Shown: positions 1 to 64,000 of the stretch, piece after piece | How positions within the stretch are numbered: position 1 is the stretch's first letter | Layout: each line of letters starts with the position of its first letter | Source of the DNA: Acanthopleura granulata | Lineage: Eukaryota; Mollusca; Polyplacophora; Chitonida; Chitonidae | NCBI GenBank assembly: GCA_016165875.1 | Contig: JABBOT010000080.1 | Location: 19,788,141-19,852,140 of the forward strand | DNA length: 64,000 nt | Direction: 5' to 3' | Program-made: the position numbers and the translations under genes | The notes under the pieces: model-generated | What the model was told of the DNA's origin: nothing | Seen by the model: only the letters and a program-made list of their open reading frames with translations | Database searches by the model: none

Positions 1-2194
1 CAGCCCAACCCTTCGCAGATGTAGCGTTCTTCTCTTCCGGCTTACTAATACCAACTGCCATCACCTACACTGAATTGATTTGCACAGCATATGGCAATTT
101 ACAAACGCGACAGCGTAACACTATTTGTAAAGATGTAGGCTTTGGTCTACTATACACGCGACATACATATGGCTGTACATGCATAAAATTCAGTCATCCT
201 TGTCTTCATCCCGATTCGACGAAGTTTAAGCAGACAAGACAAAAAAAATCGTAACAAATTTAGTCACAAACCTTTCAAGTCATCTAGTTATCTAATATAT
301 TCAAGGCAGACTTTATACCTAACAGGTAAACTGCATGCATAAGCGACTTAAGGCTACATAAAATGCCATTACTAATTTGCATTTAAACATAAAGCGGATT
401 TGTTGGGGCGAGGGAAGGGGAAAAGAGGCATTTCTTGTAGATTACTATATGTCAGATGAGAGTACAAAATGTGATAGAAAAGGCGCATTTTGAAGGGAGG
501 GGGGGATATAAGCTAGCACGGGAACAACTTCTCTCCCATCATCCATGCAAGCATCCCAACACCGACCAATCAGTTTGTTGTATATCGTTCACTGTAGGCT
601 ATCGTATATTATTACCCGCATGATGTAGAAGCAATGTGGAATATTTGCATAGCTATTCTCAATCACAAAATAGCCCAATATGCAGAAGCGTGAGCGATGA
701 ACGCGCTGGTGTATACGTTTATACATAACACAGCAAAGGAGATTGAGCGTGGGGGTAGTATATATATCATAATATATAGGCCTAGTACGCTTCGTTATGC
801 ACAACAAAGACTCGCGTCCCGAATTGCAGTTCTCAACAAAAATAACGTAACACGCCCTAATTATACATAGGGGGACCTAATTAACACTACTACAAATGCA
901 TATTTTATATCGCCTTTTTCATTTGCAATGGTAGTTTAAAAAACTCAGATAAACTTCAACATAACACCCGACCGACATTTTTTTTTTTCAGGAAGAGCTT
1001 TTTGAAGGGCACAAAAACGAATAACACGAACTCTCCCGTGTGAGGAGGTACAGATACAAGAGGTATTTATGCGCACGTGTTAACCCGTGTCTCCTTCATC
1101 ATGTAGAAATACCCCTGAACATGAAACAAAGTGATCAACGACAAATCTATAAGTATTCAATCTAACACCAACAAATTATGTAACTACATACATATATAGC
1201 ATCATGCATGCAAGGTATTTTTTTAGACTCGACAGCAAAACCTTCGAGAAAATTACAAGCACCGGAAAATGCAGCATTAATTCTCTAAGTCGAAATTTTT
1301 GGGGATATCCCGATGCCAGTTATATATAAGTAAAATGTATATATAAATTTGAGGGCACGAATATACTGATGTGTGCTAGCATTATAAGTCTAAGCTTGAG
1401 GTAGTATATCATAATCAATCACAAACCGCCCCCCGACCACACTAATGTCATAGTCAGGGAATATATAGAATCGAACGGCATTGAGCGACACATGTCATAC
1501 CGTGCCTTCAGCCACGCCCACTGGCCCTCTTCACACCGTACAAACAGTAAAAATAACAACAAGTATATCTATATAAAGCACACATGAACGAGTTAGCGAC
1601 TTTGGCATTCAAAGTCGATCAAACAGTTTGGGGGTAATATTTTTGGTGTTTTATAAACCAGTAAGAGAAATGAAACAAAAAAAAAAAACAAATTCAACCA
1701 AAAACTGCACTTTATATATGTTACATTAATCACCAATCCGATCTTCTATTATAATTTCAATTTTTTTTTCTTTGGACTTTTCCTGTCGACGTCCTTGCCA
1801 GTTGAACTGGACCAAGAGATCTGAAGGATAGGCTCCAAAATTTTAGCGGATGTCAAATAAGGTGGACAAGTGTAGAGTATATAAAAGACGTCTTACAGAC
1901 GTCTGCATGTATATATGCCTTGGGGTTTATCCGAAAGTTGGCGATGGACTGTCCAAAAAAGTGATTTCTTTTTGATGTTCTGCTGTTAGGTGACCATTTC
2001 TTTTGGTTCCCTTCCACTATAAAGCAGTTTATCAGGTGATCAAACTAATCGCCCGGTAGTTTATGCAAGATTAGGGAGGCTTCAACTCCGTGATAGCACA
2101 CCATATAAAATAAGATACACAGTTTTTAACTGGTTTTCAAGCTCGACTGTCTCCTATGTATACGGTTTCCCCTATTCCCCAGTTTACTTACGAA
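1..2194. other. 3' flank of TRIM71, no gene recognised
   Basis: This AT-rich stretch shows no convincing coding exon; the short open frames have no protein-like composition. It may hold distal 3'-UTR of the minus-strand TRIM71 gene if the poly(A) signal at 2212-2217 is not the only one. It contains one let-7 seed-match 8-mer (listed separately). Confidence 0.4.
1397..1404 (-). promoter_or_regulatory. let-7 seed-match 8-mer (CTACCTCA), distal TRIM71 3' flank
   Basis: The plus strand reads TGAGGTAG, so a minus-strand transcript carries CTACCTCA, the canonical let-7 8-mer target. It is 2.6 kb past the TRIM71 stop codon, so it counts only if the 3'-UTR is long. let-7 control of lin-41/TRIM71 is established in nematodes and vertebrates; use of this site is inference. 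Confidence 0.4.
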
Positions 2195-2211
2195 GCAAAG
2201 GGGACCATCCT

Positions 2212-2217
2212 TTTATT
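2212..2217 (-). terminator. candidate polyadenylation signal AATAAA for TRIM71
   Basis: The plus strand reads TTTATT, so the minus strand carries AATAAA about 1.8 kb after the TRIM71 stop. It lies about 100 nt past a let-7 seed match, so that site would be inside the mature 3'-UTR. Confidence 0.3.
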
Positions 2218-2313
2218 ACCAATATTTAAAGATATTTGAAAAAAAAAACAAACAAACAAAAAAAAAAACTCTATAGCCTTGATCTTGCAAACAGACCTCG
2301 CGTAAACAAGTTT

Positions 2314-2321
2314 TGAGGTAG
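2314..2321 (-). promoter_or_regulatory. let-7 seed-match 8-mer in TRIM71 3'-UTR
   Basis: TGAGGTAG on the plus strand gives CTACCTCA in the minus-strand transcript, 1.7 kb after the TRIM71 stop and just before the candidate AATAAA. The match is seen; regulation by let-7 is inferred from the conserved let-7/lin-41 relationship. Confidence 0.55.
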
Positions 2322-3007
2322 TGAAAAAAAGAGGCGTTTTTGCTACTTGAGGTTTCGGTTGGCAAATAACACACGTTTGTGTGCTATGGAGGTATCATAA
2401 ATGTCATATATGTAGATATATGTATTTGTATATAGGTAAAATCCACAAAGGAGAAATCTGTACCGAGTTGCCATGGGAATGCGAGAGTCGTGAAGCTCAG
2501 GTTGATGGAACCTAGAGGTTATTTATACGACGACACGATACGGTACAGTCAATACCGTATAGAGCAAATGCTATATAACTAGTCAAAATCTACACGTCCA
2601 CTTGCAAGCGAGCTTGGAAAGCAATTAGGACATGACAGAGAAAAAAATCTACCTATAATTTACATAGTTTGTAAATGTTTAAGTCTCCAGAACGATCCAC
2701 GGTCTGAAGACATATATACATAGTATATATATATATAGTACATATGTAGCACACTCACACATACACACAAGGAAAAATCAGTTCAAATACACTCGTTTCA
2801 ACTGTTGGTAACGTGTTAGGCAAATAACGATATCGTAATGGAAAACAAACTCCCTCCTCAGAAGGAGAAGCCGTCCATGGAAGTAAACAATGTTCAGGAG
2901 AGAAAATACAATAAGCCATGCTACATAGCAGCTTATGAAGCGATTCTCGAACGCAGAGATTTTGGCCATTGACAACAGTAAGCATCACCCTTGTGTGGAG
3001 AGGCGTA

Positions 3008-3014
3008 TCCCTGA
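3008..3014 (-). promoter_or_regulatory. weak miR-125/lin-4 site (7mer-A1)
   Basis: The plus strand reads TCCCTGA, so the transcript has TCAGGGA, a seed 2-7 match plus A1 for miR-125/lin-4. It lies in the inferred 3'-UTR. Seven-mers are common by chance, so this is weak alone. Confidence 0.25.
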
Positions 3015-3810
3015 AAAACTAATCATATATTTAGTGTTTCCTCCAACCCAAATTCATCAACATGTTACGTTACAAGTTTCCCATAGCATAGTTTAATGAA
3101 TTTAAATTGTGTTACTAATCTCTTAATTTCTCAACTCTGTTGTTAAGGGAAAATAGGAAAGTAAATTTCTAAACTGAAATTAACCATGAAGTTTACCCCA
3201 AGTAAAATTAAAATAATTGTATGCCTTGTGAAACTGTTACACAGGACAAAAATTCTACATTCTTGTAAAAATTAAAATGGGGTATCTGTTTTATATCAGC
3301 GTGTTTATCTTTCTGATAGGATAAAACACAGCAGATGCCGTGCTGAATATTTTCAAATGCATTTCTTTATAAGTAGAACTTAAAGTGGAACTTTGCGTAT
3401 TCTACCCTACAATAACTCGAACAGCCTTCCTGCGAAGATTTGATATAATGATTAAACCATACGTATATTATCGAAAAAGTTGTCAGACGAATGTGGTCTC
3501 TGAAATTTGACACAGAACAATGGATAAAAATTAAAACATCTTTCACTTACAGTGCGGGTAAAAAATGCAAGCACCTTAACATATATAACCAACAAGTATA
3601 TTAATTAAAAATAAAGGGGCGCTTTCTTTCTAAAGCAAACTAATATGTCTAGTCGAGAGGGTGGTGACATTGAATATAGAGGCTTGTAGGCCTGCACCTC
3701 TCCATGGGCCTCTAGTTATAGCCTCTAACGACACATTGTACGTATATAAAGCATGCCTCAGTCCTTGACATTTCAACGATGCTGCGTGTTTCAATACTAG
3801 TGGCAACGTA

Positions 3811-3818
3811 TCCCTGAG
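3811..3818 (-). promoter_or_regulatory. miR-125/lin-4 seed-match 8-mer, proximal TRIM71 3'-UTR
   Basis: The plus strand reads TCCCTGAG, giving CTCAGGGA in the TRIM71 transcript about 220 nt after the stop codon. This is the full seed-match 8-mer for miR-125/lin-4, a family that acts beside let-7 and has been linked to lin-41/TRIM71 in vertebrates. Confidence 0.5.
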
Positions 3819-4036
3819 TTGAATGAAGACAATATATATAGCCTTAGGCTGGCAACACGGATACCTGAGAAACTAGAGCAGTCACAAAATACACGTCACC
3901 AACAGAGTAAGAACATTGACTTATCGGAAAAAGTCACAAAATAGACAATATATATATAATATATATGTGTGTGTGTTGTGAGTGAGTGTGCGCGCGCCCC
4001 GCGGTTGATATAGGTTACTATTTTACTACCGGGGAT

Positions 4037-6400
4037 TCAAAATATCTGCACTCTGTTGTTGCCGAAATCTACCACAATGATAAGACCGTCGGGAGAAACA
4101 CACAGGCCCGAGGGTCGGTCCAGTTGCCCGGGACCACTCCCAGCAGTGCCAAACTTACAGAGGAAGTTACCGTTAGGCAGAAACACTTGGATACGGTGGT
4201 TTCTGGAGTCGGCCACGATGATGTTTCCCTCTGGGTCCACGGCCACCCCCTGGGGTCGCAGAAACTGACCATTAGCCGAGCCTTCAGTGCCCAGAAAACG
4301 GGCCGATTGGAAGTCTGGATGTATGACCAACAACCGGTGATTGTTGAAATCCGTGACGATCATGTAACCATCCGAAGTGAAGCACACGCCTCTGGGTGAA
4401 TCAAAATGTTTCCACAAGGCTCCTTCAAAGCCATACTTGTTGAGAAACTGACCATCCCCAGTGAAGAGCTGCACCCGATGATTCCGAGTGTCGGACACCA
4501 AGATTTTTCCCTCCGAATTCACCGCCACATCCCAAGGGTAGTTAAACTGGCCGTTTTTGTTGCCCTTTTCGCCGAATTTCAGAATAAAAGTGCCGTCAAA
4601 TGTGAAGAGCTGAACGCGGTGGTTATCCTTGTCCGACACGACAATATGTCCTTGGTTGTTGGTGGCCACGCCCGCCGGCCGGTCAAACTCGCTGTTCCGA
4701 GAGCCAGGGGAGCCAAACTTATGGTGGAAAGTGCCGTCTGGATTGAACACTTGAACTCGGTTATTGGATCGATCAGCCACGATGATATAACCATCACGAT
4801 CACAACAAATCCCCCACGGTCGGCACAGTCGCCCTTGTTCCTCCCCTTCCCCTCCAAACTGTAACAACATAGGTCCCACCGTAGCGTAGTTCCTCCCACT
4901 GCGCACGTCCACTGTAAACGGGCTGTCGTGAATGTGTTTCCCTCGAATCGTCACAGATATGACATGCTTGCCTTCAGATTGTGGATGATAAGTAACGGAA
5001 TAAGTCCCATTTTGATGATCGATGACGTCATTTCGGTACAGCGCCCCCTCGGGACTCTGTATGATCACTTCCACCGGATCGCCCCCGACCACCCGGGTTT
5101 CACCATGGTGATCTCGTGAATGAACGGTGAAGGTGGCCAGCTTGCCCTTCAGTGCCCTTTTCAGGCCATCACCTGTCCCTATACAATGGGGAGCGTAACC
5201 GCTGCTGTTGATGAAGCCTATCTTAGAGATGGCGTTGTACAGCGCCGAATCAGGTGGAGTAAAGCTGATGTTTTCGTCCTCGTGTGGTTGCAGGTGACCG
5301 CGCAACCGCCGCATCTGCTGGATTTCGGCCACCATGCGGTCTTTAGTGTGCAAAACGTCCACGTCACTCCCAGTGTGCAGTAAGCTTTCCACCTGAGCCA
5401 CTGTCCTCGTTAAAGAGGCCAGGCCGTCCTTGAGGTCATCAATCTGTAGGTGCAGTGACTTTCCTTTCACTTGTCTTATCTTTTCCACCCTCCGGAGCAG
5501 CTCTCGCTCTCTCTCCTCTAGGGCCGTGATGTAGCGCCGGATGGTGGCCCGGATTTCCCCCGACACGGACTGGGACCGGCTCTCCACCTCCTCGGCCATC
5601 CCCTGACTTAGCTGGATGCTCTCCTCCAGAGCTTTGATGCCCGCTTTGGCGTCGGCTAGTAACTTTACTGTGACAGTCTTAGAGTTCTCTATTGCATCCT
5701 GAAGGTAGATGAAACTATGACCGATATGGTCGACCATAGTGCATTCTCTGCAGATGGGCTGAGCACACGTGTCGCAATATAGCCGTAACACTTCGTGCTC
5801 ATGGCGATCACAGTAGCTGGGGGGTCGGTCCGTCAGAGATAAATACTGGATAGGGGAGGACAGATTAGGGGAAGGAGCCATACTGTGGTGAATACCATTG
5901 CCGGCCGTAGACTGATGACTAGCTGGTCGTAGCGTTTCGATATGGTGATCTTTTGTTAGTCGGACTCGTTGGTGCGCCCTGACACAATTTCCACACAGAT
6001 ACTCGCTACAGTTTTGACATAGGGAAGTGGCCTCGCTGCCCTCGTCACAGGAGTTGCACCAGCGAGCGACCTGCCCTCTGCTCGAGTGCACGGTACGCTC
6101 CGAACCCCCGGGATCATAATCGTCCTCCTGTGAAACCACCACGTCGAGAATATTGCTAATAAACATGTTTGATGGTAGACTGTCGACTCCTGCTGACGTG
6201 AGGGGGACTACGGTGTGACAAGAGGGACACTTGAGGCATAGTCCTTTACCGAGGCCGGTGGGGTGGGATCGGCTGACCAGCCCGGCTAGGCAGTTCCTAC
6301 AGAATGTGTGAAGACATGGCAGTAATCTAGGGTCGGTGAACCTTTTCTGGCACACAACGCAGGAGAGTTGTTCGCCGACCGAATCCGAGTACGCTGCCAT
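4037..6400 (-). CDS. TRIM71: E3 ubiquitin ligase / RNA-binding TRIM-NHL protein, TRIM71 (LIN-41)
   Basis: From ATG at 6400 this is a 787-residue protein. In order: RING (C14, C17, C29, H31, C34, C37, C58, C61), B-box 1 (C115/C118 to about H152, ending in the TRIM71-typical NCVRAHQRVRLTKDH), B-box 2 (C197, H200, C209, C212, C217, C220, H225, H228), coiled coil about 235-370, filamin/Ig domain about 410-500, and six NHL repeats about 515-787 ending NNRVQIF. It resembles vertebrate TRIM71 over its length, except that the vertebrate RING has long insertions absent here. Family members bind mRNA hairpins through NHL, repress translation or stability, and sustain early developmental states. The gene body is a single exon. 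The start is uncertain: the frame stays open to a stop at 6681-6683, another in-frame ATG lies 81 nt upstream (6481-6479), and an upstream exon joining at a CAG near 6578 is possible. TRIM2/TRIM3 are less likely, since they lack this B-box 1 signature. Confidence 0.96.
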   Translation of the reverse strand: MAAYSDSVGEQLSCVVCQKRFTDPRLLPCLHTFCRNCLAGLVSRSHPTGLGKGLCLKCPSCHTVVPLTSAGVDSLPSNMFISNILDVVVSQEDDYDPGGSERTVHSSRGQVARWCNSCDEGSEATSLCQNCSEYLCGNCVRAHQRVRLTKDHHIETLRPASHQSTAGNGIHHSMAPSPNLSSPIQYLSLTDRPPSYCDRHEHEVLRLYCDTCAQPICRECTMVDHIGHSFIYLQDAIENSKTVTVKLLADAKAGIKALEESIQLSQGMAEEVESRSQSVSGEIRATIRRYITALEERERELLRRVEKIRQVKGKSLHLQIDDLKDGLASLTRTVAQVESLLHTGSDVDVLHTKDRMVAEIQQMRRLRGHLQPHEDENISFTPPDSALYNAISKIGFINSSGYAPHCIGTGDGLKRALKGKLATFTVHSRDHHGETRVVGGDPVEVIIQSPEGALYRNDVIDHQNGTYSVTYHPQSEGKHVISVTIRGKHIHDSPFTVDVRSGRNYATVGPMLLQFGGEGEEQGRLCRPWGICCDRDGYIIVADRSNNRVQVFNPDGTFHHKFGSPGSRNSEFDRPAGVATNNQGHIVVSDKDNHRVQLFTFDGTFILKFGEKGNKNGQFNYPWDVAVNSEGKILVSDTRNHRVQLFTGDGQFLNKYGFEGALWKHFDSPRGVCFTSDGYMIVTDFNNHRLLVIHPDFQSARFLGTEGSANGQFLRPQGVAVDPEGNIIVADSRNHRIQVFLPNGNFLCKFGTAGSGPGQLDRPSGLCVSPDGLIIVVDFGNNRVQIF

Positions 6401-6415
6401 GAGCGTGGTAATACA

Positions 6416-6423
6416 TGAGGTAG
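6416..6423 (-). promoter_or_regulatory. let-7 seed-match 8-mer just upstream of the TRIM71 ATG
   Basis: TGAGGTAG on the plus strand gives CTACCTCA in the transcript, 16 nt before the 6400 ATG. If translation starts upstream the site is in coding sequence. Seen directly; function is inferred. Confidence 0.35.
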
Positions 6424-6625
6424 AGACTGGTTTAACACTCACGCCATTTCGAAAGAGCCCCTGGCCCAAAGCGTCAGGCATACCATTGCTGATCGGAGCT
6501 AGGCCGGGTTGGCTCCAGCCCAACCGCTCGTCCCGACACACATCGAAGCCCTCAATGGTGACTTTGAACGGAATATTCCCTGAGAGTTTGGCCGATTAGA
6601 GTCACCACAAACCATAGCAATTTTA

Positions 6626-6646
6626 TGAGGTAGATTGTAGGTTGTA
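6626..6646 (-). promoter_or_regulatory. extended let-7 complementary site in the TRIM71 5' region
   Basis: The plus strand here equals let-7 nt 1-8 (TGAGGTAG), a 4-nt insertion, then let-7 nt 9-17 (TAGGTTGTA). The minus-strand transcript would therefore pair with let-7 at seed and 3' region with a 4-nt target bulge, a geometry like the lin-41 let-7 sites of nematodes. It lies 226 nt upstream of the 6400 ATG rather than in the 3'-UTR. It is not a let-7 gene: the mature sequence is interrupted and no hairpin partner arm is present. Confidence 0.55.
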
Positions 6647-7810
6647 ATGTAAAGCGTTCCCTACCGTCAGACCGTTTTGTTCACCGGCAGTCCCCTTCAC
6701 CCGTGTTAAATTCTCGAGACGCCATCTTTTACCACTGGATGCAAGCAGGCGGAGTAACCTCATTAATCACCAACAGTCAGTCCAGCTGTCGCTCTGGCGC
6801 TCTCAGCCAATCAAACAGCTCCAATATAGGTTTCTTCCCGCCCTCCTGCGATTCATGCTTTCTGACAAATGTGTCAAGGAATTTGACCCAGGACCCATCT
6901 CGTTATCATGAGCACGGTTGACATATACCCGACATCCGCGCAGTTAGGTTTAAAAGTCTAAAGTGCGGCCTTTGTCTAATTAGAATGGGCTCAAAATCTC
7001 GGGCAATGATTTTCACTTTTTCGTGGCACTCCACGCGGAACCCGCCTCGATGAACAAATAAGGAAATGTCCCCGGCATGATTAGTCCATAACGCTTTATG
7101 TAATATTATGTAACCTCCCAGTGGCGTGGTCTCCAAAATCCAGACACACGCCATGCATGTTCCTGGGCCCAGTGGCGATTGCAGCGATGAAGCAGACGGC
7201 AGACATTTTCCCCAGACTATATATAATCTGTACATACATTATACATTTCTCCAACGTTGTGTATTAATTATAAATTATCGCTAATTGTGCATGTACCTTA
7301 TACTGGATGCTTTGTTCTGTATGGGCGCGCAAAGGATTGTATGTAATAATTCTGCGGTTAACAAGGTGAAAGGGCTGTAGCCCACGGAGAATTGTTGCCT
7401 ACTGGCTCTGATTCTTCATTGGTCACACAGTTTTTTACATCTGAAAACCGTTTCAGTTAAATGCATGGTCTGTATTTTTAATGACGTAAATTTTCATTTA
7501 TTATTTATACATCAGTGAAATCTCAGTAAAGTGATATCTTCACTGGTTTGATATCACTTTTGTTATTACATTGTGATATTACACTGTTGGTGACCTTGAC
7601 CCCTGATCCAGACACAGTGACGTCGAAAATGAAACACTTTGTTTTTATGTTTTTTTTCAATCTGAGCTCACTGGGATAACGTCATAATACAAGTCTGTAT
7701 TCCGAGGGTACACAATTGACAGATCTTTAAAAGGCTTGCAGCTAAAAACCTTGCGTACAACTTCTTTAAATAAACAAAATCATGACATTGTTAAAGTATA
7801 AATAATAAAT

Positions 7811-7960
7811 AGGTTATTTCACAGAGAAGGCTGAATGCCATAAGTATTGTACTCGTGAAAGGTGGAAATAATAACCCACTCGACGCTTCGCATCTCGTAG
7901 GTTATCATTTCCACCTCTCACTCGACCAATATTTATGGTATTTAGCCTGTGCAATATCCT
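7811..7960. repeat. hairpin MITE-like inverted repeat
   Basis: The left arm (7811-7877) and right arm (7898-7960) are imperfect inverted copies around a 20-bp loop. Both arms contain the blocks GGTGGAAAT-AATAACC, CATAA-TATTG and a TTAGCCTGTGC/AGAAGGCTGAAT-like end. No coding capacity; a non-autonomous foldback element is the simplest reading. Confidence 0.65.
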
Positions 7961-10319
7961 CTATAACTTAAACTAGGAATTAATGTGTGCAGACTTGGAA
8001 AACTGTATATATTATGTTCTCTAATTAGTAGCGAACGTATCTTTATAGTCTGTGATGAAAATAATGTTATATACTGTTGACGTGAACCTGCTCTGATGTG
8101 TGTGCGACTGCATGTTCCCGCTATCCTGGAAATCGATTATCAAGTTCTCTCTCTAAGACTAGGGTTTCCCGGCTCTGAATTATTGGATTTTTCAAAAGTA
8201 GGCCTACAGCGCGGGAACGGGTTAACTTGAATGCCCGCGAAGAATAGCATGTTAAATGAAGACACATGAACGAAGGCATGACCCAATCAATAGATTGCAG
8301 GGGCAAATGAATGAGTGGCCACGCCATCTAGTGAATGGATGTGCAGAGATGAATGAACTGGTCGAATTCATGACACAACGCCACGCATTGATTAAACCAT
8401 ATAATGCCCCCATGAATTCTGATATTAGGTTACTGAAGGCCTATAATCGCTTGTATGAACCATTTCATTCGGATTGTTATTCAAAATAATTATACATGTA
8501 TACCAATGTCTATAATAGTTTCATCTGTATACCATATCCTTGCTGTTTTCGGCGTGAGTTCGAATCCGATTCAGATCATTTTGTAACCGTTTCAACCCTA
8601 TCACATAATTTCACAGTTGTGACGTTTTAATACATGTACAATGCATATATACGGAATATTACAAGTCGAGCCGTTGTTTTACGAGCACTTGACATATACT
8701 GAGCGTTTATAAGGGAAAAATTATAACAATAATTTGCACTCCCCTCCCCACAACCACTTCGCTTACAATGTATATATATGCATTCCTCAGTATTGTGTAT
8801 CGCATATTCGAAACACCTTTTCGAATGACTTTGCCTCGTTCTGTGATAACAAATGCTCTGTGTGTATACATATGCGCGTTTAACCGGCAAACACGTATAT
8901 AATAGGATATACTGACACAGAGTTAAGAAGTTGATTGCGTAACCGAGAGGTTAAATCAAATGTGTTGTACTTACCTTTATTTTGTGTACACAGTTAATGC
9001 ATGCATTGTGTAAATTAATGGCAACAAAAGGGCGAGAGAAACCCAAAAGGATCGCTGGCTTTGCACTAACACATGCAAAATACATTACTGCATTAACGCG
9101 ATTATAGAACGAGACTTTGTGCATGTGGATTTTTGCGCTCAAGTTAGTTCATTATTTACCCGGTCGAGAACCAGTCGGTAATTGAAAACATATGGATAAA
9201 TGTGCGGGGCTCTAATAATAAGTAACAATCCCTTCCCAGGTTCATTCAGTTATAACACAGTGTGCCAGGTGTTCGTAAGTGTTCATTGAGCTGCAGATCC
9301 CCATAGTTTGAACTGTACGGCATCCATGGCAACATCAAATAGTGTGCTGGAAGGCTTTTTATTGTCTGAGAATTTTATGTAACGTTAATCCAATTCGATG
9401 AAAGTAGAAACGCAGTTTTTATTTATATACTTAGTACTCATACGGTTGTTTTCAAGAAAAAATTTCACTTGTAAGATATCCCCCCCCCCCCTCGCCGGAT
9501 TAAACCAGTGACGTTTGGTAAGTTACTGATGACCTTTCCATCGAGTAACGGTTATAGTGGGATACATTTCATGTAACGCGAAATCCCGCAAGTCAAGGTG
9601 AGATTGCTTCAAAATGATAGGACCGACAGGTGATCACGAGTACGCCTGATATAAAACCTTCAATGCTCGATCTGACACAGATACCACGCCATTCTTGTCA
9701 TCAATTAAGGCCACAGGAAGAGTAATAGCGGGGAGACTACAAATTGCTTGTTCAAGGCCCGCATTGAACCCGCGCCTGGTATGATTGGGTTTGACATGTG
9801 ACAACTGAGATACGCCCCACGGTCCCATATGTGGATTTTAAGTCCTTTATCGAATGTACATGGGGTGTGGGGTGGTTTAATCCACAACACTGAAATGGAT
9901 TTAGCAAGAATGTATGACGATATAGACTGAGAGTGAAGTTGTCTTAAGAGCATGTTTTCATTCAGTTCCTTCACACTGAGTATCAACTATCCGAAAGGTA
10001 ACTTTACCCAAACTAGGCTTGGATCTTAAGTGTTTTCCCAGATGGTCTCGCTTGTTGAACGTTGCGGCCATTGATATAACTCAACACGTGGGGCACACAG
10101 CTATCACAGCCAACGAACTCCGTCGAAATGATAAGTGTGATGTATTTCAATCTGTGACAGCGATTAAACTAAATCGTTGAAGTGTAATAAGTATACGAAA
10201 AACATAGTTCAACAAAGTAATGTATATATAGGTCTATACATTGTGGTATATTCACTATGTACCATGATAGTATATTTTGTTGGGAAGTAAAATATAGTCT
10301 TTTCTATCATAATTATGAA

Positions 10320-10750
10320 GCAACACCAACTGTGATATAATGGTGATGTGGGATGGAGCTATGCCGTTGTAATATATTGGGACTACAGATGTAACATAAT
10401 GATGATTTGGGGTGGAGTTACATGTATATATGCCGTTGTAATATATTCGAAGTACAGATGTGATAGAGTTACGGTTTGGAATGGAACTATATACAGTTCA
10501 ACTATATACTATATACTGATGAACACGCAGGCTTCAACTGTAGATATACATGTTATAACGAAGAAATGGTGCCACATTTGTAATATAATGCTGATGTAGG
10601 GTGGAACTACAGTTATAACATAATGACGATATATATAAAACAACAATAGTTGTAATATAACGATTATAAAATGTGGAACTACAGTAATTGCAGTGGCAAT
10701 ATATTTATGATGTAGGGAGAAACTATGTATATAGACATATGTGTTTGTTT
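10320..10750. repeat. degenerate minisatellite (unit near TGTAATATAATGATGATG-TGGAACTACAG)
   Basis: Variants of the phrase GTAATATAATG...GATGT(A/G)GGGTGGAACTAC recur about eight to ten times at irregular spacing of roughly 50-60 bp. Copies are diverged, so the array is old. Confidence 0.55.
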
Positions 10751-13700
10751 GCGTTTTTAAATACAGAATAATAATACGACTCAAAACAACATAATATACA
10801 AATATAATGCCACGGTGGGATTATAGTGACGTGGTGTCCTATATATCATAATAACTATGTAACAATATAGTGTAAATAATGTCACATGACATAAAATAAA
10901 ATTATAAAATCAAAGAGTTTAGTGAAGAGACATGTGGGAAATATTATTTTATTGCTGGTGAGTGCATGGTGACTATCTCAGCATTATACTGTCTATTCTT
11001 TCTGTAATGTAGGGATTGCTGTGCTGTTTCAATAATACTGTACAGAATGAACTGATTTTAGTGCAAAGGTTAACACATGCCGGTATTGTTTCATCATAAA
11101 AGACCCAGACAAGGAATATATTTTGATATTTATCACATCTAGAAATATTTTCTTAAATGATGAAATTAATTGATTTATTTTATTATTATTTTTTGGGGTT
11201 CAAACAATGCATAAATCCGTGTGACATGTAAGTGGTAAAAGTTGTAGCTAGAGCATAAATGTTTTTGCGTTGACAATCATTACCGTAAGTAACACATCAA
11301 TGTCAACAAGGCTTATGCTTACCGTTTGAAAACGAAAAGACTTTCAGAATTTAACTGACTAATTAATTTCAATTCAGTCCAGGAAAAAATCGAAGAAAAA
11401 TTTAAAATCCATTAAGTCTCTGATATAGCCTTACGTGTTCTTTGCGTTGACAACCACGTTTTTCTTATTTCTTTCACTTAAAATTTCATGGAATAAAAAT
11501 CTCAAAGCACTTAAAAATAGCAAAACACGTGTTGATCTAGTATATTTATTAATTATTGTTAAATAAGTCACATACCAAGTCACTATATGGCAAACATTAT
11601 ATCATATTGACCATATATTTTTCGAAAGAAGCTTTAAAATATTTGTACGTATACCTACATAAATAGAATTACCGCAGCATATTTCACTCAAGTTTCCTGA
11701 TGATTTGTTATACGACGCCTGTTCTAAAATCTAAAATCCAGAAACTAAAAATATCTTAATTCATTCAGTTTGCGTTTTACACCGTACTGAAGAAAATTTC
11801 CTTTATATATGATGGTTACATAGGTAAACTTACATTTAAAATTTTGATTTTAAAGTAATCACCACCACAAATGGACCAGTGAAAATGATCTTAAAATACC
11901 TTAGTTATTAATATACCCATTATTGCTTTTGGATGTTTTGAAGAAAAAAACAACACAAAACTGAATTCCTTCACTGCGGTCTTGGGTCTTTTAAGAACCA
12001 ATCTCACATCACAAGCAGTATTTCCGGTTTTGTAGGAGCATGTGCTTTCTAAATTAACTGTCTTGACGTGAAAGTATTAAGACTAATCTCGGAGGAATTT
12101 CGCTCCTTGATGGAAAGGGACAGCGGTGTCGCGATTACGTCTGCGGAATTTACTTGAATACATTTTCCAAAACTGACAGACTCAGAACATCCTTGGATTT
12201 TAATGTAACTACATGATCAAACGAGAATAATAAAGGTACACTTTTCATTGAAGGTATACCCATGGGGCTATAATAACGGTGTTTATTTACAGTGTATTTC
12301 ATCTCTTAAGATATCTTATATCGGCATTATCCAAGTATAATTATCGCATTTAAACTGCAGGTGTTAAACAAAATATGGACAAAATTCAAATAAAATCATC
12401 GTGTACTCAAAAAATGTATGGAATATATTCTTGTTCGACTGAAATATATTTAAACAGCGCTTCAATGAAAACAGTTTCTCAGATTAATTTGGTTATATTT
12501 CAGTCAGCGAAAATAAGAATTAATTATATGAATCGTTCCATACTCTATATGTTTATTCATTATGGAAAACATAATGCACAGGATGATACTCGCATGGGTG
12601 TATATGGCCGATAAATTGGTGGTAAGCTACATACCATGTACAAAATGGCCACCTTCAGATTTTGGACGTTCTGGAGTGACAGGCCTTGTGCATACATGTA
12701 TATATCTCTATGTGGGCATGCGCAGATAGGTGTTTACGCCGAAGTCGGCTTTGTTGTGTCTCCATATTGGTTTTCCCTGCGAAGGCCCATCAATGACTGA
12801 ATGAGCGAGAATGTTATTCTATAAGCCCGGGTCAAGCAGATGGTTTGTTTCATCAGACCGGATCCCGCAGGGACACCATGCACCCTGCCCCAAACTGACC
12901 CGCCCCCTTCCGCCTGAAGGGGGGCACTGGTAAAATTTATGCGACCATTACAGTCTCAGGATGAAAAGGAGAAGGCTTTGGCTTGTTTACATCTCGAGAC
13001 GCCCGCCATGTGTGGGCGGGAGTTAGGCTTATAGCGGTCAGTCCCTTGTCCGCCAGTCCGCTTGACCCGTAGACTAGATATCCACCCCAGCCCTGTTTAA
13101 GATGTATGGGTACAAGGCCTAACTCACCACACACTATCTGGCCAGACTGTGTGGTATGATCGGACGCCGTCAGTCAGTAGATGACCACATCGGACCAACC
13201 GGATAAAGGATGGCCACACCCGGTCGGAACTGACCACAAGCTCAAGATAACAAGGGACGCAATAGTTTAAAACTAAATAAGAAGGGGTGGGCTGCATACT
13301 CCAGAGTTGGGTTGGGCGGTGAATTTTGGTGTGTGTTGATCTTAGCGATTTTCTCGTCACCTGTTGTTGATGTTTTAATTCATGTAGGCTGTTTTTAACA
13401 AAAGAACCGAAACGGATAAATATTGTATGAAATGAGCGTGAAAAGTCAAACATCCTGGGTTTTATAAATTGTGACTATCATAATATAACAGTGTGCCAGA
13501 CGTAGGTCCATGTAAGTATAAGATTAACTGGCATAACTTCCATGATTTAGTTTCTGATATATATCCTCTCTTATACATATGCTTTCCACGGATACGATGA
13601 TTTTCGTCAAAGAATTAAGATTCTGTTTTGTTCTGAGAACGTAGTCCCCATCATTCGTATCGATTCTAGTGCCTGAGCACTTGTCAAGCCCCAGAAAGCG

Positions 13701-16700
13701 AATACCAGTATATACAGGTACGTATATAGCGCAGGAACATGGCACGGTGCGTTGTTTGGCTCTCGGCGCCTATACGGGCCAGACTGCAAGTTGTATCAGA
13801 GGGTGTATAAGAATTATCGATCGCAAAAACGTGATCAAACACCCAATGACATGGCGAAATAAGCCTGCATGTCGCCAATGCGATTGAATGGCTACTGTCT
13901 CGACTTCCACGCGTACACGCACATACATCTTCACAGAATATATAGAACCGACTGGAAACACCGTTAACATCACGATATTTCGTGATACTGTACATAATCG
14001 CAAGTTCAAATTCTTCCAGTCATGCGAACATGTAGACGTTCTACAATACAATAGTTCACTTGATATCTGTTTGGCGGCGACATTTCACCGCCAGCTGTCT
14101 GATAATGCAAGCAGTACCGTTTATTGATTTTTTTCGTCTGTGGTTTTACAGATTCAAATTGTGGTCGCGTAAAGGCCATCCGTCGAATTGACGGAGATTA
14201 TTTTTTTTCCATCCATAATCTGATCCTTCGGATTGGTTGGTTACCCAAACCGCGGTGTGTTTATTATATAAAGGTCAGCCTTGGACATCGCGTTCAAATG
14301 TGTAAAATCGGCACTAATTCCACAACCTTTTTTTAATGAAAATTGACTTACATTCTGCCCTTAGATATCTAGCCTTTGGCTGGCCGATCAGCACGCCCTA
14401 ACGATATATGCAAGGACAAAGTGGCTTCAAATACTTTTATCTTTCGTTAAATGTGGAGTAGCCTTTAACTATTTTTGTTATTTAAGAATTGTTAATCTCG
14501 AATTTGTGTTTGAAATTATGTATATCAAAACTAAATTACCTCATTGTAAACATAAATAAAAAGGAAGACACATTTATAATTGTATATAATTTCCATAAAT
14601 TTATACATCATCAAGCAGTTCAATGAATACCGAAAATCTGGGACAAACATATCATGTTTAAGTTCCGGAAGAAATATAAATATTTGATTTTAGAAGCTGT
14701 GGATGGGAATTTACCGAAACTGCATATTATTCCTCCAAGTTTTCTAGGCACATTGAACTTCAGTTCCTAAGCACAAAAAGGAAATGTCAAGACACGAGGC
14801 TGAATGGTGACTTAGAAGAACACTCAATCAACACTCATTGTACACAATGCCATTGCGAGTCTTGATTAGAGCAAGACATAATTATACCATGATGGGGATT
14901 TGATCATTACGAAATGATATAGTAATCGAAGAAATGAATGAGTGAATCAATCAATCAAAAATCAAAATTTAATCCATTGTAGACGCTATGGCGGTGCAAT
15001 TTTTGTGTCAGTGAAGATACGTTAAATCCAACCATGCAGATGTCCTCAGTGCAACATCAAGAGCAATTTAGCTCTTTCTGGACAATATATTTTTTATTTT
15101 TGAGAATTTTGATTCCGATGGTAGTTATCTCTTGTGCTTAAAATTTATCTCTATGCTGCGCAAGCACGCATTTCAGAAACATGTCTGCAATTAAGGATAT
15201 GTTTCACACAATCATATGTAATCTTTAAAAAATGGCGACAAGTTGTATATTGCGTTGTAAATTTGAATGATTCCACAGTACCTTTGTTAGCCACCAAGTA
15301 AATCAATAAATAAATATAAATCTTATGGTCATTAATTCGATCCCCCCATGTACCCCCACCCTCACTTCCAAAATACACCCGACCTTGTGGTTTGGAAATA
15401 AGATCCCCCTAGACGATAAGCCAGGCCATATTTGTGCATGGGCGGTTTCTGCCATCCACTTTGTATTGATTTTTTTGTCTTTCTTTCCTTTTTTATGTTT
15501 TTTTCTGTCCAGGTTTCAGCAACTGTGACTTTCGGCTTCACTTCCATAGGCCTACTCTTCACAGTGCAGCCTTAACAAGCACACTGTACACGTTTGCGCT
15601 ATATATATATATATACATTTCCACTGACACTTCTCACAATGCACGCTTCACGGGTGTTGTCCAGCTTGCTAAGCTGCAACGGACTAAGGCTGCTATGGGC
15701 ACAACAACCGACCCACTCAATTCAGCTTTTACCCAACAACTTTCGGATGCACTTGAATATATACACGTGTAGCCGACTGCAATTGCAAATTTTTAAACAC
15801 GTGGGCTTGTTTCTGTGTAATATAACCACTGAGTGGGGACGCCGTTCGATTTTTAGAGAATCTCATTTGGTTTTATTTGTTTTTATTTGGAGAGATTCAT
15901 TTATTTCAAAACACAAGGACATAAAAGTCGTATAATTTTCCTTTTGCTTTGTCTCTCAAATCACCCAAAAGCTAGGGTGCCAAAAAGAAATTAAAAATTC
16001 ATTCTTAAATATCTTTGGTTTAGATGCGGATAATAAATTTAATGTGCTGTCACATAAATATGTAGCCATCACGTTTCACAAGGACAATGTCAGAATGTCT
16101 GTGATCACGAAATCAGCAAGGGAATCTGAGTCAATCACGACACCAGGTCAGAGGTGGCCGTTCCTTGTGGACGATGTCAGGAAAAAATTTTTTTATGAAT
16201 TTCTTGTTTCGGATAGCATAACATGGCCAAACTTTTAAACGCCATCATGCGATGTATAAATACATTGCTTTATTTGCAGTGATCGTAAATTTAGCCTGCC
16301 GCACTCAAAATAAATATTTTCCCCTGACATATTTCACAGCGGTAAAGGATATGTTTGGGGTCGGAAACGGGAACAGGTTTGATGGAGACAAGACTATATG
16401 AGAACACGACAGCACCATCAGACTTGATGCTGCACATGGTCAAAAGGTGCGAGAGAGGTTCGAACATGTGACCTTGGCAAAAGTTATTAAAATATTAAAA
16501 CTGAAGCAGTCTATGTACAGCTAGATGTATATACAGGCCCGGAAGGGCCCCATAAACGTGTACACAAGTATACATGTAGTAATTTTCCAAATAATTGTCC
16601 TTTACTCAGTCTTTATTGTAGTGGTGAGATGTGCAACGAAATTTCAGGGAAAAGTACGTTTAGAGAGACGTCATGATAGCTGTCGGATGTACATGCACGG

Positions 16701-17870
16701 AGAGGGAGTAAGAAGGACACCGTTATCCATATTCCTAAAAGTACCTGCACACGTGTAGATCCGCATTGAAAAAACTGACCTTGCCCGCTTTCATTTAAAT
16801 ATACAATGGGTAGACATTCTTAAGAAATACATTCTTAAGAAATCTCCAAAATGTAAAATAAAATATTATTTATTATTTAGTGTAGGCTACTGACCGATGT
16901 TGAAAACATCTCATTAACGAGAGGGGTCAGTCAGTGCACCCAGGGCCGGGTTTCCTGTCCGAGATTTAACATTTGGCCAGTGCCGCGATTAAGGCCGACC
17001 TCCCCACGCACCCAGGCTCACGGTTACGTAAGATCCCTGTATGAGGTGGCGAAGTGCGAGGACTTAATATCAGTATACACAGGCAGAGCGGGTCAGTTTA
17101 CACAGTCAGCTAGCGGCCAGAGACGACCCGAGCCGTTACCTCTGACAGATAACCAGCCCGGCCTACTGCATTAGCCGTGATGAGTCGGCTATATCCTTGG
17201 GGAGAATCTGGCCTTCATTCTTTCATTCATTCATGTTTCGCGGCTTAAAAGCGGGTTAAAAAAAACAAAACAAAACGCAAACTGGTCATACAGTTGCCGT
17301 ATGATGACCGCGAGTTGATGTGCTCAGTGATTAGCTGCTGTTGCACGTCGATTCGCTTATGCCGTTAATGATATGCATGTCAAAAGGGGGGCCACCGAAT
17401 ACCATTTTGCACTATCCAATGAAAACGCAGAGCGCGGGAAATTCGACATTTCAAACTGTCAACCAGTAAAACTATATCCAGGGTCAAATTCCGAAAGACC
17501 AGTTTCATTAATAAAATAAGCATCACAATGTCATAAATATGTGCATATAACTACACGAGAAGTCGTTAAGTTAGCAGTTTACGTGGAAGTAGAAGTGGGC
17601 CTAGTCAGCAGTTTCCAGTAATGTCAGAAAGACGTAGTTCAACGTGTGTAATAACTGATGGGTAAAATCCAGTGAAAATGAAATCTACAACACATTGTGG
17701 TTTAACGGCGGAGGGTCCATATTTGAATCAAACTGTCACGACTTCACGGAGGTAAAGATATAAACTTATCTCAGTTCTGCTTGTATTGAGAATGTAAGTG
17801 TGGCGGTGATATTATCACATGGTTATGTTAGTATAGCCTCTATAAACTCGGGTTAAGCGGCACTATAGTC

Positions 17871-18122
17871 ATTTATCTGATTGGTGTTTTACGCTGTACT
17901 CAAGATCATTTCATTTATACGACGGCGGCCAGCATTATGGTTGGAGGAAACCGGGTAGAGCCCGGGGGAAACCCACGACCATCTGCAGGTTGCTGGCAGA
18001 TCTTCCCATGTAAGGCCGGAGAGGAACCAGCTGGACTTGAATTTACAGCGACCGCATTAGTGAGATGCTGATTGGGACATTACGCTGCACTAACGCGCTA
18101 ACCAACTGAGCCTTGCTGGGAC
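17871..18122 (-). mobile_element. full-length tRNA-derived SINE (family A)
   Basis: Read on the minus strand it has a tRNA-like head (GGCTCAGTTGGTTAGCGCG, an A-box), a conserved body (inverse of GGAGGAAACCGGGTAGAGCC) and a 3' end giving GTAAAACACCAATCAGATAAAT. It is the most complete family A copy in the window. Confidence 0.85.
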
Positions 18123-18559
18123 TATGGATACCTACTTTTAAAGCACAGCACCATGCATAAATTTTCCAAGCTATGATTACAAGTTGACATTATAATAGCT
18201 AGTATGTTAGCCAAAATTCAATAATCTTTGAAATGGTGCGATCGATAGTAAAGCCTTGATCTCTATGTTTCCGCAGCAATCTTTCATGACGTATAGATTG
18301 AAACTCTCCACGTGCTCTAGCATATATGTAAGTACATGTAGGCTAGATATTTGCATGTTCACCATCTGCAGGCATCTGTGGGATATTGCCATCCACAGAA
18401 AGGATGGCTGGCAATCTCGAAATGGAAGCCATCTCTCTTGTCACGGTCGGGGAGAGGAGGAGGGTTGACTACAATCGGTATCAGTATTCTCCTTTAATTT
18501 TAGTGAACTGGGATATATATCTTCTTGACTGTATCGTTTATTTAGAGAAAAGGTCGACT

Positions 18560-19440
18560 TTATAACGTATGTAAAGGAATGGGCTTCCTGGAGTCTGTTT
18601 TCAACATGATCTTTATACAGTCGTATTTATACATGAATAAATAAAGGTCCGTTAACGGGAGAACACAGATAATACCCATTGGGGTACCTATACATGCCGT
18701 TGATGCATGTATGGCGCCGTCGGCTTTAACATGGGAATTGGAGTAACTCGTTAAAGCGTACAGTATCCCGAGAATGGTAATCTGAGTCGGATCTCCGACC
18801 AAAAAATGCTTTGCGAGCTCTGGCATTTATGAAGTGATATCCTGCCTATTGAAACACTAAAACAATCAGCTTACTAGGGCGCCAGATTAAATCTTGATGA
18901 AGGATATAGTAATACAGAGCGTGAAGATGTCCCATGTGGATCAATGTTTATACTACAATGGACCTTTCAAATCTAATTTTTCAGTGAATAACTGGTCAAT
19001 ATCTTTCTCAAAATGTTTAACTTCTAGACTTGTAGATCGTTTGTTAACGACATGGACAGGTTCTTAGTTGTGTATTTCCAGGATCCAGCCATAAATTTGG
19101 CCTATAATACGATTTGCATTTTGTGTATCCTGCATATTTTTGGCAAATTGTAGGGTTTGGGCGAGATATCCCTTTCCTTGAGAAATATTTAGTGATCTGT
19201 TATAGAATATTATCGAATGATTTCCCAGCAGCAGAGAAGGTAAGAATTTAGGATTGATGATGCGCTTACTTCTGCAAGTATACTTTGTATTCATATTTCT
19301 GCATATAAAAATAGCACTATCTGAAGCTTTATCAGCCGGAACGATAGCATATTTATGGTGGAATATTCCAAGCGCTTCTTGCACACCTATGCAGTTGTAT
19401 ATCACAAGCCTTGTTTGAAATGCGAAAAACGTTTTCACCT
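18560..19440 (-). pseudogene. decayed Penelope-like element reverse transcriptase fragment
   Basis: Two minus-strand open pieces in the right order resemble Penelope-like RT. The first (19438-19064) contains KYAIVPADKASDSAIFICR, matching the N-terminal K(Y/F)-V(V/I)VPADKA block. The second (18826-18560) contains GTPMG...PLTDLYLFMYKYD, matching the GIPMGTNCAPLLADLFLYSYE block that holds RT motif B. The intervening RT core is lost or scrambled and no endonuclease is seen. The identification rests on remembered family motifs. Confidence 0.7.
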
Positions 19441-19579
19441 TAGCTGGAATATTAAACCAAGATTCTCCTTATACTGTATACACGCGGACATGGTTTCTGA
19501 CACCAAAGTGGGAACAATCTAAATTAAACTGATGGAAACAGACGTTTTTGGTATCACTCAAAACAAATGTCAGCTAAAA

Positions 19580-19825
19580 TATGATAACATTTCCAAATAT
19601 AGGCTTACTCTTGCTTTCCAACCGTACACTGGCTTCTGCAATTGTGCTCAATCTTTCCCAAATGTATCCCGGTTTTTCCAAATATACACTGTCTTCTCCC
19701 AATGTAATGGCTTTTCCAAATGCAATCTGGCCTTTCCAGTCGTGCTCAAGCGTTGTGAAATGTACTCTTGTCTTTTTTCAAGTGTACTATATTTGTTCAA
19801 ATGTACTAGCTTTTCCAAATGAATT
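19580..19825. repeat. degenerate minisatellite (TTTCCAAATGTACTCTGGC-like unit, ~20 bp)
   Basis: Phrases such as TTTCCAAATATACACTG and TTTTCCAAATGCAATCTGG recur about ten times, with spacing near 20-40 bp. It keeps open frames by chance on both strands; I do not call a gene. Confidence 0.55.
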
Positions 19826-21108
19826 AGGCTTTTAGAGGACAATGGATTCGAACTCACGACCTTCGTCATCGTAAGATCATGTATATATACATCCAGTCTT
19901 ATACTTTTCAGGTAACACACATTTTATGACTGTTCAGTGTTTATTACCCGTCGCTTTCTGCTCAACACATTTTTTGCATAGGTTTCATGATGTAGGGAAG
20001 TTGGAAAGAGAACTTGTTTACGTAGTTCTGTGATTCGTATTAGCCCCACCTGTAGTTAGATATTTAATTGCACGTAAAATACTCGGCCTGATTAAAAAAA
20101 CAACAGAGGATTGAATTTATATTACAACAAATTTTCACATCATCGGTAAATTAAAAAAAGATATGTGTGCATACATAACCAACAGCGGTGAACTTACGTG
20201 ACCCCACTCTTGCTGTGTAACTGGCTACAAATCGTGTTTACTCATTAATTCCAGATTTTATTTTTTAAAACCAGCCACGATGCAGAATCCGATAATGTAT
20301 TACATATTTTTACAACAGAATATTTTATTATTTCTTTTAAAGGACAAAAGCTTTATTCTATACAGAATGTAATATAATGGAAAAGCAGCTTAAAATCGAT
20401 CGCATTAACTCGTGAGGCTTTTTAATAGATTGCGATTTTTGCTGCAAAAGGTATTAAGGATTGATCAAGTTAGTTGAAATTAATCGTTCAAAACGTGTTT
20501 ATTGTGACGCCGTGGGATTTAATTATTCAGATTATTGTTAATTAATGGCCAACTGGCGCTCTAAAGTCTGGAATCGCTGGCCTTTTTTTCCATATTGTCA
20601 CAGCCTAATTGGGCTCGCCAACAAAACGCAACGCATTATAGAGTCGTGAATATCTCGTCTTTGGTCGGAAACACTGCACGGTCGCGTGGGGTATTATCCT
20701 ATACACAACATTTATGTTCAAATGATTTATCAGAAAAACACAACCACAAAACAATCACTGCGAAACAAGACGGCACAATCTATGTCCCATATTGCCTGCA
20801 TACCGATGTTTTTCCCGTTATCTTCCTCGCTTTCGAAATAATAATGTACTTGGCACCCATTGTTCGTGGGTACATGCAAGGCCTATATACACTGTGATAA
20901 GCCTATGTTTGTAAATGTGAGCTACATTCATGTTATTTCCTGTGAGTGCAGGCATCCTCATCGAAAAGATTTCTTAAGACGTTTTGGATGTACTGTTATT
21001 TTCTGGAAATCTGTCTAAAATAATTACCGGAACGTTTTCACGGTTAAACCCCCTAAGCGCAGATAAACAAACTTGCCCTGTAGCGATTAAATGATGATAC
21101 GAACATTA

Positions 21109-21300
21109 ATTTATTGATATGATTGGTGTTTTACGTCGTACTCAATAATATTTCACTTATACAACAGCGACCAGCATTATGGTGGGATGAAACCGGCCAG
21201 AGCCTGGGGGAAACGCACGACCATCCGCAGGTTGATGACGGACCCTGCCACGTAGGGCTGGAGAGGAAACCAACATAAGTTGGGCTTGAACTCGCGGTCA
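21109..21300 (-). mobile_element. SINE family A, 5'-truncated
   Basis: Plus strand reads GATTGGTGTTTTACGTCGTACTC, then the shared body (CAGCATTATGGTGGGATGAAACC, ACGACCATCCGCAGG) and breaks off before the tRNA head. It directly abuts the next minisatellite. Confidence 0.8.
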
Positions 21301-21960
21301 AGTTCAAAAACTCTTTTGGTTTTCTGCTAGGTGCAGTGGTTTCATCCCGGACTATTTGTACGAAAGTCGCAGTCACGTTCAAAAACAGCTATCGTTTGTC
21401 TATAGATCGCGACGAGGTGCACTGTATTTTCGTTTGGCTACGCCACGAATGTCGCGGTCACGTTCATAATTAGCTATCGTTTTGTCCAGTACGTGATGAG
21501 GTGCACTGGCTATTCCATGAATGTCGCAGTAACGTTCGAAAACACTTATGATTGTTTGCTAGATCCAATGGTTTCTTCCCTGCCTAAACGCACGAACGTC
21601 GCGAGCAGGTTCAAAGCCAGCTATCATTTGCCTATAATTCGTGACGAAGTGCACTTGTTTTCCCCTTGGATACTCCACGGTAGTCGTGGTGACGTTCAAA
21701 ACCAGTCATCGTTTAACTGGTACATGTAGCGGTTTCTCCTAAGACCTTCAATGAAGGTCGCGATCGCGATTAAAACCAGCTACCGTTTGTCTGGTACGTT
21801 AGGTGGGCCGGCATGGTTTCTCCCCTTACAAATTCCACAAAGGTCGCGACCAGGTTCATAAGCAGCTATCGTTTGTCTGGTGCATGCATATAGTGGTGTC
21901 TCCACTCGACTATCTCCAATGAATATCCCATGAAGTCACGTTCAACCCAGCTTTCGTTCA
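21300..21960. repeat. degenerate minisatellite, period ~72-86 bp
   Basis: At least seven units share GTCGC(G/A)GTCACGTTC followed by CAGCTATCGTTTGTC, with starts near 21367, 21450, 21522, 21598, 21683, 21756 and 21842. It begins at the broken end of a SINE. Confidence 0.7.
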
Positions 21961-22254
21961 GATGGCATACATTTCGCAGACGTTTCCACTGAAGGTAATG
22001 TAGAATTATTTTATTGACGTTTGTTTTCCAGGAATATCAGATGATATTTTAATGACATTTTTACCCTGCAACTTTAAATTATTTGTTTGATGGTTAACCG
22101 AGGTTCAGATTTACGTGATTTTTGGTAGGCTTGCTGTAGTTTCTACTCAGGAGTACATCGAATGGCTTGTTAACTTGTTTTAAACGCGTTTTCACTGAGT
22201 TTACATAGGATATAAGACGACTTTCCTGCATATCACGTGGTTTGCGGATATTTG

Positions 22255-22680
22255 GCGGATGGTTGGTTTGTGTGATTTCAGATGGAAATTTGCTAAGGTT
22301 TCCATTCTGGCTGATGTGATTTCAGATGTAGGTTTGCTGAGGTTTCCGTTCATGCTGATGTGACTTCATATGTAGGTTTGCTGAGGTTTCCGTTCATGCT
22401 GATGTGACTTCATATGTAGGTTTGCTGAGGTTTCCGTTCATGCTGATGTGATTTCATACGCTGGTTTGCTGAGGTTTCCATTCTGGCTGGTGTGGTTTAA
22501 GATGTAGGTTTGCTGAGCTTTCCATTCTGGCCTATATGATTTCCGATGTAGGTTTGTAGAGGTTTCCATGCTGATAGATGTGATTTCAGATGCAGACTTG
22601 CAGAGGTTTGTAGTTTGGCAGATGTTGGTTGGCCGAGCTTTTCATTTTGACTTCTATCTAGGGCTTTGCTGATGTCCAAG
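22255..22680. repeat. minisatellite, 44-bp period
   Basis: Units of the type TGTAGGTTTGCTGAGG-TTTCC-TTCATGCTGATG-TGATTTCA repeat at exactly 44 bp from 22327 to 22459 and become diverged on both sides, about nine units in all. Confidence 0.85.
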
Positions 22681-23587
22681 GCAAGTAATATATTATTTTA
22701 CTTTATAATATATTATATTATGACCAGGTTGTGCTGATGGTTTCCCACAAATTCTACAGCGGACATCTTTAGCTGAGCATAATCCCTTTCTTCCGACTCT
22801 TTAAACTCATACTTGGGAAGTTTTCAAGTCTGAATGGAAGAAACCGAGGTGCCAGGAGTAAAATACCGACTTTCAACAAATACTGGCAATGTTTTTCCAT
22901 GTATGACATACCTCATCATCTGCGTCTTAAAATGCTCTTTTTGGGGCGAAATTTTATGTCATTATAGTATCTGGAGGGTCTCTTTCAGCAATTTTTTTTC
23001 CAGCCAGTTATTTTCTCACAACACTTATATGTATGTATTAAAGAAAAAGAAAATAACAAAAAGACCTGGCAGTTCTTCCAAAGTTTTTACTCCAAGTTTT
23101 GTATAATGTTTCTCACGTGGGCAGTCTGAATTTTTGCCACAGATGCTAAATGCCACTTTCCACATGTGTGTTTGATTTCTGTAATATTTGTCTCAAGTGA
23201 ATCATAAATGACTATGAATCAAAATACATGTAGGTTCTGGGTAAAAATAAATGTGCCACTGCTGATTGCTGTAGTTGTCAAAATCTTGTAAACGTACATT
23301 TTAATTGGTCAGTGTTTAGCCTTGTTACATACTCTCATGTAACAACTGATTTCATTGGCTGATTGGTCCTTTGGCTGGGGCTTGCCATTGGCTGGGAGGT
23401 TCGCCAGGGGCAGACTTGTTCACTTTCAGTTCCACTCTGTTGGGTGTAGTGTGACCAAAATAATCCTTTATGATCACCTGGGCCATCTTCCTTCTTCCTG
23501 TTGGGTCCAAAAAATTTACATCTCACAATATATCCGGCCAATAATCTAACTAATTATGCACATGTATATGTGTCCAACATTTTTGTT

Positions 23588-23705
23588 TATCTGATTGGCG
23601 TTTTAAGTCATACTCCAGAATATTTCACTCATTATACCGTAGTGGCCAGCATTATGGTGGGAGACAAATTGTGCACAAGCCTGTGGGAGCCCACAATGAT
23701 GATTT
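23588..23705 (-). mobile_element. SINE family A, fragment
   Basis: Plus strand shows TGATTGGCGTTTTAAGTC, GAATATTTCACTC and GGCCAGCATTATGGTGGGAG; the rest of the body is diverged and the head absent. Confidence 0.7.
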
Positions 23706-24216
23706 TATCTGACATAAGTTCTGTCCTCTGTGTCAGTCATTCAGATTTTGACATCTTTGGCATATCTTTTAACATGTGATCACAGTGGAAGGTGACACAG
23801 CCTTTTGCTGGGATTTGGCCAATTTGCCCTTGTTTTACAGTGAAGCGTACTGATTTTAGTCTGCAGATTGGCCTCTAAAAATACACTTTCAGAAGCCCAA
23901 AAAGTCCATAAATTGAAACTTTTGCTGCCAACACTTTAGTTTTTCTTACACTGACACTTGATCCCTTATTTCCCATCTTAATATTTTGGAAAACTGATGT
24001 CAGCAGTGGGAAAATTTTCATTACCATAATTCGGCTAGAGTTTATGATAATATCATCTTTCTAGACAATTTCTGGCAAAACATGAAATAATCAGTTTCGA
24101 AGCGGGAGGTAAAATGATGTGCGGACAGAGACGGGAAACAAGAAATCAAATACAAATGGCCTCTTATTAAGAAATTAATCAATTTTCACATACAAAAAAA
24201 TTGGGCCTCTCCCATC

Positions 24217-24362
24217 AAAATGTATCATTTGAGGTATGCTAAACTTAAGGTGAAATATAGTAATTCTATTTAACAGAACTGGCGTAGTTTTTTACTATAG
24301 TAATATATAGTAATTTACTGTATTTCACCTAAAGTTTAGCATTTTTCAAGTGACACATTTTG
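24217..24362. repeat. foldback MITE-like inverted repeat
   Basis: ATGCTAAACTTAAGGTGAAAT... on the left is mirrored by ...ATTTCACCTAAAGTTTAGCAT on the right, and the outer flanks AAAATGTATCA / TGACACATTTT continue the pairing. Loop of about 45 bp. Confidence 0.7.
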
Positions 24363-24775
24363 CTTGATTATGATTGATTATTCCACCTTAAAGGGTCATT
24401 GACAAGTTTTTGGGTGATGTTCAATTAATTTGTGTAGGCATCAATATGGTAAAATATCATTTTAAGGCCTTCAAGTGTTTCCGAAGGTTCACATTTACAC
24501 CAAAAAAACTTTACGTGGTATGGAGTATACGTCCAAAATAATGTGCACCTAAAATGTGTCACCTTGCACGCAACAGTTGAAGAGATAAAATGAGAAGTCA
24601 CTCAGCAACACAGACACGCGCTGTACTCAGCATAGAGAGATTTTGTAAATTTTGATTAACATCTCAGGACTAAACTGAGTCGAGCAGATTTTAAATACAG
24701 AAAGCTTAAAATGCAAAACCAAAGTAATTTTGTCTCCAAAATCAAATTAAAAATGTTCACAAACTGCGCAGAGAG

Positions 24776-25040
24776 TTACTCTTTCATATGCGAAATGACT
24801 GAGGAATTAGGGAAAGACTGCCTCAAGATTATTACAAGCACTGTCAAATGTTTGTCAGCAGAAGTCCGAGGTTTAGATAGTCAGAGATTGCTCTGACGTT
24901 ATGTTCGGTCACGGGTCGCCCCTAACGTGAGACAACACTTGTCAAATATGCCATGATTGGGCAGTTCAACTGGTCGCTTTGAGCACTGCCAAAGAATCTT
25001 CAGCCTATGTGGCCTTGGAAATAGCTGATCAAGGTTGTGC
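24776..25040 (-). other. two weak candidates for the CNOT10 terminal exon
   Basis: CNOT10 exon 15 ends in phase 1 at 25270 and about 50 C-terminal codons are missing. Two acceptors downstream open a phase-1 frame to a stop: 25040-25000 (ending HIG, no similarity) and 24840-24776 (encoding VLVIILRQSFPNSSVISHMK..., faintly like the final helix of the family). Neither is convincing and the true exon may lie elsewhere. Confidence 0.2.
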
Positions 25041-25269
25041 CTGTTATAAATCAACAGATGAAGAGGTAATGAACATGTGTGCAAAGTAAGGCTTGGTGTG
25101 TTGTGGTATTTGATGGGTAATTTTTGCCCACGACACCGTGACCCACTGGGAGAACAAAAGTTAACCTGGCTCGGATCCACATTGACATTTCACAGTAAAA
25201 GTTTCCCCATTCAAACACAAGCTTAGAGTTAATGAGGTGTCCAAGTGAACTGTGATGGTTGTTCGTTAC

Positions 25270-28200
25270 CTTCAATCAGATCCAGGTAGAGCCTGAGGAA
25301 GTACATCTGAGCTGGCAGAGGAGTTCCCACGACCTTCGCACTCTGAGGACAACAGAAGGATCACTGTCACACGCATACTACTAGTATGTAGTGTAGCAAG
25401 CAGGATTTCCATCCACGAAACGAAGGTTTGATTTTTTTTTTTTTTAAGGGAAAGACCACACAAAAAATTAGTGAAAAGCCCATAAAAACTATCTGATTTT
25501 TTTAGATCCCCCCCTCCATATTAAATGCAATCAAATGTTTGATTTTATGGTTTTATGGACCACATTGATTATGTGATTTACCAGTGATGTTACACGTACT
25601 TGTCTTTGGCCCTAAGGCAGAAATGTGATGTCATCTTAGTTTTTCCACACACCGTCCAACAATACACGAGTATGCTTCTGAAGAACTTCATTCAGAGCTA
25701 AACATAGAGGCGCAAAAAAAAACTTTGACGTCACTGGTGAACAACATAATCAATATGGTCCATAAACCCACCATACAGTCAAAACATTTGACTGGGTTTA
25801 ATATGGTAAAAAAAAAAAAAAAATCAGTGAATGTGTTTTCAGGTACAGTTTTCAATGTTCCTTTTAACTTCAACGTCTCTCCCTTTAATGAATTTCATGG
25901 ACCTAAGGTCTTACAGGTTTTCCAGGCATTCAGGGACCATTTGAATACCTGAAGTGTAATACTTCATGAGGGGATTCAAGAATACTTTGGGAACTTATGT
26001 AACTGTCCATTTCAAACTATTATGATATGATGATTCAAATTAAAATCAACAACCTTTAAAGACGTAACTCCCCAAAAATTCTTTTTCGAGTGCTTTCAAC
26101 AAATTCAAATACCTTTAAGGACCTCTTCATGCCCTGCCTGTAAAAATTCTTTATGTATCTGCTTTATTCAAATTATCACCACAATAAGACTGAAATATTT
26201 CTGACTTGGTGTTGATGCTGTTGAGTTATCTAAATAAACAACAATAATATATATGCTCAAAAAAGTCAGCTTCAAACGAGTAATTTAACTACTGTTTCAC
26301 ATGACATGGGAAAACAGCCACCTTTACAAAGGGGGCTCTCACTTGTAATGAGGTGGAAGAGTTTGTAATGATAGGAACGAACTGAGGCAAGTCAACGGCT
26401 TACTATGATTAGGGGACATAGCTTTATGCATCAGCTTGTGAGAAGACAATAAGGGAGGTAACAAGCACAGTAAAGTGATACGGCTGCATATTTTAATACT
26501 CAAATACATATCAATGCTGCATATGAAGCTTTATAAATGAGCTGAAACAAGATGATAAAATGGATATTTGCAGCTTTCACTTATTTCTGTCTTTAGCAAA
26601 TTGGTATCACCGGGGCCAGATGTACTGATGTGTGTAACCTCACCAAATAACGGGGTATTATTTCAGTTCCTAAGCCCCGACATCATCTGGAAGAAAATGT
26701 TTACCCTGTAGATTTTGAGATGCTAACCATTTCAAAGACTAACACATCATGGGACACTGAATGACGCAAAAGTAATCCCTTCTTGTTATGACTTCATCAT
26801 CAACAATGGAAACGGTGACCGATGTAGCTCACAGTTAGTGTATGGCTTACCTCCCCTAGATGAGCCATGGACTTGCCAAACTCTCCTCGTATCGCATGGG
26901 CCGTGGCCAGGTTATACTGCATCATAGCCTTGGCTTTGGACAAATCACGCGGGGTCCACGGATAGAATGATCCTGAAGGTTCACAAAATAAACTAAATCA
27001 AATAATAACAGTAACAATAAATGACAGAAGTGTAAATGTGATCTCCCAGCCAAATCCTTCTAGTTTTATAACATGGATATAGTATTTGGACTTGTGAAAA
27101 TGTTGGTGTAGGTGATCCTATATTTGCTATTCATCATTTTAATACCTACACTAATTCCTCATTTTTTTTAACTTCAGGCATCTCAGGGTGATGATAGAGT
27201 ACACAAATACTGGGCAGGCCAATTTTCTACCCTTAACAGAAAACTTATCTGCCTTAGACTTCTTTAAAACAAATTTCTCCTAAAGTCAAAGATTTCAGGT
27301 GGGTTACAGAGAGTGCTCTGTTCATGTACAATTCAGAAATCTATCAAGTAATCAGTTCAATCTCCTTTTTATGCTTTACAGTACCAAAGAAGTAGTTATA
27401 TGCAAAAAAAGGTGCAAATTATGAAGAAATGACATAAATCCCTACTAAACCTATTTCTCCCACTTTAATACTAACATACAGTAAATAAACTGAATAGATA
27501 TGATTTCCTACACTGACAGGTCGAAACCAGAGAAAATACTCAATAGAGTACGACTCAAACTCGTGACTCAGGATGCCTTGCCCCACCGCTCTACAACATT
27601 ATAAGTCATGAGTTCGAGTGTCACTAGAGCCTGTATTTTTGCTGGTCTTGATATATCAGTGTAGGAAATCATATCTGCTGTAAATCTTCAACCTTTTCAA
27701 CCACTGAAGCACTTTTTAAACGGAATTTATGCGTACAATGATCATGAAAATGACACTAAAAATGATTTGCTTGTGTGATTTAAGATGGGACCCCTTAGTT
27801 CTGTCAGAATGACTCAAAATATTGGGTTGTAGAGGTGGTTGAAAAGGTTGAAGAATGAGGGTATTTGATGTATTTCCTGAAGATGACTGTATATAAAGTG
27901 CCCCTGTTCAAAGATAGGATGTCACAAATTAAGATAAGTATGACTTAGAGAGCAGCTTGCTGCAGATAGAGACAAAAAAATATGTGAAAGCAGTTGCTCA
28001 GTGAACTCTACCTTTGAATTCTCCATTTTCGGACACTTCTTTCTCTCCTTTGTCATTTCCCTTTTCCCTTTCAAGTTTTTCTGTAAGAAGAAAGAAAATG
28101 CTGGTTTAAAATCTGACAATTCCTGGGGAATATTATTCAAGCAGGACAGGAAAGGGGCCAATTCCATCAAAACGTCGTAGGTGTACAATAATTTTGATGG

Positions 28201-31200
28201 TACGACAATTATGTATGATATCGTACCTCATGTATATGCCTGTTTCACATATTATATGACCTTAGGTGAAAGTGGCCCCACATTCCACACTGCAAGCCTT
28301 GATGCAAGTTTAAACTGGAAAGAACATTTAACCCTTATTTTTGGCATTGTAAATGAATCAATTTAAGACTTTATTTACTTATTTATTTGATCGGTGTTTT
28401 ACACCACACTCAAGAATATTTCACTTATATGACGGCCGACAGCATTATGAAGGGAGGAAACAGGGCAGAGCCCAGAGGAAACCCTTGACCATCTGCAGGT
28501 TGATGGCAGACCTTCCTAAGTACGGCTGGAGAGGATCCCCGGTCGATCTAACAAGCATCACTTAAGACATATATGTCACAACACAGCTAACCTCATGGTG
28601 CTACAAAATGCATGCTGGAAAGAAATTTAAAATTTGGTCATCCCTAAAAATATCTCTTTGGCAGTGGACACTGAAGCCCATGCCAGCTGGTCTTCACAAC
28701 AACAACTTCTGAAGAGAGTACATTGGAACATTTACTACCTGAGGGCAGCATGTGTACAAAAAGCACCAATCTGGAGCCACTCAGCATGAACTGCTCCTTA
28801 CCTTGCTCTGACTTGTGCTCCGGAGGGACGGTGCCGATGTCCACCACATTGTCCACGTTCAGGTGCTGGATGGCATCTGCGATTCTGTCCACATACACCA
28901 GCGCTTCCGCCATGTACATGTTCCCCAGGTACCTGATAGTTCATCACCATTCAATCCAAATTTAATTTTCATTACTTTGACATTAACGTATTTCAACTGA
29001 AGTTTACTTTTATCCAAGGGACACAATTTTTTGGATTCCTCCACCTTGTAGGGTCACTTTGTGCAGTTTGATAAATTTTTTATTAGAAAAATTTTCAAAA
29101 TTCTCATTTTAATGACATTTATGTATTTCTGAAGGTGTATTTTTACAGGCCAAATTTTAAGCTGAAATATGGCTCTTCCTTCACATCTATTTCAACAGTA
29201 CACACAAAAATATGATTTTTCAAATCAATTGGTTTATAACTTAATGTTTTTTTGTTAACATTGATCAACAGCTCCTTTTCGACGTCTTATTTTTTAATGA
29301 CATACTGTTTGAGGCACATACATAGGTCATGTTGAACAAATTGAAGATTAATTTCTAAACATCTAGGTGTACATGTTAACGCTGTTACTTTCATGAACAT
29401 TCAGTCCTCATTCTCATGTGTGCTGAAAGCCCATCACAGTCAAAAAAAAAATACTTGGACTCGCTTGAAAGTTCATATTAAAATTGTAGGACATTTTATT
29501 TTAAAGTCTTACTTTTGAGCCCCGGACAGACGTGGTTGTTTGAGTAAATTCTCGGCATAGTTGATGGCCAGGATGAAGTCGTGAAGACAGAGGGACACAT
29601 AGGAAGCTGCACACAAGACAGAACATCTGCAAATAGGGAGAGGAAAAGGAGTATTTCACTTCACTGATCAAATCACTAGAACACCCATCAAAACCATCAC
29701 AGGCAAAGAAAACAATAGTACAAATAACGGTGGTCAAATTCCAGATCTTTTCATTGTTCAACATTCCAGGTGAATCAAATACTCTAACAGGAAACGGCTC
29801 ACATGAGTTATTGTTCAGAAATTTCAAAATTGGCAAAATTGACTGGACCTAAAATATGATATGAATTTTCACACAGCCATCAATAGACAGGTTTTAATAA
29901 CATACAGCTGTTATTTTGAGAAAGAAGGGAAAAAAAATGTAACTTTTATGTCTTTATCACTAAATGCACAACAACCAATTTTCAACAGAAAGCAGATAAA
30001 ATCCTTATCAAAAACCCTTTCGGTAAAGGTTTTAATTTTCTTTAAACTACTAGGACGATATAAAAGGCAAAAGTTAGGAACAGCTAGATGGCCTTAACTA
30101 AATGTGACAAGAAACCTTTACTTACACAAAGATAATACCAAGAACTGAACAGAATCCTTTGACATAAGAATGATTTTAATAGTACGGTTCAGTAAAATAT
30201 AACAAAAATAAAACCATTACTTAAATTCTGAAAACATATCATAGCAAAAGTTAAGCTTCATTCAGTCTTTCCTTGAGGGGAATGACTCTGTTAACGCCTG
30301 ACTCTTACATGGAATCCGGGGACACAAATTTACTTCAGCTGCTGTACTTCAGCTGCTTACAGTAAATATGTTTCTTTACGAAGATCAATACTGTACCTGA
30401 GATTGGCGACTTCTGCTGGCCTCATGGGATTGGCTGGTGGAGCTGGCACCAAAACCACCTCAGGTGTCTTACTGTTGCAAGGGGAAACTACGATGTCAGT
30501 GAAACATTTAAAGAGGCTTTACTACAGCTTATGAGGAAAGAAATGGTAGGCGTTAATCAAATCAACCTTTCTTTATTTTTTCTCATATTGCCCAGAAGCA
30601 CACAAAAAGCCTTTCAGATTTTCCCATCTGAGGGAATAAGTTCTAATCAGGCCAACAAGAAACATGTCAGACAGGCTCATAACATACAGGTCATGAAACA
30701 TTACAGGGAGGCAGGTAATCCATAACCAAAATAAGACAGTGAATTCATGCTTATCTGTTATTAGTTACCTCCCCTCAGTTTGCTCATCTGGAGACACTGG
30801 GACAACCGTTGCCGGATCGTCTGGCAGAAGGGCAAGGGCATTTCTCAGACAAAGCGCAGCGAATTCCAGGGTAGCCACTGGGATCGCTGCTGACTGGGTA
30901 CTGAAAAAACAAAATCATAGTTACCAGGAACATATCTATGTATGCTTGGGGATTTACATTGTACTACACAATTTTTCAGGTATATGAGTCCTTAGAATGT
31001 ATATATACAGTGTCTTTTTGTGGCAGGGCGAGCCCATGCCTCCAAAATGCTGCCGCCACTGGAACATCATGCCGAAGACATCAGACATGACACCCCACCC
31101 ACTCACATTATACTGACACTGGGCCAACCAGGCCCATTTCCTTGCTTTAACCTCTCAGTGCTGGATGCCAAGCCAGGCAGCAACAAGTACCAGTTTTAAA

Positions 31201-34200
31201 GTCTTTGGTGTGACCCAATCCTGGATTAATCCCTCACCTTCCAACCTCGAGGCAGACACTCTGACCACCAGGCCACAGTGGCAGTCCTACAGTTACCAGG
31301 ACACTGCTAGCAAAGACATTTAACACACCCCACACACAACCATATGAAGTTCAGCTCAAAGACCTGACAAGCATCCTCTGGGAATGAATGTATGGACTGA
31401 GCTAAGCAGCTATCACAAGCAAGAAAATGCAATGGTAAGAACATGCTAACTAAACCATTTACTATGAAATAGTAGAATAGCTGAAATAGCATAGAAAAAG
31501 AGAAAATGCATTGCTTCAAAAAGCCCTTCTTATACCAGAACAGTGGTGTGATCAAAAGAATTTTGCTTTTATGGCTTTGAAAGCCTTGCATGTAGGAACA
31601 GCCTGGTATTGAGGTGTGACTGTCATTAGAAAAGCACATGTATGTACAAGTACATGTAGGTATATAGAAAATCGCTCTGGCCACCTAGTGTAAAGCCGCC
31701 GCCAGTAAGCTACACAAAGAACTGAACAACTGAAGTACTGTACGTAATACCTGGGTACATAGTTTTCCACTCCAGCTCCCAGGATGAGTTTACGGTGAAT
31801 TCCACTCCCCACCGACCCTTTGACCGGTTCTAGACGTTTGGCTAAGGAACGATCTTCTTCATTATTCTGGAAAAGAAGAGTAAATAAAAATTAATGATTA
31901 TGAAAATCCACCTAACACAATAGTCTATGCCTAACATGGTAGCTAATAGTTTAAGAGCTGCTGTTCATCAACCACGACTGTGAAAAGCTGTACCACCTAG
32001 AGAAGAAATGATGAAGGTTTAAAATAAATTCAGTTACATACTTCCTTGTTGTTTTTAACATCTATAATGCTCTACACTAAGGCTGATTGATTGATTAGTG
32101 ACTATGGTAAAAAATTTCTCTAATACTATGAAACCAGATTGTCTGGTGTATACCATGGGCCATTGGAAAGTAGCTGCCAAATTGTAAGCTTACTGCTCTG
32201 TACTCCATGATACAGCATTCGGCTAATCGAAGCCATAACCTAGGGTTAGTCTGAAACCTCTGCACGGCCTCGATCAGACAGTCAAATGCCGCCACTGGTT
32301 TCCCACAATGCAACAGCTCAATCCCTATATTGTACATCAGCTCGTGGTGGCGACTCGTGCACTGTAGCAAAGTCAGCTGACCTGACTCTGCCTTCCCTGT
32401 TAAAAAAAATAACAAAACTTTCATACCTTACCAGAAGCATTTAACTTGTGTTTACTTCTTTGTTTATATGTTGTTCCACACTGTACTCAAGATCTTTCCA
32501 CTTATGCCAGTCACTTTGTGTTGAGGATATCAGAGAGCCTGAGATAAACCACCAACCTTGGGAAAGTTACTGACAAACTTTTTCACATTTGATTACACTG
32601 TAAATCTGCAGCTTTTTCAATTATTAAAGCAGTTTTTAAAGGGTAATTTATGCATACATTTATTGTAAATATACAGCCAAAAATGATTTGTTTGTCTCAC
32701 CAGGTATAAGCTTTGTAAAACTATTGTTTTAGATTTTTTTTAATTGTTCTAGATCCTACAGTTCTCCAAGAAAATACTGAAATACTGTCTTTCGCAGTGG
32801 TTGAAAAGGTAGAAGAATTAAAGTAGATAAGCACCCCAAATCAGTGGAAGACAAGAGATCTTTAATGTAGGTTACACTGGACAAAGATGTCCAATGTGCA
32901 ACATCAACCACTTCTTGTTAACATGACCCAACACACAGGGAGAGGGAGGGATAATGTAATTCCCTAATTCAAGCCACACTGGGGGGTTCTGGCTATTAAT
33001 AGACCAGTAACTAGTAACACTGATTGACCCTGATTTTTTTTTGATACGGTCGGCATACAACAAAAAAAGAATTTTTTGAGAATGGGCATGTTCCGATAAG
33101 AACCCACTGAAAACAATGTGCTGAACTTTATAAAATTTGATGTAAACTGAAGAATGAAGCCGTAACATACTACAGTGAAACCTGTGAAAACTGACCATGC
33201 TTGACAGGTGGTCGGTTTATCGAGGGTCGCATAGTATATTGTCATTTCACTTACAATAAAGGATTTAAGGCAACTAACAGAGTCAATATAACACTAAACA
33301 ATCAAAATACAGAAAATGTTTTAAAACAAAATTAGACAGAACGTGGTTTCATGCGCTTTTCATAGGGAACAATGGTTTATATGTCTTGGATTTGACCAAA
33401 AACTCCATCAAGGTATCGAGCAACATGTTGTTGTTGTCAGCGTCACAGTAGTATGGATGCCTGACATATTGCTGTCATCCTTTGCCACAATAAAATGGTT
33501 TGTTTAAGCATCATTATAGTCACTAAAAAGTTAACTAAACCCATATCATCAGGAATATTGTGGGTCTGTCACTTTAAGTCATTACTTCGGATTAGTATTT
33601 GACTTTGTTGGATGGATTATCAACAGCAGGAGGGGCCTGTGGACACACAGACAACATGCACACTGCTGTGCGATGTCGGTTTTCACAGGTCAGATTAGCA
33701 CCATTTGCACACAATGGGGCCACTATACATGGCCGGTGTTCAGAGTTGACAGATTCCACTATATCGAGGTTGCATTGTATGTATTTAAAGGGATAAAAAA
33801 GTGGACCACGAGAAATGGCCGGTGTTGACAGGATTCCAGTATATTAAGGGTCTGGTTTTCACATGTTTCACTGTAACACAAAATAAACCGTACTCAAGTC
33901 TGGGAGAAAGTTTGCACTGGGCTTGAGCCTTAATACATTTTTGAAAAACTGGCCACAGCTGGACACAAGTCTTCTAAATCAAATGACTGGCCATCATACC
34001 TGGCTCTGACTTAGTTGCTTCTTTGATGACATTCTCATTGCTGTTGATGGCCTTGCGCAAGTAGAAGGCGCCCAGGTGATGTTTTCTCATGTGAAAATGG
34101 GTGCAGCCAAGATTATTGAAGTACATGACTGGCAGGGACTCTCCGCTGGCCGTCAACTCCTGGGTCTGGGGGGTGGAGCCCAGGATTTTGTTGGCTTTAC

Positions 34201-37200
34201 GGTAATTACCGCGGATGTACTCGAAGTTGCTTCTCAGGTATCCGAAGGAAGTTGACTGCAACAAGGAAGGATAGGACGTGATTCAGAGAGGCCACATTGC
34301 TCATCTGATGAACTATCTCAGCCATATTTTCTGACCGCTCGGGACTTGGCTTCAGTTAGTAAGTCTACATAATGCAAAGTTTCCTGGTGTCATAAAAAAG
34401 CATTGGGCAAACAACACATTATGGTATGCTTGAAAAACCAGTGTCCTGCTCAAATTGATGGCATACCTTTTATAATGCTGATTCAGGTCCAAGCTGAACA
34501 AACCATTGTTCTTTTGGATTAAATGAGTAATACTTTACCAGTTTGGCCCCAAAAAACAACCTCATCCAAAGGGCAGGAATGAACAACAGACCACAGACTT
34601 TGGGCCCGAATTACACTGGGTGGCAAAAGTTCCCCAATACTTGCTTACTTATATCAGTAGTGTTTTATGTATGTCACAGTCAAACTATTCTCCTCTACTA
34701 AGCAGACTTAATCTTAATGAGTGGGTGAACTCTAGATGAGCTACATGTATGAAGAGGAAGAACCCGCTGCATCTCATTGTGTACCTGACCAACCTGATGC
34801 CGTAAAGCCTGATCCGAACACCCAACGTGTACGTCACAGGATAATGGTCACATGTATGACATCCTCGACTCCTCGGTAAGAATCCTCGATGCTCAGATAA
34901 GACCTCTCTACAATTACTATACATGTAGCTCAACTCAATAACACTGGGAAGGTTTTCTCCCTTATGACCTGAAACATGCCAATCTAACAAAGACAAATCT
35001 GTGAAACTTAAGATGTGTTGGTTTGAAAAAAATCAGTTCCTACCGATGACACTGCATTGACCAAGGATTTGATCTCCCTCTTACAGGACTTCAATGACTT
35101 CACCATCAAGTAACATCTGGCTTTATACTGTCAACAAAGAGAAAATTGTTCTACAAGTGTCACCACCACACGAATGAACCGTAAGAAATTTGTTTATTTA
35201 TTTGATTGGCGTTTTATGCTGTACTCAACAATCTTTGATTTATATAACGGCAGCCGGCATTATGGTGGGAGGAAACCAAGCCGAGCCTGGGGAAATTTCA
35301 TGACCATATGCAGATTGCTGGCAGACGTGCTGTAAATACGTCAATGGAAAGGGAAACAACTCCTGATGCTCCAAGAGACCAACATTACTTGAATTTCAGC
35401 TTTAATAGTTCACATCAGCAAAAAAAAAGGAAAAACTGCAGAAGCTAGTAAATGTATTCTAATGGATAACTTTAGAGCTTTGTAGAATCTTTTTAATGGA
35501 GGTAAAAGATCATTTCATACAGAATTCAAAATTTCCATTTCATGCCTGGCATTTATTAAATTTGTCACCAGCTGTTGGTCCTAAGTGAATACAGTGTTTC
35601 TTTCATGCCAGCTCTAAATACATCTCCAGCACTGCCGAAAATTCATCTCTGTCAAAGTCGAGAAAAACTCGCTCTTGTTTCTTTGCATAGCACTGAGGCA
35701 TTATTCTCATGATTCTCAATAAAGCTGGTGTAACAGTGGCTTTTATACTCTCTGTTTTCACCCAAAAATGCTGTTACCTTAAAGCAAATTTTCATTAAAG
35801 AAGCACACTAAAATTCAGCCAGGAAAAAAAATGGATTACTAACTTGACTAATACGAATTTTTGTTGCATCATTGATGTCCACATCTTCTGGGGAATCGCC
35901 CTTATCTCGGCTGTTCTCTTTACTGTCCTTGGCCCCCTCTTTTTCCAGCAAGGATCCTCCAGCCGCTGCGCCCGATTTACCACCATTAAATAACGCCTTC
36001 TCCATGTAGGATAACATTCCAATACCCTTCTCCGGCTAAAACATACAAAAATATTTATTTATTTCATTGTGATTTATTTATTTATTTATTTGATTGGAGT
36101 AAGTCTGTAAATTTTCAAACTTTTCAACCATTACAGGAACTTTTTCAGTGCAATTTATACATGCAATGACGCTAATAATGATTTGTTTGTGTGATTGAAT
36201 TTGTGAGCTTCATAAAACTGTGTAAATTATTTCTCTACACCCCATAGTTGTGTCAGAATGTTTCAAAATATTGGTTGCAAAGATGGTTGAAAAGCTAAGA
36301 CGACAATGGCTAGCCTTATTGTGTACGGCCAGAGAGGAAGTCTGAGCTTGAACTCACAGAGATAGCATTAGTGAAAGGCTCCTGGGTCAATACGCTGTGC
36401 TAGCGCGCTAACCAACTCAGTCACAGAGGCCCCTGATTGTTGTTTAATGTCAAACTCAAGAACTTTTCACAATATAATAGTGTTTGTGTTTCTTCATTTC
36501 CCTTAAATCGATAATCCGTGTTTAAGAGCTACTGTTGCAGTATTCTTTGAAGCATGAAAAACCAACTCACCTGATTTGTGCACAGATACAGCTCTACCAA
36601 TAGAAACATCACCTTTTTGGCCAAGGACTCTTCTACAAACAAAATAATTGCTTAGCAAAAGAAGCAAAATTTTTGTGAATGTACATTTAGACCTGTTGTA
36701 CAGTAGGTGCAATGAACATCTTGTTGCTTTAATCTGGCTAGTAAGCTATCAGGAAATGGTATAAAATTCTAGCACAATTGCCTGAAATTTGTGCTCAACT
36801 TGCTGATTTCATATTAAACTGAAAGGTCTTAAATTTCCTGGACAAAGCAACTTCACTGAAAAAAATGCAAACATCACCTAAAATTAAAAAATCTTGTCAT
36901 GTATATAAAGTATATTGTATGATATCTGACTCGTGATTTCAAACCACAAATGTGCAGGATAACATTACAAAAACATGATTATATCTCTCTTGCTGATATC
37001 ATGTAACATTTTTATGGTCTGGATAATAAGTTTGGTCGGCACTTTAAGCATCTCACAAGTTCATGCAGGAGATGGAGAAAATGGGGTACTATTGCAAACT
37101 AATGGGGCAGAATACTGGATTTTATGGTTGTTGCATATTCAGCCTTACATATTAACCCAAAGACACGTCTCTAGAGGCGTTAGTTTGCGAGAGTACTCCC

Positions 37201-38739
37201 CCTTGCCTCACGTGAACGTGCGTGAACTCGTAGGACTCTTGAAATGCTGACTTCGTTTATATACCCAGCTGCTGATTAAACTGATGTGTAGAGTATGACA
37301 TGTACAGCGCCTTATTCACAGTCACGGCAGCCAACCCCAAAAATAAAAATTGACACTTGATCATCAAAAAGAATCTGGCCAGTTACCCAATGGTTCAATG
37401 AACTGGAAGAGTTTGTCGACGATGGTGAGGGCGGCCCTGTACTGGTGGAGTCTGTACAGCAGCACTGCCTGGTTGTAATAGATGATACCATGGTCCACAT
37501 CCTCCACACTCTCCGCATTTTCTGATGGGATATGAGACTGTCAAATAAAGGAAGAGAGTTACCACATTTCTCTGACAGGATGAGACAGTCAACTAAAGAA
37601 AGACAGTTACCACATTTTCTCAGGGCATGAGGGACTGTCAAATAGACAAGGTACACAGTAACCACAATTTCTCACAGCATGTGAGATTGTCCAGTAGACA
37701 AGGCACACAGTTACCACATTTTCTCACGGGATGTGGAACTGTCAAATAGACAAGGTACACAGTTACCACATTTTCTCCCAGGATGTGAGATAGTCAAGTA
37801 GACAAGGCACACAGTTACCACATTTTCTTATGGGATGTGGAACTGTCAAATAGACAAGGTATATTTTCTCACGGGATGTGAGATTGTCTAGTTGACAAGG
37901 TACACATTTACCACATTTTCTTACGGGATGTGAGACTGTCAAATAGACAAGGTACGCAGTTACCACATTTTCTCACAGGATATGACATTGTCAAGTAGAC
38001 AAGGTACACAGTTACTACATTTTCTTACGGGATGTGGGACTGTCAAATAGACAAGGTACGCAGTTACCACATTTTCTTACAGGATGTGAGACTGTGAAGT
38101 AGACAACCTACACAGTTACTACATTTTCTTACGGGATGTGGGATTGTCAAATAGACAAGGCACACAGTTACCACATTTTCTCACAGGGTGTGAGATTGTC
38201 AAATAGACAAGGTACACAGATACCACATTTTCTCACAGGATGTGAGATTGTCAAGTAGGGAAGGTACACAGTCACTACATCTCCAGCAGTATTCTGACAG
38301 GATGTCTGATTGACAAGTAGACAAATGTATATAATAATTTGAATTACGATTAATGTCATACTCAAGAATGTTTCAATTAAATAATACGATAACAGCCAGT
38401 TTTATAAGTGGTGTCTGCTTAAATTCTGATGTACTATGCATATATGTATAAACTCACCAACTGACAGACTTTGCTCAGTGCTTGCCTAAACTCTGCTGTT
38501 TTACAGAACTTTGAACTGTAGAATTCGGTTACAGCTTTATTGTGCACAACTTTGGGGTCATTTGACCTTTGACTCAAGAGCTTGTTCATTGATTGGCTGC
38601 ATTGTTCATATTGTGACTTCTCAAACTCCTGCATGGCTTGACTGGCCACCTCCCTCTGGTGTTCAGTAACAGGTGGTAGAGAAGGGGCAGGCAACTCCTG
38701 CTTCTCAGCCTGATCATCTTGCTTCTGCATATCTGTCAT
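25270..38739 (-). CDS. CNOT10: CCR4-NOT transcription complex subunit 10 (spliced gene, 15 coding exons)
   Basis: Coding exons, 5' to 3': 38739-38458, 37537-37387, 36632-36571, 36035-35844, 35127-35044, 34255-34000, 32396-32194, 31866-31751, 30900-30769, 30471-30397, 29626-29513, 28932-28802, 28080-28012, 26972-26851, 25342-25270. All junctions are GT-AG and the phases agree (0,1,0,0,0,1,0,2,2,2,2,1,1,0,1), giving about 687 codons against 744 in human. Diagnostic blocks include [84 protein letters not shown] and [17 protein letters not shown], the TPR-like helices of CNOT10. The protein joins CNOT11 on the CNOT1 N-terminus in the cytoplasmic deadenylase complex. The poorly conserved linker (exon 4, [14 protein letters not shown]) is acidic/polar as in orthologues. 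The C-terminal ~50 residues and the stop were not found with confidence. Confidence 0.95.
27496..27676. mobile_element. MITE with perfect 21-bp terminal inverted repeats (CNOT10 intron)
   Basis: 27496-27516 (AGATATGATTTCCTACACTG...) is the exact reverse complement of 27656-27676. Inner sequence ACTCAAACTCGTGACT / AGTCATGAGTTCGAGT extends the pairing imperfectly. No coding capacity. It touches the next MITE at its right end. Confidence 0.8.
27685..27854. mobile_element. MITE family M, copy 1, perfect 20-bp TIRs (CNOT10 intron)
   Basis: The ends TCTTCAACCTTTTCAACCAC and GTGGTTGAAAAGGTTGAAGA are exact reverse complements, 170 bp end to end. Two further copies lie in other CNOT10 introns. Confidence 0.85.
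28370..28550 (-). mobile_element. SINE family A, 5'-truncated (CNOT10 intron)
   Basis: Starts with TTATTTACTTATTTATTTGA, then the GGTGTTTTACACC end and the GGAGGAAACAGGGCAGAGCCC body; ends near the GGCTGGAGAGGA block without the tRNA head. Confidence 0.85.
30943..31292 (-). mobile_element. tRNA-derived SINE (family B), CNOT10 intron
   Basis: Minus-strand reading has a tRNA-like head (CACTGTGGCCTGGTGGTCAGAG) and a body with TGAGTGGGTGGGGTGTCATG. The 3' end is the complement of TTACATTGTACTACACAATT. Four related copies occur elsewhere in the window. Confidence 0.8.
32466..32590 (-). mobile_element. degenerate SINE fragment (CNOT10 intron)
   Basis: TTGTTCCACACTGTACTCAAGATCTTTCCAC resembles the family A 3' end, followed by AAACCACCAACCTTGGGAAAGTTACTGACAAAC, resembling the family E body. 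A mosaic or two fragments. Confidence 0.5.
32605..32816. mobile_element. MITE family M, copy 2 (CNOT10 intron)
   Basis: Ends are TCTGCAGCTTTTTCAATTAT and GTGGTTGAAAAGGTAGAAGA; the interior shares AAAATGATTTGTTTGT and TTTATGCATACA with copy 1. Diverged TIRs indicate an older insertion. Confidence 0.75.
35189..35365 (-). mobile_element. SINE family A, 5'-truncated (CNOT10 intron)
   Basis: TTTGTTTATTTATTTGATTGG, then GGCATTATGGTGGGAGGAAACC and CATGACCATATGCAG; it ends near a diverged GTACGG-like block. Confidence 0.8.
36069..36475 (-). mobile_element. SINE family A copy interrupted by MITE M, plus a second SINE tail (CNOT10 intron)
   Basis: The SINE 3' tail (TTTATTTATTTATTTGATTGG) is at 36072-36097 and its tRNA-like head (minus GACTGAGTTGGTTAGCGCGC) at about 36318-36432. 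MITE copy 3 occupies the gap and the central SINE body is missing. A further family A 3' end starts near 36434. Confidence 0.75.
36112..36300. mobile_element. MITE family M, copy 3, nested in a SINE (CNOT10 intron)
   Basis: Starts TTTTCAAACTTTTCAACCAT, ends ATGGTTGAAAAGCTAAGA, and shares AATAATGATTTGTTTGTGTGATT and TGTCAGAATGTTTCAAAATATTGG with copy 1. Confidence 0.75.
37538..38300. repeat. 52-bp minisatellite built from the CNOT10 exon 2-3 splice acceptor junction
   Basis: About 15 units, exact 52-bp spacing in the centre (for example 37706 to 37758). On the minus strand a unit reads CTTGTCTATTTGACAG then TCTCACATCCCGTAAGAAAATGTG. The real exon junction at 37537/37538 reads TTATTTGACAG then TCTCATATCCCATCAGAAAATGCG. 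The array fills the intron right up to the exon. Most units keep the AG acceptor and many also carry a GTAAGA/GTGAGA donor 11 nt later. Confidence 0.9.
38325..38405 (-). mobile_element. degenerate SINE family A 3' end (CNOT10 intron)
   Basis: ATTAATGTCATACTCAAGAATGTTTCAATTAAATAATACGATAACAGCCAG is a diverged version of the family A 3' region. It lies directly beside the 52-bp array. Confidence 0.5.
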
Positions 38740-38763
38740 CCTTGCTAGAGCAAATATTCAGAT
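38740..38763 (-). other. CNOT10 5'-UTR part of the first coding exon
   Basis: A strong acceptor (TTCTGTTGTGGTTTCAG) ends at 38764, and the exon runs from 38763 to the ATG at 38739 (context GCAAGGATGA). This shows that at least one upstream noncoding exon exists. Confidence 0.7.
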
Positions 38764-40707
38764 CTGAAACCACAACAGAAAAGCATAAAACTTCTATAAC
38801 TCTAACCGCAAGAAAGTTTCCATCTATTTTGGCAGGTTTAAAAAGTATTAACTGTAAATCAAATTAACAAGGATTGGCTGTATGGCTCAAATCTGAAAAG
38901 TGAAGGATTTCCTTCATGGAAGTGGCACTGATATACATGTTCTATCCTTAATTTAATAGGTTAGTTATACACTATATCACATTACTACATTTTAGGATTC
39001 TAAATAGAATGAGTCATATGTTCACCTAATGAAATATTTTTTCCATTGATTCAACTGTTGTGCCTTTGACATTCCAAATGTACTAATTTTTATGACCTCA
39101 AACAAACAGCTTTCTCTATGGGGACTGCACCCTTCATACTTTAAATAATTAACTTTTGACTTTTAAGAGCACTGTTATCAGCTGGTATCCCCTTGTGTAA
39201 CACCTATACAGTGATTTTCGTGACTGTTTCAGGAGAGAAGATAATTTTTACAACAAGAATGTTGAGTTCTCCATTTAAGAAAATAACTAGCTGAGGAGGT
39301 ACATGTACAGTGAAGTGGGCCCACTTTTCGCACACAGAACACCCCCATCACTTTCTGCCATTCACCTTGGAGTGATTGATTCCCCAGTTCAAATCCATGC
39401 CTATCAAATATCCTCTCTCCAGACAATGAAATTCTAAATAAATCAATTTTGTACACCTTTCCTTTATATCATTCTTCTTGTTAGGCCCACAGGCCTTTTC
39501 GTAAAAAACAGGCTAATAATCCAATTAAATTAAAGGTTTACTTGGCTGAGCTGCTTAATAATCCTGATACAGACCTACAGGGGATAAACATTCCTTATTC
39601 CTGCACATTGCATCATGGGGCTTACTGTACAGTGTATTTTGAGTTGAAATGCAGTAGAAAAATATTATGGTGACCATCACGTTCAGGTCAACTATTGTCT
39701 TACAGGACAGTTTCAGAGAGTGGATCAGCTAAGTGATATAAAAGGTAATATACCCATGCTAAAAGATAAGATAACAAAAATTTGACCAAATGACCCAAGG
39801 ATGGTTACTGAACTAACATATCTACTACCATTGTTGCAAATGTCGCCCTGGGCCTAACTTTTTATAGGACGACACTGGAAACCCAGTTCCCGGATCAAAT
39901 TTTCCCCCATCTATGCTGTTACTCACCACCAACAAGATATCACTCACTCATATGAACATGCTACTCACCACCATGTTGTTACTTGTACAAATCCACGCAA
40001 CAATATGCAACCATGGCCATCACAGGGGATTTGAAATGTGACAATGAAGACAGAAAAAAGTTGTGGAAAAAATAAGGTTAGGGACTGGAAACCTGCAGTG
40101 TTTCTACTTGACGACTGGTGCAATTGTGGCAACGCTCGGGATAAACTGCATTGTGTGAGCTCAACCTCCAACTTTGAACCAGGTGACAAGTGCAATGATG
40201 GTACATACATGAACATCAACTTTGTTCAATATCAATCGGCACTGTTGAGACCAAATTTACTAGTTTAAAGAATCATTTTTTCCAGATTTTCTGACTCACC
40301 GTGTAGTTGGTAACCATTTGTCCAACAACAGATCTTTCGGTAAAGTAATTATTTGATGATAATTTCAATGTTCGCCTTTTCAACAACTGACAAGACTGTC
40401 TAAAAGTAAACGATCATTCCATATGATGTCTAATTCAGTTAAATTAAACGTTGGGTATCTTTTCAACAATTTATGATATTTTTTGAGGCATGTGCGTATC
40501 AGACATTGTTGAAAATAAACATCAACATCCAATTTAACTGAACTATTTGTGGTCCAATTTTCGTTATCTTATTGTTTACCGACCGTCACAACTTGATGAC
40601 TAGGGCTTCGCGCAAAATTTTCCAAGCATAACCCTACGTTAATGCTGAAAATATTACCGCATTCAATAAATATTCATTAAAGAAATACATCAATCTCGAT
40701 TATTTAC

Positions 40708-40900
40708 CTGAAAAGAAAAAGCGGGCAAATGAGCGCTGAAAGTTTCAGGGCAGTCTCATCATTCGTCTGGAGAGCTCTTCAGGGGGAACTACTCGGGTGA
40801 TTCTGGTCTGCAAATTGCAGTCACCACTAGATACCGTTGCGCAGAAGTAAAACTATAGAAGGAATAGAAAGATAGACGGCGTCTCCTTGTAGAAGGCGGG
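40708..40900 (-). other. candidate CNOT10 noncoding first exon and promoter region
   Basis: A good donor (TTTTCAG followed by GTAAATAAT) ends a candidate exon at 40708, 1.9 kb upstream of the acceptor at 38764. The 5' end is unknown; 40.75-40.90 kb is more GC-rich than its surroundings, as a promoter might be. Confidence 0.4.
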
Positions 40901-41139
40901 TTGCAATGCTGACGTATTTATACAGTGTTGCCTCACTGCAGATTGATTGCAGACTGACACACCAGACACCTGAGCTGTCGTCATAGCCGCCTTGTCAGAT
41001 ACTTTACGATACACGGATCTTTAAAAACATGTGAACATCTACCAGTCTGGAAACACGCCTTTAAATGAGGTTTAGACGTAAACGCAATCAGAACAAGTTT
41101 TCTCGAAGGATTGTTGAGCAACTTATATAGGTACTTGTA

Positions 41140-41408
41140 ACGTGGTCGCATACTAAATTCCTCCGAAGTGCTGTAGGCTCACTGCGACTATCTGGCCCTC
41201 GGGCGATTACGAGGTCGCGTGTTCGCAACAATTCAGCTCTGAGCCGTTTCGGCTGCGGCTTTAAGTCAAGAGATTTGTCAGGTACCTGGCGGTCGGTGGT
41301 TTAGGCCACTAGGCCCATTCCGGCCTCTGCGCTTTCCACCACCCATGGACCTGGTCGCCTAACTACCACGGCGTTAGGCCTAAATACCAATCAATCAATC
41401 AATCAATC
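41140..41408 (+). mobile_element. tRNA-derived SINE with (AATC)n tail (family C)
   Basis: A head-like CACTGCGACTATCTGGCCCTCGGGCG / GAGGTCGCGTGTTCGC region leads to a body ending CGGCGTTAGGCCTAAATACC and the tail CAATCAATCAATCAATC. Confidence 0.65.
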
Positions 41409-41488
41409 TGTCGTTAGGGCATCTAATTACAATACCAATGTGCGGGCTCAGTGCCGGCCCAGCAGATGTGAAGAGCATAACTGTATGT

Positions 41489-41855
41489 GGATTTTGAATC
41501 GTCTCGGTGGCCTAGTTGTTAAAGCGTCCGTGTCCAATTCGGGAAATCCGGGATCATTTTTGGGTAGGATGAGTGAAAAAAAAAATGGCACTTGTTGCTG
41601 TCTCACTTGGCTCTTGGCGCACAGAGGTTACAGCAAAAAAACACGATAGGTAAGCCCGGTTTCAGTATAATGTGACTGAGTGGGGTGTCATGTCTGGTGT
41701 CTTCGGAATGACGTTCCAGAGGCAGTAGCACATTGGTGGCATGGATTCGCCCTGCCACCAGGAGACACAGCATATCTACATTCTAAGGACTCTTAGTGGT
41801 CATATGACTGAAAAATTGTTGAGTACGACGTAAAACGCAAACATACATGCATACA
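41489..41855 (+). mobile_element. SINE family B, full length
   Basis: tRNA-like head (TCTCGGTGGCCTAGTTGTTAAAGCG), body (ATAATGTGACTGAGTGGGGTGTCATG) and 3' end (AAAAATTGTTGAGTACGACGTAAAAC) followed by CATACATGCATACATACA. Confidence 0.85.
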
Positions 41856-42026
41856 TACACGTGTGGATTTCCAACACTCATATGATTAGTCGACGAGAAC
41901 TTCAGTTTACAATTACCGGTACAATACTCTCGATCCTGATTCGAAGCATGGGCTACTTAATTGACTATACAATCCATAATATTTGCATTTTCCCCTTTTT
42001 TTTAGGTAAGCATATATGTACATGCT

Positions 42027-42392
42027 CGGGTGTTACATTGTACTCCCCTAGTCAACAATTTTTCAGTTATATGGCAAGGAGTCCTTATAAAATGTACATG
42101 CATGCACTGTGTGCTCTTGAGGCAGGGCGAGCCCATGTCGCCAAAGTGCTACCCCCTGACCGGAACATCATGCCGAAGACACCAGACAAGACACCCCACT
42201 CAGTCACATTGTACTGACTCCGGGGACACCGGTCCTGTTTCCTTGCTCTAATATCTCAGTGCTGAGATCCATGCGAGGCGGTATGACGTCCCATTTTTAA
42301 AGTCTTTAGTATGACCCGACCATAGACTGATCCCGGATCTCCCGGCCTCGAGGCAAACGCTATAATCACTAATCCACCGAGATGGTCTCTCC
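42027..42392 (-). mobile_element. SINE family B, full length, inverted to the previous copy
   Basis: Plus strand starts GTGTTACATTGTACTCCCCTAGTCAAC and ends CACTAATCCACCGAGATGG, the complement of the family B head. With the copy at 41489-41855 it forms an inverted pair 170 bp apart. Confidence 0.85.
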
Positions 42393-42524
42393 ACATAAGA
42401 TTGGTTAAGCCAGTTAAGTCTCCGTCACGAGCAGTATGCAGTGCGTCACGTCATGTCTGTTATCATATGCAAATAGCGTTCCGATCAGCGTCTTTCAAGT
42501 AAACAAACCATTTTGTGGAATAGA

Positions 42525-42910
42525 TGTCAAGCACGAAGCAAATAAACATGATCCCTTTGTAAAAGCGACATCAAACTCCAAGTGTCTTAGCAAACAAGAT
42601 CACTCCTTGGAAGCGTCATACTGAAGTCAGGTTGTAAAGAAAGAAACAAGAATCAAGACCATTTTGTGTAAGCGAATTCAAACTCCAAGCAAACAAGGCG
42701 GAGCTTCCTTGAGTTGCTTGAGCGCTTATGCGCCATCGAACTCCAAACAAACAAACAAGGCTGCTCAAGCGCCATCGAACTCCTAACAAACATATAACAT
42801 CACTTTAAGGAAGCGCCATCGAACTCGAAACAAACAAACACGATCAATCTATGGAAGCGACATCGAATGCCACACATACAAACAAGGCAACTTTGTGGAA
42901 GCGAATTAAT
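42525..42910. repeat. degenerate minisatellite (GAAGCGCCATCGAACTCCAA-ACAAACAAACAAG unit)
   Basis: Units of roughly 40-60 bp share GGAAGCG(C/A)CATCGAACTCC followed by AAACAAACAA(G/C)A. About eight diverged copies. Confidence 0.7.
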
Positions 42911-43039
42911 AACAGTTTATTATTTGACGAACTTTTCAATATGTGACGCACAGATGTGCACAGCACAACGGTGAAAGGTAAATGGAAGGTTAACGGGCAC
43001 GCGGACGTCGTCGACAGCTTATTTTTCTTCATTTATGTC

Positions 43040-43215
43040 ATTGTGCTCAGTGTGCTCAAGAATATTTCACTCATACGACGGCGGCGTCAGCATTATGGTG
43101 ACAGGAAAACGTGAGGCGAGAGGAAGCCCACGACCATCCGCGGGTTGCAGCGCTAATCCACTCACCCACGTAGGCACCATCCGCTCATGGTCACCAATTA
43201 GACCTCGCGAAATTG
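43040..43215 (-). mobile_element. SINE family A, partial
   Basis: GTGCTCAAGAATATTTCACTCATACGACGGCGGCG, CAGCATTATGGTGACAGGAAAAC and CCCACGACCATCCGCGGGTTG are shared blocks; the head is diverged. Confidence 0.8.
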
Positions 43216-43427
43216 TACCAGAGGATGGTGTGTAGGCCTACGCCCTGCATGCCCCTTTCTGACGTTTTATTTTTGGCTAGTCATGTGGTGCCACTTTTCA
43301 GGTTGATGGACTTCTGTTTTGAGAATTTAGACCAATCTTATTTGATTTACCTTATGTATTTATCATCTTCCCAGCAAGTGGCGAAACTTGATGACGTTTA
43401 CCTTGATATTTGTTTATTCGAGATTAT

Positions 43428-43545
43428 ATTTATTTATTTATTTGATTATTGTTTAACCCGATATTCACGAACGGGGGAAACCGGAAAGCTCGGGGTAATC
43501 TACCTCCCTTCAACAAGCTGGTGATAAACTTTTCCGCACGTGTGA
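43428..43545 (-). mobile_element. SINE-like element, family E
   Basis: TTTATTTATTTATTTGATTATTG tail, then GGGGGAAACCGGAAAGCTCGGGGTAATC and CTTCAACAAGCTGGTGATAAACTTTTCCGCACG. Related bodies are at 45338-45430 and 48236-48310. Confidence 0.6.
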
Positions 43546-43859
43546 ACTGGGCCTACAGATAATATACATACATGTGCGAAAAACTAGCGAAAGACTTACG
43601 TGCAATTGTACATTATAATTTAACGAACGCGTACAGTGTCACACGAACGCCGATTTCCGCTTATTGTTAGGAAGAAAAGTGAAAGTGGGGAAATGTACAA
43701 ATTCTCAGTCAAAGGCCTGTTTTGAACCCGCAAAACATGGATTGTCCTAGTGATTGGTAGGAAATCTCCTTCCCGATCAACCGATTCGGCCATGGAGACC
43801 CTTTTTCTTTCAGAGCTCATTCAAATAAATAAATAAAAATAAATGTAAAAATAAATATT

Positions 43860-45330
43860 AAACAACACAACATGATTTATAAATTAAAATTGTCAACCAT
43901 TTATTTAATGCAGAAGTACGACGTTAAATTTAGATGTCATCGTCACGTGGCATGTCGTTCTTGACCTAGATCAAGGTGCAGTTTTTGTCTCGGCTTTGTC
44001 TGCGTTGATTTCCATACAAATTCGACCGGGAACAAAAAGCACTTTTGGAAATCCCACGAGAGATGGGCACTTTGGAGTTGACTGACGATCAGTTTTCTCT
44101 GCAACGGGCGTTACAATTGTAGGAAGAGGTTAGCTAGAGCTCCACATTTTACTTGACAAAATACTCGTATATTTAAACCTAGCTAAGTGTAAACATGTCT
44201 TAGGTAGCGTACTGTCGCCTTTGTAGTGCAAACGTAACGTTTGTAGTTCAGTCGTTACGTAAGCCATGTCTACACTCGGCTAATTTAAACCATAACATTT
44301 ACATTAACCTGCAAAAATGTTACATGACAAGCATATTTCAAGACAATCATATTCCATTACAAGATGAAAATATTCCCTTAATACAAAAATTTAACCAAAA
44401 AAGTGAAATGTTGTTCAATCTAAGCGTCTAATCCGACATTCGTATACCATTCGTTCCAGGTCGATAATGGTAAGATCCATTTCTCAAACAACCCAAAACA
44501 CCAGTTCCCAAAGGAATATGTAAAAATCAATACATTAGTAGCAAATACACTTGATAACAAGTAAAAGAGGAACAGTCATCAGTAAGCAGTAATGTAGGGA
44601 AGACAGTTTATACTAAGCATGACATTCAGTTCAGACTTCAACCGTAGCTAGTGGTCCATAGAAAATTATCCGTTCAAATCTAGATAAGGGACCTCAGTGG
44701 CACTTTGATTGTTACTGTTCAGAAAAGTACCAAGTTGATGTAATGAAGTGGGATTCTTATCCGCCCATAAGAAAGGTTAAGAAGAATTATATGTCGTGTA
44801 TAGCTACGGAATCAATCCATCACCAGACATCCTGAACGCTCTCTCCATACTGGCCAACAAAACTCTTTATTTAGAAAATTTGATTGAAGGCGTGTGCATG
44901 GAATATCTTTCACTCGCTATGTTTTGGATTAATAACTCGTGACACTGATTAAAATCATGATATTTTATGCAGAATCTGACAAATGCTACGTAGCAGGACA
45001 TACACTGTGTACTTGTATGTATTCGCCGGAGCGACGTTTCCCTCATGGACATTTCCCCTTACATGGGCACCTGAACATAGCGGTACAAAAACACAGGGGG
45101 AAATGTCCAGATCCACACACGTCATATGTAGCACACTTAGAGACATGTATAGGTCTACTATCAAAATATGGATCATTTAAAAAGTCAAAATGGAAAATGT
45201 CCGCCTCTTTCATAAAGATTTTATACACACAAGACAACATAAAAATGTTAGGCAATATCTTGACCCCAAAACTTTGTCACGGAAAAATGTTTGTCTTGAT
45301 TGTTGTTTTAGACGCAGTAATCAAGAAGTT
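43860..45330. other. no recognisable gene
   Basis: AT-rich DNA without supported exons. A minus-strand open stretch at 45176-44955 follows a possible phase-1 acceptor downstream of the CAP gene, but the product matches nothing I know. Confidence 0.4.
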
Positions 45331-45337
45331 GTCACTT

Positions 45338-45430
45338 ACAAGATGGTGACCGGTATTATGATTTGAGAAAACCGGAATACCCGGCGTAAACCACCGACCT
45401 TCAGCAGGTTACTGGTGAACTTGGTAACTT
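45338..45430 (-). mobile_element. SINE-like element, family E fragment
   Basis: GATGGTGACCGGTATTATGATTTGAGAAAACCGGAATACCCGGCGTAAACCACCGACCTTCAGC shares blocks with 43428-43545 and 48236-48310. Confidence 0.5.
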
Positions 45431-45710
45431 GATGCCTATCCTAATCGTGATATCTCGATGTAGGTAAGACAAAAAAGCAGAAGTAGTTTTATTTAATTTT
45501 GATCGACTGACATTCGTCTGAAAGTCATGTTTTTCAGTTTGTGAGGCCATAGAAGGTCACGTGTATCATGGGTTTTCACGTTGTTTCTTGAATGAAGCTT
45601 TCAAGTTTTGTGTTTTCACATGGAGTACTTGCTTTGGATGAATTTTATAATTTTTTTGGCCTATGGTTACGAAGGGATAAAACAAGCCCTTCTGGGTTTC
45701 ATTGCCGCGT

Positions 45711-45860
45711 AATTTATTTATTCACTTATTTATTTATTAGATTGGTGTTTAACTCAGTATACTCAAGAATATTTCACTTATAGGACGCGACCAAGATTAT
45801 GGTGGTAGGAAACCGAGTAGAACCCGAGAGACATCCACAACCATCTGCAGGATTAATGAT
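45711..45860 (-). mobile_element. SINE family A, 5'-truncated
   Basis: TTATTTATTAGATTGGTGTTTAACTC, AAGAATATTTCACTTATAGGACG and GGTGGTAGGAAACCGAGTAGAACCC are typical; the head is missing. Confidence 0.8.
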
Positions 45861-45959
45861 TTTTGTTTTTGTAATTTGTTGACGTTAATCAATGGGTTGA
45901 AATGTAAGTAAAGGAAGATTCTGTAAAAGAACGACTGGTTAGTTTAGAGTATATCTTAC

Positions 45960-48900
45960 CACAAAGACCGTCGACACATACATCTGTCAGCAGACAGCTG
46001 GAACACGCCGGACCGGTCTGGTACGGTACGCTGCTCCCCTTGTTTGTACTGATAACAGAGAGCGAAAAGAGTAAACTGTTCAGAGCAGGCTAAGGTACAG
46101 TCCCACAATACTGGAACAGGTGAGACCGGTCTTGTCTTGTACGGTACGCTACCCCCCCCCCCCTTTTTGTTTCTTCTGATAATAGAGAACGAAAAGAGTC
46201 AGCTGTTCAGAGTTCAAGCGGGTTCGGTCTGATACGGTACACTTCTCTCCTTGTACTGATAATGGAGAACGAAGAGAGTAAACTGTTCACAGCTGTCTAA
46301 GACACGACCCCACAATACTGGAACAGCCTGAATCGGCCTGGGAACGAAAGGAGTAAACTCTTCAGAGTAGGCTAAGATGCCACCCCACAACACTGGAACA
46401 GGCGGGACCGGTTTGGTATTGTACGGTGTGTGTTATATCTACTGCACATATACTTATCACAGTATTTAATACACTGGGCATGTGTTTTTACCCATAAGGA
46501 AATTCAAAATTTTCTTTAAATATCTAACAGAGAAATTTGTTGCCTATACAAGCAACCATATCCTATGTTCATCCAATTTGTATGTCACAAGTGGGAAAAA
46601 TAGTCAGTATCTTGCCAAATATCGCTGTTTTTTCCCGGGCACTCCGGTTTCCTCCGGCCATAAAACTGACCGTCATCAAATGAGTAAAAAAGTCTTGTAT
46701 ATAAACCGTTAAACTGCAATCAATCGCTCAGCTAGGCAATAAAATACGTACTTTGAATGAGGCATACTTTCGCAGGTTTGTAATAACAAGCAATAAAATA
46801 AGTACTTCCGGTGAGGAATACTTACGCAGGGTTGTAATAACAAGTAATAAAATAGGCATTCCTCATGCTAATTGTCTTCATAGATTTACAGAAGTAGATA
46901 CCGCATCCTACATCAGACGATTCTGCCAGAACCAACTGGGAAAGAAATGTAAAATTTATTAATTCATTTACTGATCGATTGATTGATTGACTTGTGCTTT
47001 TAATTGTTAGATCTGGTCAAAAATAAAAAAATAAAATTGGATTTCAAAGCGTATAAATTAAATCTACACACCCACTTGAGTGCATTGTCAACGCATCCAC
47101 CAGAGTGCTTTGCCCACACATCCACCTGAGTAAGGTGCTCATGCACCAGGGAACCACCTGAGTGCAGTGTCCACCCACCCACCTGAGCAGCATTCATGAG
47201 TAATGTTCACGCACCCATATGAGTGCTTTGTCTACATACCCACCTGAGTTTAATGTTCACCCCCCCCCCCCACCTGAGTGCCTTGTCCACATACCTACCT
47301 GAGTGCAATGTTCACACAACCACCTGAGTGTAACGTCTACACACCTCCTTGAGTGCCTTGTTTATATACCCACCTGAGTGTAATATCTACACCCCACCTG
47401 AGTGCATTGTCTATATACCCACCTGAGTGTAATGTCCACAGACGTGTCCGTCGCTACAAGAGTTTGTTTTGTAATCGTAATTCTCTCTCTCCGAATACCA
47501 ATTCAGAACCGCTCTACTCCCGTTGAAGAAATCTACAATAATCAGAGAAGCCGGTATTAAAAGTGAAAAGTCTTTCTTAATTTAGCCTTACGAGACGAAG
47601 TATTTTTTTAAATGTATATATTTGTGGCTTTATTAGGTCTGGAGAGATGCATGTGTAGGTCGTGACCCAGTGGTTAAGGTGCTTTTCTGCCAGTCTCTAG
47701 GTCACAAGAGACAGCGATCCAATCCCAGTCTCTGGCAGGAAATCTGTTACCCCAGTTGTAGTGTTCTGGTAACCTTGGTGCTATTTACGTGGTCCTGAAT
47801 GAAGTTAGATAGGGATCATCCACTGTCCACCATGTTATACACAGATACTGAGACCTGCAGGTGAAAATCTGAGCGTTATAAGCGGGAACGTTTGTTAGGT
47901 ACATAAAACCATAAAATTGATGATGCAAAGTCGTTGCACCTATGACAAATACATGAATGTGTTCCTTCAACGGAAATTAAATTTAAATAATTTAATGTCT
48001 GGGCATCTGTTGAAACCTACACATGATATTATTCATTTCGCTTATTCGATTTTGAATCCATATTAAAATGCCCCTTCTTTCGGGGATGACCCGGCTTCAT
48101 CTAGTGCAAACTGTTTAAATAAATAAAAACCCTTGGATGGATCCTGTATGAAGTAGAGCGTTTTCGTAGTTACAATCAGTGCCATGGTATTCCTGCAAAA
48201 ATTTGGGTAAAGTCACAAACACACAAATGGAGGTTTACGGGTGGGGGAAACCGGGGTGCCCGGAGTAAAGAGCCGTCTGACTCCAGGTACCTGACAAACT
48301 GCTTGACTTAAAGCTACAGTCGAAGCAAGGAGATGGTGAGAGACAAATAATGCGATCTCATCCGCTGACCGTTAACATGATTCAAATGTACCTACATGGC
48401 TGTGCTGATAGGTTCTCCCCGTAATCGGTGCCATAATTATGCTTGAAGTCACATCTTTCTGTCCAGGCCTGCGCCGAGTGTTCCAGGGTGGTATTCCATC
48501 GCTGGAAAGAGACTTTTACTGAATAGATAAGCATAACACATCATGATATAGAAGTACGGTGGCCTATATCATCAAGTACGGTAGGCCTGTTTCCCTTTTT
48601 TCTTAAGCTTTGCAATCGTTTCTTTGGTTTCCAACCAGCCGAAAAGGTTTCCACCAGGGTGAAAAGCTTTCCACCTGGATGAAAAGGTTTTCGCCCTGGT
48701 GGAAACCGAAGAAAAAGATACAAACCTTAAGAAAAAGGAAAAATGTTGTAAATAAGCCACCGCCTAAAGGAACGTGAAAAGAGCATTCTCTAGTTGAAGC
48801 GAGAGACATAGCTAAATCTACAAGACGCACGCTACAGACAACAGGACAATACTCTGCACTTGCGCTGTATCGCGCCACGTTGCTCACTGGCTTAAAAAGT

Positions 48901-49681
48901 CCTAAATCGGAATCCAGGTCATTACCAAAATTTAACTGATAGGTACTTCTCCCAAAGTCAAGCTGTCCACAGAATTTCATCCAAACCTTCCCATAACTTT
49001 TTCCCCTAAGCTTGTCGACGGCCTGACAGACAGTAAAACGATGCAGACAATAATGTATGTCGTAGTGTGGGGTTAGGGCTGGAGAAGTGGAAGGAAACAG
49101 TAGCTCTACTGGCTGTGACAAAAAAAATCACAGAGTGGATCACAAACTTATGTATGTATAACGGACAATGAACAATCAAAATTGATTATCAATACTATGA
49201 AATATGTTTCATGATTTATTGGTACCAAGTTTCGTTGAGATTGTTAAAAACTGTAAGTGTAGCATTTTGAAATAAATTTTAACATATATTTGATAAACTG
49301 ACAGACGGACAACCAATCATTGAAATTAAAAATCGATACATCATTTATGTACCCTGATGTAGTCCAAGTTTCCTTGAAATCGGACAAAAATTGTAGGAGG
49401 AGAGGCGTTTCGAACGAAAAGGTAAAAAAGCGCCTGATAGACAGACAGCCAGCCAGACGGACAGACGGACGACGGAAATCTTGCTAGCACATAATCTCTT
49501 CATAACGAATACCAGTAGAGCTAAAAAGGGAGCATTAGCCCACGGGTGGACTTACCAGGCGCCGCATGCCCGCTGCTGGTATCTGTTGACGCAGTTCATT
49601 ATGTAACGTTAGAAGCTCGTCCTTTTCCTGCTGAGTGAAACCCTGCTTGGATGTGTTCCTCATCCAGCCCTCGAAGATACC
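45960..49681 (-). CDS. secreted CAP-superfamily protein (CRISP/GLIPR-like), 5 exons seen, both ends incomplete
   Basis: Exons, 5' to 3': 49681-49556 (GFTQQEKDELLTLHNELRQQ), 48501-48396 (AQAWTERCDFKHNYG...YGENLSAQP), 47532-47423 (AVLNWYSERENYDYKTNSC...CGHYTQ), 46935-46826 (DVGCGIYFC...AYFITCYYNPA), 46048-45960 (VPYQTGPACSSCLLTDVCVD). All are GT-AG with matching phases (0,1,0,2,1). This is a complete CAP fold of about 180 residues: LHNELR, the cavity residues (H in CDFKH, E in GENL, E in WYSE, H in GHYTQ) and the C-terminal CNY-PA...PY-TGPACSSC hinge. The usual GHYTQVVW is GHYTQLVL here, so the conserved Trp is lost. The signal-peptide exon and any exon after 45960 were not found. CAP proteins are usually extracellular and bind lipids or channels; the role here is unknown. 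The exon 2 donor (CAT then GTAGGT) is the weakest junction. Confidence 0.88.
46049..46435. repeat. minisatellite (~75-113 bp units) copied from the CAP exon 5 acceptor junction
   Basis: On the minus strand the real junction reads CTCTCTGTTATCAG then TACAAACAAGGGGAGCAGCG TACCGTACCAGACCGG (written in two parts). Upstream in the same intron are about four diverged copies, for example TTCTCCATTATCAG then TACAAGGAGAGAAGTG, which would encode YKERSVPYQTEPA and then stop. Copies begin near 46112, 46217, 46318 and 46392 on the plus strand. Confidence 0.85.
46636..46682 (+). mobile_element. SINE-like family E scrap
   Basis: CCCGGGCACTCCGGTTTCCTCCGGCCATAAAACTGACCGTC matches the inverse of the family E body. 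It lies in the intron between CAP exons 4 and 5. Confidence 0.45.
46763..46880. repeat. 55-bp tandem duplication of the CAP exon 4 donor junction
   Basis: CGCAGGGTTGTAATAACAAGTAATAAAATA at 46826 (exon 4 end, minus ...TGTTATTACAACCCTGC then GTAAGT) is repeated at 46771 as CGCAGGTTTGTAATAACAAGCAATAAAATA. In the intronic copy the donor is GAAAGT, so it is inactive. Confidence 0.85.
47055..47422. repeat. minisatellite (~27 bp) copied from the CAP exon 3 donor junction
   Basis: The exon ends (minus) GGACATTACACTCAG then GTGGGTATAT. The intron then has about 14 units of the form GGACA(T/A)(T/G)(A/G)CACTCAG followed by GTGGGT, GTAGGT or close variants. The exon part encodes the GHYTQ signature. Nearly every unit retains a consensus CAG|GTRGGT donor. 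Confidence 0.9.
47640..47950 (+). mobile_element. tRNA-derived SINE-like element (family D)
   Basis: A head-like GTCGTGACCCAGTGGTTAAGGTGC, a B-box-like GCGATCCAATCCC and a body ending CATAAAACCATAAAATTGATGATG. It lies in the intron between CAP exons 2 and 3. Confidence 0.55.
48236..48310 (-). mobile_element. SINE-like family E fragment (CAP intron)
   Basis: CGGGTGGGGGAAACCGGGGTGCCCGGAGTAAAGAGCC followed by AGGTACCTGACAAACTGC matches the family E body. Confidence 0.5.
48610..48720. repeat. short minisatellite with inverted halves (GGTTTCCACC / GGTGGAAACC)
   Basis: Four units of the type AGCCGAAAAGGTTTCCACCAGGGTG-AAAAGC, about 20 bp each, followed by the reverse complement CCCTGGTGGAAACCGAAG. 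It can form a hairpin. It lies in CAP intron 1. Confidence 0.6.
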
Positions 49682-49949
49682 CTGGTCCAGTGGAACACGA
49701 AGCAAACTACTTTTAAAGGTAACCGGGCTACTTTGGTATCTGCGCCCATTTCCACCAAGAACATGAACTATATCATGGGATACATATAGGTACAATACAA
49801 GGTGACTGAAAGACATGCCTTAGCCTCATATGGACCCTTCAACCCCGGAAATGCTAACCCGGCCCAGGCCCTCCCGATCGACTGTCAGGTACACATGGTC
49901 ATTCGTCAATCGTCTACCCATTCACCACATCACGTTCATTAGATCACAT

Positions 49950-50840
49950 TCTGATCATATGTTTAGGGGGTGACGGGCATCATCTGGACTTCATGCAAGA
50001 GGTAATACTAGTATTCAAATAAGGCTGAATAGCGTTTCCTATTGGTCTTTGTCTTCATATGAGGGGGGGGGGTGTGCAGGAACCAGTTGACAGTCCTCGA
50101 ACAGTCGACCTCTATACATATACTATATATCTGACAAATTACGTCAACTGTAAACCTCAGCTGCTCGATGCAAGGGAAGCCGAATTTGATGACGTGACCT
50201 TAATTATCGTTAATTACAAATGGTAGCACCTTTTGTAAGGTGCCTTAGCAACTGCTCGACCATCTTGAGACCTGATTGACGGTAAACGTTGTGTTGAAAT
50301 GTTACTGAACGAATGTCACATAGCACTATAATCATCAGTCGTTCAAACTTTTATACTTCTCGAAAGCAATTCAGGTCCAAGCTGTGTAGTCTGTTGTTCA
50401 TTTCTGCCTTTGCGAAGTAGATCCGTGAACAAACTGGTAACGTATAGTTCCGGTACTCAGCTGTTACAAGCAACAATGGACGATCCCGCCCGCGTCCGAG
50501 TCGCAACAGCGCAGCAAATGCTACCTCAGTAACATCAGGAAATTCTGAAAGGCATGTGACACGGCCGTCCGAATATTGCTTGGCTATGGCTGTTGTGATG
50601 GCAATACAGTGTTTAGAGTAATTTTAGACCATTGACGTATAGTATATTGCATTTAATATCACAGCAGTTTTTTTCACACAATACTGCGTAAGCCATGGTG
50701 CTAGGGGGCGTGTACATTGTTAATTAAATACTTACATGAACTGAGGTATATTGACAAGAGGTTCATCGGTTGCATGTGAGCATCTGTCACAACTATCACA
50801 CTGTCGTCGCTGCTCAGGTTTTACTTTCTATTAATTTGAA
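49950..50840. other. no recognisable gene
   Basis: No exon supported on either strand. The signal-peptide exon of the CAP gene may lie here or further upstream. Confidence 0.35.
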
Positions 50841-51008
50841 TGAATGAATGATTATGGCTTAACGCCACGACGGCAATATTTCAGCCAAGTTGACCGTGGC
50901 GATTCATCGATTTGAAATGCTACATGCATATTGCATAATATATATACCCATACAATGTCCGACAATTTTATGAGGAGAAGTAAACCGCCGACGATTTGCG
51001 AACTACTC

Positions 51009-51230
51009 ACCCGCCCGGATAGCACAGTTGGTAGAGCGTCCGCTTTCGGGCGGGGATATTTGGGTTCAAACCTGTGTCTTATGGGTGTCTTCGGCAAGTC
51101 GTCTCGGTGAGGTAGCACCAGATAAAAGATACAGTGGAAATACGTCCTGCCCCAAGGAGACACCACCTTCGTATAAGTGAAATATTCTTGAGTAGGGAGT
51201 TAAACAATAAGCATTCATTCATTCATTTGC
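51009..51230 (+). mobile_element. tRNA-derived SINE (family A-like 3' end)
   Basis: The head GCCCGGATAGCACAGTTGGTAGAGCG with B-box TGGGTTCAAACC is close to a tRNA. The 3' part TATAAGTGAAATATTCTTGAGTA is the family A end, with tail CATTCATTCATTCAT. Its span includes a chance let-7-like TGAGGTAG at about 51108. Confidence 0.8.
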
Positions 51231-51351
51231 GAACTACTGGCGAACTTTTTCACCTTATTAAACTTTACTGGGCGAAGACAAAACATTTGGTGTGCAAAGA
51301 GGATAAAGCTGCATGAGCGGCACCATGGTCATCGGCAGCTTATTGTCACCA

Positions 51352-51690
51352 AGACCGAATCAGTGGTCTGGTGGCCAGAGCGCCCGCCTCGAGGTCTGGA
51401 GATCCGGGATCAATCCCGGGTCCGACCATACCAAACACTTTAAAAATGGAACTTGTTACCGCCTCGCTTGGCGCTCAGCACTAGGAGGTTAGAGCAAGGA
51501 AACAGGGTTGGTCGGCCTGGTGTCTGTATAATGTGACTGGGTGGGATGTCATGTCTGGTCTTCCATGGGCGGCGGCACTTAAGCGGCCTGCCACAGGAAG
51601 AATATATAAACATTGTAAGAACTCCTCGTCGTCATATGGCTGAAAAATATTAAGTACGACGTGAAACCCCAAGCATACATATATGCATAT
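51352..51690 (+). mobile_element. SINE family B, full length
   Basis: Head GGTGGCCAGAGCGCCCGCCTCGAGG, B-box GGGATCAATCCC, body GTATAATGTGACTGGGTGGGATGTCATG and end TTAAGTACGACGTGAAACC. Confidence 0.85.
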
Positions 51691-51857
51691 TGTCACCAAG
51701 GAACCATGGGTAATATTATTGTACAAATTTCATCTCTCCACAACGCGTCGTTGTTAGGAATCGCCCACCATTCCACTGAGAGTTAGCACGCCAGAACATC
51801 GCAATGATCCAAGAAGCTCTCACCAATGCGGTCAATGTGAATATATTTCCAGCCCGG

Positions 51858-52028
51858 ATGTACGTAGGAGGTTTGCCAGCAAGCTGCGGAGGGTCGTGGG
51901 TTTCCCCAGGGCTCTGCGTTATTCCCGCCCACCATATTGCTGATCACTGTCGTCTAAGTAAAATATTCTTTAGTAGGCCCCATGACGTGAAACGCTAATC
52001 AAATAAGTAAATATATAGATAAATCAAA
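51858..52028 (+). mobile_element. SINE family A, 5'-truncated
   Basis: GGTCGTGGGTTTCCCCAGGGCTC, CCACCATATTGCTG, GTAAAATATTC and GTGAAACGCTAATCAAATAAGTAAATA follow the family A body and tail. Confidence 0.8.
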
Positions 52029-52589
52029 TGGAGTAAACTTTGTCTGCTGTAACAAAATGATCAGGCCCATTTAAGTACTTATTTTGGCTATAGTATATAT
52101 TTCTTGTAATCCATCTAGCAAACCAAAAGAATTATAGGTAAAACCTAATTTTAATTAATTAATTTTCATTGTAATAAATAGGGCGCTTTAGAAGGTATGG
52201 GGAGGATCATTATAATGAATAAGACACTTTGGGAGGATCATTGTAACCACTAGGGCGCTTTACAAGGCACGGGGATGCTTTGTTACCTCCGCGAAGAAGG
52301 AAAGTTATTTGTCTGACCCTTACTCTAAGAGCAGCTTTAGAGAAATATATGAAATTTAGTGCCAAGGATGGATCTGGGCTATGGACCAATACATTTAAGT
52401 TTGTTATAAGACCCGGATTATAAGATCCATGCGATATTTATCCACTTTATTTTATCAACATGCTACTTCAGGTGTGGAGATTGACCAGGTGTACCAATAC
52501 GAAGAGTGTTTATTTTTGTCTCCTGTGTGTTTACAAATTACTCAATATAATCTTTATGTATAGGCTACAGCGCTTGAAATATTATGGTG

Positions 52590-53015
52590 TGGAAACGTAG
52601 AGTGTATATATTTAGTTTGTAGGACTCACACGTTTATTTGCAGCCTGTGTTGGGGAACGTAAAGTGAATATATTTAGTTTGTAGGATACAAACTTTTGTC
52701 TGTAGACTGTTGGAGAACATAAAGTGTAATGTATATATTTAGTTTTTAAGACACGCACGTTTGTTTGCAGCCTTTATTGGAGATGGGAAAATGTAATTTA
52801 TATAGTTAGTTTGTTATTTATCTCTTAATCGTTTGCAACCTCTGTTGGGGATGATAAATGTACATATTCCGTATGAAGGGCACGCGAGTTCCTTTCCAGC
52901 CTTTGTTGGGGAACGTAAAGTGTATACATTTAGTATGGAGAAGATGCTTATTTGCTTGCAATCTGTACTGGGGAACGTAAAGTGTGTATATCTAGTTTAT
53001 AGGACACGAACATAT
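52590..53015. repeat. minisatellite, ~60-69-bp period
   Basis: Seven units share GGGGAACGTAAAGTGTATATATTTAG and TTTGTTTGCAGCCTGTGTT, with starts near 52593, 52656, 52716, 52780, 52849, 52912 and 52974. Several units carry an acceptor-like TTTGTTTGCAG on the plus strand, but no coding exon adjoins it. Confidence 0.85.
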
Positions 53016-53234
53016 ATAATAGGGGAGGTTCGAGTTCGAATTCTTTTGTCACAAAAGGTAAAAAGAGTCCAACTGTGTCGTGTGATCTATCAAAAAAGTC
53101 AGGCAATTTTGTTCACTTTAATTTACCGATCACCTCTCTCGCCGTCTTAAGAAGGTGATAATTGTGCGTTTCTATTGGTCAATTATCTCGAGGGCACGAC
53201 TTAGTGAAGTTGTCATGCACATGGCCTGTTTAAA

Positions 53235-53262
53235 ACACACACACACACACACATACACACAC
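53235..53262. repeat. (CA)n microsatellite
   Basis: A run of CACACACA... with one TA interruption. Confidence 0.9.
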
Positions 53263-53490
53263 GGGAAAATTTAAATACTGTGTTTTTTTTTTATTATTAC
53301 CAATAGTTTTCTTTTGCACCATGTCACTTGTACGGCTCTGCAAGATGCACAGAGCGACAAGATTATTCATTTGGAAAAGCGAGAGAGCATTCGGAAAAGC
53401 GAACCCTTTTGGAAAGCAAGAGAACTTTTGGACAAGTTTACATGTTGTTTTCGTATTTGAAGTCACTGTGCAGCCTGGGTTAAAAATATT

Positions 53491-53760
53491 GATTTATTTA
53501 TTTATTTGATTGGTGTTTTACCCCGTACTCAAGAATATTTCACTTACACCACGGCGAAATTACACCCCACCCAGCTACATTATAATGACACCGAGCCGCC
53601 ATATCCTGTTTCCTTTCCCTAACCTCTCAATACTGAGCCTCAAGCCAGGCAACAACATGTACCAGTTTTAAGGCCTTTGGTATGATCCGAGCCGGGATTG
53701 ATCCTAGATCTACCGACCTCGAGGCGGACAATCTCATTATTAGCCCACCGAGCGGTGGTA
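53491..53760 (-). mobile_element. chimeric SINE: family A tail joined to family B head
   Basis: TTATTTATTTATTTGATTGG through CACTTACACCACGGCG (53491-53560) is the family A 3' end. From AAATTACACCCCACCCAGC the sequence is family B body and head (ending CCCACCGAGCGG), lacking the B 3' end. Confidence 0.8.
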
Positions 53761-54714
53761 TGATTATATGAGAGCGCAGGTAGGCTGTACAGAGCCTGGC
53801 AGAACACACCACACGAATCTCCTGTATACCTGCCTGTATAAAGCTATCGACAGTCTAGATCATCAGAGCAGTTTCCGAAAACCCACACCATTGACTTAGG
53901 AACTGTATGGCCTATAATTTAATAGATGAGCCTGGATAGAATAGCTGAATTAAAAACCCTTGCTATTACGTAACAATCTAGAGTGGTGCCCAGATATACA
54001 CTTCATTAATAATTTATGACACGGTCAGCACAAAGAACTCCTCTTTTGTTCTTATAGCTCTATATATCATATCTTTTTTGTTTGAGTGAAAGTCCTCATA
54101 GCATGTACACATGCAGATTAATCAATATATTGCCATCATTTATTTATAAAACTGTTTCCATCAACTGCTGTGGCTTATATACGCATATATCCACACAAAG
54201 ATATAAAAAACAGAATTATGTGAATGTAATTAAATATGTATGCCATTGCATGTTACAGCTATACACAATTTCATTTCTATATTTGTCCTAAAAATTCGCC
54301 TGAAACAAAAACACTTTTAAAATCAATTATAAATTACTTTGGTCACTGAAGCTTACATTTTCGCCGTAGAATGTCAACTCATCATCCAAAACAGCTGTCT
54401 TAGATCAGTAGAACTGCCAGAATGCAAAGTGTATATATTGCTTATCCTAAGTGAAGTGTTGTGTCAAGTACAGTGTATCAATGAGTTAAGATGATAGATA
54501 GTAAATACATGTGATTATGCAGGTTGCTTGCGGATATTATCAACAGGCCGTATATAGTCCCGTAAATGTTATTTGCATCATGCAAGTTATTTCCTTGGAG
54601 ACTGTCAAGCTTCAGCACATAAGACAGGAAGTATGTTGTAAAGGGTATGTCTATAATGTTAACATCCAAAACATTCGAATATGCTTTACATCAGGATGAT
54701 CTAGTCAGGTTCTT

Positions 54715-55165
54715 TTTCGTGGCCTGGGCCCTGAATAATCTGGGCTCTGAATAGTATGGGCCCTGAATAGTCTTGACCTTGTATACTCTTGGAACTACAT
54801 GGTGTGAGTTTTCTGTCGTGTATCATCTACGTTCTGTGTGGTCTGGGTTCTGTATATGGTTCGGGTATATTGAATGGTCTGGGCTTTGTATATGGCTTGG
54901 GTATACTGTATGTTCTGGATTCTGTATGGTTTGGGAATACTGTATGGGCTGGATCATCTATGGACTGGTGACCGCATGACCTAGATCCTGGGTACTGTGT
55001 GGTCAATGTCCTGTATGATGGTACGGGTCTCCTATATCAAATGGATCCTATGTGGTATGGGTTCTGATTGGCCTATGTCCTGTATGGTATGGGTGTCCGG
55101 TATCAACCGGGACCTGTATGGCCTGGGAGTTCTGTATGAATTGGGTCCTGTATTTTTTGTATTGC
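54715..55165. repeat. degenerate minisatellite (~18-20 bp, TCTGGGTTCTGTATGG-like)
   Basis: Phrases such as CTGGGCTCTGAATAGTATGGGC, TCTGGGTTCTGTATATGG and CCTGTATGGTATGGGT repeat for about 450 bp with indels. The open frames across it are by-products. Confidence 0.75.
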
Positions 55166-55353
55166 CTAGTATAGTGCATGGCCTACGTATCCAGGCCTAC
55201 GTATCCTAGTATGGAATCTGCCAATAACAACCTGGATTAACAGTTATAGGACTTGCGGGTTCTCCGTGACCGTTAGAAGGCTGCAGCACAACCCAGGAGC
55301 ATCATGTCAATGCAATCGTTGTGAATTACGTCCAGCGCATGATGACATCCTTT

Positions 55354-55664
55354 CTGTCCAGCATTGTGGTGGGAGGAAACCCACGACCATCCGCAGGTTT
55401 TCCTGTTTAGGACATGTTGAGGGGTTCACGCTGTAGATATATATATATACTCAAGAATATTTCATTTGTGTGACTGCATTCGGGTTTTTTTTGTGGAGGA
55501 AACCAGGTTAATCATAGAGATACGTGGGAAGGCCAGCCAGCGACCTGCGGATGGCCGTGGCTTTCCGCCGGGCTCTGTCCGGTTTTCGTCCCACCATAAA
55601 GCTGGCCCCTTTTGTAGAAGTGAAATATTCTTGATGTTAAACACCAGTCAAATAAATAAATAAC
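55354..55664. mobile_element. SINE family A fragments, two inverted copies
   Basis: A minus-orientation fragment (55354-55402), a second minus-orientation 3' end (55450-55528) and a plus-orientation 3' half (55530-55664, ending GTTAAACACCAGTCAAATAAATAAAT) lie together, the last two back to back. Confidence 0.75.
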
Positions 55665-56257
55665 CTTAAAGAATACAAACCACAATTCGTCATACAGACA
55701 CCTGGTAAATTTTCTGATGACGCTTTAAACGAAATGACATGCAATTATAGGTTTTTGGTCTTTGTATTAATTATAGCGGGCTTAAAGTTTGCTTATTTGT
55801 GATCACTGTGTCTAGATAGTTACGCCCAGTGCAAGGTCAAGCCGAGCCATTAGGTTAGTACTAGATGTGTTGGTTGATATCTGGGTGAGATCTACATCTA
55901 GACTTTTGGTGGTAAGAGAAATTTTGAATTACATTTAAAATGTATACCTGTACCCTTCAAAAGTTTTCACATACTTTTACCACAATGAACCCAAAGAAAT
56001 ATACAAAGATCAGCAGTTTCTCGGCATATATATTTTTATGACGTGATACGTCACAGGAGGGTGCCAAAGTAATATATTTGGAACAACACACTGAACATGT
56101 AAAACAATGGGCGGTCGCCCCAACGAAGACATAATAAAGTCAGCCCTATTTCAGAACAGAATATACACGCCGTTCTTGAAGTGGAAATCTATTCTTAACT
56201 GCACTTGCTGTAGTATATGCGCAGGGTTCGGACGAACCATACTAATGCATGTGTTAA

Positions 56258-56312
56258 TGTTATTATTTCTTGGGTTTTAACGCCGTATATAGGCCTACTC
56301 AAGAATATTTCT
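56258..56312 (-). mobile_element. SINE family A 3'-end fragment
   Basis: TTGGGTTTTAACGCCGTATATAGGCCTACTCAAGAATATTTC, directly followed by a fuller copy in the same orientation. Confidence 0.7.
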
Positions 56313-56319
56313 CCATTAA

Positions 56320-56592
56320 TTTCATTTCATTGGTGTTTTACGCCGTACTCAGGAATATTTCACTTATATGACGGCTGCCAACATTATGATGACAGGAAAC
56401 CGCACAGTGCCCGAAAAAAACTCAAGACCATCCGCGGATTGCTGGCAGACCTGCCCACATACACGACCGCACAGGAAGTCTGCCGGAGATGGACTTGAGC
56501 TCAAAGCCACCGCATTGCATGTTAGAGGGCTCCTGGGTCGTTGTGGCGCTCCAACACGCTAACCATTTGGACCACAAAGTATGTATCAAGAC
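56320..56592 (-). mobile_element. SINE family A, near full length
   Basis: 3' end CATTGGTGTTTTACGCCGTACTC, body AACATTATGATGACAGGAAACC, and a tRNA-like head read on the minus strand (CCAAATGGTTAGCGTGTTGG). Confidence 0.85.
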
Positions 56593-58586
56593 AATACAAA
56601 ATATTTTACTTACCGGTATATATGATTACTGTCAGTTTCAACAGTGAAGAGAACACTGTAAAACCACCTGCCATTCGGCTCATGATATTTGTGTGCTATA
56701 TCAGCTGGGGATTTGAACAAGTGACATCTGGGTTTCAAATTCACGCTTCTACCACTAGGCTGAAAATTCCTTCCAGCAAGGAGGTCGATAGGGCATACAT
56801 TCCACCCTGTTACATATGACAAAAACCAGAGCTTTTTACAGAAAAAAAGCTTCTGAACATGCCATTAAGCAAAAATCAAATAAAGAAATAAATTCATATG
56901 CCGGAGTTTCCGATTGTTTGTGGCGAGCAAGGCAACCGAACGCGCGGAAACAGCCGAGAGCCCACTCGCAACTGCGCCTAATCGTGTTACACAGGGCTTA
57001 ACCATGGAAAAGCTGCTGCGCATAAGCGTGTGATAGGGCTTAATCGTGGAGAACTGCTGGGCATAATCATGTTATAGGGCTTAATCAAGGAGAACCGCTG
57101 CGTATAATCGCATATCGGTGCAAAATCGTGCTAAAACGAGGCGCATAAAACATGTTATAGAAATAAAGAATGAGCAACAGAATTTACATGTTACAAAGGC
57201 CAGCTAATGTAAAATACAGAAATATTGAAGTGTTTATGTCAACAAACATATTGTGTAGTCAAATTAGAGCCTAAAATATTTTGACAAGATCCTGTTTTAA
57301 ATTCTGTCTCTCATCCAAACATGTCAGATCCAAACATTCTCATACAGTGCTTAATTATGTGTAGTTCGTCAACTCTTGCACCTTGGAATAAACTATTCAA
57401 CCACGTGGACAGTTTATCTATTGAATATAGAGGCCTACAACATTTGGAGAGTAATAAGGTATGAGCACTTTTCAAATTAATCAGAATTTTTAAAACCAAT
57501 AAGGCCTAGAGAAGTTGTCTGTTAGATGTGTTTTTTAAGATTTTCGTTCAAGGCTTTATATATAACGGTTTTAAGATCTTATGTTAAATGTATTTGGTTA
57601 AATGCCGACGGGTATCTGCAGTATTTAGCGATCAGCCAAAAACTTCCGCTGGGTGGCACTCAGGTGAAAAATTTAATTCAGCACGGTAAACCCAGTGCAT
57701 GGTAACGGAATTAATATACATCGTTTGAGTTTTAACGCCTTTGTTTACCGGCCTCACATGGAAAATAATTGTTCCATAAAGCTATGGGTTCCATCTTATT
57801 GAAGATAGTGCTACATTACATACCCGGTTACGTATAATGAGCAGAAATACGCTATGCATGCGATCTATACACAGGCCTATGACGATTACGTGTAATTATT
57901 TGTTTTTGCATCATGGTTATCATCCCATTTTGCATCTGAATAAATGTGTCACACAGTTATAATTAACCCAGTGCACACTCTCTGTATATTTTGGCTATAA
58001 ATGGTTTCAATACAACGTGTGGCATTCAGGTACACACATCCTGTAGCCGGCTTTCGCACATCATACACCGACAAGTAAGATACAATGTGTGATGTATGAA
58101 TTCGTAGGCCTAAATATACAGGCCCTGTAGAGTGTTCGCCAATATTGGTCTCATAATGGTACTTTCTAATGGTTATCAGATTTATTACACACAGGGAAAA
58201 GTTATGACAAGCGTGCAATAATGGCTTACGGGAAATAGGCTTAAAGGTAGTGTGCGTGTAACAGAAAATCGAACACAACAGTTTGGCAACATGCGTGAGA
58301 GTTACATGGCACTGAGATTGCGTAGTCCAACAGGCTTAGAGCTCTGGTACAAGCATTCATGGGAGATCTACAACGTTTACACTTGCCAAGGGAGTGGCAG
58401 TAAGGACATATGAATTCCGGCGAATTCGTGCCGATGTAAAAGAACAGAGGAAACTCTTTCTACTGTATAGAGACAGATGTTTTTAACGTTTAAATAGGGA
58501 CCAATACGTCGCATCTGGCACTGGCATAGATGCAGAGCGGAACTCTTTATTGCCTGGAGGCTAGTTTCGCTTTCGCCATTCAAACT

Positions 58587-61500
58587 ATGGCGTCTTCTAC
58601 ATCTCCGCCTGCTTCCACCAAGGATGAAGACGAAAAAACACATCTAAACAGCGTCTCTCACCCTGTCACATGTAACAACGTACCCAAAGTTAAGGTAAGT
58701 GAACGCATAATGTCTTCCCTCATTGCGTTTCTGTGCAGGATTCTCACATTCCTCACACGCCTCGATTCATTACGCCACGAAACCGCGATACTCTGAGTAT
58801 CCGCACATTCGTATGCCTGTTGTTTTTTTAGGCACCTCAGCTGATTTCTGTGGAATGTTGTTTTCGTGCACCCAGTGTATGCTGTAGAGGATAACCTATA
58901 TGGGAATGTAGGCGTTAATAGTAGGCGGAAAACATGAAGAAAGGAACGACAATCATTTTTAGTGTGTGTAAAGTATATTATCCCGCGGTTGTCGCGATTC
59001 AAAACTTTTGTGACAACAATAATAGGATTGTCGTGATGTCATTGCCATGCGGTGTCTTGGTCACGATTTGAACAGGTCTCATGATATGGAGATTTAATAG
59101 ACAATATATAGGTCAGTTCCTTCTTAAAGTGAAACGACATTCAGTCACGGGACATGCTAGTAGACATGTACATAGAGCTCAGTAAGTAGGGCAATCAAGG
59201 TAATGCTGGCACGGCCTAAAACCCGGCTGGAAAACCTAACCCGGCTGGTTAGAAAACTCGGCTGAGAGGGTACTGAGGTATATATAAATGGCAATTACAT
59301 GAAAACTGTGAATGTGATGGACTCTACGGATTTGGAGAGAATAGATTCTAAGCTATCTGTGCGTACTAAATTTTTCCAGAAATTCGTTGATTTTAAATGC
59401 TTGTATCCTGCCCAGCTGAGAGGCGATGGTTGTAAACCAAGGATAGGCATGAAAAGTCATCCCTCAAAATAAGCCACACCCAGTATTTGGGTAGACTCAG
59501 ACACAGCAACTGTCAAGAGACAAATGCACAATTATTATATAGTAATAAAACATGTATATATATGACGTATTTTTTTTTCAAACTATGTATCATTTTGGAA
59601 TTTTTATTCAATCAACAATACAACTGTTCTTGCCTAAGCCCCCCCCCCCCCAAAAGAAGGAAAAACATACTAATTACAATATATCAGTTTCACAAACACA
59701 GATGCAAAATGAAGACAAGTATGCATGTGTACTGTCTCCGCAACTGTCCCGGCCAGCAGGACATACAGACTGGGTAGTGGAAGACGGGCGATTACTGGCC
59801 CCTTCCTATCTTGCTTTAGTGGGAAATTGCCCCTTGCCCATCCCATGTTTGGTTCATGTCATTCACGCAGAGTGTGTAAGAGCGTTACGGGATCCGGTCT
59901 TGTTACAGGTGGGAAATGGGCTGGAATTGTTACATATACTGTATATAATAGTCTCAGCTTTGAGGCACAGTATCATGTAATGTACAGAAAATTACTGGTT
60001 TTAATAAAAGTACAAGATTAATTACAATTAAATAATACTATACAAAGCATAATAAAATGGAAAGATGAAACATCAGAGAACTGTGAACAATTATACAAGC
60101 TAACAATGTTTGTAGAGTTAATTGGAAAAAAAAAAAACATTAACAGGATTATCATAAGTCCACTGTAAGCCTTAGCTGACATGAATGGTAAAAACTTAGA
60201 ATTCTCCTTCTGAAAGAATAGGTTTCAGCTTGGAGAGAATTCCGTAACTTTTTCACCAAACACAGATGAAAGTTATACACTACAGTCAGTTCGCCACAGA
60301 TTATACAGGAATACACATATGCTCTGTTAAACGCAGATCAGTAATGTGACTCAAAACTATCCCCAATGTCATCCCTCATTAGCATGTGTGTGACACATAA
60401 AAGACAAGTTTTGGTATTATATAAAGCAAGTCGACAACTGTCCAAATAGTGTACAATTATGACAGTGTAACCTAACATAGCATAAAGTGATAAAGCATTT
60501 TATTCAAAAATAAAACATTGTCTCTCTTTATTTTGAAATGATATATGAAGTTCTGAAACTTAAACCTGCAAATATGTGATAGGCTGACAGTGTCATCACG
60601 GTGTATCCTTTATACATGAGGAAATACACCCAATGTAAATGTATTTGACGAAGTCCATGATATGACTTGAGCACCAAAATGCAGAGTATTAAGGGCTCGA
60701 TCGTCTGATACACACTGTGTCTAAATGTCAGGTTCTTCCCATCTGAACTAGATTTTAGTGCTTTTAGCCTGCACGGGTGAGAGTTGATCCCTGGAAACTC
60801 AGCTGAGAGAGTACCCAGGTATATATAAATGGCAATTACAGGAAAACTACTGCTGTGATCATGATAAATTTTTAGGATTTGTAGAGAATAGATTCTAAGC
60901 CATCTGTGAATACTAAATTTTTCCCGAAATTCAATCCCTGTAAACCGACACTGCCCAACCATAGCTAGCTGAAGTCACGCGATCACCGGGCCTGTCAGAA
61001 AGGGGACATAGCCATCACATACCCTGCATAGATGAAGTTCTCTGCCAGTCTCATCAATGCAAAGGCTTGTATTTATTTATTTACTGACTTATTTTTTTGT
61101 GTGATTATTTAGGAATGTCAGATAATATTATTATTAATTTGAAACGAGTATGTTTGTATTTATCCTTTGTACTTTTTTCAGGTAAAAATTTAATATAAAG
61201 ATAAAAATAAGTAAGCAAGTAAATAAATACATGTACAAGTTTTTGTCTTGTTGAAACTGGCGAAGAACCTCATCTATGCAGTGTGCGTAGTGGGTATGTC
61301 CCCTTTCTGACGGGCCCGGTGATCATGTGACTTGGGCCAGCTACGGCTGGTCTGTCTCAGTTTATAGGGATCGAATTTCGGGAAAAATTTAGTATGCAGA
61401 GATGGCTTAGAATCTGTTCTTTCTAAATTGATAGAATTTATCACGATCACAGCAGTAGTTTTCCTGTAATTGCGATTTTATATATACCTGGTTACCCTCT

Positions 61501-63695
61501 TAGTCAGGTTTTCCGTCCAGCCTGGTTTTCCAGCTGGGTTTTAGGCTGTGCAGGTAATGCTTCCTTACTCTGACTGGCTTAGAACTAAACTTTACTATGG
61601 GTCGTGGTGCAAACAAAAACGCCAAGATTGCATTGATATCTTTGGCATTATCACAAAGCAAAGTAGCTTGTTACCTGGGTCAAATCAAGTTCAGATGAGG
61701 GCTAGGCGTTTGATTTCTGCCCAAGAAAGAAGTCTGTTTACTGATTCTTATAAATGTGCAAAGTGCTAATTTATTTCTGACTTGATTTATTTCTGAATTA
61801 GACTTGATAAAGTCAAAAAAGTTGCATGAATCAAGTCACCATTTTGAGTGAACTTTTGTTTTCTTTTTCTTTTTTGGAATTTGTTTCTATAATTGTATGC
61901 AATTTAGATGTCCTATATATAATGTAAATGAATGCAAAACATACGAAGCAAGGACTAAAGCTCATCAAATGAAATGAGAATCACAGGTATGGTGTGTTTA
62001 AATGACTACCATAAATATCCCCTCCCCTCCTTTTCCAGGAAAGAAAAATAAATAGATTGGAAAAAAAAAATTAGAAAAAAAGTCCATAATTGTTCATAAT
62101 CTTTTTTCAGCAAAAGTCATGTCAGCAGGACTGAATATTTGGGGTTAGTAACAGTTGTGTTTTATTAATATTGCATGCCTGTATTTCTTTATGGTGAAGG
62201 AATCAGTGCTACATGTAGCTTTTTGGTGGTGGTTATGCTACTCATCTAAAACCATGCCCATATTGACTGGTAGATGTATATGTACTTGTATGCATGTGAA
62301 AGTTTTCTGATTGGAGCATAGATTTATACCAGTAGGCTTACAGTTACATGTGATATCCTGGAAATGTAAATGCTTAATATGTGTGTAAGTGGAGTGTATT
62401 TTGTGACTTTGTGTGACTTGTTCATGCAGTAGTGCATTATGTAGGAAATTGTACTTAAATAGGTTATAATCCGAAGCCTTGGGGTTCAATCATGCATTAG
62501 GTCATACTGAAGACCTTAACATTTGCAGCCTTCTTGCTGGACTGGCATTGCACTCAGTGTAAGCACATAGCAATGGACAGACAGCTGGTTGACCCCTATG
62601 TCCAAATTCTTAAAACTACTGAACAAAGTATGTGTCATCTAAATGCTATTTCCTGCTGATTCCCAAAATGATCTTCATTATTTTGGGGTATTTTCTAAAA
62701 GTGGTTAAAATGGAGATAAAGATTAAAGTACTACACTGGACATTTAGGAACATATTGACAGGCTGAAGCACACTGACATCACAGTAGCAATCCCAAAGCC
62801 CACAAGGTGGCACTGTGAGCTGTGTTTTTGTTATGGCTGAAAGATGACCTCAACTTCCCCAAACACAGTGCCATCCTTGCACCACTGTTTTCTATATAAA
62901 TATGTTGGTGACACAAATTATAGATGATCAGGTTTTGATAAAAAGGTTTTGAACCCTGTGTGTATGTCATTTTAGCGCGGGATTTTTACCGAGGAAAGAA
63001 TTGTAAGCCTGTCATCCGATTCAGGTAAGATTTTTTTCATTTCAAAATAATATACGATGTTAAAATGTATAGCTTATCAAAATTAAAGCACTTTTCTGTT
63101 ACTTGGCCATGTTTTTAAAACTTACCAAGGTGATCATTTATGATAGAAAAGGCATTGGGCTCAGTCTGTTACATGCTTAAAAGCTGTAGTGTACATGCGC
63201 GTAGTAGCTATCTATGCGGGGGACATTGACAGATACAGCTCACAAACATGAATATTCATTCTGAAGTGGAAATGAATGTGGTGTATTAACATTAATGTAA
63301 GTGCAGGTGTAGGGGTTGTTTATCTACTTTTTTACTACTTCTTTTTCATTATTAAGTATTTCTGTAGTATATTTTAATTATAACAGAATGTCTGATCAAA
63401 GCTGCATTTCCAAAATGTGTTTCATAGTTAATTTTAGGTTATAAAGGTTAAAATGTTTACTTCTCAACCTAATCCTTCACTACTGCGATGTTTTTTCATG
63501 CAATACAACCTATTTCCGATATAGGACCTTATTTTAGTAACTTCATGCTTTTGTTCAATCCAATCTCAACGAGGTTATCTTTTGTCTTTTCCAGAAATAT
63601 TCGTCCAAGAGGGTACCCCTAAGTTTGAAGCCATTAGTTGGTTCTGTATCACTGCAGTAATCAGAAGGATGCATTTTTGTAATAAAAGGTGTTAA
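58587..63695 (+). CDS. tentative small spliced gene, function unknown
   Basis: The first exon, 58587-58694, has a good start context (AAACTATGG), 36 codons (starting MASSTSPPASTKDEDEK) and a strong donor (GTTAAG then GTAAGT). A phase-0 exon at 62976-63024 follows a TGTCATTTTAG acceptor and encodes RGIFTEERIVSLSSDS. A phase-1 exon at 63595-63695 follows TTTTGTCTTTTCCAG and reads ...IFVQEGTPKFEAISW to a TAA. AATAAA signals lie at 63945 and 63950. The total would be 85 residues. I recognise no domain. Joining the three exons is inference from phase and splice strength; more exons could lie between or beyond. Confidence 0.4.
59199..59400 (+). repeat. dispersed repeat family F, copy 1 (partial)
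   Basis: CGGCTGAGAGGGTACTGAGGTATATATAAATGGCAATTACATG and AATAGATTCTAAGC-ATCTGTG-TACTAAATTTTTCC are shared with the two copies at 60.8-61.5 kb. Noncoding. Confidence 0.8.
60792..61102 (+). repeat. repeat family F, copy 2: left arm of a large inverted repeat
   Basis: Shares CAGGTATATATAAATGGCAATTACAGG, AGAATAGATTCTAAGCCATCTGTG, GATCACCGGGCC(T/C)GTCAG and AGAAAGGGGACATA with the inverted copy at 61203-61515. Confidence 0.85.
61203..61515 (-). repeat. repeat family F, copy 3: right arm of the inverted repeat
   Basis: This is the reverse complement of the 60792-61102 arm over about 300 bp with moderate divergence, separated by a ~100-bp AT-rich loop. At its outer end it also has the AAAACCCAGCTGG block seen in copy 1. 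Confidence 0.85.
61551..61769 (+). other. short open frame of unknown status
   Basis: An open frame starting VMLPYSDWLRTKLYYGSWCK and ending YKCAKC-stop begins just after a GTGCAG at the edge of the family F repeat. It looks more protein-like than neighbouring frames but I cannot assign a family, and no donor/acceptor phase ties it to the 58.6-63.7 kb exons. Confidence 0.2.
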
Positions 63696-64000
63696 GCTTT
63701 CCAAATATGTATAGTTTGTTATGGTTTTTAGTCTTTTCAAAAATTGTTTGGGAATGCTAGTCACTTTTTTTGCTGCACAACATGCTATTACAGATGTAGT
63801 GCTATGTGTGTACCCATGTATAACATGGACACGCAGCGGTCAGAGGATGCTTTGCAATACAAAAATAATGTAATGTCATTTTGCTTCAGACGGTTCAGTA
63901 TGGTCGAAAAAAACTCTGTGTTTATTTGTATTTTATTTGCTGTAAATAAAATAAACATTAACGAAAAACTGATTTGGAATCAGTACAAAAAGGCCTGTCA

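Follow-up and report, generated by a model that had tools for sequence, protein, structure and literature searches.

Tandem repeats that span exon-intron boundaries have been described in amphioxus, where they were named "mirages". The accessible text of PMC3087553 places them in Adh3 and in the globin genes BflGb6 and BflGb9, and that of PMC3902484 adds PGBD5 and cites TnC. These repeats occur at both 5' and 3' boundaries, have unit lengths of 10-160 bp, and many of their copies, but not all, keep the AG or GT splice signal (PMC3087553, PMC3902484, in the portions accessible). RT-PCR suggests that splicing is regular, and the BflGb6 haplotypes vary in copy number (accessible text of PMC3087553). 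No report of mirages outside amphioxus was found among the matches listed in the open-licence literature, and a literature text search with the repeat strings retrieved no matching paper. The initial annotation of the DNA studied here stated that no named element family was known to behave in this way. In view of the amphioxus mirages an unknown class of element is the wrong description, and what deserves attention is the new host lineage and the BARX case described below.

The window, that is, the whole stretch of 64,000 nucleotides that was analyzed, is part of contig C83 (19.79-19.85 Mb) of a chiton genome that comprises 606.5 Mb in 87 contigs. In the window, tandem copies are found at four exon edges, comprising two acceptors and two donors; this observation of the initial annotation is confirmed, with exon structures backed by protein homology. 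All four edges lie on the minus strand. The four arrays and a fifth one found elsewhere in the same genome resemble the amphioxus mirages in that the unit spans the exon-intron boundary, in that both 5' and 3' boundaries are involved (two acceptors, two donors and the BARX donor), and in that AG or GT survives in many of the copies but is lost from others. They differ in the host, which is a lophotrochozoan and not a cephalochordate. By their structure the chiton arrays can be regarded as the same kind as the amphioxus mirages, a likeness that implies no claim about kinship of the units.

The first array lies in the gene for CNOT10. The first coding exon (MTDMQKQDD...KVCQL; positions 38458..38741, minus strand) was recognized as an open reading frame, and exon 2 (37387..37537, minus strand) was placed by alignment with human CNOT10; here and below a slash marks an exon edge. 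The start of exon 2 was set at TTTGACAG/TCTCAT, since this placement lets the sequence across the boundary of exons 1 and 2 align ungapped to human CNOT10 (8bfi_B, E 1.2e-23). The predicted acceptor is TTTGACAG/TCTCATATCC and the donor ATTGG/GTAACT. Tandem repeat calls and unit analysis give 15 copies of a 52-bp unit at 37516..38280 (minus strand), with a higher-order period of 104 bp. The array spans the acceptor, and its exon-edge copy includes the first 22 nt of exon 2. The CAG acceptor is kept in 6 of the 14 intronic copies, whose identity to the exon-edge copy is 0.60-0.86 per part. Conservation with the human protein is poor over the residues that open exon 2, and for this reason the exon edge could instead have been drawn into a pre-existing array.

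The second gene encodes a CAP-domain protein (PF00188, 7.4e-18 in the first joined translation). Five exons with GT-AG introns were recovered on the minus strand, and their splicing gives one open frame that matches GLIPR1 (3q2r_A, E 1.4e-27), in an alignment that extends from the CAP domain into the cysteine region at the C-terminus. Exons A (49556..49681), for which the PF00188 match of the first joined translation also counts, B (48396..48501), C (47423..47532) and D (46826..46935) are supported by GLIPR1 homology and the open frame, and the GLIPR1 alignment runs through exon E (45960..46048). Exon C ends in ...CGHYTQ/GTGGGT with its last base at 47423, exon D in ...YYNP-GC/GTAAGT with its last base at 46826, and exon E (TNKGSSVPYQTGPACSSC...) has its first base at 46048. 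Three of the four window arrays are found in this one small gene, two of them within the same intron (D-E).

At the donor of exon C, a 25-bp unit is repeated over 47066..47440 (minus strand; tandem repeat calls). The array contains 13 CAGGTGG-like sites with at most two mismatches, the true donor included, and CAG/GT is kept in 9 of the 12 intronic sites; the exon-edge copy contains 18 exon nt. All 8 of the alternative donors tested lead to an early stop, and therefore their use would probably be selected against. The array at the donor of exon D (46736..46858, minus strand; tandem repeat calls) consists of 2.2 copies of a 54-bp unit that contains 33 exon nt, with 86% matches between copies. 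The donor is dead (CCTGC/GAAAGT) in the sole full intronic copy, so that none of one keeps the signal. At the acceptor of exon E, about 3.5 copies of units of about 112 bp extend over about 45998..46420 (minus strand), coordinates that were set by eye; the units are diverged, with insertions and deletions, and the array was not called by Tandem Repeats Finder. This unit contains 51 exon nt, ATTATCAG is kept in two of the three intronic copies, and identity to the exon-edge copy is 0.75-0.82. The exonic part of the units at exons C, D and E is coding sequence that aligns with GLIPR1.

A fifth junction array, located on contig C25, is a clear homeodomain example. It occupies the donor of a BARX-class homeobox exon (locus L016), whose homeodomain RRSRTVFTELQLMGLERRF...WYQNRRMKWKKQ has BarH-like 1 as its best PDB match (3.1e-32; runner-up 2.1e-19). 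Eight copies of about 63 bp are present, with a spacing of 46-68 bp, mostly 63. The unit joins the last 50 nt of the exon, which code for the final part of the homeodomain, to the beginning of the intron, and it recurs down the intron, with the splice signal kept in 4 of 7 intronic copies. Because these 50 nt recur in the intron, the direction in this array is from exon to intron, with the exon as the source. The array was first spotted in the repeat listing and then scored by the rule applied to all 30 loci.

The units and their exonic content can be observed directly, and they do not agree with the initial claim that copies start at the exon edge: in the four window arrays they begin within the exon, at a depth of 18-51 nt. 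Where the junction falls in the unit is arbitrary, the exonic share being 0.42, 0.72, 0.61, 0.46 and 0.81 in the five arrays (42-81%), and a Kolmogorov-Smirnov test against a uniform position gives p 0.25 for these five arrays only. Such a scatter agrees with random breakpoints rather than with edge seeding, although five arrays are few. Spliced mRNA or an excised intron as the template is ruled out, since the units hold exon and intron sequence joined; an unspliced transcript is a possible template. The unit sequences of the five arrays are unrelated, as the score of none of the 10 pairs exceeds that of shuffled sequences at the 5% level. Live and dead splice sites are seen side by side, 21 of the 37 intronic copies pooled over the five arrays having the splice signal and 16 lacking it.

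These features allow us to propose that the arrays are mirage-type minisatellites which most probably arose by ordinary tandem duplication across junctions, were tolerated by splicing and then expanded in the intron. A chance tandem duplication would take in an exon edge together with the neighbouring intron. The copy joined to the exon body would keep a working splice site and leave the protein unchanged, while all other copies would be removed as intron. Longer arrays would then be produced as the intronic copies, free of coding constraint, slipped or exchanged unequally, and mutation would make the copies diverge. The exon-attached splice site is probably the one used, judging by the protein homology of the joined exons. 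Copies do extend only to the intron side, as initially described (no exon-side copy at any of the 36 annotated window junctions), but this geometry calls for no special mechanism. The arrays look confined to the intron because the exon stays intact if its attached splice site is used, and the other copies are then intronic by definition. The exon-anchored, intron-only appearance is what neutral duplication and splicing would give, and nucleation at the junction is not needed. Selection that confines growth to the intron was one of two options offered by the initial annotation and is its sensible half; the other, a mechanism nucleating at the junction, does not fit units whose boundaries are scattered.

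The retained signals could also be read as a function, the arrays being kept for an action on splicing, whether as decoy sites, as enhancers of splicing or by slowing expression. The persistence of AG or GT in 21 of 37 copies despite their divergence favours this reading; the loss of the signals in the other 16, the early stops from all the alternative exon C donors and the lack of relation among the five units make such a role very unlikely. Another reading makes the repeats the remains of intron origin, through tandem duplication of an AGGT-bearing exon segment. This route has been proposed in the amphioxus globin paper (PMC3087553) and in a review (PMC3443670), according to the accessible text of both. 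The arrays resemble the model of the review, as far as its accessible text sets it out, in that the tandem duplication includes splice-site sequence, and CAG/GT is present in some units. They depart from it in that no single duplicated segment gave rise to both ends of an intron: the edge opposite the array shows no tandem similarity in either the CNOT10 or the CAP C-D intron (scores 14 and 18), and in the CAP D-E intron the two terminal arrays are built from unrelated units. We consider this origin highly improbable here. Tandem repeats are also prone to misassembly, but the divergence between copies, about 12-40% where measured, is not what a stuttered assembly would produce, and the chance that the arrays are artefacts is negligible. 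Tandem duplication across the junction, followed by expansion in the intron, agrees best with the structures found.

The initial annotation also held that chance placement of the four arrays on coding junctions is unlikely. A junction-spanning intron-side copy was found at 4 of the 36 annotated window junctions, in a test that looks 25 bases to each side and tolerates small edge errors, some CNOT10 edges being 1-7 bases off the canonical dinucleotide; the remaining 32 junctions are without an array (intron-side scores 12-22). Random positions, which are autocorrelated within arrays, give such a copy in 2.9% of cases over the whole window (p 0.021) and in 4.8% at 25-50 kb (p 0.092). If the 9 arrays at 25-50 kb are moved to random places, 1.13 of them should hit a junction (p 0.016); barring placements that disrupt coding sequence lowers this to 0.69 (p 0.0026). 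With all 19 arrays in the window the two expectations are 0.86 (p 0.008) and 0.50 (p 0.001), and with the 10 arrays longer than 60 bp they are 0.73 (p 0.004) and 0.36 (p 0.0004). The claim therefore stands in part: the window has an excess by placement (p 0.0004 to 0.016), but all these p values, 0.0004 to 0.09 depending on the null, are post hoc, as the region was picked for the coincidence, and the 4.8% null gives p 0.092. The window is also locally repeat-rich, with repeats making up 3.8% of its bases and 7.3% of 30 kb of its flanks, compared with 1.7% of 213 kb of sampled homeobox loci. Rfam gave zero matches within the window at gathering scores.

A shared rule of the genome, as initially put forward, was not borne out in a sample of homeobox-gene junctions elsewhere. 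An array is present at only 1 of 176 junctions (95% interval 0.01-3.1%), all of them in homeobox genes and a few of the loci being close paralogues (for example, L088 and L090), while 1.3% of random positions, measured in 59 of the sampled loci, give the same result. No array was found at 55 split-homeodomain donors and 47 acceptors, at 47 further acceptors, or at another 13 acceptors and 8 donors; one array, that of BARX, was found among 6 donors. The most secure junctions are the 55 split-homeodomain donors and most of the 25 second-exon acceptors, which were found at 25 of 59 loci, and the remaining ones were chosen by a small splice-site matrix built from the window. Some junctions never entered the count, owing to a low score, no candidate or too little flank. 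At split homeodomains this removed 4 of 59 donors and 12 of the 59 acceptors lying upstream. From the later sets it removed 8 of 30 other acceptors, 24 of 30 donors and, in the last set, 7 of 20 acceptors together with 12 of 20 donors. Within this homeobox-only sample, junction arrays are not above chance and no genome-wide rule appears.

These counts bear on the proposal that tandem duplication is actively nucleated at junctions, for instance by R-loops, by slippage during transcription or by the copying of a transcript. The 4 of 36 window junctions, the placement tests and the comparison of the window with the homeobox sample (Fisher p 0.003) favour such nucleation, as does the recurrence of a similar class in amphioxus. 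However, the homeobox junctions do not exceed their background, and the unit boundaries lie away from the junction, so that nucleation appears unlikely. Against neutral duplication one may count the same window excess (p 0.0004-0.016), the Fisher value and the three arrays in one CAP gene. It is a tentative and rather doubtful suggestion that mirages are a recurrent bilaterian class and that some genes, such as the CAP gene with its three arrays, gain or keep them at a rate clearly exceeding chance, the arrays then being a source of cryptic splice sites and new exons.

A structure known, in the literature covered here, only from amphioxus is extended to another animal superphylum, with a clear homeodomain example, and the chiton provides a concrete genome for asking whether minisatellites that carry splice sites are a source of new exons and introns. 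The assignment of the host to the lophotrochozoans is indicated by the Lox5 motif: in a Hox gene of the host genome (L007), the homeodomain is followed by KLTGP. According to the accessible part of PMC5431905, KLTGP is the Lox5 parapeptide of lophotrochozoans and flatworms and is absent from chordates. In the same genome, 11 homeobox matches are clustered at 19.3-20.0 Mb of contig C3, a stretch that we read as a Hox cluster.

The CAP-gene intron at 46049-46825 of the window carries a junction-spanning array at either end, two in all, and the units of these two arrays are unrelated to each other. Further minisatellites in the window are located at 22271-22609, 42730-42904, 54724-55153 and 56993-57109, all clear of the exons annotated in this analysis.

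Outside the window, a BARX-class homeobox exon carries at its donor a mirage, that is, a tandem repeat spanning an exon-intron boundary (L016, G000:C25:2588454-2591624, minus strand, approximately 1625-2108 of the reversed locus). The mirage consists of eight copies with a spacing of mostly 63 bp. The end of the homeodomain-coding exon is present in every copy and the intron start also in most of them, with the GT kept in four of the seven intronic copies.

On the contig of the window, 13 homeobox hits with almost identical scores lie on a single strand at G000:C83:21641984-21676431, spaced by approximately 2.6 kb with a single gap of 5.3 kb. The two frames read in L094, a sampled locus partially covering this array, gave near-identical protein. 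The array is a candidate homeobox macrosatellite, the layout of which we take to be reminiscent of DUX4/D4Z4.

The window also contains a long TRIM-like open frame (4037-6595, minus strand) with RING, B-box, filamin and six NHL stretches. Diverged interspersed repeats, recognized by eye at 41500-41860, 43040-43170 and 45730-45850, are probably SINE-like; one has a tRNA-like head, also seen by eye.
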